From the NCBI RefSeq assembly GCF_019456655.1, contig NZ_CP080332.1:1674001-1738000 (forward strand): a stretch of DNA of 64,000 bases, read 5' to 3'. This DNA comes from Mycolicibacterium diernhoferi. GTDB taxonomy: Bacteria > Actinomycetota > Actinomycetes > Mycobacteriales > Mycobacteriaceae. Of the stretch, positions 1-64,000 are shown piece by piece (within the stretch, counting starts at the first letter, position 1; each line of letters begins with the position of its first letter). A program made the position numbers and the translations under genes. The notes below the pieces were generated by a model. That model made no database searches. It worked only from the letters and a program-made list of their open reading frames with translations, and had not been told where the DNA came from.

Positions 1-399
1 AACTCCGACAACGTGTTACGCGGCGGTCTGACACCCAAGCACGTCGACGTGCCGGAGTTGTTGCGGGTGCTCGACTTCACCCCGACCGATGATGCGCCGA
101 TCGTGGCGCGCTCGACTCGCGGCGGTCTGGAACTGGTCTATGACACCCCGGCCCCGGAGTTCGCGGTGTCGCTGCTGCAGGTCACCGACGAGCACGTGGG
201 CCGCGAGATCGATGCGCCCGCCGAGCACGCCGGCCCGCAGGTGCTGCTGTGCATCGAGGGTGTCGTGAAGGTGCAGTCGACGTCCGGTGCGGTGTCGCTG
301 GCCCGCGGTGACGCCGCCTGGGTGTCCGCCGGCGACGGCCCGGTGCGGCTGCTGGCCGACGAACCGGCCCGGATGTTCCGGGTGACCGTCGGGCTCTGA
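1..399 (+). CDS. manA: Mannose-6-phosphate isomerase, C-terminal part (5' end outside window)
   Basis: The reading frame is open from base 1 and ends at TGA 397-399, so the gene starts upstream of the window. The 132 visible residues look like the C-terminal cupin half of type I phosphomannose isomerase, which interconverts fructose-6-P and mannose-6-P and feeds GDP-mannose for mycobacterial mannolipids and arabinomannans. The start (NSDNVLRGGLTPKHVD) is typical of the conserved region after the metal-binding site. Position ahead of the alkane operon matches the M. tuberculosis order (Rv3255c before alkB). Identification rests on this motif and on synteny; the catalytic half is not visible. 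Confidence 0.85.
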   Translation, partial: NSDNVLRGGLTPKHVDVPELLRVLDFTPTDDAPIVARSTRGGLELVYDTPAPEFAVSLLQVTDEHVGREIDAPAEHAGPQVLLCIEGVVKVQSTSGAVSLARGDAAWVSAGDGPVRLLADEPARMFRVTVGL

Positions 400-416
400 G
401 GCTCGCTGCCGCGCGC

Positions 417-472
417 CGACGGTGCGCTGAGCTCTACTTTTCGCGTCTTTTCTCGCTCTGAGCGCACCGTCG
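417..472. repeat. Inverted repeat after manA, possible terminator or dispersed hairpin
   Basis: Two perfect 12-base arms, CGACGGTGCGCT at 417-428 and AGCGCACCGTCG at 461-472, enclose a 32-base pyrimidine-rich loop. The element begins 18 bases after the manA stop and lies ahead of the alkB promoter. There is no clear T-run after the stem, so a classical intrinsic terminator is uncertain. It could be a transcript-end hairpin or a member of a small dispersed repeat family. Confidence 0.5.
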
Positions 473-487
473 TGCCCAGCGTCGTTT

Positions 488-536
488 ACAAAACATCTAG
501 TTTTGTCTAGACACGCGACAAACTACGTTCTATAGT
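488..536 (+). promoter_or_regulatory. Probable alkB promoter with overlapping TetR-type operator
   Basis: A -35-like TAGACA (508-513), a 17-base spacer and a -10-like TATAGT (531-536) precede alkB by about 40 bases. Two palindromes overlap the upstream half: ACAAAAC-N5-GTTTTGT at 488-506 and TGTCTAGACA at 504-513, the latter covering the -35 box. This is the expected layout for repression by the TetR-family protein encoded as the last gene of the same operon. The assignment of regulator to operator is inference. Confidence 0.6.
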
Positions 537-574
537 CAACCGCAGCAGTGATGGCACTCACAGGAGGTTGTCGG

Positions 575-1804
575 ATGACGACGCACATGGATGCGGACGC
601 GAACGCGCCGGCCGTGCAATGGCGGGACCGCAAGCGATACCTGTGGTTGATGGGGCTGATCCCGCCGACCGCGCTGTTCGTGATCCTGCCGGTGGTCTGG
701 GCGATGAACCAGTGGGGCTGGCAGACCGCCTCGCAGGTGCTGTTCTGGATCGGTCCGCTGCTGGTCTACGTGCTGCTGCCGATCCTGGACCGCAAGTTCG
801 GCCCGGACGGCCAGAACCCGCCCGACGAGCTGATGGAACAGCTGGAGAACGACAGGTACTACCGCTACTGCACCTACCTGTACATCCCGTTCCAGTACGC
901 CAGCGTCATCTTCGGCGCCTACGCCTTCACCGCGTCGGACCTGAGCTGGCTGGGGTATGACGGCGGGCTGAGCTGGCCGGCCAAGATCGGCCTGGCGCTC
1001 TCGGTCGGTGTGCTCGGCGGTGTCGGGATCAACACCGCCCACGAGATGGGGCACAAGAAGGACGAACTGGAGCGCTGGCTGTCCAAGATCACGCTGGCCC
1101 AGACCTGGTACGGGCACTTCTACATCGAGCACAACCGTGGCCACCACGTCCGCGTCGCCACCCCGGAGGACCCGGCGTCCTCGCGGTTCGGCGAGACCAT
1201 CTGGGAGTTCCTGCCACGCAGCGTGTGGGGCAGCCTGAAATCGTCGTGGGAGCTGGAGGCCAAGCGGCTGGAGCGGGCCGGCAAGCCCACCTGGCACTGG
1301 TCCAACGACGTACTCAACGCCTGGGCGATGTCGGTGGTGCTGTGGGGCGCGCTGATCGCCGTCTTCGGCCTCGGTGTCATCCCGTTCATGCTGATCTCGG
1401 CGATCTACGGCTTCGCGCTGCTGGAGACGGTGAACTACCTGGAGCACTACGGCCTGCTGCGGCAGAAGCTGGACAGCGGTCGGTACGAGCGGTGCGCCCC
1501 GGTGCACAGCTGGAACTCCGACCACATCGTCACCAACCTGTTCCTGTACCACCTGCAGCGGCACAGCGACCATCACGCCAACCCGACCCGCCGCTACCAG
1601 ACGCTGCGCAGCATCGAGGGCGCGCCGAACCTGCCGAGTGGCTACGCCTCGATGATCGGGCTGACCTACTTCCCGCCGCTGTGGCGCAAGGTGATGGATC
1701 ACCGGGTGCTGGCGCACTACAACGGCGACATCAGCCGGGTGAACATCCACCCGCGGGTGCGCGAGCGGGTGCTGGCCAAGTACGGAAGCGGTGAGGTGAA
1801 GTGA
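575..1804 (+). CDS. alkB: Alkane 1-monooxygenase AlkB
   Basis: Integral-membrane non-haem di-iron hydroxylase that oxidises the terminal carbon of n-alkanes to 1-alkanols, taking electrons from rubredoxin. The 409-residue protein has several hydrophobic membrane segments and the family histidine clusters: HEMGH near residues 156-160, EHNRGHH near 185-191 and a later HSDHH near 330-334, plus NYLEHYG. ATG 575 is chosen because AGGAGG (562-567) sits 7 bases upstream; an in-frame GTG at 548 lacks such a site. The stop overlaps the first rubredoxin start (GTGA), so the genes are probably translationally coupled. Corresponds to Rv3252c. Confidence 0.95.
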   Translation: MTTHMDADANAPAVQWRDRKRYLWLMGLIPPTALFVILPVVWAMNQWGWQTASQVLFWIGPLLVYVLLPILDRKFGPDGQNPPDELMEQLENDRYYRYCTYLYIPFQYASVIFGAYAFTASDLSWLGYDGGLSWPAKIGLALSVGVLGGVGINTAHEMGHKKDELERWLSKITLAQTWYGHFYIEHNRGHHVRVATPEDPASSRFGETIWEFLPRSVWGSLKSSWELEAKRLERAGKPTWHWSNDVLNAWAMSVVLWGALIAVFGLGVIPFMLISAIYGFALLETVNYLEHYGLLRQKLDSGRYERCAPVHSWNSDHIVTNLFLYHLQRHSDHHANPTRRYQTLRSIEGAPNLPSGYASMIGLTYFPPLWRKVMDHRVLAHYNGDISRVNIHPRVRERVLAKYGSGEVK

Positions 1805-2004
1805 GCGCCTACCGTTGCCCCGGCTGCGATTACGTCTACGACGAGGCGAAAGGCGCTCCGCGCGAGGGCTTTCCGGCCGGCACCGGCTGGGCCGAGGTGC
1901 CTGACGACTGGTGCTGCCCGGACTGCGCGGTCCGCGAGAAGGTCGACTTCGAACCCGCCGGGGCCGGCGAAGCGACGGGAATCGAGAAGGGGACGTCCCG
2001 ATGA
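1801..2004 (+). CDS. rubA: Rubredoxin, AlkG1-like
   Basis: Small 67-residue one-iron electron carrier. The iron ligands are the two Cys pairs C6-x2-C9 and C39-x2-C42. The second pair is followed by an inserted arginine ([12 protein letters not shown]). That insertion is the reported hallmark of AlkG1-type rubredoxins, which are generally not competent electron donors to AlkB, unlike the AlkG2 type. GTG 1801 overlaps the alkB stop by four bases, and the stop overlaps the start of the second rubredoxin (ATGA). An extra Cys precedes the second pair (WCCPDC). Confidence 0.92.
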
Positions 2005-2189
2005 GCGAGAACGAGTACAGACTGTTCGTCTGCGTGCAGTGCGGATTCGAGTACGACGAGGCCAAGGGCTGGCCGGAGGACGGGATCGCCCCGGGCACCC
2101 GCTGGGCCGACATCCCCGAGGACTGGAGCTGCCCGGACTGCGGCGCAGCAAAGTCCGACTTCGACATGGTCGAGATCGCCAGGCCGTGA
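2001..2189 (+). CDS. rubB: Rubredoxin, AlkG2-like electron donor to AlkB
   Basis: 62-residue rubredoxin with [18 protein letters not shown] at the N terminus and [15 protein letters not shown] at the C-terminal iron knuckle, without the arginine insertion of the preceding rubredoxin. This is the form expected to pass electrons from a rubredoxin reductase to AlkB. ATG 2001 overlaps the preceding stop by four bases. A reductase gene is not visible nearby, so it must be encoded elsewhere. Corresponds to Rv3250c. Confidence 0.93.
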
Positions 2190-2263
2190 CGGTCGTCTCG
2201 GGCGTCCGGACGGCCCCGCGAGCATCCGCCCCCACGGCGCGGCGAAGTTATAGGGTCGCGGCT

Positions 2264-2896
2264 ATGAGCGGACCCGGACCTCGGCGTACGGCACCACGCG
2301 TGCCGTACGCCGAGGCGTCTCGGGTGCTGCTGCGCGACTCGATCCTGGACGGCATGCGCGAGATGCTGCTGGTGCGGGACTGGTCCTCGATCACCCTCAC
2401 CGATGTGGCCCGAGCGGCCGGGATCAGCCGGCAGACCATCTACAACGAGTTCGGATCGCGGCAGGGACTGGCCGAGGGCTATGCGCTGCGGCTGGCCGAC
2501 CGCCTGGTCGACGCCGTCGACCGGGCGGTCAACAACAACGTCGGGCAGGTCTACGACGCCTTCCTGGAGGGGTTCCGGGCGTTCTTCCTCGAGTCGGCCT
2601 CGGATCCGTTGGTGATCTCGCTGCTCGGCGGCGAGGCCAAACCGGATCTGCTGCAGATCATCACCACCGGCAGCGGCCCGATCATCACGCGCTGCTCGCA
2701 GCGGCTGACCGCGACGTTCCAGGACAGCTGGATGAAGGCCTCCGACGAGGACTCCGGGGTACTGGCCCGCGCCATCGTCCGGCTGGCGATGAGCTACGTC
2801 TCGATGCCCCCGGAAGCCGACCACGATGTGGCCATGGATTTGGCTAGGCTTATGACGCCGTTCGCCGAACGGTACGGTGTCATAGACACCCGGTAG
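2264..2896 (+). CDS. alkX: TetR-family regulator of the alkane operon (AlkX type)
   Basis: 210-residue TetR regulator. The N-terminal helix-turn-helix is recognisable around residues 45-68 (ITLTDVARAAGISRQTIYNEFGSR), followed by an all-helical ligand domain. It is the fourth gene after alkB-rubA-rubB, as in M. tuberculosis (Rv3249c), and probably represses the operon from the palindromes at 488-513, relieved by alkane-derived fatty acids. I chose ATG 2264 by homologue length. An in-frame GTG at 2186, overlapping the rubredoxin stop, would add 26 residues and is an alternative. Its last codons overlap the 5' helix of the candidate riboswitch of ahcY. Confidence 0.88.
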   Translation: MSGPGPRRTAPRVPYAEASRVLLRDSILDGMREMLLVRDWSSITLTDVARAAGISRQTIYNEFGSRQGLAEGYALRLADRLVDAVDRAVNNNVGQVYDAFLEGFRAFFLESASDPLVISLLGGEAKPDLLQIITTGSGPIITRCSQRLTATFQDSWMKASDEDSGVLARAIVRLAMSYVSMPPEADHDVAMDLARLMTPFAERYGVIDTR

Positions 2897-2972
2897 CTGG
2901 CAGAGCGCTGCACAAGCGCCTGTCCCGCGAGCCCGCAGGCCACCGGTGTCGCGTGCGCACACTCGTGCGCTC
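2890..2972 (+). promoter_or_regulatory. Candidate S-adenosylhomocysteine (SAH) riboswitch before ahcY
   Basis: The leader of ahcY carries the invariant-looking core GAGCGCTGCA at 2903-2912, then AGGC at 2937-2940, then GCGCTC at 2967-2972. This is the order found in proteobacterial SAH riboswitches. GAGCGC (2903-2908) can pair with GCGCTC (2967-2972) to form the long-range P4 pseudoknot helix. A P1 helix can form from CCGGT (2890-2894) plus GG (2899-2900) with CCACCGG (2940-2946), leaving a bulge. The region between P1 and P4 can form a small P3 hairpin around 2951-2958. In the known class SAH binding turns expression on, which suits SAH hydrolase. P1 departs from the textbook sequence, so this is a strong candidate, not a certainty. 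Confidence 0.65.
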
Positions 2973-3030
2973 CTAGGCAAAGCCTGTTGAAGGCCTGTTC
3001 GAGAACGATGACTTAAGGGGCCCTATCCAT

Positions 3031-4491
<1,461 letters not shown>

Positions 4492-4496
4492 TCAGC

Positions 4497-4973
4497 GTGC
4501 GGAATCTGCGTGGAATCGCCACGGCGGCACTGTGTGCCGCCGTGGCGATCGGCTGTTCGGGCACTTCTCCGGACGCCTCGCAGGGCTCCGGGCCCACCGA
4601 CGCGGCAGCGCCGGCGGAGGTGCGCCACGACATCGCCGGTCTGGTCGAGGTGTTCCCCGGCGTCGGGGCGCCGGAGTCGGTGGCCTGGCTGCAGTGGGGT
4701 GAGCCCGCCGATGGCGGTATGGCGGTGCGCTGGACCGACGCCGTCGTCCGGTTGAACCCGGCGGTCGCCGACGCCATGGCGGCCCAGTTCGAGCCCACCG
4801 ACACCGGCCGCCGGCCCCAGGTGCAGGACGCACTTTCGGCCGAGATCCCGGCCGGGCCGTTCCTCACCGGCGAACTTCTCGACGCCGGTTTCTCCTCCGA
4901 TTCGACGAGCACATACGCGTTCTTGGATCGCGGACAGGCGACGTTGGTGTTGCAGGCGACCAGCATCGGCTGA
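4497..4973 (+). CDS. Putative lipoprotein of unknown function
   Basis: 158 residues starting at GTG 4497, six bases after ahcY. The N terminus has a short basic stretch (MRNLRG), a hydrophobic run and a lipobox-like VAIGC ending at Cys20. An Ala/Pro/Ser/Thr-rich linker follows, which predicts lipid anchoring at the outer face of the membrane. I recognise no enzymatic motif in the remaining ~120 residues. Its tight spacing suggests co-transcription with ahcY, but I do not recall an equivalent at this site in M. tuberculosis, so it may be lineage-specific. Confidence 0.7.
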   Translation: MRNLRGIATAALCAAVAIGCSGTSPDASQGSGPTDAAAPAEVRHDIAGLVEVFPGVGAPESVAWLQWGEPADGGMAVRWTDAVVRLNPAVADAMAAQFEPTDTGRRPQVQDALSAEIPAGPFLTGELLDAGFSSDSTSTYAFLDRGQATLVLQATSIG

Positions 4974-5089
4974 CCGCCCCGCCGTCGAGCAAATCCCGCC
5001 GGGCAGTGCGGGTGGGCACGTGACATCTCGGCCCCCGTATGTCATGTGATGAATCCGTGTCCAAACGGCGACCTGTTTGTTACTGTCCG

Positions 5090-6400
5090 GTGGTGATTCG
5101 GGCCGGGGCTCTGCTTGCCATCGTGTCTTTTGGTTTCGTCATCAGTTGTCTCACAAGCGGTTTCGCGCATGCCGACGACTGGTATCCGTACTACAACGAG
5201 GACGAGTACACCGAGTTCTACACGCCACCGAATCCGTTGCCGGACGTACCGCCCGGGGACCTCATCCGCACCGAACCCTCGCGGCTGGTGCTGGAGCCGT
5301 CCGGGCAGTTGGGCCACATCATGGCCAACGGCACCCGGATCATGTACCGCAGCACCGATGGTCGCGGTAACCCGAATGTGGTGACCGGCACCTACTTTGA
5401 GCCGTGGAACGCCTGGCCCGGGCAGGGCCCGCGGCCGCTGATCGTGTACGGCCCCGGCACCCAGGGCCAGGGCGACCAGTGCGCACCGTCGCGGCAGTTC
5501 AACCAGGGCATCCACTGGTCGCCGTACCTGGACTTCATGTTCAACTACGAAGAGCTGTTCGTCGCCACCCTGGTGGCGCGCGGGTTCGCCATCGTGATGA
5601 CCGACTACGAAGGCCTGGGCACCATCGGGGTGACGCACACCTACGTCAACCGGCTCTCCCAGGGGCATGCCATGCTCGACGCGGCCCGTGCCGCGCGGCT
5701 GCTGCCGGACACCTCGCTGACACCCGCCGGGCCCACTGCCTTCTGGGGTTACTCGCAGGGCGGGGGAGCGGCCGCGTCGGCCGCCGAGCTGGCGTCGTCG
5801 TACGCACCCGATGTGAACGTGGTCGGCACCTTCGCCGGTGCGCCGCCGGCCGATCTGATCGATCTGATCCCCTATGCCGACGGCAGCGCGCTCGTCGGGG
5901 TCATCGGCTACGCGCTCAACAGCGTCTTCCAGACCTACCCGGAGGCGGAACCCAAGATCCGTTCGGTACTGACCCCGCGGGGCCAGGACTTCGTCGACAA
6001 GACCCGCGACCAGTGCGTCGGGGAGTCGTTGACCAAGTTCATGTTCCGGCACCTGCAGCCCTATTTCAATCAACCGATCTCAGAGCTGTTGCACGACCCG
6101 CAGTTTCGCGGCATCTTCGAGCTGCAGAAGCTCGGCACGCTGAAACCCAATGCGCCGGTGCTGCTCAACAGCAACCGCTACGACCCGTTGGTGCCCTACG
6201 CGCCGGTGGTGCAACTGGCCCGGGACTGGTGTGCCAAGGGCAGCGACATCGAGATGCGCACCAACGAGCAGCCACCCTTTCTGAACAAGGCAGTGGTCAA
6301 CCACGCCCTGCCGATGCTCGTCGACGGCGAACCGGCCATGCAGTGGCTGGCCGATCGCTTCAACGGAGTGCCCACCGCACCGAACTGCGGACAGGTCTGA
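5090..6400 (+). CDS. Secreted lipase/esterase of the fungal-type LIP family
   Basis: Alpha/beta-hydrolase of the secretory lipase (LIP) family, expected to hydrolyse acyl esters outside the membrane. An N-terminal signal peptide (hydrophobic stretch ending in SGFAHA, cleavage before DD) is followed by the mature domain. The nucleophile elbow is GYSQGGG around residues 222-228. An aspartate near the C-terminal third (NSNRYDPLVPY) and a late His (VNHALPM) complete a plausible triad. I chose GTG 5090 (or 5093) because it gives a compact signal peptide; an ATG at 5039 would add 17 residues without a ribosome site. Mycobacteria carry several paralogues such as Rv1592c. Confidence 0.82.
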   Translation: MVIRAGALLAIVSFGFVISCLTSGFAHADDWYPYYNEDEYTEFYTPPNPLPDVPPGDLIRTEPSRLVLEPSGQLGHIMANGTRIMYRSTDGRGNPNVVTGTYFEPWNAWPGQGPRPLIVYGPGTQGQGDQCAPSRQFNQGIHWSPYLDFMFNYEELFVATLVARGFAIVMTDYEGLGTIGVTHTYVNRLSQGHAMLDAARAARLLPDTSLTPAGPTAFWGYSQGGGAAASAAELASSYAPDVNVVGTFAGAPPADLIDLIPYADGSALVGVIGYALNSVFQTYPEAEPKIRSVLTPRGQDFVDKTRDQCVGESLTKFMFRHLQPYFNQPISELLHDPQFRGIFELQKLGTLKPNAPVLLNSNRYDPLVPYAPVVQLARDWCAKGSDIEMRTNEQPPFLNKAVVNHALPMLVDGEPAMQWLADRFNGVPTAPNCGQV

Positions 6401-6455
6401 GGACTCCGACACCGGATCGTCGGGCAGTGGGCCGACCGGCGGCTAGGCTCGCTGG

Positions 6456-7079
6456 GTGCTCATCGTGATCGAAGGCCTCGACGGTGCCGGCAAGAGAACC
6501 CTGACCGAGGGGTTGCGCACGGCGTTCGAGGCCGGCGGCAAGACGGTCACCACCCTGGCTTTCCCGCGCTACGGCGCGTCCGTGCACGCCGACATCGCGG
6601 CCGAGGCGCTGCACGGTGCGCACGGCGACCTGACCGATTCGGTGTACGCCATGGCCACCCTGTTCGCGCTGGACCGGGCCGGGGCCAAGGCCGAGATCGA
6701 GGAGCTGCAGCGCACGCACGACGTGGTGATCCTGGACCGCTATGTCGCGTCGAACGCCGCCTACAGCGCGGCCCGGCTGAACCAGGGCATCGACGGTGAG
6801 GTCGTGGGGTGGGTGTATGCCCTGGAGTTCGGCAGGTTCGATCTGCCCAAGCCGGATCGTCAACTGCTGCTGGATGTTTCGCCTGAGCTGGCCGACCGCC
6901 GAGCTCGGCAGCGCGCCGAGCAGGACGCCGACCGGGCGCGCGACGCCTACGAACGTGATCGCGGGCTGCAGGAGCGCACCGCGGCGGCCTATGCCGACCT
7001 GGCCGCCGCGAACTGGGCGGGAGACTGGGTGGTGGTGCCCCCGGACAGTGACCCGGCGGCCCTGGCCGGACGGCTCTGA
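6456..7079 (+). CDS. tmk: Thymidylate kinase
   Basis: Phosphorylates dTMP to dTDP with ATP, an essential step in dTTP supply. The 207-residue protein begins with the P-loop MLIVIEGLDGAGKRTL, matching the mycobacterial form, and continues with the DR(Y/F) substrate-binding motif ILDRYVASNAAYSAARL around residues 92-108. GTG 6456 places the P-loop at the right distance from the N terminus. It stands directly before mtrA as in M. tuberculosis (Rv3247c). Confidence 0.95.
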   Translation: MLIVIEGLDGAGKRTLTEGLRTAFEAGGKTVTTLAFPRYGASVHADIAAEALHGAHGDLTDSVYAMATLFALDRAGAKAEIEELQRTHDVVILDRYVASNAAYSAARLNQGIDGEVVGWVYALEFGRFDLPKPDRQLLLDVSPELADRRARQRAEQDADRARDAYERDRGLQERTAAAYADLAAANWAGDWVVVPPDSDPAALAGRL

Positions 7080-7140
7080 GCGCGCGCTGCGCGCCGGCCC
7101 GCTCGGGCCCTGTGGCCCTCGTCATTGAGCCCAAACCGAG

Positions 7141-7168
7141 AAACCCGCGTGTGGCACCCGGGTTTTAT
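7141..7168 (+). terminator. Probable terminator after tmk
   Basis: AAACCCG (7141-7147) pairs with CGGGTTT (7159-7165) around an 11-base loop and is followed by TTAT. It lies between tmk and mtrA and could end the tmk transcript, leaving mtrA on its own promoter. Confidence 0.45.
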
Positions 7169-7185
7169 CGCCTTGTGGTGACACC

Positions 7186-7872
7186 ATGGTCACCATGAGG
7201 CAACGGATCCTGGTCGTCGACGACGACCCCTCGCTGGCCGAGATGCTCACCATCGTGCTGCGTGGGGAGGGTTTCGACACCGCCGTCATCGGAGACGGCA
7301 GCCAGGCGCTCACCGCCGTCCGTGAACTGCGGCCCGATCTGGTGCTGCTCGACCTGATGCTGCCGGGCATGAACGGCATCGACGTGTGCCGTGTGCTGCG
7401 CGCCGACTCCGGCGTGCCGATCGTGATGCTGACCGCCAAGACCGACACCGTCGACGTGGTCCTGGGCCTGGAATCCGGCGCCGACGACTACGTGATGAAG
7501 CCGTTCAAGCCCAAGGAACTGGTGGCCCGGGTCCGGGCCCGGCTGCGGCGCAACGACGACGAGCCCGCCGAGATGCTGGCCATCCATGACATCGACATCG
7601 ATGTGCCCGCACACAAGGTCACCCGTGCCGGTGAGCAGATCTCGCTGACCCCGCTGGAGTTCGACCTGCTGGTGGCGCTGGCGCGTAAACCGCGTCAGGT
7701 GTTCACTCGTGATGTGCTGCTCGAGCAGGTCTGGGGCTACCGCCATCCGGCCGATACCCGGTTGGTGAACGTGCATGTCCAGCGCTTGCGGGCCAAGGTC
7801 GAGACCGACCCGGAGAACCCGCAGGTGGTCCTGACCGTTCGAGGAGTGGGATACAAGGCCGGACCTCCGTGA
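7186..7872 (+). CDS. mtrA: Response regulator MtrA
   Basis: OmpR/PhoB-type DNA-binding response regulator of the essential MtrAB system, which links replication, cell division and cell-wall hydrolase expression. The receiver domain covers residues 1-125, with acidic DDD near residue 12, the phospho-acceptor Asp at 56 in [10 protein letters not shown] and conserved Lys in MKPFKP. The winged-helix domain ends [11 protein letters not shown]. At 228 residues it equals the M. tuberculosis protein (Rv3246c) and is almost identical to it as I remember. ATG 7186 matches the known N terminus; ATG 7195 is also possible. An inverted GGTGAC/GTCACC pair straddles the start codon. Confidence 0.98.
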
Positions 7873-7900
7873 TCGGTTCGTCCACGGTGGGGCGGCGTTC

Positions 7901-9592
7901 GTGATCTGGGGTTCACGACGCCGGGTCCGTGGCCGTTTCCGCGGCCCGTCGCCGATGTTGCGCGGGTTGGGGGCGGTCGGCCGCGCCATCAGCTATGCCT
8001 GGCGCCGCTCGTTGCAGTTGCGCGTGGTGTCCCTGACGCTCGGTTTGTCGCTGGCCGTCATCCTGGTGCTCGGCTTCGTGCTCACCAGCCAGATCACCGA
8101 CCGCATCCTGGAGGTCAAGGTCCGGGCGGCCACCGAGGCGATCGAGCAGGCCCGCGGCACGGTCAGCGGCATCGTCGGTGGCGAGGAGGCCCGGTCGCTG
8201 GACGCCAGCCTGCAGCTGGCCCGTAACACGCTCATCGACCGCAAGGCCGACGTCGGCTCGGGATTGGCCGGTGCCTTCGACGCCGTCCTCGTGGTGCCCG
8301 GTGACGGCCCCCGCGCGGCGACATCGGCCGGCCCGATCCAGCAGGTCCCCGATGTCCTGCGCGACTTCGTCAAGGCCGGTCAGGTCAGCTACCAGTACGC
8401 GACCGTGCACACCGACGGGTTCTCCGGGCCCGCGCTGATCATGGGCAGCCCCACCGGGTCGTCGACGCCCTCGGTCCCCAATCTTGAGCTCTACCTGATC
8501 TTTCCGCTGAGCAACGAGGAGTCCACCATCTCGCTGGTGCGCGGCACGATGGCGACCGGCGGCGTGGTGCTGCTCGGTCTGCTCGCCGCGATCGCGCTGC
8601 TGGTGGCCCGCCAGATCGTGCTGCCGGTGCGCTCCGCGTCCCGGATCGCCGAACGGTTCGCCGAGGGACATCTGACCGAGCGGATGCCGGTGCGCGGTGA
8701 GGACGACATGGCCCGGTTGGCGGTGTCGTTCAACGACATGGCCGAGAGCCTGTCCCGCCAGATCACCAACCTGGAGGAGTTCGGCAACCTGCAGCGCCGG
8801 TTCACCTCCGACGTCAGCCATGAGCTGCGCACCCCGCTGACCACCGTGCGGATGGCCGCCGACCTGATCCACGACCACAGCGAGGACCTGGACCCGGCGC
8901 TGCGCCGGTCCACCGAGTTGATGGTCAACGAACTCGACCGGTTCGAGACGCTGCTGGCCGATCTGTTGGAGATCTCGCGGCACGACGCCGGCGTCGCCGA
9001 ACTGGCGGTGGAGGCGGTCGATCTGCGCTCCACCGTGCAGAGCGCCCTGGACAACGTCGGCCACCTGGCCGCCGACGCCGGGGTGGCGCTCGAGGTGGAC
9101 ATGCCGTCGGACGGGGTGATCGCCGAAGTCGATCCGCGCCGGGTGGAACGAGTTCTGCGCAATCTGATCGCCAACGCCATCGATCACGCCGAACACAAAC
9201 CGGTGGAGATCCGGATGGCCGCCGACGAGGACACGGTGGCGGTCACCGTCCGCGATCACGGGGTCGGGCTGCGGCCGGGGGAGGAGAAGCTGGTGTTCAG
9301 CCGGTTCTGGCGTTCGGACCCGTCGCGGGTGCGCCGTTCCGGCGGAACCGGGCTGGGTCTGGCCATCAGCATCGAGGACGCCCGGCTGCACCAGGGCCGG
9401 CTGGAGGCCTGGGGTGAACCCGGCAAGGGCGCCTGTTTCCGGCTGACCCTGCCGTTGGTGCGCGGGCACAAGGTGACGACGAGTCCGTTGCCGCTCAAGC
9501 CGGCCGGGGTATCGGGGGCCGCCACCGGACCGCAGTCGCGGGTCCGGGATTCCGGGCCGCTGCGCCGTGATCGGGAGTCGGAGGGCGTATGA
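7901..9592 (+). CDS. mtrB: Sensor histidine kinase MtrB
   Basis: Membrane sensor partner of MtrA, 563 residues. Two membrane segments near residues 39-60 and 213-235 flank an extracytoplasmic domain. A HAMP linker follows, then the dimerisation helix with the phospho-accepting His in [11 protein letters not shown] (about residue 307). The ATPase domain has N box ([10 protein letters not shown]), G1 ([12 protein letters not shown]) and G2 (GGTGLGLAI). GTG 7901 gives the family N terminus MIWGSRRR. The stop overlaps the lpqB start (ATGA), indicating coupled translation. Confidence 0.98.
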
Positions 9593-11358
9593 GCCACGTC
9601 CGCAAGACGCTGGGAGCGGCCATGGCCGCCGCGGTGGTGGTCGCCGGTTGCGCCGGGGTGCCGACATCCTCGGCGCCGCAGGCCATCGGGACCGTCGAGC
9701 GGGCGGCGCCGCCCAGCCTGCCCACCCCGACGCCGGGCATGGAACCCGATGTGCTGCTGCGCGAATTCCTCAAGGCCACTGCCGATCCCGCCAACCGGCA
9801 CCTGGCCGCGCGCCAGTTCCTCACCGAATCAGCCTCGCGCGGTTGGGATGACGCCGGCAGCGCCCTGTTGATCGACCGGGTGGTCTTCACCGAGACCCGC
9901 CGGCCCGAACTGGTGACGGTGAGCATGCAGGCCGACATCCTGGGCTCGCTCTCCGAACTCGGGGTGTTCGAGACGGCCGAAGGTGCGCTGCCCGATCCGG
10001 GCCCGATCGAGCTGGTGAAGACGTCGGGCGGCTGGCGTATCGACCGGCTGCCCAACGGGGTCTTCCTGGACTGGCAGCAGTTTCAGCAGACCTACAAGCG
10101 CAACACCCTGTACTTCACCGATCCCACCGGCCGCACCGTGGTGCCCGATCCGCGTTATGTCGCGGTTTCCGGTGCCGACCAACTGGCCACCGAGCTGGTG
10201 ACCAAGCTGATCGCCGGGCCACGGCCGGAGATGGCGCGCACCGTGCGCAACCTGTTGGCGGCACCGCTACGGCTGCGCGGGCCGGTGACCCGTGCGGACG
10301 GCGGCAAGACCGGGGTCGGGCGCGGGTACGGCGGCACCCGCATCGAGCTGGAGAACCTGTCCAGCACCGATCCGCACACCCGCCAACTGCTTGCCGCACA
10401 GATCATCTGGACGCTGTCGCGGGCGGGCATCAACGGCCCCTATGTGATCAACGTCGACGGTGCCCCGCTCGACGAGCGGTTCGCCGAGGGCTGGAACACC
10501 GCGGACGTCGCGGCCAGCGACCCGGGTGCGGCCGACGGCGCGGGAGCCGGATTGCATGCGCTGGTGGGTGGTTCGCTGGTGTCCCTGGACGGTCAGCGTG
10601 CGCCCCGGGTGGCCGGGCCGTTCGGGCAGATGCCCGATCAGGTGTCGGCGGCGTTGTCGCGGACCGGGCGCGAGGTGGCCTCGGTGATGGTGCTGCGCGC
10701 CGGGGCGCCGGACATGGCGTCCTCGCTGTGGATCGGGCCGATCGGTGGCGACGCGGGTCAGGCGCTGGACGGCCGCACCCTGACCCGGCCCAGTTGGTCA
10801 CTCGACGATGCGATCTGGATCGTCGTCGACGGGGTCAACGTGGTCCGGGTACTGCAGGAGACCGCGTCCGGGCAACCGGCCCGCATCCCGGTGGATTCCA
10901 CCGCGCTGGCCGCCAAGTTCCCCGGCGCCATCACCGAACTGCAGCTCTCCCGGGACGGCACCCGCGCGGCGATGGTGATCGAGGGCAAGGTGATCCTGGC
11001 CGGGGTGGAGCAGACACCGGGCGGGCAGTACGCGCTGACCTACCCGCGCCGGCTCGGTTTCGGGCTGGGCGCCACGGCGGTGTCACTGTCCTGGCGCACC
11101 GGGGACGACATCGTCGTCAGCCGCACCGACGGATCCCATCCGGTGTCCTACGTGAACCTCGACGGGGTGAACTCCGACGGACCCAGCGGCAACCTCCAGG
11201 GACCGGTGACCGTCGTTGCCGCGAACCCGTCGACGGTGTACGTCGCCGATCGCCGCGGCGTGCTGCAACTGTCCGGGTCGGCGGCCGACAACGACCTCAG
11301 CTGGTCGGAGGTCCAGCCGCTGATGGTCGCCGGTGCCCAACCGGTGCTGCCCGGCTGA
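9589..11358 (+). CDS. lpqB: Lipoprotein LpqB, MtrB-associated
   Basis: 589-residue lipoprotein with signal peptide and lipobox VAGC at residues 18-21, anchored outside the membrane. The N-terminal half carries the GerM/sporulation-type domain and the C-terminal half a degenerate beta-propeller. In mycobacteria LpqB interacts with the extracytoplasmic domain of MtrB and modulates MtrA phosphorylation. ATG 9589 overlaps the mtrB stop. It ends one base before the convergent SDR gene. Confidence 0.96.
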
Positions 11359-11359
11359 G

Positions 11360-12172
11360 TCAGCGCGGGCCCTGCGCCGCGCGCTGTTGGGCGACGAACC
11401 GGATGGACATGCGCTGCAACAGTCCCGGCGCGTAGCGGGCGAACCGCCAGGCCATCCGGGCCTGCCGCGGCCACACCAGCAGCGCCTTGTTGCGCTCGAT
11501 GGCGCGCAGCGTATCGGCGGCCAGGTCGTCGGCGGAAGCGAATGTCGCACTGCGCCGGCCCATTCGGTAGAAATCGCGGCCGACGAACCCGCCGACCGCA
11601 CCCTTGTCCAGGATGGGTGTCTCGACCGCGGTCGGGCAGATCGCCAGCACCCCGACCCCGCGTCCGGCGGCCTCGCTGCGCAACGCCAGCGACAACCCGA
11701 CGACGGCATGTTTGGTCATCACGTAGCTGGTGATCTGGCCGGCGGCGGCCAGCCCGGCCATGGAGGCGGTGTTCACGATGTGCCCGCGACCCTGTTTCAC
11801 CATCACCGGGTAGGCGGCGGCGACCCCGTGCACCACGCCGCGGATGTTGACGTCGATGATCGCGTTCCACTGGTCCAGGGTCAGCAGTTCGGTGTCCCCG
11901 CCCCAGGTGATACCGGCGTTGTTGAACATCAGATCGAGCCGCCCGGTCCGGTCCACCACCTCGGTGACGCAGTCGGCGACGGCGGCCGCGTCGGTGACGT
12001 CGAGCCGGCGCCACCGGGCGCCGAGCGGTTCGGCGGTGGCCCGCGCCGCGGTTTCCTCGACGTCGGTGCACAGCACGTCGGCCCCGGCCCCGGCCAACGC
12101 GCGGCACAGCGCCGCGCCGATCCCGGACCCGGCGCCGGTGACGATGGCCTGCCGGCCGGTGAACGTTCCCAC
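11360..12172 (-). CDS. Short-chain dehydrogenase/reductase
   Basis: 270-residue classical SDR. The nucleotide-binding TGAGSGIG motif lies near residues 10-17, NNAG near 85 and the catalytic Ser/Tyr/Lys set in NTASMAG and SYVMTKHA. An Asp/Glu-containing CTDVEET after the second strand suggests NAD(H) preference, which is inference. GTG 12172 is preceded by AGGAGAG on the minus strand. The C-terminal tail WRFARYAPGLLQRMSIRF is amphipathic and may associate with membranes. It converges on lpqB and is not in the equivalent M. tuberculosis spot as I recall. Substrate unknown. Confidence 0.85.
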   Translation of the reverse strand: MGTFTGRQAIVTGAGSGIGAALCRALAGAGADVLCTDVEETAARATAEPLGARWRRLDVTDAAAVADCVTEVVDRTGRLDLMFNNAGITWGGDTELLTLDQWNAIIDVNIRGVVHGVAAAYPVMVKQGRGHIVNTASMAGLAAAGQITSYVMTKHAVVGLSLALRSEAAGRGVGVLAICPTAVETPILDKGAVGGFVGRDFYRMGRRSATFASADDLAADTLRAIERNKALLVWPRQARMAWRFARYAPGLLQRMSIRFVAQQRAAQGPR

Positions 12173-12248
12173 GTCTCTCCTGTCGTTGCAACGGTAAGAG
12201 GGACGGTAGTCGCCGGAGGTTGTCACACCCCGGCGCCACACTGCAGAC

Positions 12249-12887
12249 ATGGTGCTGGACCTGATCCTGCCGTTGGAGTGCGGCGGCTGCGGCGCACCGT
12301 CGACGCGGTGGTGTGCCACCTGCGCGGGGGAGTTGGTGGCCCGCGCCGCCGAACCGCGGCTGGTCACCCCGCGGCTGGATCCCGGGGTGCCGGTGTTCTC
12401 GCTGGGCCGCTACGCCGCAGCCCGCCGCCAGGCGATCGTGGCGGTCAAGGAACGCGGCCGCGCCGATCTGATCGGTCCGCTGGCCGGCGCGCTGCACCTC
12501 GGACTGTCCCGGCTGCTGGGATGGGGACTGCTGGGCACGCCGCTGACGGTGGTGCCGGCCCCGACCCGGTGGCTGGCCGCGCGTCGGCGCGGTGGGGACC
12601 CGGTGACCCGGGTGGCCGTCGAGGCGGTCCGGGCGCCGGGGCTGGCCGGTGTCACGGTGGTCCAGGCGCTGCGGCTGACGGGCTTCGCGCGGGATTCGGT
12701 CGGCCTGTCCAGCGCCGACCGTCAGCGGAATCTGGCCGATCGGGTCCGGGTGATCCGGCCGGTTTCCGGCGCGGCGCTGATCGTCGACGACGTCGTCACC
12801 ACGGGGGCGACCGCGTGTGAATCGGTGCGCGCGCTGCAAACCGCCGGAGTGCCGGTGCACGCGGTGTTGGCGCTGGCTGACGCCTGA
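12249..12887 (+). CDS. ComF-family phosphoribosyltransferase-like protein
   Basis: 212 residues. An N-terminal zinc-ribbon-like Cys cluster (CGGCGAPSTRWCATC, residues 11-25) precedes a type I phosphoribosyltransferase fold. The PRPP-binding loop is ALIVDDVVTTGATA near residues 178-191. ComF proteins take part in DNA uptake or repair in some bacteria; the reaction in mycobacteria is unknown. The place before hpf and secA1 matches Rv3242c. Confidence 0.87.
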   Translation: MVLDLILPLECGGCGAPSTRWCATCAGELVARAAEPRLVTPRLDPGVPVFSLGRYAAARRQAIVAVKERGRADLIGPLAGALHLGLSRLLGWGLLGTPLTVVPAPTRWLAARRRGGDPVTRVAVEAVRAPGLAGVTVVQALRLTGFARDSVGLSSADRQRNLADRVRVIRPVSGAALIVDDVVTTGATACESVRALQTAGVPVHAVLALADA

Positions 12888-13190
12888 AATCGACGGGATT
12901 TCGGGGCGCTCTGTTGCGCTCTGATGAAGAACTAAAAACACGTCTGCGAAATTGGTGGCACAGTCAGGTGAACAACGACTACCGTCGGGACCAACGACCC
13001 CGTGACCCTCACGGCGGCACCTGGTAGACGGGCGCCCGTGCGGAATCGGGACTGCCTGAGTGCGGTAGGAGGTGATTACTCGACACCTGACGCCGCCGGG
13101 CGCAGCGACATGCAACGAGCCGTCGGCGTATTACTCACCAACCGGGCACGTGATGCGCGTGCGACTTCCGAGAGAAACGAGTTGTCAAGC
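12888..13190 (+). other. 303-base leader of hpf with orphan Shine-Dalgarno-like sequence
   Basis: This stretch separates the ComF-like gene from the chosen hpf start. It is open in the hpf frame from GTG 13002. It contains AGGAGGTGAT at 13067-13076, a ten-base match to the complement of the 16S rRNA 3' end. The only start codon nearby is a GTG that lies inside the match itself. No strong intrinsic terminator or clear -10/-35 pair was found. It probably holds the hpf promoter and 5' untranslated region. Confidence 0.5.
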
Positions 13191-13862
13191 ATGTCAACGA
13201 ATTCCGTGGAAACCACCAGCTCCACCATGGTTATGGATGATCGGGACCCGTCGGCCGAAGCGCCGGTGCTCAACGCCGACGTGGTCGTCAAGGGCCGCAA
13301 TGTCGAGGTGCCCGATCACTTCCGGGTCTATGTCGCCGAGAAGCTGGCGCGCCTGGAGCGCTTCGACAAGACCATCTACCTGTTCGATGTCGAACTCGAC
13401 CATGAGAAGAACCGGCGCCAGCGCAAGAACTGTCAGCACGTCGAGATCACCGCACGCGGGCGTGGCCCGGTGGTGCGTGGCGAGGGCTGCGCGGACAGCT
13501 TCTACGCGGCGCTGGAGTCCGCGGTGAGCAAACTCGAAGCACGGTTGCGTCGCGGCAAGGATCGCCGCAAGATCCACTACGGGGACAAGACGCCTGTCTC
13601 GGTCCACCAAGCCACCGCGGAACTGGCAGCGGTCGCCGAGCCGGTGCCGCACGATGCCTTCGCGGTCGAGCCCCGTCCCGAACCCGGCCGCATCGTGCGC
13701 GTCAAGGACCACGAGGCCGCTCCCATGACCGTCGATGACGCGCTCTATGAGATGGAACTCGTCGGCCACGATTTCTTCCTGTTCCAGGACAAGGAGACCG
13801 ACCGGCCGTCGGTGGTGTACCGCCGGCACGCCTACGACTACGGACTGATCCGGCTGGCCTGA
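13191..13862 (+). CDS. hpf: Long hibernation-promoting factor (ribosome dormancy)
   Basis: 223-residue long-form HPF that binds the 30S decoding region and stabilises inactive or dimeric ribosomes in stationary or hypoxic cells. The N-terminal S30AE domain (about residues 25-125) is followed by a variable linker and a C-terminal dimerisation domain ending VVYRRHAYDYGLIRLA. ATG 13191 gives the usual short N-terminal extension; TTG 13182 and in-frame upstream GTG 13002 are alternatives. Located before secA1 as Rv3241c. Confidence 0.92.
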   Translation: MSTNSVETTSSTMVMDDRDPSAEAPVLNADVVVKGRNVEVPDHFRVYVAEKLARLERFDKTIYLFDVELDHEKNRRQRKNCQHVEITARGRGPVVRGEGCADSFYAALESAVSKLEARLRRGKDRRKIHYGDKTPVSVHQATAELAAVAEPVPHDAFAVEPRPEPGRIVRVKDHEAAPMTVDDALYEMELVGHDFFLFQDKETDRPSVVYRRHAYDYGLIRLA

Positions 13863-13880
13863 GTCAGCCCTTCACTGCGC

Positions 13881-13910
13881 GAGCCCCCGGCGTCCCGCCG
13901 GGGGCTCGTT
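13881..13910 (+). terminator. Intrinsic terminator after hpf
   Basis: Perfect 12-bp stem: GAGCCCCCGGCG (13881-13892), loop TCC, CGCCGGGGGCTC (13896-13907), then GTT. It starts 18 bases after the hpf stop. The very stable GC stem with a short U-poor tail is typical of mycobacterial terminators. Confidence 0.8.
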
Positions 13911-14057
13911 GCATGCCGGTGCGGCGACACCCGGGCGCGCTCGGGAGCACACTTTCAGACGGGTACCTCGAAGAGTCGCCTACGATGGATTGTTGGCAGG
14001 CCGGCCAGCGTTGCGCGAACCGGCCGACTCTATTCATCAACCCACAGGGGAAACAGC

Positions 14058-16865
<2,808 letters not shown>

Positions 16866-16931
16866 TCGGACGACGACCCAGCGGCGAGGAACGAGCCGCG
16901 TCGGGGAGGAGTCCGACAGATCGGGCTCTGC

Positions 16932-17459
16932 TCAGCCGATCTGCAGCGCCACCATCTGCCAGCGCCCATCGACCAGTTCGATCCGGGCGGCCAGCGCCCG
17001 CACCCGCGACCCGCGGGTGTAGGTGGCGAACACCTCGGCGACGGTCACCGGTTGGTCGGCCGCCGCGCTGCATCCGATGCTGCGCAGCCGGATCCGGCGC
17101 AGCACGGCGGCGCCGCCGTGCTGCGGGGACCGCGCCAGAGTTTGCGTGATGTCGATCAACGACGGCGCCAGCAATCCGCGTAGCTGGGCGGCCGGCCGGC
17201 GACGATCCACCACCTCCAGCACCCGGCGCAGGGCAGCGTCGGCGAACGCCGCCGCGGCCTGCGGTACGGGTGCCTCACCGGCGACGGCGGCCGGTCGCGG
17301 CGGGCGGGATCTGCGCGGGCGCAGCGTCGCCGGATGCGCCGAAGGCCCCTGTGCCGCACCGTGTGCCGGCGGCTCGTAGTCGATGATCGGGGATGTGCGG
17401 ACCGGTCCGGCGGCGGCGCCGCCGACGGGGCGGTGGGACGGGTCTGATACTCGGGACAC
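16932..17459 (-). CDS. Rv3235-type conserved actinobacterial protein
   Basis: About 175 residues if started at GTG 17459, which has GGAG five bases upstream on the minus strand. The N-terminal Pro/Ala-rich segment contains the conserved SPIIDYEPP. The C-terminal ~110 residues (from AAAFADAALRRVLEVVDRRRP) form a compact alpha/beta domain with RVRALAARIELVDGRWQMVAL near the end. Small proteins of this family lie beside secA1 across actinobacteria; function is unknown. The upstream frame is open to 17552, so a longer start is possible. Confidence 0.75.
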   Translation of the reverse strand: MSRVSDPSHRPVGGAAAGPVRTSPIIDYEPPAHGAAQGPSAHPATLRPRRSRPPRPAAVAGEAPVPQAAAAFADAALRRVLEVVDRRRPAAQLRGLLAPSLIDITQTLARSPQHGGAAVLRRIRLRSIGCSAAADQPVTVAEVFATYTRGSRVRALAARIELVDGRWQMVALQIG

Positions 17460-17628
17460 AGGCACTCCAGCGGACAGCGAAACGGACGGGACGGCTGCTG
17501 GAGAGGCACAGTCCCCTTGATGATCGCACGGGTTCGCCGGGCCCGGATGCACACATCGTGCGCGTACCGGGTACTCCCGGCTACGGTGTCGGGTAGTCGC
17601 AGCCGGGAGTGAGGGGGACGCTGTCTCG

Positions 17629-19038
17629 ATGGTGACCAGGTTGTCGGCATCCGACTCGGCGTTCTATCGACTGGAGAACAGTTCGACCCCGATGTACGTG
17701 GGGTCGCTGTCGATCGTGCGCAAGCCGCGCGGCGGGCTGAGCTATGACACGGTGCTGGCCACCGTGGAACAGCGGTTGCCGCAGATCCCGCGGTACCGGC
17801 AGAAGGTCCGCGACGTCAGTTTCGGCCTGGCCCGCCCGGTGTGGATCGATGACGCCGACTTCGACATCACCTACCACGTCCGGCGCTCGGCGCTGCCCTC
17901 CCCGGGCAGCGACACCCAACTGCACGATCTGATCGCCCGGATCGGGTCCCGGCCGATGGACAAGTCCCGGCCGCTGTGGGAGATGTACATCGTGGAGGGG
18001 CTGACCGGCAACCGGATCGCCATCTACACCAAATCCCATCAGGCCCTCGTCAACGGTATGTCCGCCCTCGAGATCGGGCACGTCATCGCCGACCGCACGC
18101 AGAAGCCACCCGAGTTCGGTGAGGACATCTGGATTCCGGCGCGCGAACCCGGCGAGTCGGAGCTGTTCTTTGCGGCCGTCGGGGAATGGATCACCCGGCC
18201 CACCGTCCAGCTGGCGGCGGTGCGTTCGGCGGTGCAGGAGGCGACGACCAACGCCGGGGTGCTGGTCGACGCCGGGCGCCGGGTCGCCAGTGTGGCGCGC
18301 ACGCTGGCGCGCGGTGCCGCCCCGAGCAGCCCGCTGAACGCCACGGTGTCGCGCAGCCGGCGTTTCACGGTGGCCGCCCACCGCCTCGACGACTACCGGT
18401 CGCTGCGGGCGCGCTACGAATGCGATGTCAACGATGTGGTGCTCGCGGTGGTGGCCGGTGCGCTGCGCAACTGGTTGCTGTCCCGTGGGGAACCGGTGAC
18501 CGCGACCTCGACGGTGCGGGCGATGGCGCCGAATTCGGTGTACCCCGACGCGGAGATCGATTCCGCGGGACCCGGCCAGGCGATCAGCCAGGTCTCGCCG
18601 TTCCTGGTGGACCTGCCGATCGGGGAGGGCAACGCCGTGGTGCGGCTGTCCCAGATCGCGCACGCCACCGAATCGCATTCCACCGCCGCGAGTTTGGTCG
18701 ACGCCCGCACCATCGTGACGCTGTCGGGGTTCGCACCGCCGACCCTGCACGCCATGGGTACCCGGGTGGCCACCAGTTTCTCGGCGCGCCAGTTCAATCT
18801 GTTGATCACCAATGTGCCGGGCGCGCAGAAGCAGATGTACATCGCGGGCACCAAGTTGCTGGAGTCCTACGCGGTGCCGCCGCTGCTTGCCAATCAGGTT
18901 CTGGCGATCGCGGTGACCTCGTATAACGGCAGTATGTACTTCGGCATCAACGCCGACCGCGACGCCATGAGTGACGTCGAGGTGTTGCCGTCCCTGCTGG
19001 GCGAAGCCCTGGACGAGTTGCTGGAATCGGCGCGCTGA
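17629..19038 (+). CDS. Wax ester synthase/diacylglycerol acyltransferase-like protein (Tgs type)
   Basis: 469-residue WS/DGAT family protein, which in active members esterifies acyl-CoA to diacylglycerol or fatty alcohols for storage lipid. Landmarks are LSASDSAFYRLE at the N terminus, RPLWEMYIVEGL near 110-120 and NVPGAQ near residue 394. The catalytic HHxxxDG motif is replaced by HQALVNG at residues 137-143, so both the general-base His and the Asp differ. In M. tuberculosis this position is occupied by two shorter ORFs (Rv3234c/tgs3 and Rv3233c) whose summed length equals this intact gene, by memory. GTG/ATG choice is between 17629 and nearby codons. Confidence 0.88.
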   Translation: MVTRLSASDSAFYRLENSSTPMYVGSLSIVRKPRGGLSYDTVLATVEQRLPQIPRYRQKVRDVSFGLARPVWIDDADFDITYHVRRSALPSPGSDTQLHDLIARIGSRPMDKSRPLWEMYIVEGLTGNRIAIYTKSHQALVNGMSALEIGHVIADRTQKPPEFGEDIWIPAREPGESELFFAAVGEWITRPTVQLAAVRSAVQEATTNAGVLVDAGRRVASVARTLARGAAPSSPLNATVSRSRRFTVAAHRLDDYRSLRARYECDVNDVVLAVVAGALRNWLLSRGEPVTATSTVRAMAPNSVYPDAEIDSAGPGQAISQVSPFLVDLPIGEGNAVVRLSQIAHATESHSTAASLVDARTIVTLSGFAPPTLHAMGTRVATSFSARQFNLLITNVPGAQKQMYIAGTKLLESYAVPPLLANQVLAIAVTSYNGSMYFGINADRDAMSDVEVLPSLLGEALDELLESAR

Positions 19039-19092
19039 GCCCGGGCGGGGGTTGTTGACTCGACCCGCCGATCACGATCTCATGGGTTGACC

Positions 19093-20859
19093 ATGTCAAA
19101 TCATTCGCGAAGCGAACAACCCGGTCCGGATGTCATTCCGCACCCCGTGCTCGACGTTCCGATCGATGAAGATGCACTGGTCAAAGGGCGCCGGCTGGAC
19201 CTGGTGGTCTTCGGCGTCACTGCCGCCATCGCGGTCGGATTCCTGATCTGGGGGTTCATCGACACCGCCGCGTTGGCGTCCGCGTCGGGCGACGCACTGG
19301 GCTGGGTGATGACCAACACCGGGTGGCTGTTCACGCTGGCGGCCTCGGGTTTCGTGCTGTTCGTGCTGTGGATCGCGCTCGGCCGGTTCGGCAACATCCC
19401 GCTGGGCCGCGACGATGAGGAGCCCGAATTCCGCACGGTGTCCTGGATGGCCATGATGTTCAGCGCCGGGATGGGCATCGGCCTGATGTTCTTCGGGGTG
19501 GCCGAACCGCTGGCTCATCTGGTGGCGCCCCCGCCGGGGGCCGGCGCCGCGGGAAACCCGGACGCGGTGCAGACGGCGATGGCGACCACGCTGTTCCACT
19601 GGACGCTGCATCCGTGGGCCATCTACGCGGTGGTCGGGCTGGCCATTGCTTACGGCGTGTACCGCAAGGGCCGGTTCCAGTTGATCAGCGCGGCCTTCGA
19701 ACCGCTGCTCGGGGACCGCGCGCACGGCGGCTGGGGCAAGGTCATCGACATGCTCGCCATCTTCGCCACGCTGTTCGGCTCGGCGGCGTCACTGGGTCTG
19801 GGCGCCTTGCAGATTCGCAGTGGCTTGCAGATCGTCGGGGGTATCGGCGAGGCCGGCAACGCGGTCCTGATCGGGATCATCGCGGTACTCACCTGCGCCT
19901 TCGTGCTGTCTGCGGTGTCGGGGGTGGCGCGCGGTATCCAGTGGCTGTCCAACATCAACATGGTGCTCGCCCTGGTGCTGGCGGCGTTCGTATTCATTGC
20001 CGGGCCAACGATTTTCATCCTCAACCTGATCCCGAACTCGATCGGCAGTTACTTCCAGGACCTGGCGATGATGGCGGCGCGCACCGGTGCCGAGGGTGCT
20101 GAGGCCGAGGCCTGGCTCGGCTCGTGGACCATCTTCTACTGGGCGTGGTGGATCTCCTGGACGCCGTTCGTGGGCATGTTCATCGCGCGAATCTCGCGGG
20201 GGCGCACCATAAGACAGTTCGTCACCGGGGTGTTGATGGTGCCCAGCCTGGTGTCGCTGGTGTGGTTCTGTGTCTTCGGCGGCGCCGCCATCAAGGCCCA
20301 GCAGGACGGTGCGAACCTGGCGGGGGAGGGCAGCACCGAGGCTCAGCTGTTCGGCTTGCTCGGTGAATACCCGTTCGCCACGGTGTCCGCGATCGTGGTC
20401 ATGGTGCTGGTCGCGGTGTTCTTCGTCTCCGGGGCCGATGCGGCGTCGATCGTGATGGGTTCGCTGTCCGAGCGCGGCACCATCGAACCGCACCGCAAGA
20501 CCGTCGTCTTCTGGGGCGTCGCCACCGGGGCGGTCGCCGCGGTGATGCTGCTCGTCGGCGGATCGGATGCGCTGACCGGTCTGCAGTCCATCACCATCGT
20601 GGCGGCGCTGCCGTTCGTGCTGGTGATGCTCGGCCTGGCCGTGGCCCTGGTCAAAGACCTCCGTCAGGACCCGATGATGGTGCGCCGCCGGTACGCCATC
20701 GCGGCGGTGGAATCGGCGGTGATCGCCGGCGTCACACAGCACGGCGAGGACTTCGTCATCTCGGTGGAGAAAATTCCGGACGCCGGGACCGACACCGAGG
20801 GCGACCCCGGGACCGACACCGACGGCACAGCGGCGCCGACAGCGGGCTCCCCGGGCTAA
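19093..20859 (+). CDS. BCCT-family betaine/choline/carnitine-type transporter
   Basis: 588 residues with about 12 membrane segments. The family signature is clear: GMGIGLMFFGVAEPLAHL near residue 126, FHWTLHPWAIYAVVGL near 170, and the aromatic substrate-site stretch WAWWISWTPFVGMFIARISRGR near residues 350-371. Such carriers import quaternary ammonium solutes with Na+ or H+ as osmoprotectant or carbon source. ATG 19093 is preferred over TTG 19087. The C-terminal tail is hydrophilic and rich in Asp, Gly and Thr. Not part of the equivalent M. tuberculosis segment as I recall. Confidence 0.93.
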   Translation: MSNHSRSEQPGPDVIPHPVLDVPIDEDALVKGRRLDLVVFGVTAAIAVGFLIWGFIDTAALASASGDALGWVMTNTGWLFTLAASGFVLFVLWIALGRFGNIPLGRDDEEPEFRTVSWMAMMFSAGMGIGLMFFGVAEPLAHLVAPPPGAGAAGNPDAVQTAMATTLFHWTLHPWAIYAVVGLAIAYGVYRKGRFQLISAAFEPLLGDRAHGGWGKVIDMLAIFATLFGSAASLGLGALQIRSGLQIVGGIGEAGNAVLIGIIAVLTCAFVLSAVSGVARGIQWLSNINMVLALVLAAFVFIAGPTIFILNLIPNSIGSYFQDLAMMAARTGAEGAEAEAWLGSWTIFYWAWWISWTPFVGMFIARISRGRTIRQFVTGVLMVPSLVSLVWFCVFGGAAIKAQQDGANLAGEGSTEAQLFGLLGEYPFATVSAIVVMVLVAVFFVSGADAASIVMGSLSERGTIEPHRKTVVFWGVATGAVAAVMLLVGGSDALTGLQSITIVAALPFVLVMLGLAVALVKDLRQDPMMVRRRYAIAAVESAVIAGVTQHGEDFVISVEKIPDAGTDTEGDPGTDTDGTAAPTAGSPG

Positions 20860-20868
20860 TCTCGGCTG

Positions 20869-21387
20869 GTGCGTGTCTACATACCGGTGACCCTGGCCAT
20901 GCTGCAGCAACTGGTTGCCGACCGGTTGATCCATGCCCGCAGCGGTACGGCTTTCGCGGTGACCCCGGCGCTGCGGGAGTCCTACGCCGAGGGCGATGAC
21001 GACGAGCTGGCCGAGGTCGCCCTGCGGGAGGCGGCGCTGGCCTCGCTGCGGCTGCTGGCCGGGGAGGGCGAGACCGATCTGCCGCCGCGCCGGGCGGTAC
21101 TGGTCGCCGACGTCGGGGGAACCGAGGGTGACGAGGAGGCCGTCACGCTGCGCCCGGACCTCGACGATGCGGTGGTCCGGTTGGCCGCGCCGGTGGCGCT
21201 CGAGGACGTCGTCGCGGCGTACGTGGACAATGCGGCGGCCGAGTCGGCGGTGCTGGTCGCCGTCGAACGGATCGATGAGGCGGACCTCGGGGATGAGGAC
21301 GCTGAGCTTGCTGTGGGGGATGCCCAGGACCATGACCTGGCCTGGTATGCGTCGCAGGAGTTGCCGTTCCTGCTCGAGCTGCTGTGA
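20869..21387 (+). CDS. Conserved hypothetical protein, Rv3231c type
   Basis: 172 residues, acidic, no signal peptide or membrane segment. It starts MRVYIPVTLAMLQQLVADRL and ends with LAWYASQELPFLLELL; the rest is rich in Asp, Glu and Ala. GTG 20869 lies nine bases after the transporter stop. The same protein stands before the DesA3 reductase in M. tuberculosis (Rv3231c; I believe the DUF6912 family). Function unknown. Confidence 0.75.
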   Translation: MRVYIPVTLAMLQQLVADRLIHARSGTAFAVTPALRESYAEGDDDELAEVALREAALASLRLLAGEGETDLPPRRAVLVADVGGTEGDEEAVTLRPDLDDAVVRLAAPVALEDVVAAYVDNAAAESAVLVAVERIDEADLGDEDAELAVGDAQDHDLAWYASQELPFLLELL

Positions 21388-21415
21388 CGCAGGTCGCATC
21401 GATCGTTCTCAGAAG

Positions 21416-21448
21416 TTGACTACGCCCCCGTAAGCTACGGTACCGTAG
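21416..21448 (+). promoter_or_regulatory. Promoter and palindromic operator of the desaturase reductase gene
   Basis: A -35-like TTGACT at 21416-21421 is followed by the perfect 14-bp palindrome CTACGGTACCGTAG at 21435-21448, six bases before the start codon. The palindrome covers the region where the -10 must lie (TACCGT 21441-21446). A related and longer palindrome precedes desA3, so one repressor probably controls both. Confidence 0.7.
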
Positions 21449-21453
21449 GTTGC

Positions 21454-22608
21454 GTGGCGAAGAGTGAAATCAAGTTCTCGGCAAAAGTGGCCGAGACAGT
21501 GCGTCCCACCATCGCGGGCGCGGACCGCCACCCCGGCTGGCATGCTCTGCGTACGGTTGCGGGCAGGATCACCACCCCGCTGCTGCCGGACGACTACCTC
21601 AAGTTGGTCAACCCGTTGTGGTCGGCCCGTGAGCTGCGCGGCAAGGTGCTGGAGGTGCGGCGCGAGACCGAGGATTCGGCCACGCTGGTCATCAAGCCCG
21701 GGTGGGGATTCAGCTTCGACTATGAGCCGGGTCAGTACATCGGCATCGGCCTGTTGGTCGATGGTCGCTGGCGTTGGCGCTCGTATTCGCTGACCTCGGC
21801 CCCGGTGCGCGGCGCGCGGAACAGAAGTGGCGCGCGCACCATCACCATCACGGTGAAGGCGATGCCGGAAGGCTTCCTGTCCACGCACCTCGTCGGCGGG
21901 GTGGAGCCGGGCACGATCGTCCGGTTGGCCGCGCCGCAGGGCAACTTCGTGATGCCGGATCCGGCTCCCGCGTCGGTACTGTTCCTGACGGCCGGCTCCG
22001 GGATCACCCCGGTCATGTCCATGCTGCGTACCTTGCAGCGACACGACCAGATCACCGACATCGTGCATGTGCACTCGGCGCCGACCGAGTCCGACGTGAT
22101 GTTCGGTGCGGAGTTGGCCGCCCTGCACGAGGCGCATCCGGGCTACCGGATGGTGCTGCGTACCACCCGCACCCAGGGTCGCCTGGATCTGGACCGCCTC
22201 GCCGAGGTGGTGCCGGACTGGCGCGAGCGGCAGGCCTGGGCCTGTGGTCCGGAGGCCATGCTCAACGACGCCGAACGGGCGTGGGCCGAGGCTGGGGTGC
22301 GCTCGCATCTGCACCTGGAGCGGTTCGCGGTCACGCGTGCCGCACCGCACGGGACCGGTGGCGCGGTGACCTTCGAGCGCAGCGGCAAGACCGTCGACGC
22401 CGACGCCGCCACCTCGCTGATGGAAGCCGGCGAGAACGCCGGTATCCAGATGCCGTTCGGGTGTCGGATGGGCATCTGTCAGTCGTGTGTGGTGGGTCTG
22501 GTCGAGGGCCACGTGCGGGATCTGCGGACCGGGGAGGAACACGAGCCCGGAACGCGGGTACAGACCTGTGTGTCCGCGGCCTCCGGCGATTGCGTGCTGG
22601 ACGCCTAA
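21454..22608 (+). CDS. Ferredoxin-reductase-type electron donor for DesA3
   Basis: 384-residue flavo-iron-sulfur reductase. The FAD domain has the RSYSLT-like [11 protein letters not shown] near residue 110, the NAD(P)H domain has [13 protein letters not shown] near 180-190 and CGPEAML near 264, and the C-terminal plant-type 2Fe-2S domain has CRMGICQSC and a distal Cys in [11 protein letters not shown]. It passes electrons from NADPH to the membrane stearoyl-CoA desaturase encoded next. Corresponds to Rv3230c, the known DesA3 partner. GTG 21454 follows the operator closely, leaving a very short leader. Confidence 0.93.
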
Positions 22609-22621
22609 CTTTTACTGACAA

Positions 22622-22645
22622 GTAACCTACGGTGCCGTAGGTTAC
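22622..22645 (+). promoter_or_regulatory. 24-bp palindromic operator before desA3
   Basis: Perfect 11-base arms GTAACCTACGG (22622-22632) and CCGTAGGTTAC (22635-22645) around TG. The inner part CTACGGTGCCGTAG matches the palindrome before the reductase gene at 13 of 14 positions. A further half-like CTATCGTAG follows at 22647-22655. A good ribosome site (AAAGGAGG 22662-22669) then leads to ATG 22678. This looks like a TetR-type site that lets desA3 be controlled separately from, but in parallel with, its reductase. Confidence 0.75.
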
Positions 22646-22677
22646 GCTATCGTAGCCAACGAAAGGAGGGCCGAGAC

Positions 22678-23937
22678 ATGGCTGTCACCGACGTACAAGC
22701 GTTCACACATCTCACCGAGGCGGACATCGAGACGCTGGGTGCCGAACTGGACGCGATCCGACGAGACATCGAGGATTCCCGGGGGGAGCGCGATTCGCGC
22801 TACATCCGCCGGACGATCGCGGGTCAGCGTGCGCTGGAGATCACCGGCCGCCTGTTGCTCGCCGGAAGCTCCAAGCGGGCCTTCTGGTGGGCGGGAGCGT
22901 CGACTCTGGGCGTGGCCAAGATCATCGAGAACATGGAGATCAGCCACAACGTCATGCACGGCCAATGGGATTGGATGAACGATCCCGAGATTCACTCCTC
23001 GACCTGGGAGTGGGACACCACCGGGGCTTCCAAGCACTGGCGTTTCACGCACAACTTCATGCACCACAAGTACACCAACATCCTGGGCATGGACGACGAT
23101 GTGGGCTACGGCGTCATCCGGGTCACCCGCGACGCGCGGTGGAAGCCGATGAACCTGGGGAACCTGTTCTACAACACCATGCTCGCGGTGCTGTTCGAGT
23201 GGGGTATCGGTCTGCAGCACCTGGAACTCGGCAAGATCTTCAAGGGCCGCGATGACCGCAAGGCGACCATGCTGCGCGTCAAGGAGTTCGGCGTCAAGGC
23301 CGGCCACCAGGTCGTCAAGGACTACGTGCTGTGGCCCGCGCTGACCTCGCTGTCGCCGGGAGCCACGTACAAGTCGACGATGAAGGCCAATATCTTGGCC
23401 AACATCATCCGCAACATCTGGACCAACGCGATCATCTTCTGCGGCCATTTCCCCGATGGTGCAGAGAAGTTCACCAAGACCGACATGGTCGGCGAAAGCC
23501 GCGGCCAGTGGTACCTGCGCCAGATGCTGGGCAGCGCCAACATCAGTGGCGGCCGGGTGCTGGACTTCATGAGCGGCAACCTGTCCTACCAGATCGAGCA
23601 CCACCTGTTCCCGGATCTGCCGAGCAACCGGTACCGCGAGATCTCGATCAAGGTGCGCGCGCTGTGCGACAAGTACGACCTGCCCTACACCACGGGGCCG
23701 TTCCTCGTGCAGTACGGCAAGAGTTGGCGCACCATCGCCAAGTTGTCGCTGCCGGACCGGTTCCTCAAGGACACCCGCGACAATGCGCCTGAAACGCGCA
23801 GTGAGCGGATGTTCGACGAGCTGGAGGGTTTCGGTGTCACCGATCCCGTCACCGGTAAGCGCCGGGGCCTGAAGACGGCGATCGCCACCGTGCGTGGCTG
23901 GCGTCAGTCCAAGTCCAAGGCTGCTGTCGCCGCTTAG
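22678..23937 (+). CDS. desA3: Stearoyl-CoA delta-9 desaturase DesA3
   Basis: 419-residue integral-membrane di-iron desaturase making oleoyl-CoA from stearoyl-CoA. The three His boxes are HNVMH at residues 90-94, HNFMHH at 125-130 and QIEHHLFP with HH at 308-309. Hydrophobic segments between them fit the membrane topology of the family. It follows its reductase after 69 bases holding its own operator. Corresponds to Rv3229c, the target of isoxyl (thiocarlide). Confidence 0.95.
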   Translation: MAVTDVQAFTHLTEADIETLGAELDAIRRDIEDSRGERDSRYIRRTIAGQRALEITGRLLLAGSSKRAFWWAGASTLGVAKIIENMEISHNVMHGQWDWMNDPEIHSSTWEWDTTGASKHWRFTHNFMHHKYTNILGMDDDVGYGVIRVTRDARWKPMNLGNLFYNTMLAVLFEWGIGLQHLELGKIFKGRDDRKATMLRVKEFGVKAGHQVVKDYVLWPALTSLSPGATYKSTMKANILANIIRNIWTNAIIFCGHFPDGAEKFTKTDMVGESRGQWYLRQMLGSANISGGRVLDFMSGNLSYQIEHHLFPDLPSNRYREISIKVRALCDKYDLPYTTGPFLVQYGKSWRTIAKLSLPDRFLKDTRDNAPETRSERMFDELEGFGVTDPVTGKRRGLKTAIATVRGWRQSKSKAAVAA

Positions 23938-23948
23938 AGCATCACCGG

Positions 23949-23984
23949 ATGCGCCCCACAGCACGTGCTGTGGGGCGCATTTCG
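23949..23984 (+). terminator. Intrinsic terminator between desA3 and rsgA
   Basis: A perfect 32-base palindrome from 23949 to 23980, arms ATGCGCCCCACAGCAC and its complement, followed by TTTC on the plus strand and flanked by ATC on the other. It lies 12 bases after the desA3 stop and serves convergent transcripts. Confidence 0.82.
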
Positions 23985-24069
23985 TGTCACCGGCCCGAAT
24001 CTGTCGCCGAGAGTGAATCGGCTGCGGTGATTTCGGTCGAGCGCCGCAGCGGATTCACGCTCGGGCAGT

Positions 24070-25056
24070 TCAGTAGCCCGCTTCGCCGAGCGTGCTCAGC
24101 AGCCGCCGGGCCGCCGCCACCCGGGCCGCCGCGGCCCCGGTCAGGGTGTCCAGCGCACATTCCGGATCGGCGGGTGGGCCCATATGGCCGCAGCCCCTTG
24201 GGCATCCGTCGACCGCCTCGGCCAGATCCGAGAATGCCTGTACGACATCGTCGGGTTTCACATGCGCCAGCCCGAAGGACCGGATGCCCGGAGTGTCGAT
24301 CACCCAGCCGGATTCGCGCAGCGGTAGCGCCACCGACTGGGTGGAGGTGTGCCGGCCCTTGCCGACGCCGGTCACCGACCCGGTGGCCCGATCCGCATCG
24401 GGCACCAGGCGATTGACCAGCGTGGACTTACCCACTCCCGAATGCCCCAGCAGGACGGTCACATCGCCGGTCAGCAGCGGAGCCACCACGTCGAGCGGAT
24501 CGTCGCGGCCGGCCGTCAGCACCTGCAGGTCCAGGTCGGCGAACTGCGCGGCGAACGGCTCCGCCGGCGCCAGATCGGATTTCGTCAGACACAGGATCGG
24601 TCGAAGGCCGCCGGTGTACGCGGCGATCAACGCGCGCTCCACGAACCCGGTGCGCGGCGGGGGATCCGCGAGTGCGACCACGATCAGCAACTGATCGGCG
24701 TTGGCCACCACCACGCGCTCGCTCGGGTCGGTGTCATCGGCGGTGCGGCGCAACACGGTACGACGCTCACCGCGGCGCACGATCCGGGCCAGGGTGTCCG
24801 GGCGCCCGGACAGGTCGCCGACGATGCTGACCTCGTCACCGACCACGATCGGTGTGCGGCCCAACTCGCGGGCGCGCATCGCGGTGACGTTGCGGTCGGG
24901 GTCGCCGCCGAGCGCGCAGCCCCACCGGCCGCGGTCGACGGTGACGACCATCGCCTCGGCGGCATCGGCGTGGTCGGGGCGGTTCTTGGTGCGGGGCCGC
25001 GAACCCTTGCCCGGGCGCACCCGGACATCGGATTCGTCGTACTCGCGAGATTTCAA
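24070..25056 (-). CDS. rsgA: Ribosome small-subunit-dependent GTPase A
   Basis: 328-residue circularly permuted GTPase that assists late 30S maturation. The order G4 (LTKSD), G1 ([12 protein letters not shown]), G3 (DTPG) is the permuted pattern. An N-terminal OB-fold precedes it and a C-terminal zinc site (CPRGCGHMG...C) follows. TTG 25056 overlaps the aroA stop (TTGA), matching the M. tuberculosis arrangement Rv3227-Rv3228 and the conserved N terminus [15 protein letters not shown]. No better start with a ribosome site is visible, so coupling to aroA is likely. Confidence 0.93.
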
Positions 25057-26327
25057 CGTCGGCCCAGCATGTCGGCCCACATGCCCGGGAAGTCCGGCAG
25101 TGTCTTGGCGGTGGTGGCGATGTCCTCGACCTGCACGCCCGGCACGCGCAGTCCGATGATCGCGCCCGCGGTGGCCATCCGGTGGTCGGCGTAGGACTTC
25201 CAGACCCCGCCGTGCAGCGGCGTCGCGGTGATCTGCAGGCCGTCCGCGGTCTCGGCGCACTGCCCGCCGAGGCCGTTGATCTCGGCGCTCAGCGCCGCCA
25301 GCCGGTCGGTTTCGTGGCCGCGCAGATGGGCGATGCCGCGCAGGGTCGATACCGATCCGGGGGCGGCCAGTGTGGCCAGCGCGGCCACCGACGGCGCCAG
25401 TTCGCCGATATCGTGCAGGTCGATGTCGATGCCGCCGTAGCTCACCGAGCCCCGGGCCTCCAGATATGAATCCGTCTGCCGGACATCGACATTCAATCTT
25501 CTCAGTAGGTCCAGGATGTCGCCGGCGGGTTGGATGCTGTCCACCGGCCACCGCTCGATCCGCACCGTTCCGGCGGTGACGGCCGCGGCGGCCAGGAACG
25601 GCACCGCATTCGACAGGTCCGGTTCGATGGCCCAGTGCCGGGCCGCGACGGTGCCGGGAAAGACCTGCCAGCGGTTGGGCACATGAGCGTCGACGGTGAC
25701 GCCGGCGGTGCGCAGCATCGACACCGTCATCGAGACATGCGGCGCCGAGGGCACCGAGTCGCCGGTGTGCAGCACGGTCAGACCGTCGTCGAAGGTGGCG
25801 CCGGCCAGCAACAGTCCGGACACGAACTGCGAGGACGCCGACGCATCGATGCGGACCTCACCGCCGGCCACCGAGCCCTGCCCGCGGACCTCGAAGGGCA
25901 GGCCGTCACCGTCGATCGCCACGCCGAGCCCGCGCAGTGCGTCGAGCAGTGGCGCGATCGGCCGGGCGCGGGCCTGCTCGTCCCCGTCGAACGTGACGGT
26001 CTCGGTGCTCAGCGCGGCCACCGCCGGCAGGAAGCGCAGCACGGTGCCGGCCAGTCCGCAGTCGATACGGCTGCCGGGCGCCGGGGCGATGGCGCCGCTG
26101 ACGGAAAGTTCGGTGCCCGCACCGTCGACCGCCAGCCCCAGGGTCTGCACCGCGGCGATCATCAGGTCGGTGTCGCGGCTGCGCAGCGCGCCGCTGATGG
26201 TCGAGGTGCCGTTGCGGGAGGCCAGCGCGGCCAGCACCAGGGCCCGGTTGGTCAGCGACTTGGAACCCGGTACGGCCACCGTGGCGTGGATGGGGGCGGA
26301 TGTCGACGGTGCCGGCCAGTTACTCAC
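25053..26327 (-). CDS. aroA: 3-phosphoshikimate 1-carboxyvinyltransferase (EPSP synthase)
   Basis: 424-residue enzyme of the shikimate pathway joining phosphoenolpyruvate to shikimate-3-phosphate; target class of glyphosate. Signature motifs are [17 protein letters not shown] near residue 20, [11 protein letters not shown] near 95, [14 protein letters not shown] near 165 and YADHRMA near 387. GTG 26327 gives the usual mycobacterial N terminus (MSNWPAP). It diverges from the SRAP gene with only 19 bases between starts. Corresponds to Rv3227. Confidence 0.96.
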
Positions 26328-26346
26328 AGCCTCTATCCTGCCTGGT

Positions 26347-27111
26347 ATGTGTGGGCGATTTGCGGTGACCACCGACCCGGCGTTGTTGGCGGAGAAGATC
26401 AAGGCCCTCGATGAGACGGTCGAGACCCCCGGCGGGGGCAGCCCGAACTACAACGTGGCCCCGACCACCACCATCAGCACCGTGGTGAAACGACATGATG
26501 AACCGGAGGACGAGTCGACCCGCCGGATCCGGTCCATGCGGTGGGGCCTGATCCCGCCGTGGGTGAAGACCGGGTCCGACGGGGGTCCCGACCTCAAGAA
26601 GGGCCCGCTGCTGATCAATGCGCGCGCCGAGACGCTGACCACCTCCCCGGCGTTCCGCGGGTCGGCCAAGACCAAGCGCTGCCTGGTCCCGATGGACGGT
26701 TGGTACGAATGGAAACCCGGTGCCGACACCGGCACCGCCAAGAAGCCGGCAAAGACCCCGTACTTCATGTACGCCGCCGACGGTGAGCCGCTGTTCATGG
26801 CCGGCCTGTGGTCCACCTGGCGACCGGAGGATGCCGGTCCGGACAGCAGGCCGCTGCTCAGCTGCACCATCATCACCACCGATGCGGCCGCCCAGCTGGC
26901 CGGCATCCACGACCGGATGCCGCTGACCATCAGCGCCTCGGACTGGGACCGCTGGCTCGACCCCGACGCGCCCATCGACGAGGGCCTGCTGCGCGGGCAC
27001 GGTGATCTGGACCGCATCGAGATCCGCGAGGTGTCGCGGCTGGTCAACAGTGTCCGCAACAACGGCCCCGAACTCATCGAGGCCGTCGCACCCGAGGCGG
27101 GCCTGTTTTGA
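26347..27111 (+). CDS. SRAP/HMCES-family abasic-site DNA-protein crosslinker
   Basis: 254 residues beginning MCGRFAVT. Cys2, exposed after Met removal, forms the thiazolidine crosslink with abasic sites in single-stranded DNA. Conserved family elements follow: [40 protein letters not shown] and the catalytic His in IHDRMPL. The family (YedK/HMCES) shields abasic sites during replication. It lies divergent from aroA as Rv3226c. The stop overlaps the start of the next methyltransferase gene (TTGA). Confidence 0.93.
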
Positions 27112-28589
27112 CCCTCGGTCCGGTGGTATGCGACGCCCTGGGCGCCGATCTGCGTGCGGCCGGCTACACCGTCGACGGCGTGGCCGAACTGCTCGGCGAG
27201 CACGCGAACGCCGCGCTGGGGCGCGGGATGTGGTGGCCGGCCGCCCGGGTGGCCCAGCGTGCGGACGGTCCGTTGGCGGCGCTGGTGCGGCTGTTCCTGC
27301 TCGGGGCCGAGGTGTCCCGGGAGCGGCTGGCCGAGGTGTTCGTGACGGTGCCGTTGGAGGCGCTGGTGGCCGGCGGCGTCCTGGAGCAGACGCCGGCGGG
27401 CGCGTTCCGGGCGGTGCTGGACATCCGCCCGTACAGCGACACCGCCCGCGATTATCTGGTCGTGTCCGACCAGGACGCCGCGCTGCGGGACGGTCCGCTG
27501 CGCCGCGACCACGTGCTCGGGATCGGCGGTGCGGCGATGTCGCTGGCCCGCGCCGTCATCCGCACCCCGGTGCGCCGCGCGCTCGACCTGGGCACCGGCT
27601 GCGGCATCCAGGCGCTGCACCTGGACGGGCACTGCGCCGAGATCGTCGCCACCGACGTCAACGAGCGGGCGCTGAGGCTGGCCGGCGCCACCGCGCGGCT
27701 CAACGGGATGTCCTGGGATCTGCGGCGCGGCAGCCTGTTCGAACCGGTGGCGGGGGAGCGGTTCGACCTGATCGTGTCCAACCCGCCGTTCGTGGTCGGC
27801 GCCGGGACAGACGAGTACATCTACCGGGATTCCGGTATGGCCGGGGACGCCCTGTGCCGCACGCTGATAGAGCAGGTCGGGGATCACCTGAACCCCGGCG
27901 GCACGGCGCAGATCATGGCCAACTGGATTGTCCGCCAAGATGACTGGCGAGAGCGTGTGCAGGAGTGGTTGGACGGTACCGGACTGCACGCCTGGGTGGT
28001 GCAGCGCGAGCTGGCCGACCCGGTCAGCTATGTGTCGTTGTGGTTGGCCGACGCCGGGGAGTCACCCGAGCAGACGGCCCGCCGGGGCGGCGAATGGCTG
28101 GACTGGTTCGCCGCGGAGGGCATCACCGGCATCGGCATGGGGCTGATCTGCCTGCGCCGCCCGAGCGAGGGCGAAGCGCCCGAGCAGATCCTCGAAGAGA
28201 TCACCGGCGCCGACGAACTCGTCACCGGCACCGAGGTGGAGGCGTTCTTCGCCCGCCGAGCCTATCTGCGCGATACGACCGACGATGCGCTGCTGGCCGC
28301 CCGGCTGTCCACGGCGCCGGTGTTCCTGGAACAGCAGTCGCTGCCCGGGCCCGACGGCTGGCAGCAGGTGGGCGCGGCGGTGCGCCGCCCGGGTGGGCCG
28401 GGTGCGGTCCTCGGCGTCGACGAGGTGCTCACCGCGCTGTTGGCGGGGTGTCGCGGGGAGGTGGCGCTGGGCACCCTCATCGCGCTGCTGGCCGCGCACC
28501 ACGGCGTGGACGCCGATGCGCTCGCCGAGGTGACGCTGCCGGAGGTCCGTGCCGCGATCGGGCGCGGAATCCTGTACCAGGCCCGCTGA
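27108..28589 (+). CDS. Class I SAM-dependent methyltransferase with NPPF motif
   Basis: 493 residues. An N-terminal helical region (about 1-150) precedes a Rossmann methyltransferase with motif I LDLGTGCGIQAL near residue 160 and motif IV SNPPFVV near 224. NPPF/NPPY is found in enzymes that methylate amide or exocyclic nitrogens, such as PrmC and N6-adenine methyltransferases. A C-terminal extension of about 190 residues looks helical. TTG 27108 overlaps the SRAP stop by four bases, so translation is probably coupled. Substrate unknown. In M. tuberculosis the SRAP gene has, as I recall, a different neighbour. Confidence 0.85.
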   Translation: MTLGPVVCDALGADLRAAGYTVDGVAELLGEHANAALGRGMWWPAARVAQRADGPLAALVRLFLLGAEVSRERLAEVFVTVPLEALVAGGVLEQTPAGAFRAVLDIRPYSDTARDYLVVSDQDAALRDGPLRRDHVLGIGGAAMSLARAVIRTPVRRALDLGTGCGIQALHLDGHCAEIVATDVNERALRLAGATARLNGMSWDLRRGSLFEPVAGERFDLIVSNPPFVVGAGTDEYIYRDSGMAGDALCRTLIEQVGDHLNPGGTAQIMANWIVRQDDWRERVQEWLDGTGLHAWVVQRELADPVSYVSLWLADAGESPEQTARRGGEWLDWFAAEGITGIGMGLICLRRPSEGEAPEQILEEITGADELVTGTEVEAFFARRAYLRDTTDDALLAARLSTAPVFLEQQSLPGPDGWQQVGAAVRRPGGPGAVLGVDEVLTALLAGCRGEVALGTLIALLAAHHGVDADALAEVTLPEVRAAIGRGILYQAR

Positions 28590-28610
28590 GCGAGCGCAGC
28601 GAGCGGATCA
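28588..28610. repeat. Short GAGCGCAGCGAG-type sequence at gene end
   Basis: GAGCGAGCGCAGCGAGCGGA overlaps the stop codon of the methyltransferase gene. Its core GAGCGCAGCGA recurs in the tandem repeat at 57889-57949. Such sequences often appear at gene ends in GC-rich actinobacteria; a dispersed repeat is possible but not shown by two copies. Confidence 0.35.
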
Positions 28611-28658
28611 TGGAATCGACATGGCGGAGCCGGGCCCGCGAGGCAACGGCATGACGGC

Positions 28659-29423
28659 TCAGCGCCGCCGGGCGGCCACCACCGCGTAGGACGCGTCGAA
28701 GGCGACGCCGTCGGGGCTGGTGTACCTCTCGAACGAGGCGGCGAACGCCTCGACGAGCCGACTGCGGGTGCCCACGTCCAGTCGCGCCAGCACGTCGACG
28801 TGCATCGGCGACTCATCGGTGACGAACGTGACGGCTGCCTGCTGCGAGGCGAATCGCCAGGTGTGCTTGCCGTTTTCGATGAAGATCTCGTCGAAATCGT
28901 CGGTCAGCCGGGCGGTGACGACATCGGGTTGGCCCCACTGGTCCGGAGTGTAGGGGGCCGCGGGTGGCGGGCCCAGCACATCGAGGATCGGGTTGAAGAA
29001 CGGATTGTCGGCGTCGCGCACCCAGGTGGAGAAGCCGAAGTACCCGCCGGGTCGCAGCAGCCGCACCACCTCGGCGATCTGGCTGACCGGCTCGACGAAG
29101 ATGATGCCCATGTTCGACAGCACCGCGTCGAACCCCTGATCGGGCAGGCCGGTGGCCGCGGCGTCGGCGGCCACCCACTGCACCGCGTCCCCGCCCGGCT
29201 TGGCCGCCGCGATGGCCAGCAGTTCGGGCGTGACGTCGAGGCCGGTCACCTGCGCCCCGGCCGCGGCGGCGGCCAGTGCGGCGTTTCCGGTGCCGCAGGC
29301 CAGATCGGCGACCGCGGCGCCGTCGAGCGGGCGTAGCCGGTCCACGGTCTCGACCAGCTCGGCGGCGATCGGCGCGATGCGTTGGGCGACGGCCTCATAC
29401 CGTCCGGCTGACCAGATGGACAC
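28659..29423 (-). CDS. Class I SAM-dependent methyltransferase (UbiE/small-molecule type)
   Basis: 254 residues with the SAM-binding motif I VADLACGTGNAALAAA near residues 38-53, an acidic strand-2 end (VTGLDVTPELL) and motif IV-like FDAVLSNMGIIFV. The architecture resembles methyltransferase type 11 enzymes acting on small molecules or quinones. No ubiquinone or menaquinone genes are near. ATG 29423 starts MSIWSAGRYE. It is convergent with the previous methyltransferase and leads no obvious operon. Confidence 0.85.
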   Translation of the reverse strand: MSIWSAGRYEAVAQRIAPIAAELVETVDRLRPLDGAAVADLACGTGNAALAAAAAGAQVTGLDVTPELLAIAAAKPGGDAVQWVAADAAATGLPDQGFDAVLSNMGIIFVEPVSQIAEVVRLLRPGGYFGFSTWVRDADNPFFNPILDVLGPPPAAPYTPDQWGQPDVVTARLTDDFDEIFIENGKHTWRFASQQAAVTFVTDESPMHVDVLARLDVGTRSRLVEAFAASFERYTSPDGVAFDASYAVVAARRR

Positions 29424-29442
29424 CTGGCCAGCCTATGTCACG

Positions 29443-29760
29443 TCAGGAATTGTCCAGCAGCCCAAGCACGGCCGGGGTCACCTCGTCGACATCGGCGGCG
29501 AAGTCATCGTGCTTGTCGAGGAACTTCTGCACGAACTGGCAGACCGGGACGATGCGCAGGCCGGCGTTGGTGGTCTCGGTGAGCGCGGTCTTGATCAGTT
29601 GGGAGGCCAGGCCCTTGCCGCCGAACTTCTCGCCGATCTCGGTGTGGTGGAAGATACGCTGCTGCTCGTGGTCGACGTACTCGGCGAAGCCGGCGATCTC
29701 GTCGCCTTCGTAGATCTCGAAGCGATTCAGTGCCGGTGCGTTCCTGACGATCTCGGTCAT
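29443..29760 (-). CDS. Small GNAT-like N-acetyltransferase (NATD1/YjdJ type)
   Basis: 105-residue minimal acetyltransferase fold. The acetyl-CoA loop is GEKFGGKGLASQLI near residues 46-59 and the N-terminal part RFEIYEGDEIAGFAEYV is typical. ATG 29760 has AGGAG seven bases upstream on the minus strand. It lies 8 bases downstream of the SDR gene and is probably co-transcribed with it. Acceptor substrate unknown. Confidence 0.85.
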   Translation of the reverse strand: MTEIVRNAPALNRFEIYEGDEIAGFAEYVDHEQQRIFHHTEIGEKFGGKGLASQLIKTALTETTNAGLRIVPVCQFVQKFLDKHDDFAADVDEVTPAVLGLLDNS

Positions 29761-29768
29761 CGTGCTCC

Positions 29769-30620
29769 TCATGGTCCGGTGTAGCCGGGCGGGTTGGCGG
29801 AGTCGACCCACAGATCCACCCGAAGATCCTGCGATCCCGGGGTGCAGTTGTAGACCGACAGATCGGTGATACCCGATTCCAGTAGAACGTCCTCACACAG
29901 CAATGTATTGCCGGTGAATTCGCGGGCCGGTCTGGTCAGCACCGCGTACGCGGCATCCGAGTACACCTCGGGTTTGCGGGATTGCCGCATCGATTCGTCG
30001 CCGCCGAGCAGGTTCTGCACCGCGGCGGTGGCCACCGAGGTGCGCGGCCACAGAGTATTGGATGCGACTCCCGCATCACGGAGCTCTTCGGCAATGCCCA
30101 ACGCACACAGCGTCATCCCGTACTTGGCCATCATGTACGCGGTGGGGCGTAACCACTTGTGCTCCAGCCGGATCGGCGGGGAGAGGGTCAGGATGTGCGG
30201 GTTGTCCCGCCCGATCATGTGCGGGAGGCAGGCCTGCGACACGGCGTATGTGCCGCGCACCTGGATGCCGTTCATCAGATCGAACCGTTTCAGCGGGACG
30301 TCCAGGATGGGGGAGAGGTTGATCGCCGAGGCGTTGTTCACGCAGATGTCGATGCCGCCGAACTGTGCCGCGGCCGCGGCCACCGCAGCGTGCACGGCGT
30401 CACCGTCACGCACGTCACCGACGATCGGCAACGCCTGCCCGCCGGCCTCCTCGATCTCCTTGGCCGCGGTGTAGACGGTGCCGGGCAGCTTGGGGTGCGG
30501 TTCGGCGGTTTTGGCCAGGAGCGCGACATTGGCGCCGTCGGCGGCCACCCGCTTGGCGATGGCCAGGCCGATTCCCCGGCTGGCGCCGGAGATGAACATG
30601 GTCTTCCCGTGCAGAGACAT
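29769..30620 (-). CDS. Short-chain dehydrogenase/reductase, HSDL2-like
   Basis: 283-residue SDR with FISGASRGIGLAIAKR near residues 9-24, CVNNASAINL near 93 and the active-site pair in YMMAKYGM. The spacing and the LSPPI sequence in place of the usual Ser strand resemble the hydroxysteroid dehydrogenase-like 2 subgroup. Corresponds to Rv3224. Probably first gene of a two-gene transcript with the acetyltransferase. Substrate unknown. Confidence 0.88.
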   Translation of the reverse strand: MSLHGKTMFISGASRGIGLAIAKRVAADGANVALLAKTAEPHPKLPGTVYTAAKEIEEAGGQALPIVGDVRDGDAVHAAVAAAAAQFGGIDICVNNASAINLSPILDVPLKRFDLMNGIQVRGTYAVSQACLPHMIGRDNPHILTLSPPIRLEHKWLRPTAYMMAKYGMTLCALGIAEELRDAGVASNTLWPRTSVATAAVQNLLGGDESMRQSRKPEVYSDAAYAVLTRPAREFTGNTLLCEDVLLESGITDLSVYNCTPGSQDLRVDLWVDSANPPGYTGP

Positions 30621-30629
30621 GCGGCCAGC

Positions 30630-31121
30630 CTACGCGGCCCGGATGTCTCCGGTAACGCCAACGGTAAGCCGTACCAGATCGGCTGGGGCGAGCGCCACAT
30701 CCCAGCCGCGCTTGCCCGCGCTGCACAGCACGCGGTCCCATTTCAGCGCCGAGGAGTCGATCACCGTCGGCAACGGCTTGCGCTGGCCCAGCGGGGAGAT
30801 GCCACCCAGCACGTACCCGGTGGAACGTTCGGCGGCGGCCCGGTCGGCCATCGCCGCCTTGGACACCCCGAGCGCGGACGCGGCGGCCTTGAGCGACAGC
30901 TTCGAGGGCACCGGGAGCACCGCGACCGCCAGCCCGTGCGGAACGGCCAGGATCAGCGTCTTGAAGATCTGCTCGGGCGCCAGCCCGTGCGCGGCGGCCA
31001 ACTCCGCGACCGCCTCGTCGCCGAAGGAGTCCGCGCGCGGGTCGTGCTGGTAGCGCAGGATCTCGTGGGCCGCACCGTCGGCCACCAGGGCGGCGATCGC
31101 CGGGGTTGCTGCTCGTGCCAC
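30630..31121 (-). CDS. YbaK/EbsC-type Cys-tRNA(Pro) deacylase
   Basis: 163 residues from GTG 31121. The family hydrolyses cysteine mischarged on tRNA(Pro) in trans. The domain is recognisable by FKTLILAVPHGLAVAVLPVPSKLSLK and the conserved GGISPLGQRKPLPTVID, which holds the substrate-pocket residues. The upstream end runs to the sigH promoter region, so the two are divergent. Corresponds to the ORFs annotated as fragments Rv3224A/B in M. tuberculosis, by memory; here it is intact. Confidence 0.88.
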   Translation of the reverse strand: MARAATPAIAALVADGAAHEILRYQHDPRADSFGDEAVAELAAAHGLAPEQIFKTLILAVPHGLAVAVLPVPSKLSLKAAASALGVSKAAMADRAAAERSTGYVLGGISPLGQRKPLPTVIDSSALKWDRVLCSAGKRGWDVALAPADLVRLTVGVTGDIRAA

Positions 31122-31139
31122 GCAGATCAGATTAGCCCG

Positions 31140-31166
31140 GGAAATACCCTGGCCCGACCTGCCGTT
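31140..31166 (+). promoter_or_regulatory. Candidate SigH-dependent autoregulatory promoter
   Basis: GGAAA at 31140-31144, a 19-base spacer and GTT at 31164-31166 fit the SigH/SigR-type pattern GGAA(T/C)-N18-20-GTT. It lies about 80 bases before the upstream GTG and 165 before the standard sigH ATG. Autoregulation of sigH is established in M. tuberculosis; this site is my pattern match. Confidence 0.55.
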
Positions 31167-31333
31167 GTTCTCTTGGACGACACCCGTGGACGGCCCTACG
31201 CCCCGGCGATGTCGGTCATTGCCTTTAGGATCGACGGATAGGGGATTTTGTGCCAACGGCCTGCCTGGATCGTCCGGTACCCATACCGGAGCTGCTCGGT
31301 GATGCCGCAACAGAAGGGACGGTGCTTCCCGCG

Positions 31334-31972
31334 ATGACCGATATCGGAGCCCAGGCTCCCGCGCCGGCCGCAGAGACCGATGCCGAGTTGACGGCGCGCT
31401 TCGAGCGCGATGCCATCCCACTGCTCGATCAGCTCTACGGTGGTGCGCTGCGGATGACCCGCAATCCGGCCGATGCCGAGGACCTGCTGCAGGAGACGAT
31501 GGTCAAGGCCTATGCCGGTTTCCGCTCCTTCCGGGCGGGCACGAACCTGAAGGCCTGGCTGTACCGCATCCTGACCAACACCTACATCAACAGCTACCGC
31601 AAGAAGCAGCGTCAGCCCGCCGAGTACCCGACCGACGAGATCACCGACTGGCAGCTGGCGGCCAACGCCGAGCACTCCTCGACGGGCCTGCGGTCGGCCG
31701 AGGTCGAGGCGCTGGAGGCGCTGCCCGACACCGAGATCAAGGCGGCGCTGCAGGCGCTGCCCGAGGAGTTCCGGATGGCGGTCTACTACGCCGATGTCGA
31801 GGGATTCCCGTACAAGGAGATCGCCCAGATCATGGACACGCCGATCGGCACCGTGATGTCACGGCTGCACCGAGGTAGGAAACAACTACGTGAGCTGCTC
31901 ACAGATGTGGCCAGGGACCGGGGATTCATCCGAGATCAACAGGTCGGTGCGCCCGAGGAGGTGTCGTCATGA
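31334..31972 (+). CDS. sigH: ECF sigma factor SigH
   Basis: 212-residue group 4 sigma factor controlling thiol-oxidative and heat stress genes. Region 2 ([38 protein letters not shown]) and region 4 ([39 protein letters not shown]) are almost identical to the M. tuberculosis protein. ATG 31334 matches the known N terminus but has a weak ribosome site. The frame is open upstream to GTG 31250, which has a good AGGGG site five bases before it and would add 28 residues. The stop overlaps rshA (ATGA). Confidence 0.96.
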
Positions 31973-32271
31973 CTCAGTCGTCTGATGAGCAGCGCTGGTC
32001 GCCGCCGGTCGGACCGATCGACCCCGAGCACCCCGAGTGCGCGGCGGTGATCGCCGAGGTCTGGACCCTGCTCGACGGGGAATGCACCGCCGACACCCGC
32101 GTCAAGCTCCAGCAGCACCTCGAGGAATGCCCGACCTGCCTGCGCCATTACGGCATGGAGGAACGGGTGAAGAAGCTGATCGCCAGCAAGTGCAGCGGGG
32201 AGAAGGCCCCGGAGTCCCTGCGGGCCCGGCTGCGCCTGGAGATCAGCCGGACCACCATCATTCGGGGCTGA
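31969..32271 (+). CDS. rshA: Anti-sigma factor RshA
   Basis: 100-residue redox-sensitive zinc anti-sigma factor that holds SigH inactive in reducing conditions. The ZAS motif HxxxCxxC is visible as H50-LEE-C54-PT-C57. Oxidation of these cysteines releases SigH. It is translationally coupled to sigH by an ATGA overlap, as in M. tuberculosis (Rv3221A). ATG 31969 is the only good start. Confidence 0.95.
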
Positions 32272-32295
32272 CGCCCCCATACCCGCAGATAAAAC

Positions 32296-32333
32296 AACCG
32301 CCCGGGCTCTTCGAGAGCACGGGCGGTTTGTTG
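32296..32333. terminator. Bidirectional terminator between rshA and bL37 genes
   Basis: AACCGCCCG (32296-32304) pairs with CGGGCGGTT (32320-32328), continued by GCTCT/AGAGC around loop TCG with one mismatch. TTTGTTG follows on the plus strand and TTGTTTTAT on the minus strand. It ends both convergent transcripts. Confidence 0.85.
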
Positions 32334-32347
32334 CGTCTGGTGACGCG

Positions 32348-32422
32348 TCAGGCGTTGGGACGACGGCCGTGGTTGGCCTTCGAGTGCTTACGATCGCGCT
32401 TCTTGCGGCCTCGCTTGGCCAT
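32348..32422 (-). CDS. Ribosomal protein bL37 (24 residues)
   Basis: A 24-codon gene, MAKRGRKKRDRKHSKAN... ending HGRRPNA, read on the minus strand from ATG 32422, with GGAGG seven bases upstream. It is extremely basic. It matches the tiny protein bL37 found in mycobacterial 50S structures near the peptidyl-transferase centre region, and the same short gene lies beside rshA/TB7.3 in other mycobacteria as I recall. Easily missed because of its size. It has its own upstream region and ends in the shared terminator. Confidence 0.9.
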   Translation of the reverse strand: MAKRGRKKRDRKHSKANHGRRPNA

Positions 32423-32539
32423 GGTGAACCTCCGATTCAGGTGAATACGTGGCTATCAGTATCTCATGCCGCGGGGAGTGCTTTTTCCCGCGTCACATTC
32501 GGTGGGTCCTCCGGGGTTGTGGTTCGATATAGCCCGGTA

Positions 32540-32557
32540 GGCGGACAGCTGTCCGCC
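32540..32557. repeat. Perfect 18-bp palindrome before the biotinylated protein gene
   Basis: GGCGGACAGCTGTCCGCC lies 25 bases upstream of the TB7.3 start. It can form a hairpin in the leader or bind a dimeric regulator. A TATAGC-like -10 (32528-32533) stands just before it, so the palindrome would fall at or just after the transcription start. Confidence 0.5.
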
Positions 32558-32582
32558 GACGAGCAACGTGAGTGGGGTGAAG

Positions 32583-32798
32583 ATGGCCGAGGATGTTCGC
32601 GCCGAGATCGTGGCCAGCGTGCTGGAGGTCGTGGTCAACAAGGGCGACCAGATCAATGCGGGCGACACCCTGGTCCTGCTGGAATCCATGAAGATGGAGA
32701 TTCCGGTGCTGGCCGAGGTGGCCGGCACCATCAGCGAGGTGAGTGTCTCGGTGGGTGACGTCATCCAGGCCGGCGATCTCATCGCGGTGATCAGCTAG
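32583..32798 (+). CDS. Biotinylated single-domain protein TB7.3
   Basis: 71-residue stand-alone biotinyl domain. The acceptor Lys37 is in the canonical ESMKMEIPV. The sequence is nearly identical to M. tuberculosis TB7.3 (Rv3221c). It probably serves as a free biotin carrier for an acyl-CoA carboxylase, though its partner is not established. ATG 32583 matches the known N terminus MAEDVRAEIVASV; an in-frame GTG at 32568 is less likely. Confidence 0.94.
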   Translation: MAEDVRAEIVASVLEVVVNKGDQINAGDTLVLLESMKMEIPVLAEVAGTISEVSVSVGDVIQAGDLIAVIS

Positions 32799-32818
32799 CC
32801 CGTCTGCGGTAGCGGCCC

Positions 32819-34345
32819 ATGTCGACCCTCGGCGATCTGCTCGCCGAGCACACCGTTCTTCCCGGTAACGCCGTCGACCATCTGCATGCCGTGGTCGGCG
32901 AGTGGCAACTGCTCGCCGACCTGTCGTTCGCCGACTACCTGATGTGGGTGCGGCGCGACGACGACATCCTGGTGTGTGTGGCGCAGGTGCGCCCCAACAC
33001 CGCCCCCACGGTGCTGCTGTCCGACGCGGTCGGCACGTCCTCGCCTGCCGAGGAGATGCCGGTGGTCCGGGCGGCCTTCGACTCCGGCGCGATCGGCCGG
33101 GAAAAGGATGTCCAGCGGCCACACCTGACCCAGGGGCAGTGGCCCAACCCGGGACCGGGCCCGGACCGGCACGAGGTCGAGGCGGTGCCGGTGCAGCACG
33201 CCGACCGGGTCGTCGCCGTGCTGACCCACCAGACCGCACTCGCCGAGGAACGCACCTCCAGCCCGCTGGAACGCGCCTACCTCGACTGCGCGGCGGACCT
33301 GCTGCGGATGCTCAGCGAAGGCACCTTCCCGAACGTCGGTGACGCTGCGATGTCGCGTTCCAGCCCGCGGGTCGGTGACGGCTTCATCCGCCTCGATGTC
33401 AACGGGGATGTCACCTTCGCCAGCCCGAATGCGCTGTCGGCGTATCACCGGATGGGGCTCAACGCCGAGTTGGCCGGGCACAACCTGATCGGGATCACCC
33501 GCCCACTCATGTCGGACCCGTTCGAGGCCCAGGAACTGGCCAACCATGTGCGGGTCTCGGTGTCCGGTGGTGCCAGCACCCGGATGGAGCTCGAAGCCGG
33601 CGGCGCGGCGGTGCTCATCCGCACCATCCCGCTGCTGACCAGCGGGGAGGCCGCCGGTGCCGCGGTGCTGATCCGCGACGTCACCGAGATCAAGCGGCGC
33701 GACCGCGCGCTGCTGTCCAAGGACGCGACCATCCGGGAGATCCACCACCGGGTGAAGAACAACCTGCAGACGGTGGCCGCCCTGCTGCGGTTGCAGGCCC
33801 GCCGCACCAACAATGCCGAGGGCCGGGAGGCACTCATCGAGTCGGTGCGCCGGGTGTCCTCCATCGCTCTCGTGCACGACGCGTTGTCGATGTCGGTCGA
33901 CGAAGAGGTCAATCTCGACGAGGTCGTGGACCGCATCGTGCCGATCATGAACGACGTCGCCTCGGTGGACACACCCATCCGGATCACTCGCGAGGGTGAC
34001 CTCGGTGTGCTGGATGCCGACCGGGCCACCGCCCTGATCATGGTGATCACCGAACTCGTGCAGAACGCCCTGGAGCACGCGTTCGACGGGGACGTCTCCA
34101 AGGGCGCGGTGACGATCCGTGCCGAACGGTCCGCCCGCTGGCTGGACGTCGTGGTGCACGATGACGGCCGCGGGTTGCCCGAGGGTTTCAGTCTGGAGAA
34201 ATCCGACCGGCTCGGGCTGCAGATCGTGCGCACCCTGGTCGCGGCAGAGCTGGACGGATCACTGGGCATGCACGATTCGGATGCCGGGGGCACCGACGTG
34301 GTGTTGCGGGTGCCGCTCGGACGCCACCGCAGGGCCGCCTTCTAG
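32819..34345 (+). CDS. pdtaS: Sensor histidine kinase PdtaS
   Basis: 508-residue soluble HWE/HisKA_2-type kinase with an N-terminal GAF domain (about 1-150), a PAS domain (about 175-290) and a kinase core. The phospho-acceptor His is in EIHHRVKNNLQTVAALLRLQ near residue 309. The ATP-binding part has ELVQNALEHAF and DDGRGLPEGF. It phosphorylates the antiterminator PdtaR, encoded elsewhere. Starts 20 bases after TB7.3, as Rv3220c. Confidence 0.95.
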   Translation: MSTLGDLLAEHTVLPGNAVDHLHAVVGEWQLLADLSFADYLMWVRRDDDILVCVAQVRPNTAPTVLLSDAVGTSSPAEEMPVVRAAFDSGAIGREKDVQRPHLTQGQWPNPGPGPDRHEVEAVPVQHADRVVAVLTHQTALAEERTSSPLERAYLDCAADLLRMLSEGTFPNVGDAAMSRSSPRVGDGFIRLDVNGDVTFASPNALSAYHRMGLNAELAGHNLIGITRPLMSDPFEAQELANHVRVSVSGGASTRMELEAGGAAVLIRTIPLLTSGEAAGAAVLIRDVTEIKRRDRALLSKDATIREIHHRVKNNLQTVAALLRLQARRTNNAEGREALIESVRRVSSIALVHDALSMSVDEEVNLDEVVDRIVPIMNDVASVDTPIRITREGDLGVLDADRATALIMVITELVQNALEHAFDGDVSKGAVTIRAERSARWLDVVVHDDGRGLPEGFSLEKSDRLGLQIVRTLVAAELDGSLGMHDSDAGGTDVVLRVPLGRHRRAAF

Positions 34346-34430
34346 CGCATCGGATTGCCGCACAGCGAATTCCCAGCCAAATGTGATGTGATGCACAGAG
34401 ATTCACGCCACACCCGAGCGCTTTCGGACA

Positions 34431-34468
34431 AAAACTGCGGCCCCGACATGATTGTCGGGGCCGCAGTT
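34431..34468 (-). terminator. Terminator of whiB1
   Basis: Perfect 16-bp stem AACTGCGGCCCCGACA (34433-34448)/TGTCGGGGCCGCAGTT (34453-34468) with loop TGAT. On the minus strand it is followed by TTTTTGTCC, a good U-run for whiB1 transcripts, and it can also block read-through from pdtaS. Confidence 0.88.
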
Positions 34469-34487
34469 GGTGGTGTGCGATGGATCG

Positions 34488-34742
34488 CTAGACGCTGGTG
34501 CGCGCCTTGGTCCGGGCGTTGCGGCGCTTGAGGGCGCGGCGCTCGTCCTCGCTCATGCCGCCCCACACGCCGGCATCCTGGCCGGACTCCAACGCCCAGC
34601 TCAGGCACTCGGTGGTCACCGGGCAACGGTTGCAGACGAGCTTCGCATCAGCAATCTGCGCAAGGGCCGGGCCACTGTTACCCACCGGGAAGAACAGTTC
34701 CGGATCCTCGTCGCGACAGACCGCCTTGTGACGCCAATCCAT
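34488..34742 (-). CDS. whiB1: Iron-sulfur transcription factor WhiB1
   Basis: 84-residue WhiB protein with four [4Fe-4S] ligands C9, C37, C40 and C46, the GVWGG turn and a basic C terminus (RRALKRRNARTKART). It is essential in M. tuberculosis, binds SigA and reacts with nitric oxide. ATG 34742 gives exactly the known length. GAGGAG lies 10-15 bases upstream. Transcription starts about 100 bases upstream under a CRP-like site. Confidence 0.97.
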   Translation of the reverse strand: MDWRHKAVCRDEDPELFFPVGNSGPALAQIADAKLVCNRCPVTTECLSWALESGQDAGVWGGMSEDERRALKRRNARTKARTSV

Positions 34743-34845
34743 AGCTTCCATCTCCTCGTAAAATCGTTGCAAAGGCGCCACAAAGACGCTCTACATTTTC
34801 TCGGCTGTTAACGCGTGCACAGGAATGTTTCTGCACTGTTGCAAC

Positions 34846-34906
34846 AATGCTTTCACAGGCTGAACAGATGTCAATAGAAGTGCGTTAACACGTGGGCAAT
34901 GTCACT
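34846..34906 (-). promoter_or_regulatory. whiB1 promoter with CRP (Rv3676-type) binding site
   Basis: Read on the minus strand, AGTGACATTGCCCACG at 34906-34891 is close to the mapped M. tuberculosis site AGTGAGATAGCCCACG. Downstream are TTGACA (34874-34869), 17 bases and AGCATT (34851-34846). If the start site is near 34840, the CRP site centres near -58, as in M. tuberculosis. CTGTGAAAGCATTG overlapping the promoter may be the second, weaker CRP site. Confidence 0.75.
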
Positions 34907-34998
34907 GAGGTACCGGGTTACCGGACCGCTCACCTGTTTGTACTACACTCACACTCACTTGCGCTCTAAATCCCGGTAGGCGAGGGTCAACCCCCAGG

Positions 34999-35946
34999 TC
35001 ACGCCATTTTCGGTAGGGGCGCCACGACGCACAGCGCGTTCGGAACCGAAGTAAAAGTCATCACATCACGCAAACCGATGTAGTCGCCGTCGATCTGGCA
35101 GGCCACCGGTGTGTCGCTGCTCACCCGCAGCCACGGCAGGTCGTCCTCGCGGATCAGGTGGCGGGCCTTGATATCCGGCTTGGAGGACAGCATCCTTCGC
35201 ACCAGCGCGAGATTGCGCCAGATGTTCATGCTGGTGATCGCGAAGACGCCGAGCCCGGTGTCGAAGGTCGTGGTCGGGTTCGTCCACACCGGCCGGGCAT
35301 TGGCGTAGGTCCACGGGCTGGAGTTGGACACGAAGGCGAAATGCGCACCCGATACGGGCTCGCGGCCGGGCAGTTCGAGGGTCAGCAGGGGCTCTCGGCG
35401 CGCGCTGGCCAGCATTTCGCGGATGCCCACCCGGATGTACCGGGACGCCGTCACGGTGCGCCCCTTGGCGCGCTGGGCCTCCACTGCGGCCACCACGTCA
35501 CCGTCCACGCCCATGCCCGCGGTGAACACGCCCCACCGCTCACCGCAGTTCATCAGGCCGATCCGCCGCCACTGCCCGCCGCGGCGGTGGTCGCCGAGCA
35601 GGTCGACGAGCTGATTGGTGGCCACCACCGGATCCGGGCTGATGCCCAGCGAACGCGCGAACACATTGGCCGAGCCGCCGGGGACCACCCCGACCGCGGG
35701 GGCGCGTTCGCACGATTCCGACAGCACGCCGTTGACCACCTCGTTCACCGTGCCGTCGCCGCCGTGCACGATCAGCACGTCGATCCCGTCCCGGGCGGCC
35801 TGCTGGCCGATCTCGATGGCATGGCCGCGATGGTCGGTGTGCACCACGGTCAGATCGACCCGGCTCTCCAGCGCGTGTGCCAGCAGGTCACGCCCGGCCG
35901 GGGTCGTCGATGTCGCGTTGGGGTTGACGATCAGCACGGCACGCAC
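34999..35946 (-). CDS. Diacylglycerol/lipid kinase family protein
   Basis: 315-residue soluble DAGK-catalytic-domain protein that phosphorylates a lipid hydroxyl, substrate unproven. The ATP-site glycine-rich motif is VHGGDGTVNEVVNGVL near residues 60-75 and VVPGGSANVFARSLG near 86-100. GTG 35946 gives MRAVLIVNPNATST, the usual family start. It is the first gene after the whiB1 upstream region on the same strand. Corresponds to Rv3218. Confidence 0.88.
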   Translation of the reverse strand: MRAVLIVNPNATSTTPAGRDLLAHALESRVDLTVVHTDHRGHAIEIGQQAARDGIDVLIVHGGDGTVNEVVNGVLSESCERAPAVGVVPGGSANVFARSLGISPDPVVATNQLVDLLGDHRRGGQWRRIGLMNCGERWGVFTAGMGVDGDVVAAVEAQRAKGRTVTASRYIRVGIREMLASARREPLLTLELPGREPVSGAHFAFVSNSSPWTYANARPVWTNPTTTFDTGLGVFAITSMNIWRNLALVRRMLSSKPDIKARHLIREDDLPWLRVSSDTPVACQIDGDYIGLRDVMTFTSVPNALCVVAPLPKMA

Positions 35947-36053
35947 GGGATATCAGCCTAACCGCGAATCGGCCGGCGACGAACCGGCCGGCCGAGTCGT
36001 GCGGCGATGGCGTTGCCGCTCAACCCGTTCGGTGATCGGGGTCACGACCGAGG

Positions 36054-36566
36054 TCAGTGGGTGTCGGCAGCGTCGGGTAGCAGCGGCGGGCAGCCACCGA
36101 ACATGTCGGTGCTCAGCTCGAAATGCCACGGCTCGTTGGCGTAGATCTGGCACAGCCCGAACCGTGGCCCGTTGGTGATCATCCACTGATCGGCGCCCGG
36201 GCCGCCGATGTCGACGGCCGCCCCCGCCACATGCCGGGACCGATCCGGCGTCTGGACGTAGCGCCGGGCCGCCTCGTAGGTGCCGTAGGTGCCGACGGCC
36301 TCATCGAGCAGTTGCTGCTGGAACTCCGGTGAGCGCCACCCGGAGGTGACGGTCATGGTGACCCCCTCGGTGGCCGCCGCCGAGGTGGCGTTCTGGACCG
36401 CGCTGCGCAGCACCGGATCGAGGTTGGCGATCGCCGGATCGTGCACGTCGTAGGCGGTCAGCGGCTGCGGCTGGGGTGCAGCGGTGCCGGTCGGATCGGC
36501 CTGGGCGGCGGGCGCCGACAGGACGGCCGCGACCGCCAGGGTCGCCGTGGCAGCCAGGTTACGCAT
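36054..36566 (-). CDS. Secreted M15-family (VanY-like) peptidase
   Basis: 170 residues with a signal peptide (cleavage after AAQA near residue 23). The zinc-binding layout of D-Ala-D-Ala carboxypeptidases is visible as SRHVAGAAVDIGG (H112, D119) and EPWHFE (E145, H148), with SGWRSPEFQQQL upstream. It should trim peptidoglycan stems in the periplasm. A Cys pair (C139, C155) may form a disulfide. No regulator or resistance genes are adjacent. Confidence 0.88.
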   Translation of the reverse strand: MRNLAATATLAVAAVLSAPAAQADPTGTAAPQPQPLTAYDVHDPAIANLDPVLRSAVQNATSAAATEGVTMTVTSGWRSPEFQQQLLDEAVGTYGTYEAARRYVQTPDRSRHVAGAAVDIGGPGADQWMITNGPRFGLCQIYANEPWHFELSTDMFGGCPPLLPDAADTH

Positions 36567-36575
36567 CCGGCCAGT

Positions 36576-36980
36576 TTACGGACGGTCCCCGAAGTCCCCG
36601 TCGAGATAGCGCCAGGAGCCGTCCCGCACGCGCCGGAACCGGCTGCGTTCGTGCAGGATGTGGCGTTTCCCGTGCTGCACGTACTGGGCTCGGAATTCGA
36701 CGATGCCGGTGGCGTCCGCCGGGCCACCGGCCTCGGTGTCCACGATCTGTAGGCGTCGCCAGGTGATCGTGTCGTCGAGGTCCAGTTCCGCGGGCCGGGT
36801 GTCGGGATGCCAGCTGTGGATCAGATAGTCGGTGCGTGCACACGCGAAGGCGCTGAACCGCGAGCGCATCAGCGCCACGGCGGTGTCGGCGCGGGACGTG
36901 CCGTCGTGCAGCGGGCCGCAACAGTCGGCGTAGGCCCGGCCCGTCCCGCACGGACAGACGGCGTCCTCAACCGGCGGCAT
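36576..36980 (-). CDS. YchJ-family protein with SEC-C zinc motif
   Basis: 134 residues from ATG 36980. The N-terminal SEC-C motif CPCGTGRAYADCCGPLH binds zinc. The rest is the NTF2-like YchJ domain with MRSRFSAFACARTDYLIHSWHP and YVQHGKRHILHERSRF. Function of the family (UPF0225) is unknown; protein or RNA quality control has been suggested. The start overlaps the end of the LysR gene by 14 bases, so it is in the same transcript. Confidence 0.88.
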   Translation of the reverse strand: MPPVEDAVCPCGTGRAYADCCGPLHDGTSRADTAVALMRSRFSAFACARTDYLIHSWHPDTRPAELDLDDTITWRRLQIVDTEAGGPADATGIVEFRAQYVQHGKRHILHERSRFRRVRDGSWRYLDGDFGDRP

Positions 36981-37896
36981 CGGGAGCTCCCACCGCGTCG
37001 GCGATCTGCTCGACGGCCTCGGCGATCTCGGCCGGGCGGGTCTGCCGGTCCGGTACCCAGGCCAGCGCGATCCGCACTGGGGCCCAATTGCTTTCGTCGA
37101 TCGGAATGAGTTTGAACTCCGGTGGCGAGAAGATCCGGCCGATCGCCGACGCCGGCGCGTAGGTGACCACCGCGACCAGATGCCGGTTGAACACCTGGGT
37201 GGCCATCTCCAGCTCACCGCCGAGCTGATTGGTGGTGCGCACGATGCGGTCCACCCCGCGGGCGTGCAGGCTGCGGGTCAGCCCGGCCAGCACCACCGGA
37301 TTCGGCCGCGCGAAGTCGATCACCACGTCCCGGTCCCGCAGCGCCTCGATGCCGACCCGGTCGGCGGCGGCCAGCGGATCGTCGTACCGCACGGCGATGG
37401 CACCCGGATAGCTGGCCACCACCCGGTGGCGCAGTCGTTTGTCCGAGGTCGGCAGGTGGATCAGGCCGATGTCCAGGTGCCCGGACACCAGTTTGGCGGT
37501 CACCTCGGCGGCCGAACCCGGGACGCTGAACTCGGTGGCGGCCGGCAGCGTGCCGACCGCGGTTTCCAGCTTGGCCAGGAAATCCGAGGGTGCATACGCC
37601 GTGGCTCCGATACGGATCGGATTGGCGGACTTGGTGATTCGGGTGGCCAACAAGGCGAACTGGTCGACCCGGGTCAGGATGTCGCGGGCCGGTTCGAGCA
37701 GGGATTCACCGAGCGGGGTGAGGCGCACGTTGTGGTAGTCCCGTTCGAACAGGGCGCCGCCGAGTTCGTTCTCCAGCAACTTGATCTGCTTGCTCAATGG
37801 CGGCGGCGTGATCATCAGCCGGTCGGCGGCGCGCCGGAAGTGCAGTTCTTCGGCGACCGCGACGAAGTACCGGAGTCTGGTGAAGTCGACTTGCAT
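36967..37896 (-). CDS. LysR-type transcriptional regulator
   Basis: 309 residues. The N-terminal winged helix-turn-helix is LRYFVAVAEELHFRRAADRLMITPPPLSKQIKLLENELG, followed by a periplasmic-binding-like effector domain. ATG 37896 (MQVDFTRL) is the standard LTTR start. It lies 82 bases downstream of the CoA-transferase gene on the same strand, an unusual order, because LTTRs are normally divergent. It may respond to an acyl-CoA or acid of the adjacent pathway, which is inference. Confidence 0.9.
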   Translation of the reverse strand: MQVDFTRLRYFVAVAEELHFRRAADRLMITPPPLSKQIKLLENELGGALFERDYHNVRLTPLGESLLEPARDILTRVDQFALLATRITKSANPIRIGATAYAPSDFLAKLETAVGTLPAATEFSVPGSAAEVTAKLVSGHLDIGLIHLPTSDKRLRHRVVASYPGAIAVRYDDPLAAADRVGIEALRDRDVVIDFARPNPVVLAGLTRSLHARGVDRIVRTTNQLGGELEMATQVFNRHLVAVVTYAPASAIGRIFSPPEFKLIPIDESNWAPVRIALAWVPDRQTRPAEIAEAVEQIADAVGAPDAAG

Positions 37897-37978
37897 GCGG
37901 GCACGTCCGAAACGGTTCGAGGCTGGTGGGGCCTTCGATCCTAACCGCCGGCCACCCGGCGCCCGGAGGTCGCCGCGG

Positions 37979-40348
37979 CTACGGGGCCGCCTCCACCGGC
38001 GCGGTGAACCGCTCCAGCACGCCGCGGGCCAGCAGATCGTCGATCTGGGCATCGTCGAGTCCGAGCAGTTCGGCGGCCAGCTCCCGGGTCTGCTCGCCCA
38101 GCAGCGGTGCCTGTCCCAGCGGCGGATCCGCGATGCGCTCGGAATGGATCTGCACGTTCTCCATCACGAACGGCGTGGTCCACAGCGGATGGAGTTCCTC
38201 GCGGAACGCGCGGCGGGCGACGTAGTAGTCCCAGCCGGGCAACTCGGCCGCGCGCAACGCCGCACCGGCGGGCACCCCGGCCCGCTGCAGCAGCGTCATC
38301 GCCTCGGTCGGGCTCCGGCCTGCGGTCCACTCGCCGACCGCGTCGTCGATGCGGGCGCGGTCCCGGGCGCGACCGGCCCGGGTGCTCAGCGCGTCGTCGG
38401 CGGCCAGGTCGGCGCGTCCGATCACCGAGCACAACGCCCGCCAGTCGTCGTTGTCACGTACGGTCACCGCGACCCACTGGTCGTCACCGGCGGATCCGAA
38501 CACGCCCCACGGCGCGTCGTGGGTGGGCGGCAGCGGGGTGGCCACCACCTGTTCGGCGATCTCGGCGGCCAGGTGGCTGAGCATCACCTCCGACTGCGCG
38601 ATGCTCACCGAACCACCGGTCCCACTGCGTTCGCGGCGCAGCAGCAGCGCCAGCGCGCCCAGCACACCGATCCGTGCCGACACATGATCGGGGTAGACGG
38701 TCACGGTGTCGCAGAAGGCTTTCCGGCGGGACTCTTGCTGTCCATCGGGGTACACCCACAGGTCGGTGAAGCCGGCCGCGGCACGGACCAGCGGGCCGTA
38801 TCCCATCCGGGTGGCCCACGGGCCGGTCGGGCCGAATGCGGAGCTGTCCACCACGACGATGCCCGGGTTCACCGCCTTGAGCGTGTCGTGGTCCATGCCC
38901 AGCGTGGCGGCCACGCCGGGTTTGAAGTTGGTCAGCACCACGTCGGCCTCGGCGACCAGGCGGTGGGCCAGTGCGCGGCCTTCGGCCGAACGCAGGTCGA
39001 TGCCGATGGAGCGCTTGTTGCGATGCCCGGCGGCGTAGGTCTGCGACACCGATGTCAGGTTGCCGCGCAGGCCGTCCGGGAACGCCGAGTTCTCGATCTT
39101 CACGACGTCGGCGCCGAGATCGCCGAACAACCGTCCGGTGTCCCCGCCCACCACGATCACGCCGAGGTCCAGCACCCGCAGGCCTTCCAGCGGAAGCCCC
39201 TCGTTGCGGCGGGGCCGGGCGGCCAGGATGGCCGCTGTGTCCGGGCGGGGCTGCGGGGCAACGGATTCGGTGAGCGTGCTGGCCCGGTGACCGTCGATCT
39301 CGGCGACACCCGCGGGCACCGGGACCGTCAGCCCGGGTTCGAGTTCGACCTCGCGCAGGAAGCCGCGCTCGCGGATCTGATCGGTACGCAGCGCCTCGGG
39401 CAGCGTCAGCACCGCGGCCGCCGGCACCCGGTACTGCTGTGCCTGGGCTTCCAGTTCGGCACGGGTCTTGTCCCGGAAGAACTTTGCGATCGCCGGCATC
39501 AGTGTCGGGGACAGGAAGCGTTCACGCAGCTTGTCGTACTTGGGGTCGGCGAATTCCTCGGGCCGGCCCATCCACTCGAACATGCCGTGCCACTGGCGTT
39601 TGGCCAGCAGGCAGATCCGGATGTAGCCGTCCGCGCACTTGATGATCGGGTAGCGCAACTGCTCGGCGATCCAGTTGCGCTCCTGCTTGCTGACCGCGAC
39701 CCCGACCGAGGCGGTGCCGGCGCTGCCGTACGGCGGGTCCAGCGTCTGCATGGCGCCGTCGAGGACCGAGAAGTCGACGAGATCGCCTTCGCCGGTGCGT
39801 AACCGGTCCAGGAAGACGCTGACGACCATCACCGCGGCCTGTGCCGCCGCCACGGAGTAGGGGAGCTGGCGGGCCGGTGGTACCAGCGGCACCTGGCCGG
39901 GAATGCCGGACCGCGTCAGCTCACTGCTCAGCGCGTGCAGCACCGGGGCGGTGGCCTGCCATTCGCGGAAGTCGTTGTCGCGGCCGAAATCGCTGATGGA
40001 CAGCACGACCAGACCCGGATGCTCGGCGCGGATACGCCGAACATCGAGTGCCGCTTCATTGACCGATCCCGGTCGGGTGTTCTCGATGAGAATGTCGGCG
40101 CCGGCCACCAGGGGCTGCCACTGTCCGGCGTCGGCGTCGACGTGTTCCAGCCCGCGCCGGTTGATGGCGGTGTCCAGCACATCGGGTGCCGGCGCGCCGG
40201 TGTCGTCGTTGACACCGGCGAGCCGTACCACGGTCACCTGCGCACCCAGATCGGCCAGCAGGCGACCGACGGCGGTCATCGGACCGGTGCTCAGATCCAG
40301 GATCCGGACACCGGAAAGCGGTGGGTCGTAATGTTTCGGGCTGCCCAT
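37979..40348 (-). CDS. Tandem-domain family III CoA-transferase (CaiB/BaiF type)
   Basis: 789 residues, made of two successive CaiB/BaiF-like domains (about 10-385 and 390-775), each beginning with a hydrophobic Rossmann strand (RILDLSTGPMTAVGRLLADLGA and RVLDLGVIVVGGDTGRLFGDLGA). Single-domain members are about 400 residues, so this is an internal duplication. Around the position of the catalytic Asp the first domain reads LPYSVAAAQAAV and the second VYPDHVSARIGV, so only the second seems to keep it. It should move CoA between acids and feed the adjacent acyl-CoA dehydrogenases. Seven bases separate it from the preceding gene. Confidence 0.9.
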   Translation of the reverse strand: MGSPKHYDPPLSGVRILDLSTGPMTAVGRLLADLGAQVTVVRLAGVNDDTGAPAPDVLDTAINRRGLEHVDADAGQWQPLVAGADILIENTRPGSVNEAALDVRRIRAEHPGLVVLSISDFGRDNDFREWQATAPVLHALSSELTRSGIPGQVPLVPPARQLPYSVAAAQAAVMVVSVFLDRLRTGEGDLVDFSVLDGAMQTLDPPYGSAGTASVGVAVSKQERNWIAEQLRYPIIKCADGYIRICLLAKRQWHGMFEWMGRPEEFADPKYDKLRERFLSPTLMPAIAKFFRDKTRAELEAQAQQYRVPAAAVLTLPEALRTDQIRERGFLREVELEPGLTVPVPAGVAEIDGHRASTLTESVAPQPRPDTAAILAARPRRNEGLPLEGLRVLDLGVIVVGGDTGRLFGDLGADVVKIENSAFPDGLRGNLTSVSQTYAAGHRNKRSIGIDLRSAEGRALAHRLVAEADVVLTNFKPGVAATLGMDHDTLKAVNPGIVVVDSSAFGPTGPWATRMGYGPLVRAAAGFTDLWVYPDGQQESRRKAFCDTVTVYPDHVSARIGVLGALALLLRRERSGTGGSVSIAQSEVMLSHLAAEIAEQVVATPLPPTHDAPWGVFGSAGDDQWVAVTVRDNDDWRALCSVIGRADLAADDALSTRAGRARDRARIDDAVGEWTAGRSPTEAMTLLQRAGVPAGAALRAAELPGWDYYVARRAFREELHPLWTTPFVMENVQIHSERIADPPLGQAPLLGEQTRELAAELLGLDDAQIDDLLARGVLERFTAPVEAAP

Positions 40349-40354
40349 GCTGCT

Positions 40355-41557
40355 CTAGTTCTTCCGGATCTCGCGGAACGGGATGTCGCGGTCGACCTCG
40401 GGTTCCTTGGGCAGCCCGAGCACCCGCTCGCCGATGATGTTGCGCTGGATCTGATCGGTGCCGCCGCCGATCGAGGTGAAGAACGCATTGAGCGTCAGGA
40501 AGTTCACCTCGTCGGCCTCGGCGTTGTCCGGTCCGGCCAGCAGCGCGTCGGCGCCGATGATGTCGGTCTTGAGCCGGGCCTCGGCGTGCAGGATGCCCGA
40601 TGTCGCCAGCTTGCCCAGCGACATGACCGGGCTGGCGGTGCCCTGTTTGGCCTCGGCCTTGGCGCGGGCGTTGTTCAGGCTGTTCAGCTCTCGCAGCGCG
40701 AGCACATCGGCCAGCGACCTGCGGATTGCGGAGTCTTCCAGCTTGCCGTGCGCGCGAGCCATCTCGACCAGGCTGTTTCCGCGGGATTGCTTGCGGTGCA
40801 GGCTGGTTCCGGAACCCATGATGGAGCGTTCGTAGGCCAGCGCGGTCTGCAGCACCCGCCAGCCGTTGCCGACGCCGCCGACGACGTAGGCGTCGGGCAC
40901 CTTGGCGTCGGTGATGAACACCTCGTTGAAATGCGAGTCGCCGGTGATCTGCACCAGCGGCCGGATCTCGATGCCCGGCTGCTTCATCGGCACGATGAAG
41001 AAGGTGATGCCCTTGTGCTTGGGCACATCCCAGTCGGTACGGGCGATCAGCAGCGCGTACTGGGAGGTCTGGGCGCCCGAGGTCCACACCTTCTGGCCGT
41101 TGATGATCCACTGGTCGCCGTCGCGCACCGCGGTGGTGCGCACGCCGGCCAGATCCGAACCGGCGCCGGGCTCGCTGTAGAGCAGGCAGGTGCGGGACTT
41201 CTCGGTCAGGAACTCGTGCAGCAGATCGGATTTGAGCTGCTCGGTGCCGAACGCCAGCGTGGTGTTGGCCGGGATGCTGAACTTGTCCTGGCAGGCGCCG
41301 GGGGCGCGGACCGCGCGGAACTCCTCGGCGATCACCTTGGCCAGCTTGTTCGGGTAGGCCCGGCCGTACCACTGCCTCGGGTAGGTGGGCGCGCCGTAGC
41401 CGGCCGCGACGACCTTGTCCAGCCAGGCGATCCGCTCGGGGGAGCTGACCCAGGGGTCATCGGACTTGGGCAGGGTGACGCCGGTCCAGTTCTGGGCCAG
41501 CCACTCGCGGACCTCGGTGCGCAGTTCCTCGGCGCTGGGCAGATTGTTGTCGCTCAT
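40355..41557 (-). CDS. Acyl-CoA dehydrogenase, catalytic-type subunit
   Basis: 400-residue FAD-dependent acyl-CoA dehydrogenase. Typical blocks are CLLYSEPGAGSDLAGVRTTA near residue 135, QKVWTSGAQTSQYALLIART near 160-180 and the C-terminal GGGTDQIQRNIIGERVLGLP. The usual Glu just before GT is Gly here, but a Glu in LAYERSIMGSG occupies the isovaleryl-CoA-dehydrogenase-type catalytic position. It lies 3 bases after a second, shorter acyl-CoA dehydrogenase. Such pairs form alpha2beta2 enzymes in actinobacterial steroid and related catabolism. Confidence 0.9.
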   Translation of the reverse strand: MSDNNLPSAEELRTEVREWLAQNWTGVTLPKSDDPWVSSPERIAWLDKVVAAGYGAPTYPRQWYGRAYPNKLAKVIAEEFRAVRAPGACQDKFSIPANTTLAFGTEQLKSDLLHEFLTEKSRTCLLYSEPGAGSDLAGVRTTAVRDGDQWIINGQKVWTSGAQTSQYALLIARTDWDVPKHKGITFFIVPMKQPGIEIRPLVQITGDSHFNEVFITDAKVPDAYVVGGVGNGWRVLQTALAYERSIMGSGTSLHRKQSRGNSLVEMARAHGKLEDSAIRRSLADVLALRELNSLNNARAKAEAKQGTASPVMSLGKLATSGILHAEARLKTDIIGADALLAGPDNAEADEVNFLTLNAFFTSIGGGTDQIQRNIIGERVLGLPKEPEVDRDIPFREIRKN

Positions 41558-41560
41558 GAC

Positions 41561-42664
41561 TCAAGCGCCTTTCGAGAGCAGGTAGCGTTCGCGGTGCGAC
41601 CCGGAATCGCCGAACAGTTGCAGGCCGCTACGCGCCCGGCGGACGTACAGGTGAGCGGGGTGCTCCCAGGTGAAGCCGATGCCGCCGTGCATCTGCACCG
41701 CCTGCATGGTGGTTTTCACATAGGCCTCGGCACAGGCGAATCCGGCCAGCGCGACCGCCCCGTCGCGGGCCTCGGCAGTGCTGTCGACGGCGGCGATCTG
41801 CGCCGCGGCGTTCTGGGCCGCCGAGGTGGCCGACTCGACCTCCAGCAGCAGATCGGCGGCCATGTGCTTGAGCGCCTGGAAGCTGCCGATCGCGCGGCCG
41901 AACTGGAAGCGGGTCTTGAGGTAGGAGATGGTGATGTCGAAGATGCGCCGGGTGCCACCGGCCTGCTCACCGGCCAGCGCGACGACCGCGAGGTCCAGCG
42001 CCTGCTGCACGGCTTCCCAGCCGGCGGTGCCCAGCCGCCGGGCCGGGGTGTCGGCGAAGGTGTAGGTCGACAGCGGCACGGTCGGGTCGAAAACCGTTAC
42101 GGCCGTGCGCTGGAAGCCGGCCGCGTCCGCGGCGACCTCGAAGACACCGACCCCGTCGCCGGTGTCGGCGACGACCAGGATGACGTCGGCGACCTGGCCG
42201 TGGGTGACGAAGTGCGCGGCGCCGTTGAGGGTGCCGTCGGCGCCGGCGGTGACGTCGACGCCCTCGGCGGTCCAGGTGCCGCGGGCGCCGGTCACCGCGA
42301 CGGTGCCGATCGAACTCCCGTCGGCCAGACCCGGCAGCAGGCGCTGCTTGTCCGCATCGGTGCCGGCCGCCTGGATCAGTGCGACGGTGAGCACCGCGCT
42401 GGAGATGAACGGGGCGGGCAGCAGCGCGGCACCGGTCTCCTCGGCGACGGACTCCAGTTCCAGCGGGCCGAATCCGAGGCCGCCGTGCTCGTCGCCGACG
42501 AGCATGCCGAGCACGCCCTGCTCGGCCAGCCGGCCCCACAGCTCCCGGTCGAAGCCATCCTCGGACTCCATGGCCTGCCGCACATCCTGCTCGGAACACT
42601 TCTCCTGCAGCAGGTCGCGGACCGCGGATCTCAACTCCGCTCGTTCGGCCACGCTGATCGTCAT
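41561..42664 (-). CDS. Acyl-CoA dehydrogenase, partner subunit
   Basis: 367 residues, shorter than the second acyl-CoA dehydrogenase next to it. Visible are [29 protein letters not shown] near the N terminus, [22 protein letters not shown] and the C-terminal [21 protein letters not shown]. It looks like the structural partner in an unlike-subunit FadE pair (FadE28/FadE29 type). ATG 42664 heads the minus-strand set fadE-fadE-CoA transferase, with spacings of 3 and 6 bases, and faces a palindrome in the divergent promoter region. The acyl substrate is unknown. Confidence 0.9.
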
Positions 42665-42746
42665 GCTCTACCGCCCTTCCTGGCTGTCGGGATCCCATGC
42701 TTCGTGGTGCGCGCGGCCGTGTAAATCACGGATGTCGACACCGACA

Positions 42747-42765
42747 CGTTTCCGTTTGGGAAACG
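42747..42765. promoter_or_regulatory. Palindrome between fadE and aroQ, candidate operator
   Basis: CGTTTCC-GTTTG-GGAAACG, 7-base perfect arms around five bases, in the 164-base divergent region. It sits 83 bases from the fadE start and 64 from aroQ. It could be the site of the LysR protein at 36967-37896 or of an unlinked TetR. It does not match the KstR consensus. Confidence 0.5.
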
Positions 42766-42828
42766 CTACCTCGGACCGGGTCCGGTGTGGCGTGGCCGCC
42801 GGCGCGGCGGCGTCGGTACCGTACTGAC

Positions 42829-43269
42829 GTGACCCAACGCCGCTTGCTGCTCCTCAACGGCCCCAACCTGAATCTGCTCGGGACCCGCCAGCCGGAGATC
42901 TACGGGGCCACCACGCTGGCCCAGATCGAGCAGCAGGTGGCCGCGACGGCCGCCGAACACGGCCTTGACCTGCGCGCCGTCCAGAGCAACCACGAGGGCG
43001 CGCTGATCGACGCCATCCACGCCGCGCGGGCCGACTGTGCGGGCATCATCATCAACCCGGGCGGCTACAGCCACACCTCGGTGGCCATCCCCGATGCGCT
43101 GGCCGCGGTGGAGCTGCCGGTCGTCGAGGTGCATCTGAGCAACGTCCACCGCCGTGAGCCGTTCCGACATCACTCCTATGTGTCGGCGGTCGCCGAGGTG
43201 GTGATCGCGGGCGCGGGCCCGCTCGGCTACCGGTTCGCCGTGGCGCACCTGGCCGGTCGGCTGTCGTGA
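42829..43269 (+). CDS. aroQ: Type II 3-dehydroquinate dehydratase
   Basis: 146 residues. The family signatures are clear: [20 protein letters not shown] with the catalytic Tyr, [13 protein letters not shown] with the catalytic His, and [18 protein letters not shown]. It dehydrates 3-dehydroquinate to 3-dehydroshikimate. It stands away from the shikimate genes of this window (aroA is 16 kb off) and is divergent from the acyl-CoA dehydrogenase operon. It may be either the sole aroQ or a second, catabolic copy. GTG 42829 gives the normal length. Confidence 0.92.
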
Positions 43270-43670
43270 TCCAGCCACCGATCGTCCGTTACGCAGGCTT
43301 CCTGGTCGCGGCCGAGGGAGTCGCGGCGCTGATCATGGCCGCCGTACTGCTGGTGCGGGCGGCCTTGGGCGCCGATCAGCGCATCGTCAGCGGCTGGGGC
43401 ACGGCGCTCTGGTTCCTTCTGATCGGCGCGGGCGTGCTGGCCGGTGGCTGGGCGCTGATCACCGGCCGGCGTTGGGGCCGCGGGATCGCGGTGCCGACCA
43501 ACCTGCTGTTGCTGCCGGTGGCCTGGTACGTCATCACCAGCCACCATGTGGTGTACGGGATCCTGGTCGGCCTGCTGGCACTGAGTGCGCTGAGCATGCT
43601 GCTGAGTCCGTCGGCGGTGCAGTGGATGGCGGGCCGGCATGAGCCCCCGGACGGCGCTCAGTCCAACTGA
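43266..43670 (+). CDS. Small four-helix membrane protein of unknown function
   Basis: 134 residues with about four hydrophobic segments (starting [22 protein letters not shown], then [29 protein letters not shown] and [17 protein letters not shown]). GTG 43266 overlaps the aroQ stop, so the two are coupled. The C terminus overlaps the convergent LLM gene by 13 bases. I recognise no family beyond general similarity to small mycobacterial membrane proteins. Confidence 0.75.
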
Positions 43671-44578
43671 GGTTTGATCGTCTCGATCACCCACTGGGTG
43701 TAGTCGAGGTACTCCTCGACCCCGCTGACCGGCGGGGTCGGTACCGAGCTGACGGTCACCCCCTGAGCGCCGAGCCAGTTGAGCCGGTCCACGATCTCGG
43801 CCTCGCTCATCCCGGGCCGGGCGTGGGGATCCTTCTGGACCACATGTCCCTCGCCGACCCGGTTCGTCCCGAGGCCGTGCACCACGTCGAACGGCCGGCC
43901 GTCGTAGCCGTCCTGGGACTTGATGAAATCGATCCGTTCGGCGATCTGCTCGGGCGGGGTGAGGAAGCACCACCAGCCCGATGCGTACTTGGCCGCGCGG
44001 CGAAGGGCGGCGTCGGCGTCACCGCCGATCCAGATCGGAAGATGCGGTTTCTGCACGGGTTTCGGCTCGAAGCCCACGTTCTCGAAGGACACGTACTTGC
44101 CGGAGAAACTCGGGTCGTCGCTGGTCCATAGTTCTTTGATGGCGGCCAGGTACTCGTCGGCAATGCGGCCGCGTTCCCGAAAAGGCACGCCGAGCAGTTC
44201 GAATTCGCTCTGCAGCCAGCCGACACCGAAGGTCACCATCATCCGGCCGCTGCTCATCCAGTCCGCGGTGGCCAGCGCCTTGGCCATCACCACCGGATGC
44301 TGCAGGGGTAGCACGGTGATGCAGGAGTTCAGTCTGATGTTCTGGGTGGCGCCGGCCAGATAGGCCTGGGCCACCGTGGACTGCAGGTAGTGCGGACCGG
44401 AGAGTTCCAGGTGCTCGTTGGGGATGATGAAATGCTCGGGAATCGCGATCATGTCGTATCCCCACTCGTCGGCGCACCGCGCCATCCGGGTCTGGTCGGC
44501 GCCGGTCACGGTGCCCTCCCACGGCTGGCTGAGCGCCTTGAGTCGCATCATGTGGGGGAGGGGAAAGACAAGTTGCAC
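43658..44578 (-). CDS. LLM-class (F420-dependent type) oxidoreductase
   Basis: 306-residue luciferase-like monooxygenase/F420-dependent reductase fold. Typical elements are IAIPEHFIIPN near residue 45, RLNSCITVLPLQHPVVMAKALATADWMSSGRMMVTFGVGW and PIWIGGDADAALRRAAKYASGW. GTG 44578 is preferred because GGGAG lies eight bases upstream; TTG 44599 is an alternative. It is divergent from a TetR gene, and the shared 18-bp palindrome lies between them. Cofactor (F420 or FMN) cannot be decided from sequence alone. Confidence 0.88.
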   Translation of the reverse strand: MQLVFPLPHMMRLKALSQPWEGTVTGADQTRMARCADEWGYDMIAIPEHFIIPNEHLELSGPHYLQSTVAQAYLAGATQNIRLNSCITVLPLQHPVVMAKALATADWMSSGRMMVTFGVGWLQSEFELLGVPFRERGRIADEYLAAIKELWTSDDPSFSGKYVSFENVGFEPKPVQKPHLPIWIGGDADAALRRAAKYASGWWCFLTPPEQIAERIDFIKSQDGYDGRPFDVVHGLGTNRVGEGHVVQKDPHARPGMSEAEIVDRLNWLGAQGVTVSSVPTPPVSGVEEYLDYTQWVIETIKPQLD

Positions 44579-44620
44579 GCTGAGGCTCCCGGTGGTCAAG
44601 CAGCACTGAGTGGATGGACG

Positions 44621-44638
44621 ACTCTATGACCATAGAGT
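44621..44638. promoter_or_regulatory. Operator O1 of the TetR cassette
   Basis: ACTCTATGACCATAGAGT, two 8-base perfect arms around AC, lies between the divergent LLM and TetR genes, 43 bases from the LLM start. A closely similar copy (15 of 18 positions) lies before the aldehyde dehydrogenase gene. This is a typical autoregulatory TetR site. Confidence 0.78.
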
Positions 44639-44713
44639 GCGTTCGCCGGTTGCGGACCGAAACCGCGATCTCGGGATCTGTCTACCCGGATCGCGCTAAA
44701 CTCCTTGCCCACC

Positions 44714-45310
44714 ATGCGAAATAGCCCGAACCCCGAGCAGCGTCGTCGAACCCTCTGTGACGTCGCGATTCGCCTACTGGCCGAGGGTGGACTCAAGAGT
44801 GCCACGCATCTGAAGGTGGACCGGGCGGCCGGGTTTCCCGACGGGACGACGTCGTTCTACTTCCGCACCAGTTCGGCGCTGCTGTGTGCGGTCGCCGAAC
44901 GGGTCGCCGAGCTGGACCGCAAGGATCTGCGCGCGGCGACCAGGGATCCCGGCGACGCCGCCCGCGCGTCGGGACTGGCGACCCTGGTGGTCCGGTGTGG
45001 CAGCGGCGTCCGGCTGGTTCGGACCAAAGCGCGCAACGAGTTGGGGTTACAGGCCGCCCGGGACCCGGCTCTTGCCGAGGCGCTGCGCGGTTATACCGAC
45101 GAGTTCTCCGCGCTCATCCGTGACGTTGTACTGCAGCTCCAGCCGCGTCGGCGTGGCGGCGAGTCGGCCTCGATCGACGCCCAGACCTATGCCGTCACGA
45201 TGTTCATCGGCGGTGTCATGCTGGCCACGGTGACCGGTCATCGCGCCGCGCACACCGCGCACGAGCTGGACGTGCTCATCGCCGGCATCGTCCGTGGCCT
45301 CGGTAGCTGA
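44714..45310 (+). CDS. TetR-family regulator of the LLM/ALDH/SDR cassette
   Basis: 198 residues. The N-terminal helix-turn-helix region is RRRTLCDVAIRLLAEGGLKSATHLKVDRAAGFPDGTTSFYF, with the family Phe/Tyr end. The ligand domain has no recognisable signature. ATG 44714 is chosen over TTG 44705. It most likely represses the divergent LLM gene, itself and the downstream dehydrogenases through the paired operators. Confidence 0.88.
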   Translation: MRNSPNPEQRRRTLCDVAIRLLAEGGLKSATHLKVDRAAGFPDGTTSFYFRTSSALLCAVAERVAELDRKDLRAATRDPGDAARASGLATLVVRCGSGVRLVRTKARNELGLQAARDPALAEALRGYTDEFSALIRDVVLQLQPRRRGGESASIDAQTYAVTMFIGGVMLATVTGHRAAHTAHELDVLIAGIVRGLGS

Positions 45311-45373
45311 ACCCGTTATCCCCGAGCGAATTGGTCGTTGCCGGTCGGGTGTCGCGAAAGTGCGCCTAAACTT

Positions 45374-45391
45374 TCTCTATGACAGTAGAGT
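45374..45391. promoter_or_regulatory. Operator O2 before the aldehyde dehydrogenase gene
   Basis: TCTCTATGACAGTAGAGT matches operator O1 at 15 of 18 positions and keeps the CTCTA/TAGAG arms. It overlaps the region just after a TAAACT (-10-like, 45366-45371), which also occurs ahead of the TetR gene (44696-44701). The aldehyde dehydrogenase start is 75 bases further on. Confidence 0.72.
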
Positions 45392-45465
45392 CGCAGTCAG
45401 TTCTCATCCACAAAATCCGATGTGGGCTAGCGAATCTCGTCAATCACCAACCAAAGGGGCTCTCC

Positions 45466-46950
45466 GTGACCAGCGTGCAGACCGAGACGGGCATACTCGC
45501 CGGCGAGCAGCGGATGCTCATCGACGGGGAACTGCAACCGGCCGCGAGCGGCGCGACGTTCGGGGTGGAGCACCCGGCCAACGAAACCGTGGTCGGCGAT
45601 GTCGCCGACGGCAGCGTGCACGATATGGAACGCGCGGTCGGCGCGGCCAGACGCGCGTTCGACGAGACGGACTGGTCCCGCGACACCGATTTCCGATTCC
45701 ACTGCCTCACCCAGCTGCACGAGGCGCTGCAGCGCAACCAGGAACGGCTGCGCCGGATCCTGGTCACCGAGGTCGGCTGCCCGATCTCGGTCACCGGAAG
45801 TCAGATCGAATCACCCATCGACGAGGTCCGGCACTGGGCCGAGTACGGCCGGGATTTCGACTATCTGGTGGACACCGGCCTGCACGACACCCCGCTCGGA
45901 CCGGCACGGCGGAAGCTGCATCACGAGCCGCTGGGCGTGGTGGGGGCGATCACCCCGTGGAATGTGCCGTTCTATCTCAACATCGCCGAGACGATTCCGG
46001 CACTGATGGCCGGCAACACCGTGGTGCTCAAACCGGCGCAGCTGACCCCGTGGTCGGGAACCGAACTCGGTCGGATCATCGCGGAGGAAACCGACATCCC
46101 GGCAGGGGTTTTCAATGTCGTGACGTCGAACGCCAACGAGGTGGGTGCGGCCCTGTCCGCGGATCCCCGGGTCGACATGATCACCTTCACCGGTTCGACC
46201 GCCACCGGGCGGGCCATCCTGGCCGCCGGCGCGGCGACGGTGAAGAAGAACCTGTTGGAACTGGGCGGCAAGTCGGCGCACATCGTGCTCGACGACGCCG
46301 ACCTCTCCGCGTGCCTACCGCTCGCGGCCATGATGGCGTGCGTGATGTCCGGGCAGAGTTGCATCCTGCCAAGCCGAATCCTGCTGCCCCGGTCCAGGTA
46401 CGAGGACGGCCTGGCGATCCTGAAGGCGAGCATGGAGGGTTTCCCGATGGGCGACCCGTGGACACCGGGCGTCATGCAGGGCCCGCAGATCAGTGCGGCG
46501 CAGCGTTGCAAGGTGTTCGGCCTGATCGAGGCCGGGACGGACTCGGGGGCCCGGCTGGTGACAGGTGGCGGGATGCCCGAGAACCTCCCGGTGGGGTACT
46601 ACGTCCAACCGACGCTGTTGGCCGACGTGGACCCGAATTCGGTTGTCGCCCAGGAGGAGATCTTCGGTCCCGTGCTCACGGTGACCCCTTACGACAGTGT
46701 CGACGAGGCCATCGCCATCGCCAACAACACCATCTACGGACTGTCCGGTGAGGTCAGCGGCGCCGATGTGGAGCGCGCCTTCTCGGTGGCGACCCGGATG
46801 CGTACCGGCAACGTCACGATCAACGGTAAGAGTCACTTCGGCATCGACAGCCCGTTCGGCGGCACGGGACAATCCGGACTGGGTTACCGCAACGGCGCAC
46901 CGGGCTACCTGGAGTACCTGCACATCAAGACCATCGGGATGCCCGAGTGA
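45466..46950 (+). CDS. NAD(P)-dependent aldehyde dehydrogenase
   Basis: 494 residues, about the standard length. Catalytic Glu lies in LLELGGKSAH near residue 266 and catalytic Cys in MSGQSCILPSR near residue 300. NAD-binding blocks are ITPWNVPFYL, LKPAQLTPW and TFTGSTATGR. It should oxidise an aldehyde, possibly one made by the neighbouring LLM or SDR enzymes. GTG 45466 has AAAGGGG seven bases upstream. An in-frame start at 45379 would overlap the operator and is rejected. Confidence 0.93.
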   Translation: MTSVQTETGILAGEQRMLIDGELQPAASGATFGVEHPANETVVGDVADGSVHDMERAVGAARRAFDETDWSRDTDFRFHCLTQLHEALQRNQERLRRILVTEVGCPISVTGSQIESPIDEVRHWAEYGRDFDYLVDTGLHDTPLGPARRKLHHEPLGVVGAITPWNVPFYLNIAETIPALMAGNTVVLKPAQLTPWSGTELGRIIAEETDIPAGVFNVVTSNANEVGAALSADPRVDMITFTGSTATGRAILAAGAATVKKNLLELGGKSAHIVLDDADLSACLPLAAMMACVMSGQSCILPSRILLPRSRYEDGLAILKASMEGFPMGDPWTPGVMQGPQISAAQRCKVFGLIEAGTDSGARLVTGGGMPENLPVGYYVQPTLLADVDPNSVVAQEEIFGPVLTVTPYDSVDEAIAIANNTIYGLSGEVSGADVERAFSVATRMRTGNVTINGKSHFGIDSPFGGTGQSGLGYRNGAPGYLEYLHIKTIGMPE

Positions 46951-47005
46951 CCCGCCCGGCCATGTGCGGTTGTCCCATGATGTCGTCGAATCCGGAGGTA
47001 GCCAG

Positions 47006-47785
47006 ATGAATACAGTCCCGCAGCTCGATGGCCGCAAGGTGCTCGTCACCGGCGCGGGTCAGGGGGTGGGCCGGGGGCTCGCGCTCGCCTTCGCCGGCGC
47101 CGGGGCGCACGTCCTGGTCAACGATCTTCGCGCCGAACGCTCCGAGCAGGTCGTCGAGGAGATCCGGGCCGCCGGTGGCGCCTCCTCGTCGGTCCCGTTC
47201 GACGTGACCGACTACGGCGCGGTCGCCGGGGCGGTCGCCGAGCACGGCGGGGTCGACATCCTGGTCAACAACGCGGGCAATGCCGGTGCCGACGGGTTCG
47301 GTGACCGGTCCCGTTTCGCGGACTCCGACCCGGCCGACTGGGACATGTTCCTGCGGGTCAATCTGTACGGCGTCCTGCACTGCACCCGGGCCGTGCTGCC
47401 GTCCATGATCGCCGGCAGGTGGGGGCGCGTCCTGACCATCGTGTCCGACGCCGCCCGCACCGGTGACGCCGGCGGCGCGGTGTACGGCGCAGCCAAGGCC
47501 GGGGCCGCCGGGCTCACGCGATCGCTGGCCATCGAGAACGGCCGGTTCAACATCACCGCCAACAACATCTCGCTGGGCACCATGCGGACCCCGCTGACCG
47601 AACCGTTGTGGGCCGAGCAGGCCGATTCCCCCCAGGCCAAGGCGATTCTGCAGAACTATGCGATTCGCCGGCCGGGTTTGCCCGAGGACGTCACCAATCT
47701 CGCGCTGCTGCTCGGCAGTGACCAGGGCGCGTGGATCACCGGTCAGACGATCTGCGTCAACGGCGGATATTCGTTCGCGCTCTGA
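47006..47785 (+). CDS. Short-chain dehydrogenase/reductase of the TetR cassette
   Basis: 259-residue classical SDR with VTGAGQGVGRGLALAFAGAGA near residues 14-34, LVNNAGNAG near 85 and active-site YGAAKAG near 155. A ribosome site CCGGAGG (46991-46997) precedes ATG 47006. It follows the aldehyde dehydrogenase by 55 bases on the same strand, so a two-gene transcript is likely. Substrate unknown; a secondary alcohol or hydroxyacyl compound fits the context. Confidence 0.92.
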   Translation: MNTVPQLDGRKVLVTGAGQGVGRGLALAFAGAGAHVLVNDLRAERSEQVVEEIRAAGGASSSVPFDVTDYGAVAGAVAEHGGVDILVNNAGNAGADGFGDRSRFADSDPADWDMFLRVNLYGVLHCTRAVLPSMIAGRWGRVLTIVSDAARTGDAGGAVYGAAKAGAAGLTRSLAIENGRFNITANNISLGTMRTPLTEPLWAEQADSPQAKAILQNYAIRRPGLPEDVTNLALLLGSDQGAWITGQTICVNGGYSFAL

Positions 47786-47790
47786 GCCGT

Positions 47791-48282
47791 TCAGTCGGCG
47801 GCCGACGCCAGCGCACTGAGCTCGTCACCGGACACCCGGTAGGTGGTCCACTCGGTCTGCGGTTTTCCGCCGACCGCGTCATACAGCGCGATGGCGTCGA
47901 CGTTCCAGTTCAGCACCGCCCAGCTCAGCCGCGTGTAGCCGCTGGCCACGCACTCGGCAGCCAACGCCGACAACAACTTCCGGGCCAGACCGCGCCGGCG
48001 GAAGGCCGGCCGCACGAACAGGTCTTCCAAGTAGATGCCGGCCACGCCGTCCCAGGTGGAGAAGTTGCGGAACCACACCGCGGTCGCGGCGGCCCGGCCG
48101 TCCACCTCCACCACATGCGCGAAGGCGATCGGCTGATCGGCGAACAGTGCGGCGCGCATCTGGGATTCGGTGACGGTGCACTCCTCGGAGGCCTTCTCGA
48201 AGGCGGCCAGCTCCTCGATCATCGCCACGATCTCGGCCTCGTCACCGGGCTGCGCCCGGCGGATCAACTCGGTGGAACTCAT
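47791..48282 (-). CDS. GNAT-family N-acetyltransferase
   Basis: 163 residues with the acetyl-CoA motif A FVRPAFRRRGLARKLLSALA near residues 89-108 and YLEDLFV just before. The whole length resembles diamine/spermidine-type acetyltransferases (SSAT-like, IEELAAFEKASEECTVTE). The start overlaps the entC stop by four bases (ATGA), so it is the last gene of gpm2-entC-GNAT. Corresponds to Rv3216, which in M. tuberculosis may be degraded, by memory. Confidence 0.9.
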   Translation of the reverse strand: MSSTELIRRAQPGDEAEIVAMIEELAAFEKASEECTVTESQMRAALFADQPIAFAHVVEVDGRAAATAVWFRNFSTWDGVAGIYLEDLFVRPAFRRRGLARKLLSALAAECVASGYTRLSWAVLNWNVDAIALYDAVGGKPQTEWTTYRVSGDELSALASAAD

Positions 48283-49382
48283 GTGGCCCCCAGCCCTGTC
48301 AGGATCGTGCGGAACTTCGTGGTCGTCTCGTCGACCTCGTCATCGGGATCGGATTCTGCGACTATCCCGCCGCCGGCATGGGCGAGCGCGCTGAGCCGGT
48401 CCGCGGCCAGCACCGCACACCGGATCGACACCACCCAGCGGCCGTCGCCGTGCGCATCGCACCAGCCGACCGCACCGGCGTAGAAACCGCGGTCGCCCTC
48501 CAGTTCGGTGATCAGCTCGGCGGCCAGATCGGTGGGCACGCCGCCGACCGCGGGTGTGGGGTGCAGCGTGAGCGCCAGGTCCAGGGCGGTGGTGTCCGGG
48601 GACCGCAGCCGCCCGCGGATCGGGGTGCTCAGATGCCAGAGCGCGTCGGTGCCGTGCAGTTCGGGCTCGGCGGCGATCTCCAGGTCCGCGCACAGCGGGT
48701 CCAGCGCCGCCCGCATCACCTCGACGACGAGGGCGTGCTCGTGGCGGTTCTTCTGCGATGCGGCCAAGCCGGCCGCGTTGGCGGCATCGGTCGTCGGATC
48801 GGCCGAGCGCGGCGCCGAACCCGCGAACGGCTGGCAGACCACAGTGTCTCCCACGCGGGCGACCAGCAGTTCCGGGCTGGCCCCCACCAGCACCCGGTCG
48901 GTGTACTCGGGACCGGCCGGGGACAGATCGGCCAGGTACACCGTCGCCGCGGGATCCGCGCCGGCCAGTCGGCGCAGGACCGCTCGCGGGTCCCACGCGG
49001 CGTCGGCGGTCAATCGCAGCGCGCGGGCCAGCACCACCTTGTCCAGCGGCGATCCGGGGGCGCGCAGTCGTCGGACCGCCTCGGCCACCCGTTCCCGGTG
49101 CACCGCCCCGGCCGGCAGGGTCTCGCGGTGCAGGATCGCCGGTGGTGCAGTGTCCGGCCAGTCGGGCAGTCCGGCACCGCGGCGGACCGCGCCGGGCCGG
49201 TGCAGGGCCGCCGGACGGTCGAGATCAAAGGGCAACGCGCCCAACACCACCGGCGCGGCACCGGTGCGCAGGGCGTGCTGGGCGGCGGCCACCTCGGAGA
49301 AGCCGGTGGCGACACCGTCGGCCAGCAGCGTGCCCGACGGTCCGGACAGGACGAACGAGGGCGTCACGCCGGCGGAAGACAT
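48279..49382 (-). CDS. entC: Isochorismate synthase
   Basis: 367 residues of the chorismate-binding family. Late motifs are KVVLARALRL near residue 120, VGASPELLVARVGDTVVCQPFAGS near 190, LHPTPAVGGVPTDLA and the C-terminal GWCDAHGDGRWVVSIRCA. It converts chorismate to isochorismate, here probably for menaquinone or as an alternative to MbtI. ATG 49382 overlaps the end of gpm2 by 19 bases. Corresponds to Rv3215. Confidence 0.92.
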   Translation of the reverse strand: MSSAGVTPSFVLSGPSGTLLADGVATGFSEVAAAQHALRTGAAPVVLGALPFDLDRPAALHRPGAVRRGAGLPDWPDTAPPAILHRETLPAGAVHRERVAEAVRRLRAPGSPLDKVVLARALRLTADAAWDPRAVLRRLAGADPAATVYLADLSPAGPEYTDRVLVGASPELLVARVGDTVVCQPFAGSAPRSADPTTDAANAAGLAASQKNRHEHALVVEVMRAALDPLCADLEIAAEPELHGTDALWHLSTPIRGRLRSPDTTALDLALTLHPTPAVGGVPTDLAAELITELEGDRGFYAGAVGWCDAHGDGRWVVSIRCAVLAADRLSALAHAGGGIVAESDPDDEVDETTTKFRTILTGLGAT

Positions 49383-49978
49383 GGGTTGGTGTGCCCGGTC
49401 AGCCCGAGCGCGCTGAACTGGGGGATGCCCTTCTCGAACCCGCACACCGCGATGGACGCGGCCGCCATCGAGAACCGGACACCCTCGGACACCGGTAGTT
49501 CGATCCACCGGCTCAGGACGGAGCGGGAGAAGTGCCCGTGCCCGACGAAAACCACATCCCGGGAAGCCATGTGTTCCAGGGCCAGGGCGATGGCCGCATC
49601 CGCGCGGTCGGACACCTGGGCGGCCGTCTCGCCACCCGGGCATCCGTGGGTCCACACCGTCCAGCCCGGCACGGTCTCGCGGATCTGGGGTGTGGTCAGC
49701 CCCTCGTAGTCGCCGTAATCCCACTCGGCGAGCAGCGGTGACACCTCGTCGACCGTCAACCCGGCGAGTTCCGCGGTGACCAGCGCGCGTTTGCGCGGGC
49801 TGCTGATCACCAGGGGAGTGCGCAATTGCAGATCGCCGAGCGCACCGGCGGCCAGGGTGGCCTGCTCCCGACCGATGTCGAGCAGTTCGATGTCGGTGCG
49901 GCCGGTGTGCCTGCCGAGACGTGACCACTCGGTTTCACCGTGCCGCAGCAGCAGCAGCCGATGCTGGTGGACGCTCAC
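49364..49978 (-). CDS. gpm2: Phosphoglycerate mutase-like acid phosphatase
   Basis: 204 residues of the histidine phosphatase family. The phospho-accepting His is in LLLLRHGETEWS near residue 11, and VFVGHGHFSRSV holds the second His. The M. tuberculosis equivalent (Rv3214) is an acid phosphatase, not a mutase, despite its name. GTG 49978 gives the family N terminus. It is the first gene of a three-gene minus-strand set and is divergent from the ParA gene. Confidence 0.92.
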   Translation of the reverse strand: MSVHQHRLLLLRHGETEWSRLGRHTGRTDIELLDIGREQATLAAGALGDLQLRTPLVISSPRKRALVTAELAGLTVDEVSPLLAEWDYGDYEGLTTPQIRETVPGWTVWTHGCPGGETAAQVSDRADAAIALALEHMASRDVVFVGHGHFSRSVLSRWIELPVSEGVRFSMAAASIAVCGFEKGIPQFSALGLTGHTNPCLPPA

Positions 49979-50037
49979 CCGGGCGATTCTGCCGCACAGG
50001 GCAGCCATCCGCCGCATCCACGTGTCAGGATGGCCAT

Positions 50038-50832
50038 GTGACGCGAGTACTAGCGGTCGCCAATCAAAAGGGTGGGGTCGCCAAGACGACGACGGTGGCG
50101 TCGATCGGCGCGGCGATGGCGGAGAAGGGTCGGCGGGTGCTGCTCGTCGACCTCGACCCGCAGGGGTGTCTGACGTTCTCCCTGGGCCAGGATCCCGACA
50201 AGTTGGCGGTATCGGTGCACGAGGTGCTGCTCGGCGATGTGGAGCCGAGCGCCGCCCTGATCCAGACGGTGGAGGGGATGACCCTGCTGCCGGCCAACAT
50301 CGATCTGGCCGGTGCGGAGGCGATGCTGCTGATGCGGGCCGGGCGCGAGTACGCGCTGAAGCGCGCCCTGGCGAAGCTGACGGACGACTTCGACGTGGTG
50401 ATCATCGACTGTCCGCCCTCTCTGGGTGTGCTGACGCTCAACGGCCTGACCGCGGCGCAGGAGGTCATCGTGCCGCTGCAGTGCGAGACGCTGGCCCATC
50501 GCGGTGTGGGGCAGTTCCTGCGGACCATCAACGACGTCCAGCAGATCACCAACTCTGATCTCAAGCTGCTCGGTGCCCTGCCCACGCTGTATGACGCGCG
50601 CACCACCCACAGCCGCGATGTGCTGCTCGACGTCGCCGACCGTTACGACCTGCCGGTGCTGGCACCGCCCATCCCGCGGACGGTGCGGTTCGCCGAGGCC
50701 AGTGCGTCCGGTTCGTCGGTGCTGGCCGGCCGGAAGAACAAGGGCGCCAACGCATATCGAGAACTCGCCGAGTCGCTGATGAAGCACTGGAAGACCGGCC
50801 GGGCGCTGGCCACCTTCACCCCCGAGATCTGA
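50038..50832 (+). CDS. ParA-like (Soj-type) chromosome-partitioning ATPase
   Basis: 264 residues. The deviant Walker A is NQKGGVAKTTT near residues 9-18, Walker B is VVIIDCPPSLG near 125. No ParB gene is adjacent, so it is an orphan ParA/MinD-type ATPase. GTG 50038 matches the Rv3213c length. Separated by 59 bases from the divergent phosphatase gene. Confidence 0.92.
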   Translation: MTRVLAVANQKGGVAKTTTVASIGAAMAEKGRRVLLVDLDPQGCLTFSLGQDPDKLAVSVHEVLLGDVEPSAALIQTVEGMTLLPANIDLAGAEAMLLMRAGREYALKRALAKLTDDFDVVIIDCPPSLGVLTLNGLTAAQEVIVPLQCETLAHRGVGQFLRTINDVQQITNSDLKLLGALPTLYDARTTHSRDVLLDVADRYDLPVLAPPIPRTVRFAEASASGSSVLAGRKNKGANAYRELAESLMKHWKTGRALATFTPEI

Positions 50833-50845
50833 TTCGACGAGCCTG

Positions 50846-50864
50846 TCGTAGGTGTCACCTACGA
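50846..50864. promoter_or_regulatory. 19-bp palindrome between parA-like gene and next gene
   Basis: TCGTAGGTGTCACCTACGA is perfectly symmetrical around the central T and lies 8 bases before the next start codon. It could be an operator or a hairpin in a short leader. Its GTAGGTG/CACCTAC arms differ in arrangement from the desaturase operators. Confidence 0.55.
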
Positions 50865-50871
50865 TCGCGTC

Positions 50872-51783
50872 ATGGCCGGCTCGAAATGGCGGGCGCATCC
50901 GGTGGCGGTCGGGATCTGCGCTCTCGCTGCGGTGCTGCTGATCGCCGCACTGTCCGCAGGTTCTTGGCTGCTGGGTCTGCTCGGCGTCGCCGCGGGTGCG
51001 GTCGCGATGTTCGGTCTCCGGGCCCCGGCGCGACGTCAGGTCGATCCCGAGCCCCTGGAGTTGCCCGCCACCCTGCATGCTTCGCTGGCGCGGATGGCGC
51101 GACAGATCCGGCCCGCGCCGGATTCGGTCTTCGCCACGCCGGCACCGGAGATCGCCAGGTTGGAAGTGACACCGGAGGGGCTGACCACCCTGCTGCAGCA
51201 GCGGCCGCCGGCCTGGCCGTGGGCGTTGTTCGCCTCGGTACTGGTTCAGCGCCGCAATGCGGTCCAGCCCCGGCTGCGCTACTGCGTCTCCGGACATCAC
51301 CCGCGCCCGGGTGAACCGGTCGGGCGCGGTGAATATGCCCGGCTCGTGGGCCAGGTCCTCGAAGAGATCGGGGACCTGGCCGCGAAACTCGAAGGGTTCA
51401 TGCTCAGCCCCGGCTTCGTCGGCGCATTCGGCGACGTCGATGCCGCCGACCGGACCGCGGATGCCGAGGCGATCACCGACAATGCCCACCGCCTGATGGA
51501 CTACCACGAGAAGTTCCTCGACTGCGCGGAGCGCTGTCTGCGCACGCCGGTGGGTACCGAGAGCCTGGTGTTCGTACAGGACGCCGGCGCCGTGGCACTG
51601 TGTCCGCTGGCCGGGTACGAGGAGTTCATCGCCACCATGTGCACGCGCGTCGAGGAGATGCGCGATCTGCTGCCCTACGCCGCGGGGAGGCCGATCGCGC
51701 TCGAGACCGCGACGCTGTCGATGGATTTACCCGACGGGCTGATACGGCGGGTAGGGGAGCACATCGAGAACTCGTTCCCGTGA
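50872..51783 (+). CDS. Membrane-anchored conserved hypothetical protein
   Basis: 303 residues. Two adjacent hydrophobic segments near residues 12-28 and 30-46 anchor it, followed by a soluble helical domain of about 250 residues with several conserved-looking Cys (RYCVSG, DCAERC, MCTRVEE). I recognise no enzyme motif. ATG 50872 follows the 19-bp palindrome closely. It is downstream of the ParA-like gene on the same strand and may be co-transcribed. The name and function are unknown. Confidence 0.75.
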   Translation: MAGSKWRAHPVAVGICALAAVLLIAALSAGSWLLGLLGVAAGAVAMFGLRAPARRQVDPEPLELPATLHASLARMARQIRPAPDSVFATPAPEIARLEVTPEGLTTLLQQRPPAWPWALFASVLVQRRNAVQPRLRYCVSGHHPRPGEPVGRGEYARLVGQVLEEIGDLAAKLEGFMLSPGFVGAFGDVDAADRTADAEAITDNAHRLMDYHEKFLDCAERCLRTPVGTESLVFVQDAGAVALCPLAGYEEFIATMCTRVEEMRDLLPYAAGRPIALETATLSMDLPDGLIRRVGEHIENSFP

Positions 51784-51793
51784 TCGGCGGGTG

Positions 51794-53011
51794 TCAGCCC
51801 AGCGCAACGACCGTGTCGCCGCGCTGCTCGATCACGGTGGAACCGGCCACGGCGGGCACCACGGCGGTGCTCTGGGCGGGCCGGTCGAGGTCGATATGCC
51901 TGATGCCCCTGCCGGTTTTGACGTCGAACACGTCGTAGCCGTCGGTCACCGGAACCAGTAGTTCGCCGGCCATCACGGTGGCCGGGCCGACCGGCGCGCC
52001 GTTCGGCGCCGGAGCGACGGTGTACTTGTAGTGCAGGCCGCTGGAGTCGAAGACCAGCACCGAATCCCCGGTCCACCAGGTGGTCACGTCACCGGCGCGC
52101 GTCATCGTCGCGTGCTCGGAGGGGGCGGTGTCCAGCCGGGTGCTGGCGGTGACGGTGCCGGTGCCGGTGTCGTCGACGATGTTGACCACCGGGTGCGGTG
52201 AGGGCAGATACACCGCGGTGGTGGTGTCCGAGACCGCGATGACGCGGGCGTCGGCGTCGGACGAAACACCGGGCTGCTGTTCGTATTTGACTTCGGGAAC
52301 GTCTTCTTCGTCGGACACCCGCAACAGCGTGAGTCGCATCTCGGACTGCTGCGGGCAGGACTCCATCACCGACACCGCGGCCGAACTGGCCGCCGCGGAC
52401 ACCAGCCGGCACAGCGGCGACTGCGGCACATCGGGCTTGACCCGGGCATCGAGTGCGCCCCAGCTGAGCATCCGGACCATGTCCGACCGCCACAACTCCA
52501 GACGGCTGTCCCCGGCCGAGAGCACCGTGCTGCCGTCGGTGGACAGCCGCACCTCCGGGTCGGCGTAGCCGGTGCGGGCCGGGCCGCGTTTACCGGTACC
52601 GGCATCGATTGTGCTGACCTGGCCGCAGCCCCGGGCATCGGGGTAGACCGCCACGGCGTACTGGTACACCGAGGTCACCCCGCACAGCTCGAGATCCCGG
52701 CTGTAGCTCCACAGTTCGGCACCGGTGACCGGGTCGCGCCCGATGACGGTGCCGCCGTCGCCGGTCACCACCGCCCCGGATACCACCAGTGGCGCCGTGG
52801 TTTTGGCGCTGTTCGCCGACCAGAGTTGCTTGAGGCCGGTCGGCACCTGGGGCGCCGGGGTCAGGCTCGGCACCGGTTCGGCGGCCGGCTTGCTGATGGT
52901 CGCCCGGGCGTCGCTGGTCCACCAGATCAGCGCCGCGGTCACCGCGACCACGAGCGCGATCACCCCGGCCGCAATCAGATCGCCGCGCGTGCGGCGTTCC
53001 GGTTGAACCAT
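51794..53011 (-). CDS. Membrane-anchored PQQ/WD-like beta-propeller protein (Rv3212 type)
   Basis: 405 residues. A single membrane helix (LIAAGVIALVVAVTAALIWW, about 13-32) is followed by a Pro-rich linker and repeated propeller blades (VVSGAVVTGDGGTVIGRDPVTGAELW, YDVFDVKTGRGIRHID). The domain faces outward and probably serves as a scaffold or sensor. ATG 53011 is 10 bases after the rhlE stop, so the two form a transcript. Function is unknown. Confidence 0.85.
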   Translation of the reverse strand: MVQPERRTRGDLIAAGVIALVVAVTAALIWWTSDARATISKPAAEPVPSLTPAPQVPTGLKQLWSANSAKTTAPLVVSGAVVTGDGGTVIGRDPVTGAELWSYSRDLELCGVTSVYQYAVAVYPDARGCGQVSTIDAGTGKRGPARTGYADPEVRLSTDGSTVLSAGDSRLELWRSDMVRMLSWGALDARVKPDVPQSPLCRLVSAAASSAAVSVMESCPQQSEMRLTLLRVSDEEDVPEVKYEQQPGVSSDADARVIAVSDTTTAVYLPSPHPVVNIVDDTGTGTVTASTRLDTAPSEHATMTRAGDVTTWWTGDSVLVFDSSGLHYKYTVAPAPNGAPVGPATVMAGELLVPVTDGYDVFDVKTGRGIRHIDLDRPAQSTAVVPAVAGSTVIEQRGDTVVALG

Positions 53012-53021
53012 CGCTGCGGGA

Positions 53022-54536
53022 CTAGCCGGCGGCAGGGGTGCCGGTCTTGCGCGGACGACGCCGGCGGCGGCGCTTGGCCGGGGCGTCGCCGCTCTCGGTC
53101 TCGGGCGCGGTGTCGGTGGCCGGCGCGCTGGTGGCGTCCGAGGCGTTCGCGCCGTCACTCTGCTCGGGATGTCCGGTCGCCGACTGGCCTCCGCGGGTGC
53201 GGGTGCGGGTCCGGGTACGGACCGGGCGTTCGGTGCGCTCGGCGCGTTCGACGCGCTCGCCCTCGGTGCGCGGCTTGCTCTTTCGCGGTGCTGAAATCGA
53301 CCCGGTGGTGCCGGCAGGAATCTTCAGCTCGGTGTACAGATGCTCAGAGCTGGAATAGGTTTCGACCGGATCGGGATTGTTCAGGCCCAGCGCCTTGTCG
53401 ATCATGGTCCAGCGGGGCAGCTCATCCCAGTCCACCAGGGTGACGGCGATGCCGGTCTTGCCGGCACGCCCGGTGCGGCCGATGCGGTGCACGTAGGCCT
53501 GCTCGTCCTCGGGGATCTGGTAGTTGATGACGTGCGTGATGTCGTCGATGTCGATACCGCGGGCGGCCACGTCGGTGGCGACCAGCACGTCGACCTCACC
53601 GGTGCGGAAGGCCTTGAGGGCCTTCTCCCGGGCGATCTGGCCGAGGTCGCCGTGCACGGCGCCGACCTTGAAGCCGCGCTCGCTGAGCTCGTCGGCGACC
53701 TTCTGCGCGGTGCGCTTGGTGCGGGTGAAGATCATGGTGGCGCCGCGGCCCTCGGCCTGCAGGATGCGGGCGACCATCTCCACCTTGTCCAGCGCGTGCG
53801 CGCGGTAGGCGAACTGCTCGGTGGTGTCGTGGGTCTGCGAGGACTGCGCCGACTCGGCCCGGATGTGGGTCGGCTGGTTCATGAAGGTGCGGGCCAGCGT
53901 GATGATCGGGCCCGGCATGGTCGCCGAGAACAGCATCGACTGCCGGTCGTCGGGGGTCAGGCGCAGAATCCGCTCGATGTCCGGCAGGAAGCCCAGGTCG
54001 AGCATCTCGTCGGCCTCGTCGAGGACGAGCACCGACAGGCTGCCGAGCTGCAGGTGGCCCTGCTGTGCGAGGTCCAACAGCCGGCCCGGGGTGCCGACGA
54101 CGACGTCGACGCCCTTGCGCAGCGCCTCGATCTGCGGCTCGTAGGGGCGGCCGCCGTAGATGGAGGTGACGACGAACTTGCGGTCGCCGTCGGGGGACTC
54201 CGCCCGCAGGTACTTCGCGGCGAGTTCGAGGTCGTTGTAGACCTGCAGGCACAACTCACGGGTGGGCACCACGATCAGGGCGCGCGGGGTGCCGTTCAGC
54301 GGCCGGGTGCCGTCGCTGGTGATGCGGTGCAGCAGCGGCACGCCGAAGGCCAGCGTCTTGCCCATGCCGGTGCGGGCCTGACCGATGAGATCGTCGCCTG
54401 CCAGCGCGAGCGGCAGGGTCAGTTCCTGGATGGCGAAGGCGTGTTCCTTGCCGGTTTCGGCGAGCGCCCGGACGATCTCGTCCCGGACCCCGAGCTCGGC
54501 GAATGAAATGGTCGGTTTGCTGTCAAGTGCAGTCAT
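53022..54536 (-). CDS. rhlE: DEAD-box RNA helicase RhlE
   Basis: 504 residues. The helicase core has Q-motif-like FAIQELTLPLALAGDDLIGQ, motif I ARTGMGKT, motif II VLDEADEML, motif III SATMPG, and motif VI HRIGRTGRAG. The C-terminal tail (residues ~410-504) is basic and disordered (RTRTRTRTRGGQ, KRRRRRRPRKT), as usual in mycobacterial RhlE, a cold-shock and degradosome-associated helicase. Corresponds to Rv3211. Confidence 0.95.
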   Translation of the reverse strand: MTALDSKPTISFAELGVRDEIVRALAETGKEHAFAIQELTLPLALAGDDLIGQARTGMGKTLAFGVPLLHRITSDGTRPLNGTPRALIVVPTRELCLQVYNDLELAAKYLRAESPDGDRKFVVTSIYGGRPYEPQIEALRKGVDVVVGTPGRLLDLAQQGHLQLGSLSVLVLDEADEMLDLGFLPDIERILRLTPDDRQSMLFSATMPGPIITLARTFMNQPTHIRAESAQSSQTHDTTEQFAYRAHALDKVEMVARILQAEGRGATMIFTRTKRTAQKVADELSERGFKVGAVHGDLGQIAREKALKAFRTGEVDVLVATDVAARGIDIDDITHVINYQIPEDEQAYVHRIGRTGRAGKTGIAVTLVDWDELPRWTMIDKALGLNNPDPVETYSSSEHLYTELKIPAGTTGSISAPRKSKPRTEGERVERAERTERPVRTRTRTRTRGGQSATGHPEQSDGANASDATSAPATDTAPETESGDAPAKRRRRRRPRKTGTPAAG

Positions 54537-54831
54537 AGTGTGGTCGGCGTCGCTTGCGATGCCGTCAGCCTTTCGGTGTCAATCCTCGTCGCGTCCACGC
54601 GCGCACGACGATGACGAGTAAAAGGCGGATATCCCCAGGTAGGCGGGCGATACCGCTCCGTCGGGCCCTGCCAATGAGGGGCGGGCCGAACCACGTGCAC
54701 GCACATTTCTCAGGTAGCGGCAGGTCACAAAAACTCGGTCGTTTTGCGCATCGAAGTCGCTACCTGTCGTCCATGATAGCTGGTCATACCGGTTCTCGGT
54801 TGCCGGACGGCCCGGAGTCTAGAGTTGGGCC
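54537..54831. other. 295-base divergent intergenic region of rhlE and the ferritin-like gene
   Basis: No supported gene. It should hold divergent promoters. A long leader for rhlE is likely, as is common for cold-regulated RNA helicases, but I can name no clear -10/-35 pair. TAGAGT at 54821-54826 lies ten bases before the plus-strand start and may be part of that gene's promoter. Confidence 0.4.
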
Positions 54832-55545
54832 ATGATTTCACTGCCGCCTCAGACGTCGTCAGCGCAACCCGCCGGCCCCGCTGACGGAGCTGTGCGGCCG
54901 GGTGTCTCGGCCGATCATCCCGGTGTCACCGAGCTGTTCGCGGTGCTGGCCTACGGCGAGGTGGCGGCCTTCTATCGGCTCACCGAAGAGGGCCGGATGG
55001 CGCCGAATCTGTCGGGCCGGATCAACATGGCCAGCATGGCCGCCGCCGAGATGCGCCATTACGAGGTGCTGCACGAGGCGCTGGCCGCCCGCGATGTCGA
55101 CACCGTGCCCGCCATGACGAAGTACGCGCCCGCGCTGGAGAACTACCACCGCCTGACCACCCCCAGCACCTGGCTGGAGGCGCTGGTCAAGACCTATATC
55201 GGTGATGCGCTGGCGGCCGATTTCTACCTGCAGATCGCCGATGCGCTGCCTCCCGAGGTCGCCGATGTGGTGCGGTCGGTGCTGGCCGAGACCGGGCACT
55301 CGCAATTCGTGGTGGCCGAGGTCCGGGCGGCGGTCACCGCCAGCGACCGGCAGAAGCACCGGTTGGCACTGTGGTCGCGGCGGCTGCTCGGCGAGGCGAT
55401 CACCCAGGCCCAGTACGTGCTCGCCGACCACGATGAGCTGGTCGACCTGGTGATGAGCAGTCAGGGGCTGGCCCAGCTACCGGAGTTCTTCGACCGGTTG
55501 CAGCGCACCCACGCCAGCCGCATGCAGGAACTGGGCCTGGCCTGA
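54832..55545 (+). CDS. Ferritin-like di-iron protein, MiaE-related
   Basis: 237 residues with four helices carrying ferritin-like iron ligands: YGEVAAFYRL near residues 42-51, AEMRHYEVL near 69-77 (ExxH), DALAADFYLQ, and AETGHSQFV near 161-169 (second ExxH). The family includes tRNA-(ms2io6A) hydroxylases. The M. tuberculosis equivalent is Rv3210c, function unproven. ATG 54832 is the only sensible start. Confidence 0.87.
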   Translation: MISLPPQTSSAQPAGPADGAVRPGVSADHPGVTELFAVLAYGEVAAFYRLTEEGRMAPNLSGRINMASMAAAEMRHYEVLHEALAARDVDTVPAMTKYAPALENYHRLTTPSTWLEALVKTYIGDALAADFYLQIADALPPEVADVVRSVLAETGHSQFVVAEVRAAVTASDRQKHRLALWSRRLLGEAITQAQYVLADHDELVDLVMSSQGLAQLPEFFDRLQRTHASRMQELGLA

Positions 55546-55549
55546 TCCT

Positions 55550-56461
55550 CTACCGGGTGCAGGTGGCGATCATCGAGTCGTTGGCCTGCACCGCGACCGC
55601 GGCGCCGCTGCCGTCGACGATCGAGCAGTTGAGCTGGCCGCCCACGCTGGTCGCCGTCACCGACGACAGCGTCACACCCGGGTCCAGGGTGACGGTTTTC
55701 ACCCACGGCAGCGCGACGTTCACGTCGGTCCGCAGGGCACCCTGCGCATCGGTATAGATGACGGTCACCAGATCGAGCAACGGCCGGTTGCCGGTCACGT
55801 GATAGGTGACGGTGCGCGCCGCCAGCGCCGGGTCGGCCACCGGCGCCTCCGGGACGACGACCGGGGCGGGCACCACGGGGGCGGGCTCCGGGGCCGGTAG
55901 CACCGCACTCGGGGTGGGTGTGACGGTCGTGACAGTCTCGGGCAGCGTGGCGCCGCCGGGGACGGGCGGCGGCGGGGCAGGGACCCCGGCGGTCGGGGTC
56001 GGGGCCGACGCGGTCGGCGTCGCGGGCGCCGACGGCACGGCCGGCTCGGTGGTCGCCGAGGAGGCGGCGGCCGAGACGGTGCCGCTGTCGCCGTCGCCCA
56101 GGATGATGCCGGTGCAGATGACCGCGACCATCAGGATGACGCCGGCGACGCCGGCCACCCAGATCCAGCGCCGGTCGAGTTGGTCGTGGTAGTCCGCCGG
56201 GTACTGGTAGTCGGTGTAGTCGGTGTCGACATCGGCCGGGTAGCGCGGGGTGTCGTTCGACTCGCCGCTGTTCGGGTCGTAGTCGCGGGGCTGGTACCCG
56301 TCGTAACCGTCATGGTCGCGCGGAGTGCGGTAGGCATCCCCCGTGTCGAAGCTGGGGTCGAACCCGTCCGCAGCGTCCCAGGTGTCGGTGGCGTACTCCG
56401 ATCGGTAGCTGCCCGAATAGCGACTGCGGGTGGTCGAATATGGCGAATATTGCCTGCTCAT
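55550..56461 (-). CDS. Membrane protein with MmpS-like C-terminal domain (Rv3209 type)
   Basis: 303 residues. A Tyr/Asp-rich N-terminal cytoplasmic segment (about 1-108) precedes one membrane helix (WIWVAGVAGVILMVAVICTGIIL), a Pro/Ala/Thr-rich linker and a compact extracellular beta domain (from RTVTYHVTGNRPLLDLVTVIYTDAQGA) resembling MmpS proteins. The closing CSIVDG...MIATC Cys pair may form a disulfide. ATG 56461 is chosen; ATG 56488 would add nine residues. Function unknown. Confidence 0.82.
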   Translation of the reverse strand: MSRQYSPYSTTRSRYSGSYRSEYATDTWDAADGFDPSFDTGDAYRTPRDHDGYDGYQPRDYDPNSGESNDTPRYPADVDTDYTDYQYPADYHDQLDRRWIWVAGVAGVILMVAVICTGIILGDGDSGTVSAAASSATTEPAVPSAPATPTASAPTPTAGVPAPPPPVPGGATLPETVTTVTPTPSAVLPAPEPAPVVPAPVVVPEAPVADPALAARTVTYHVTGNRPLLDLVTVIYTDAQGALRTDVNVALPWVKTVTLDPGVTLSSVTATSVGGQLNCSIVDGSGAAVAVQANDSMIATCTR

Positions 56462-56719
56462 AACGTAATTCCCAGATCGTTCCGGCACGTACCTGGTCGA
56501 TGCTAGTGGTGCAAAAGTGACAGCTGATGTTGACGCGGTCGCGGTCCGGTCACGGTCCGGACTCGGTCTGGTCAGGACGCTTCACTGCCGGCGCAACGCG
56601 CAGGTCAAGGCGCGTGGAGGCGCCCGGGGCGGCGCTGAAGCGATCCCCCTGGTCGTTGTGCACGGGTGCGCCGTACTAGCCTGATTGCACGCATCGCCAT
56701 CCAACCGAAAGGCCACAGC

Positions 56720-56968
56720 GTGGACATCAAGATCGGGGTCACCGACAGCCCGCGAGAGCTGATCATCAGCACCGCGCAGACACCCGACGAGGTGGAGCAG
56801 GCGATCGTCAAATCACTGTCCGACGCCTCGGCGCTGCTCGCGCTGTCCGACGACAAGGGCCGGCGCTACCTGGTGCCGTCGGCGAAGATCGCCTACGTCG
56901 AGATCGGCGCCGCCGACAATCGCCGGGTCGGTTTCGGGGTCGGCGCAGAGGCCATCAAGACCAGCTAG
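56720..56968 (+). CDS. DUF3107 protein TB9.4
   Basis: 82 residues from GTG 56720 with GAAAGG upstream. It begins MDIKIGVTDSPRELI and ends VGFGVGAEAIKTS, matching the small TB9.4 protein (Rv3208A) of M. tuberculosis. The fold is small alpha/beta and cytoplasmic. It converges on the TetR gene with 19 bases between stops. Function unknown. Confidence 0.88.
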   Translation: MDIKIGVTDSPRELIISTAQTPDEVEQAIVKSLSDASALLALSDDKGRRYLVPSAKIAYVEIGAADNRRVGFGVGAEAIKTS

Positions 56969-56979
56969 TTGTCAGCTGG

Positions 56980-57686
<707 letters not shown>

Positions 57687-57842
57687 CTACTCGGGCCGTT
57701 TATCGGCAGCTTCCACCTGCTGATCGCCACGACATTACTACCGCACCCAGGCAGAGAGTCGGGTGTAGGCCGTTAGGCCTACCTCGACGTGTCGGTGGCG
57801 TGCCGGAATGGGATGCGCCGCGCCTTGTGCCATCCTGGTTCG

Positions 57843-59012
57843 GTGACCTACGACCCGGGGCGTCGCGTCGGCGACCGAGTTCGGTCCGGCGGGCGGGAGC
57901 GCAGCGACTCGGGGGATCAGAACCGCGGGCGGGAGCGCAGCGACTCGGGATATCCACGCAGCGTGCCCGGGGGAGCACCCCCGCGTGCCCGGCAGTTCGA
58001 CGACCCGGACCGGATACCGGTGCGGCGTGACGACATGCGGGAGCCGCTGCGCGCGCAGCGCGATCCGCTGGCCGAGGACCACGGCCGGCCCCGCGCCAAC
58101 CGCGACGAGCACCAGCAGTGGCGCAAGCAGACCTGGCTGGGCCGGTTCGTCTCGACCTACGGGTGGCGCGCCTATGCGCTGCCGGTCCTCGCCGTGGTGA
58201 CCTGCATCGTGCTGTATCAGACGGTGACCGGCACCGGTGCGCCCAGCTCGGTCAGCGCGGAAGGCCCGGTGCAGGGCCCGCCGACGATCGACGCCCCGAG
58301 CACCGCCATCGTCGGCGCACCGCCCAAGGGACTGACCGAGTTCGACGCCAACCTGCCCACCGGCATCCTGCCCGGCGGGGGACCGTTCACCCAGGCCGGT
58401 GCCAAGACCTGGCACATCGTGCCGGGCACCTCACCCAAGATCGGTCAGGGCACCGACAAGACCTTCACCTACACCGTCGAGGTCGAGGACGGCCTGGACA
58501 CCGCCTCCTTCGGCGGTGACGAGGGATTCGCCCGGATGGTCAGCGAAACCCTGGCCAACCCGAAGAGCTGGACGCACAACGCGCAGTTCGCGTTCCTGCG
58601 GGTGGACAACGACAGCGAGGGCCCACCGGACTTCCGGGTGTCGCTGACCTCGCCGCAGACCATCCGCGAGGGGTGTGGCTACGACATCCCGCTGGAGGCG
58701 TCCTGCTACAACCCGGCCTACCTGGGCGATCAGGCCCGGGTGTTCATCAACGAAGCGCGCTGGGTGCGCGGGGCCACCTCGTTCCAGGGCGACATCGGGT
58801 CCTACCGGCAGTACGTGATCAATCATGAGGTCGGTCACGCCATCGGCTACCGCCAGCACGAACCGTGCCCGGAGAACGGTGCGCTGGCGCCGATCATGAT
58901 GCAGCAGACATTCTCGACCAGTAACAACGACGGCGCCCGCTTCGACGCGGAGTCCGTCCAGGCCGACGGCCTGACCTGCCGCTTCAATCCCTGGCCGTAC
59001 CCGATCGCCTGA
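57843..59012 (+). CDS. DUF3152 protein, putative secreted-side zinc protease
   Basis: 389 residues. An Arg/Asp-rich cytoplasmic N terminus (1-105) with a tandem repeat is followed by one membrane helix (YALPVLAVVTCIVLYQTV, ~113-130) and an extracytoplasmic domain. There H328-E-V-G-H332-x2-G335-x3-H339 resembles the metzincin zinc motif with one extra spacer residue. Cys pairs (GCGYDIPLEASCYN, EPCPENG) may form disulfides. This suggests a membrane-anchored metalloprotease, but activity is inference. Corresponds to Rv3207c. GTG 57843 chosen. Confidence 0.85.
   Translation: MTYDPGRRVGDRVRSGGRERSDSGDQNRGRERSDSGYPRSVPGGAPPRARQFDDPDRIPVRRDDMREPLRAQRDPLAEDHGRPRANRDEHQQWRKQTWLGRFVSTYGWRAYALPVLAVVTCIVLYQTVTGTGAPSSVSAEGPVQGPPTIDAPSTAIVGAPPKGLTEFDANLPTGILPGGGPFTQAGAKTWHIVPGTSPKIGQGTDKTFTYTVEVEDGLDTASFGGDEGFARMVSETLANPKSWTHNAQFAFLRVDNDSEGPPDFRVSLTSPQTIREGCGYDIPLEASCYNPAYLGDQARVFINEARWVRGATSFQGDIGSYRQYVINHEVGHAIGYRQHEPCPENGALAPIMMQQTFSTSNNDGARFDAESVQADGLTCRFNPWPYPIA
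57889..57949 (+). repeat. Tandem 36-base repeat inside the DUF3152 gene
   Basis: A 25-base unit with core GAGCGCAGCGACTCGGG occurs at 57889-57913 and again at 57925-57949, spacing 36 bases (12 codons), so the frame is kept. It encodes two copies of GRERSDSG in the cytoplasmic tail. The repeat suggests recent slippage or insertion of a small element. Confidence 0.75.
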
Positions 59013-59178
59013 CGTCCCGGGCCCCGGGCGTGCGCATCGCGTCCGGCTCGTCGCCGAGCGGTGAGTAGAAGCGCACACTGGTCATGGGCGCGGGAACGTA
59101 TTGGGCTGAATTGCTGTTGAGTACGTGTGCCTGGTCTGATGGGCCGGAGAAATTCGTCGTCGATTCGAGGAGCGCACG

Positions 59179-60354
59179 GTGACGTCGTTGCCACCGCTGG
59201 TGGAGCCAGCCGCTGAACTGACCCGCGAGGAGGTCGCCCGGTACAGCCGGCACCTGATCATCCCGGACATGGGGGTGGACGGTCAGAAGCGTCTGAAGAA
59301 CGCCAAGGTGCTGGTCATCGGCGCCGGCGGGCTCGGCTCGCCGACATTGCTCTACCTGGCCGCCGCGGGTGTCGGAACCATCGGCATCGTCGAGTTCGAC
59401 GTCGTCGACGAGTCCAATCTGCAGCGCCAGATCATCCACGGCCAGTCCGATATCGGCCGGTCGAAGGCGCAGAGCGCCCGGGATTCGGTGCTCGAGGTCA
59501 ACCCGCTGGTGAACGTGGTGCTGCACGAGGTGCGCCTGGAACCCGAGAACGCGGTGCAGCTGTTCTCCCAGTACGACCTGATCCTGGACGGCACCGACAA
59601 CTTCGCGACCCGCTACCTGGTCAACGACGCCGCGGTGCTGGCGGGCAAGCCCTACGTGTGGGGCTCGATCTACCGCTTCGAGGGCCAGGTGTCGGTGTTC
59701 TGGGAGGACGCCCCCGACGGATTGGGCCTGAACTACCGCGATCTGTACCCCGAACCGCCGCCGCCGGGCATGGTCCCGTCCTGCGCCGAGGGCGGTGTGC
59801 TCGGCATCCTGTGTGCGTCGATCGCCTCGGTGATGGGCACCGAGGCCATCAAGCTGCTCACCGGCATCGGGGATCCGCTGCTGGGCCGGCTCATGGTCTA
59901 CGACGCGCTCGACATGACCTACCGGACGATCAAGATCCGCAAGGATCCGTCGACCCCGAAGATCACCGAACTCATCGACTACGAGGCGTTCTGCGGTGTG
60001 GTGTCCGACGAAGCCGCCCAAGCGTCGGCCGGCGCCACCGTCACCCCGCGTGAACTGCGCGAACTCCTCGACTCGGGCAAGCCGGTGGCGTTGATCGACG
60101 TCCGCGAACCGGTGGAGTGGGAGATCAACCACATCGAGGGCGCGACGCTGATCCCCAAGTCGGTGATCGAGGCGGGTGCCGGCCTGGCCACCGTCCCGCA
60201 GGACAAGACCGCGGTGCTCTACTGCAAGACCGGGGTCCGTTCGGCGGAGATGCTGGCCGTGCTGAAGAAGGCCGGCTTCGCCGACGCGCTGCACCTGCAG
60301 GGCGGAATTGTGGCGTGGGCGAAACAACTCGAGCCCGACATGGTCATGTACTGA
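59179..60354 (+). CDS. moeZ: Adenylyltransferase/sulfurtransferase MoeZ
   Basis: 391 residues. The N-terminal E1-like ThiF/MoeB domain (1-270) has VIGAGGLGSPTLLYLA, the Arg/Lys set RQIIHGQSDIGRSKAQS and LDGTDNFATRYLVND. The C-terminal rhodanese domain has the active-site loop VLYCKTGVRSAEML. It activates sulfur-carrier proteins (MoaD, CysO, ThiS types) by adenylation and sulfur transfer. GTG 59179 follows GAGG-containing sequence. Corresponds to Rv3206c (moeB1/moeZ). Confidence 0.94.
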   Translation: MTSLPPLVEPAAELTREEVARYSRHLIIPDMGVDGQKRLKNAKVLVIGAGGLGSPTLLYLAAAGVGTIGIVEFDVVDESNLQRQIIHGQSDIGRSKAQSARDSVLEVNPLVNVVLHEVRLEPENAVQLFSQYDLILDGTDNFATRYLVNDAAVLAGKPYVWGSIYRFEGQVSVFWEDAPDGLGLNYRDLYPEPPPPGMVPSCAEGGVLGILCASIASVMGTEAIKLLTGIGDPLLGRLMVYDALDMTYRTIKIRKDPSTPKITELIDYEAFCGVVSDEAAQASAGATVTPRELRELLDSGKPVALIDVREPVEWEINHIEGATLIPKSVIEAGAGLATVPQDKTAVLYCKTGVRSAEMLAVLKKAGFADALHLQGGIVAWAKQLEPDMVMY

Positions 60355-60391
60355 CCGCGTGTCGACCTCCGCACCGCTTAGGCTGACGTGC

Positions 60392-61246
60392 GTGTCTGAC
60401 GATCTGCCGCCCGATCATGTGATGGCGGCCTTCGGTTTGACCGGCCTGTCGCCGGTGCCGCTGGGGTCCAGCTGGGAGGGTGGCTGGCGTTGCGGCGAGG
60501 TGGTGCTCTCGATGGTCGCCGACCACGCCCGCGCCGCCTGGTCTGCCAAGGTCCGCGAGACGCTGTTCGCCGACGGGATCCGGCTGGCCCGCCCGGTCCG
60601 CTCCACCGACGGCCGCTATGTGGTGGCCGGGTGGCGTGCGGACACCTTCGTCGCCGGCACCCCCGAACCCCGCCACGACGAGGTCGTCTCGGCCGCCGTC
60701 AGGTTGCACGAGGCCACCGCGAAGCTGGAGCGCCCGCGGTTCCTGACCCAGCCGCCGGTGGCCCCGTGGTCCGACGTCGACGTCTTCATCGCCGCCGACC
60801 GCGCGGCCTGGGAGGACCGGCCGTTGCACGGCCTGCCGCCGGGCGCCCGGGTGTCACCGGGATCGGCGGACGGCCAGAAGTCCGCCGAGCTACTTAATCA
60901 GCTCGCGACATTGCGCAAACCGACCCGCAGCCCGAGCCAGCTGGTGCACGGAGATCTCTACGGCACAGTGCTTTTCGCCGGTACCGCGGCGCCCGGCATC
61001 ACCGACATCACCCCGTACTGGCGGCCGGCATCGTGGGCCGCCGGGGTCGTGGTGGTCGACGCGCTGGCCTGGGGCGAGGCCGACGACGGTCTGGTCGAGC
61101 GGTGGGCGCCGCTGCCCGAGTGGCCGCAGATGTTGTTGCGGGCCTTGATGTTCCGGCTGGCTGTGCACGCGCTGCATCCGCGCTCGACGGCGTCGGCGTT
61201 CCCGGGCCTGGCCCGCACCGCCGCGTTGGTCCGGCTCGCCCTCTAG
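60392..61246 (+). CDS. Aminoglycoside-phosphotransferase-like protein (TIGR02569 type)
   Basis: 284 residues from GTG 60392. The motif LVHGDLYGTVLF near residues 184-195 resembles the catalytic Brenner motif HGDLxxxN of choline/aminoglycoside kinases but lacks the Asn. ITDITPYWRPASWAAGVVVVDALAW follows as the metal-site equivalent. Kinase activity is therefore doubtful. Located after moeZ as Rv3205c. Function unknown. Confidence 0.8.
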   Translation: MSDDLPPDHVMAAFGLTGLSPVPLGSSWEGGWRCGEVVLSMVADHARAAWSAKVRETLFADGIRLARPVRSTDGRYVVAGWRADTFVAGTPEPRHDEVVSAAVRLHEATAKLERPRFLTQPPVAPWSDVDVFIAADRAAWEDRPLHGLPPGARVSPGSADGQKSAELLNQLATLRKPTRSPSQLVHGDLYGTVLFAGTAAPGITDITPYWRPASWAAGVVVVDALAWGEADDGLVERWAPLPEWPQMLLRALMFRLAVHALHPRSTASAFPGLARTAALVRLAL

Positions 61247-61257
61247 GTCCGTGCGAT

Positions 61258-61300
61258 TTGTGGAGTGTTTCCCGGAATGAGTCCGGGTTTCGCTCCACAA
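61258..61300. terminator. Long stem-loop between convergent genes
   Basis: Outer arms TTGTGGAG (61258-61265) and CTCCACAA (61293-61300), inner arms CCCGGA (61271-61276) and TCCGGG (61282-61287). It fills the gap between the convergent kinase-like and ATL genes and probably marks transcript ends, though U-runs are absent. In size it resembles the inverted repeat after manA. Confidence 0.5.
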
Positions 61301-61301
61301 G

Positions 61302-61601
61302 TCACCGGAAGCGGTGGCGGTACTCGCGCAGCGCCACCCGGCCGTCGAGGGCCAGCACCCCTTCGGTGCGTAGTCGTTCCAGCTGTCTGGTGGCCAGGTG
61401 CGGCGCCGGGCGCCCGGACGCCGGGATCACCCGGTGCCACGGCAGATCCGAGGAATCGGTGCGCATGATCCAGGCCACGATGCGCGGGCTGGACAACTCC
61501 GCCTCCTCGGCGAGATCACCGTAGGTGCTCACCCGGCCGGCCGGGATGGCGGCCACCAGTGCCCGCACCTTCTCGACCTGATCCTCGGTGATGGGCGCCA
61601 T
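61302..61601 (-). CDS. Alkyltransferase-like DNA-binding protein (ATL)
   Basis: 99-residue MGMT-fold protein in which the methyl-acceptor Cys is replaced by Trp: PWHRVI with W55 instead of PCHRV. It keeps the Tyr/helix-turn-helix element RVSTYGDLA and the Arg finger in SSPRIVAWIM. ATLs bind O6-alkylguanine without repair and hand lesions to nucleotide excision repair. Corresponds to Rv3204. ATG 61601 sits four bases after the lipV stop. Confidence 0.93.
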   Translation of the reverse strand: MAPITEDQVEKVRALVAAIPAGRVSTYGDLAEEAELSSPRIVAWIMRTDSSDLPWHRVIPASGRPAPHLATRQLERLRTEGVLALDGRVALREYRHRFR

Positions 61602-61604
61602 GGC

Positions 61605-62396
61605 TCAGATCAGATGGGCGCGGATGATGGCGGCGGTCTCGGCGGGCCGCGCCTGGGCCACCATGTGGTCGCAGTCCACCTCGGTCAGCGTGAACGCCGC
61701 ACCCAGTGCGTCGCGCAGCGCGCCGATCAGCTCGGCGGTCGCATACGGCGGGGTGGTGCGGGTCGCCAGCACCAGGGTGGTGGGTGTTCCGCTGCGCGGC
61801 AACGCAATCGGACGGGTCAGCTCGCTCCAGTACGACATCGTCGCGGGGATGCTGATGCGCCAGCCGAGACGGCCGTCGGGCAACTCGATGAGGTGCTCGT
61901 CGAGTTCGCGTTCCAGCTCGTCGGGGAACTCGGCGGCGACCTCACCCCACGATCCGGACAGCTTGTCGGCGATCGCCTCGTCGCGGTCGGGGTAGTCGGG
62001 GGAGGACAGCATCGCATCGGCGATCTCGGCCATCCAGGCGCCGTCGAGCGCCACCGCCGGATCCAGCAGCACCAGACCGGAGACCAGGTCGGGCCGGGCC
62101 GCGGCCAGGTTGAGCGCCACCGCGCCACCGAACGAGTGCCCGACCACCAGGACGGGCCCATCGGCCTCGGCGTCCAGCAGTGCCGCCAGCGCGTCGACGT
62201 TGGCGTCCAGCGTCCAGGGCGCCGCCCAGCTGGACCGGCCGTGCCCGATCAGATCCGGTGCGAGCATCGAGAACTCGGGCAGGTGCCGGGCGGACAACGT
62301 CTCCCAACGCCGGCCGTGCCCGGTCAGTCCGTGCACCGCGAGAATCTGCGGCGGACGGGACGGGCCGTAGCGATACACGTGGAGGTTGTCGGTCAC
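61605..62396 (-). CDS. lipV: Alpha/beta-hydrolase LipV
   Basis: 263 residues with the nucleophile elbow GHSFGGAVAL near residues 87-96, oxyanion HGLTGHGRRW near 19-28, an acid-bearing VLATRTTPPYA and the terminal His in DCDHMVAQARP. No signal peptide, so cytoplasmic. GTG 62396 gives the family start MTDNLHVYRYG. It shares a minus-strand transcript with the ATL gene. Corresponds to Rv3203. Natural ester substrate unknown. Confidence 0.9.
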   Translation of the reverse strand: MTDNLHVYRYGPSRPPQILAVHGLTGHGRRWETLSARHLPEFSMLAPDLIGHGRSSWAAPWTLDANVDALAALLDAEADGPVLVVGHSFGGAVALNLAAARPDLVSGLVLLDPAVALDGAWMAEIADAMLSSPDYPDRDEAIADKLSGSWGEVAAEFPDELERELDEHLIELPDGRLGWRISIPATMSYWSELTRPIALPRSGTPTTLVLATRTTPPYATAELIGALRDALGAAFTLTEVDCDHMVAQARPAETAAIIRAHLI

Positions 62397-62483
62397 CCTT
62401 CGATGCTAGGTGGGACGGCGGAGAGCGGCGGTGCCGGCCCAGGTCAGCGCCAGTTGTCGGACCCCCGTGATGTCATTGCGTCC

Positions 62484-64000
62484 ATGTCCGCACCGCACAC
62501 CGACCTGACTCCGCAGGCGCTCACCCGGCCGGGTGTGCGTGGCACGGTGCGGGTGCTCGGCGGTGCCGGCACGGGCAAGAGCACGCTGCTGGTCGACACC
62601 GCGGTCGGGCACATCGCCGCCGGGGTGGACCCGGAATCCGTTCTGCTGCTGACGGGCTCGGCGCGCCTCGGGGCGCAGTCACGCGCGGCGATCACCGCCG
62701 CGCTGCTCAACGCCGGGTCTCGCGGGGTGATCCAGGAGCCGGTGGTGCGCACCGTGCACTCGTACGCGTTCGCCGTGCTGCGGCTGGCCGCGCAGCGCAA
62801 CGGCGATCCGCCGCCGCGGCTGATCACCAGCGCCGAACAGGACGGCATCATCCGCGAGCTGCTCGCCGGTGATCTGGCCGACGGCGCCGAGAACTGGCCG
62901 CTGCCACTGCATCCGGCGCTGGGCACCGCCGGGTTCGCCACCGAGTTGCGGGACCTGTTGGCCCGCTGCGCCGAGCGCGGGGTCGACGCCCAGGCGCTGC
63001 AGCGCCTCGGCAAGCTGTCGGGTCGCCCGGAATGGGTGGCCGCGGGCCGGTTCGCCGCCACCTACGAGCAGGTGATGTTGTTGCGGTCCTCGGTGGGCAT
63101 GGCCGCGCCGCAGGCCACCGTGCCGGCGCTCGGCGCCGCCGAACTGGTCGGTGCGGCGCTGGACGCCTTCGCGCTGGACCCTGCCCTGCTGGCCGCCGAA
63201 CGCGCCCGGGTGCGGGTGCTGCTGGTCGACGACGCGCAGCAACTCGATCCGCAGGCCGCGCTGCTGGTACGGGTCCTGGCGGCCGGGGCCGACCTGGCGG
63301 TGCTCGCCGGCGATCCGGATCAGGCGGTGTTCGGTTACCGCGGCGGCGATCCCGCGCTACTGCGCACCGATACCCCCGCGGTCGTGCTCACCGAATCGCA
63401 CCGCTGCTCGGCGGCGGTAGCCGAGGCGGTCACCGGCATCGCCCGCCGGCTGCCCGGCCACGAAGGGCTGCGCGCATTCACCGGAGCCTCCGGCCGCCGG
63501 GGTTCGGTGACGGTCCGGATCGCGGCCTCCGCGCACGCCGAAGCCACCCTGATCGCCGATTCGCTGCGGCGCGCCCACCTCGTCGACGGGGTGCCGTGGT
63601 CCCAGATGGCCGTGATCGTCCGGTCGGTGCCGCGGGTCGGCGCGGCGCTGGGCCGGGCGCTGACCGCCGCCGGGGTCCCGGTGGATCTGCCGCCCGCCGA
63701 TCCGGGCCTGGCACAGCAGCCCGCGGTGCGCGCACTGCTCACCGTGCTCGACGCCACCGCCAACGGGTTGACCGGTCCGGCCGCGCTGGAACTGGTCACC
63801 GGCCCGATCGGCCGGGTCGACCCGGTGTCGTTGCGGCAGCTGCGGCGTGCCTTGCGCCGCACGATGGGGCAGCGCGACGAGTTCTCCACCCTGCTGGTGC
63901 GGGCCGTGCAGCGTGTCCCCGACGATCTGTCCGCCGATCTGGCCCGCTGCCTGCAACGCGTGCAGGCGGTGCTGCGTGCCGCCGGGCAGAGCCACCGCGG
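62484..64000 (+). CDS. adnA: UvrD-like helicase-nuclease subunit AdnA, N-terminal part (3' end outside window)
   Basis: Open from ATG 62484 to the window end with no stop; 505 codons visible. Superfamily I motifs are Walker A GGAGTGKSTLL near residues 26-36, QxR-type LTGSARLGAQSRAAI, a degenerate Walker B VLLVDDAQQL (DDAQ in place of DEAQ) near 249-258, and GDPDQAVFGYRGGDP near residue 274. In mycobacteria AdnAB resects double-strand breaks, and the AdnB motor dominates. Divergent from lipV, as Rv3202c/Rv3203. Confidence 0.92.
   Translation, partial: MSAPHTDLTPQALTRPGVRGTVRVLGGAGTGKSTLLVDTAVGHIAAGVDPESVLLLTGSARLGAQSRAAITAALLNAGSRGVIQEPVVRTVHSYAFAVLRLAAQRNGDPPPRLITSAEQDGIIRELLAGDLADGAENWPLPLHPALGTAGFATELRDLLARCAERGVDAQALQRLGKLSGRPEWVAAGRFAATYEQVMLLRSSVGMAAPQATVPALGAAELVGAALDAFALDPALLAAERARVRVLLVDDAQQLDPQAALLVRVLAAGADLAVLAGDPDQAVFGYRGGDPALLRTDTPAVVLTESHRCSAAVAEAVTGIARRLPGHEGLRAFTGASGRRGSVTVRIAASAHAEATLIADSLRRAHLVDGVPWSQMAVIVRSVPRVGAALGRALTAAGVPVDLPPADPGLAQQPAVRALLTVLDATANGLTGPAALELVTGPIGRVDPVSLRQLRRALRRTMGQRDEFSTLLVRAVQRVPDDLSADLARCLQRVQAVLRAAGQSHR

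Follow-up and report, generated by a model that had tools for sequence, protein, structure and literature searches.

A lineage-restricted structured leader RNA before ahcY in mycobacteria, outside the SAH riboswitch family RF01057

The leader of ahcY in Mycolicibacterium diernhoferi is a conserved structured RNA standing before a metabolic gene. It is restricted to part of the mycobacteria and lies outside both the S-adenosylhomocysteine (SAH) riboswitch family RF01057 and the other catalogued RNA families. We think it fairly probable that this is a new orphan leader RNA which would be transcribed from a promoter within the 3′ end of the preceding gene, alkX, and would control the translation of ahcY, with a metabolite of the SAH cycle as the likeliest trigger. 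The window analysed here is a 64-kb stretch of DNA (positions 1674001–1738000 of the 6.0-Mb genome), in which the list of open reading frames and general knowledge of the families give what we take to be the order alkB, a rubredoxin gene, alkX and ahcY. For alkX we adopt, as an assumption, the naming of an earlier note made from the bare sequence of this DNA, and for ahcY we presume the same naming together with what is familiar of the family. The context of AlkX in M. tuberculosis is treated in one study (PMC9430723). The features discussed below are collected in Table 1.

Table 1. Features of the ahcY leader and its flanking genes, in window coordinates
Feature	Position	Strand	Basis or remark
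alkX (TetR regulator) ORF	2039..2896	+	Listed from first possible start; 3′ end overlaps P1 and P1b
−10 hexamer TACGGT (putative), 6 nt before P1	2873..2878	+	TANNNT at the same place (±1 nt) in 104/104 leaders
P1 5′ strand GACACC	2885..2890	+	86.2% of cells paired; 3/6 pairs changed on both sides; overlaps last alkX codons
P1b 5′ strand AGCU	2895..2898	+	96.7% of cells paired; begins within alkX stop codon
P2 5′ strand G-g-CAG-a-GCGC	2899..2908	+	98.3% of cells paired
P2 apical part	2909..2915	+	3 to 26 nt in relatives, sequence variable
P2 3′ strand GCGC-CUG-u-C	2916..2924	+	A1 consensus fold, pair counts
CC junction, P3 hairpin GCG-AGCC-CGC (2927–2936) and junction A2937	2925..2937	+	A1 columns 68–80
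P1b 3′ strand GGCC (GGCU in most relatives)	2938..2941	+	A1 consensus fold, pair counts
P1 3′ strand GGTGTC	2945..2950	+	Variants among relatives, pair counts
Local hairpin GCGCAC-ACTC-GTGCGC (2955–2960/2965–2970)	2955..2970	+	Window fold; 3′ arm holds most of the P4 partner proposed in the earlier note
Shine-Dalgarno region AAGGGGCCC	3015..3023	+	Complementary to GAGCCC of P3; relatives mostly GGGGCUC
ahcY (sahH), S-adenosylhomocysteine hydrolase	3031..4491	+	486-aa ORF; directly after the leader

First, the architecture of the RNA emerges from the comparison of related leaders, which were gathered by a core string (at most two mismatches in a 23-mer, followed by a set 20-mer allowing C or U at one position). 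This yielded 104 distinct leaders; ahcY is present in 117 of 118 genus genomes, and at 117 of 117 core-bearing loci a match to the ahcY N-terminal codons lies no more than 300 nt away. From an alignment of 98 distinct segments (hereafter A1), RNAalifold derives a compact three-way junction that occupies 66 nt in the window (2885–2950), and the window's own fold is this consensus junction (z −2.0). The consensus helices read GAYACC/GGYGUC (P1), AGCY/GGCU (P1b), GkCAGnGCGC/GCGCCUGuC (P2) and GCG-AGYC-CGC (P3), joined by the junction bases CC and A. Among relatives, P1 appears as GATACC/GGTATC, GACACC/GGTGTC and GACGCC/GGCGTC, and P2 as GCGC/GUGC, GUGC/GCGC and GCGU/GCGC, while one P1b pair is A-U in 71 of 98 rows, G-C in 13 and an A·C mismatch in a further 13, the window among them. 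Leaders that lack the alkX stop TAG mostly have G at this P1b base and C at its partner. Of the 27 invariant columns of A1, 19 fall inside the collecting block and owe their invariance to the way in which the rows were gathered; the other 8 lie outside it. The stretch from the CC junction to the junction A (2925–2937) falls within that block and is invariant except for one C/U in the loop.

Standard pairs fill 94.8% of the 2050 pair cells of A1, against 28–43% when one strand is slid by 1–3 columns, a control over which a structure derived from A1 itself holds an advantage. Cells changed on both sides number 26, compared with 7.5 in shuffled alignments, and none of 500 shuffles reaches as high a count. 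But 77 of 500 shuffles contain at least as many pairs with double changes (5), and 81 of 500 at least as many further pair types (19). Much of the covariation of P1 consists of G-U steps. For P1 position 3, a tree-based test of independent pairs (47 rows) counted 5 pairs, which is not significant. P3 and part of P2 lie in the row-collecting block, and P3 together with four P2 pairs shows no variation at all; the support for these pairs is the folding and not covariation. When 96 distinct segments are folded alone, P1b, P2 and P3 occur jointly in the lowest-energy fold of 94, with a median folding z of −2.07 (52 below −2, one above 0). Leaders taken in full length, as far as the start codon, fold less cleanly: of the 72 among the 104 whose Shine-Dalgarno sequence could be located automatically, 34 have P2 as well as P3 in their lowest-energy fold. 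A competing hairpin, GCCTG/CAGGC, has 99.6% of its cells paired, with zero covariation, and is mostly inside the row-collecting block; we rejected it. The earlier note had anticipated a structured RNA at this place, controlling ahcY and with its 5′ strand overlapping the alkX stop codon. A three-way junction with covarying outer pairs, whose P1b starts inside that codon, bears out the structure and the overlap, and a regulatory role towards ahcY is probable; the alkX stop TAG is at 2894–2896 and the ahcY ATG at 3031.

Second, the element has a sharply bounded distribution. The ahcY leaders share the block CGCCTGTCCCGCGAGCCCGCAGG, of which M. diernhoferi itself has one exact copy; it occurs with at most two mismatches in 103 of 248 genus genomes, and 91 of the 104 matches listed are exact. 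A covariance model built on A1 (R1) likewise finds 103 of the 248, once each and at 58–89 bits, the next score being 25 bits; under strict filters, and with a model built from the same rows, no intermediate forms appeared among these 248 genomes. Outside the genus, the 20-base core was present with fewer than two mismatches in none of 178 genomes (from an order-level draw of 200), the two-mismatch matches being taken as chance, and R1, again under strict filters, scored nothing above 30 bits in a class-level draw of 296 genomes. R1 matches of 25 bits or less were not treated as real. Eight non-genus matches (L300–L307) were judged by eye to be chance. A match of 19.9 bits on the + strand at 37209–37292 of the window, with a weaker one overlapping it on the − strand, is also taken as chance. 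Elsewhere in the M. diernhoferi genome there are one three-mismatch 23-mer and one two-mismatch 20-mer. None of 37 core-less loci exceeded 10.3 bits with R1; the best match in an element-free leader reached 9.9 bits (L240, E 0.13 over six sources), and we claim no remnant there. No exact viral copy was found. Twenty members of the element had no match in Rfam 15 (best E 1.7, to unrelated families), and a search over the titles and abstracts of open-licence PMC articles found no description of this element. In an ahcY phylogeny built from 77 rows, with 4 loci left out, the unconstrained topology implies 5 changes of presence, but the data do not reject a grouping of all carriers in one clade (p-AU 0.574), and we make no claim as to gain or loss. 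By eye, mycobacterial leaders free of the element (L011, L017, L018, L021, L028, L106, L113 and others) have a different −10-like box and often a Shine-Dalgarno sequence of the AAGGA type.

Third, the sequences flanking the junction suggest how it might be transcribed and read. Considering the spacing of mycobacterial promoters, we infer from the sequence that the 5′ end of the transcript would roughly coincide with the start of P1, some 7 nt past the −10 hexamer. The C-terminus of alkX, recognized by a simple pattern, reads through the hexamer in 86 of the 104 leaders, where its codons could therefore explain TACGGT. The other 18 leaders keep both hexamer and RNA with no alkX upstream, the hexamer being TACGGT in 12, TAGGGT in 3, and TAGAAT, TAGACT and TAAGCT in one each; L005, L086, L098, L153, L169, L209 and L234 are among the leaders so placed. 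A simple sigma-70 scan of 2800–3060 returned no promoter-like site. At the downstream end, 63 of 89 carriers have GGGGCTC at the ahcY start, and the shorter GGGCTC is found there in 87 of 89 carriers as against none of 42 element-free leaders, counting leaders with at least 200 nt upstream and a located start, 14 of the 42 belonging to other genera. The window is one of the two exceptions among the carriers, with GGGCCC. With that GGGCCC and the A·C mismatch in P1b, it represents its family less well than other members do. GGGCUC is the exact complement of the P3 sequence GAGCCC; the two do not covary, so that, with 14 of the 42 element-free leaders from other genera and the rest relatives, the association may reflect descent. 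An element-free leader outside the 42 (L032, Mycobacterium sp. SM1) has, by eye, GGGGCTC just before its ahcY start, possibly as a remnant, possibly because the string has another cause.

How P3 and the Shine-Dalgarno sequence might come together was explored by folding. Forcing their nested pairing costs a median of 4.6 kcal/mol (range 0 to 9.5), and 4 of 72 leaders have it as their best fold. The pyrimidine-rich 5′ strand of P1 can also pair with the Shine-Dalgarno sequence: in 37 of 72 leaders their longest common helix has 6 bp, and the mean is 5.1 as against 4.3 in shuffles, a modest excess. None of the alternative pairings computed for the platform is clearly preferred. There is no intrinsic terminator in 2800–3060, and TTTT stands between core and Shine-Dalgarno sequence in 1 of 72 leaders, which together point to translational control rather than termination. 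The string ATGAYGAA lies in the same interval in 29 of the 72 leaders (L007 and L095 included), opens a tiny frame in some and is absent from the window.

The model that we favour is as follows. A promoter inside the last part of alkX would give rise to a transcript beginning at roughly the first base of P1, the 2885–2950 portion of which would be the aptamer-like part, consisting of P1/P1b, P2 with its bulged base, the mini-hairpin P3, and the CC and A of the junction. Two folds would alternate. One would contain the three-way junction, and in its alternative the Shine-Dalgarno sequence would be paired with GAGCCC of P3, with the pyrimidine-rich 5′ strand of P1, or with both. If pairing of P3 with the Shine-Dalgarno sequence excludes the junction, a ligand would be expected to turn ahcY on, which suits SAH. 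The likeliest trigger may be sought among SAH-cycle metabolites, SAH first, with ahcY being raised as SAH accumulates. On this model the ahcY leader RNA is likely a metabolite riboswitch; switching, its direction and its ligand are parts of the model that we infer. More tentatively, one may envisage a new riboswitch class restricted to part of the mycobacteria, in which a minimal junction would sense SAH or another member of its cycle and switch ahcY translation on, alongside a separate RF01057-like switch at metH in the same cells.

Might the junction be recognized by something other than a metabolite, or by nothing at all? An RNA-binding protein, perhaps AhcY itself, could sit on the junction and block or open the Shine-Dalgarno sequence. 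The invariant junction and P3 loop would suit a protein equally, and a single match in each carrier genome, at the same gene, would suit autoregulation; we nevertheless regard this as unlikely, there being no candidate protein and some genomes having a close AhcY (93% identical in G013) and no element. A static structure that stabilises the RNA or provides ribosome standby without sensing anything would be in keeping with the strong fold of almost all segments, but conserved unpaired bases in junction and loop, along with the matching Shine-Dalgarno sequence, exceed the needs of stability and make it improbable. The conserved C-rich stretch after a stop codon could also belong to a trans-acting small RNA, derived from the alkX 3′ end or from a separate transcript, whose C-rich P3 region would target other Shine-Dalgarno sites. 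We find this very doubtful, for the element is kept with ahcY where alkX is missing upstream (18 leaders), accompanies GGGCTC at the adjoining ahcY start and is followed by no terminator in the window. That the single block of about 20 conserved bases is a DNA operator of a transcription factor, not an RNA, has little probability given that P1 and P1b pairs change jointly, that the P2 tip changes length without disturbing the rest, and that the −10-like hexamer precedes the block.

The earlier note had proposed that this leader is a divergent SAH riboswitch, a family known before ahcY in other bacteria (PMC2864571). The resemblance is real as far as it goes: both are short leader RNAs before ahcY, the natural gene for such a switch, and the window does contain GAGCGC (2903–2908, followed by TGCA), CAGGC with its AGGC at 2937–2940, and GCGCTC (2967–2972), in that order. 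The ahcY RNA is, unlike the P1-P2 plus P4 arrangement of RF01057, a three-way junction with a P3 hairpin. The RF01057 covariance model has no match at 2700–3200 (E ≤ 10), at ahcY in the M. diernhoferi genome (E ≤ 10) or in 20 element-bearing relatives (E ≤ 5), and none of its 74 matches in 60 mycobacterial genomes (E ≤ 0.5) lies at ahcY, positions being compared by eye. All Rfam 15 families together give a single chance snoRNA match at 2700–3200 (E ≤ 10), and the whole 64-kb window has no Rfam match over gathering. The model's core, GCGcUGCAAC ... CCAGGCUCGG, is not kept, since the UGC after GCGC is unconserved among the leaders, 4 of the 104 of which contain GAGCGCTGCA.

The pairings drawn in that note fared unevenly across the related leaders. 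A conserved and covarying outer helix P1 does exist, a few bases away from the one drawn, which is itself not conserved. Its P4, 2903–2908 with 2967–2972, does not coincide with the conserved helices: in the 70 nt that follow P1, 51 of 104 leaders have a full 6-of-6 partner for the GNGCGC strand, against an average of 13 in single-letter shuffles, and 53 lack one. The exact GCGCTC lies downstream in 32 of 104, and an exact partner accompanies 25 of 75 GAGCGC, 8 of 13 GTGCGC and none of 6 GCGCGC strands. In most rows the GCGC of this strand also pairs within P2; in the window fold 2905–2908 pair with 2916–2919, and 2967–2970 fold back on the bases just before them as part of a local hairpin. 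With the strand so employed, and with the RF01057-like element of the genus standing before metH, we give membership of the ahcY leader in RF01057 next to no probability.

That second element is of interest in its own right. The best RF01057 match in the M. diernhoferi genome, at 24.5 bits below the gathering cut-off of 37, spans 3045027–3045113 (L001 1501–1587), directly before metH and 1.4 Mb away. The 74 matches noted above come from 56 of the 60 genus genomes, and none is over the cut-off. Counting best matches, to the exclusion of lower-scoring second ones, a metH N-terminal motif lies within 450 nt at 31 of 31 loci (the M. diernhoferi locus and 30 from the best-scoring genomes), at scores up to 35.3 bits. 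At one of them (L116, 34.5 bits) the sequence agrees with the RF01057 consensus and breaks none of its pairs; the M. diernhoferi element breaks several. Sun et al. 2013 (PMC3766115) report SAH riboswitches from Mycobacteriaceae as well, in passages that leave the gene unspecified. To judge by its sequence, the genus has a divergent SAH-riboswitch-like RNA, and it is at metH instead of ahcY. The GACGCCUUCC strand of the metH element could, by eye, pair with the metH Shine-Dalgarno sequence GGAAGG, which suggests a translational on-switch.

The closest mechanistic parallel to the ahcY RNA may be found among RNAs of the SAM cycle. The SMK box (SAM-III, RF01767) is a three-way junction in which Shine-Dalgarno pairing controls translation; it stands before metK in Lactobacillales, has other conserved letters and contains the Shine-Dalgarno sequence within the junction, unlike the ahcY RNA, whose Shine-Dalgarno sequence is about 65 nt downstream of the junction in the window. 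The RF01767 model matches neither the window (E ≤ 10) nor 20 relatives (E ≤ 5). The SAM-Chlorobi motif (RF01724), described in PMC2864571 as an orphan and a possible leader of metK and ahcY operons, is similarly lineage-restricted, but to the phylum Chlorobi, and the ahcY RNA has no Rfam match. The SAM/SAH riboswitch (RF01727) is an H-type pseudoknot (PMC7367207) located before metK in Rhodobacterales (PMC2864571), and it too is lineage-restricted and belongs to the same pathway, but RF01727 gives no match to the ahcY RNA.

Finally, the proposed reading would, if true, mean that some mycobacteria serve one pathway with two unrelated classes of RNA: at metH a divergent SAH riboswitch, at ahcY a new junction RNA. 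It would add a small aptamer candidate, of 66 nt in the window, and a lineage-restricted RNA that is absent from Rfam 15, and it would provide a case in which the 5′ strand of a regulatory RNA has been carved from the last codons and stop of the neighbouring gene.
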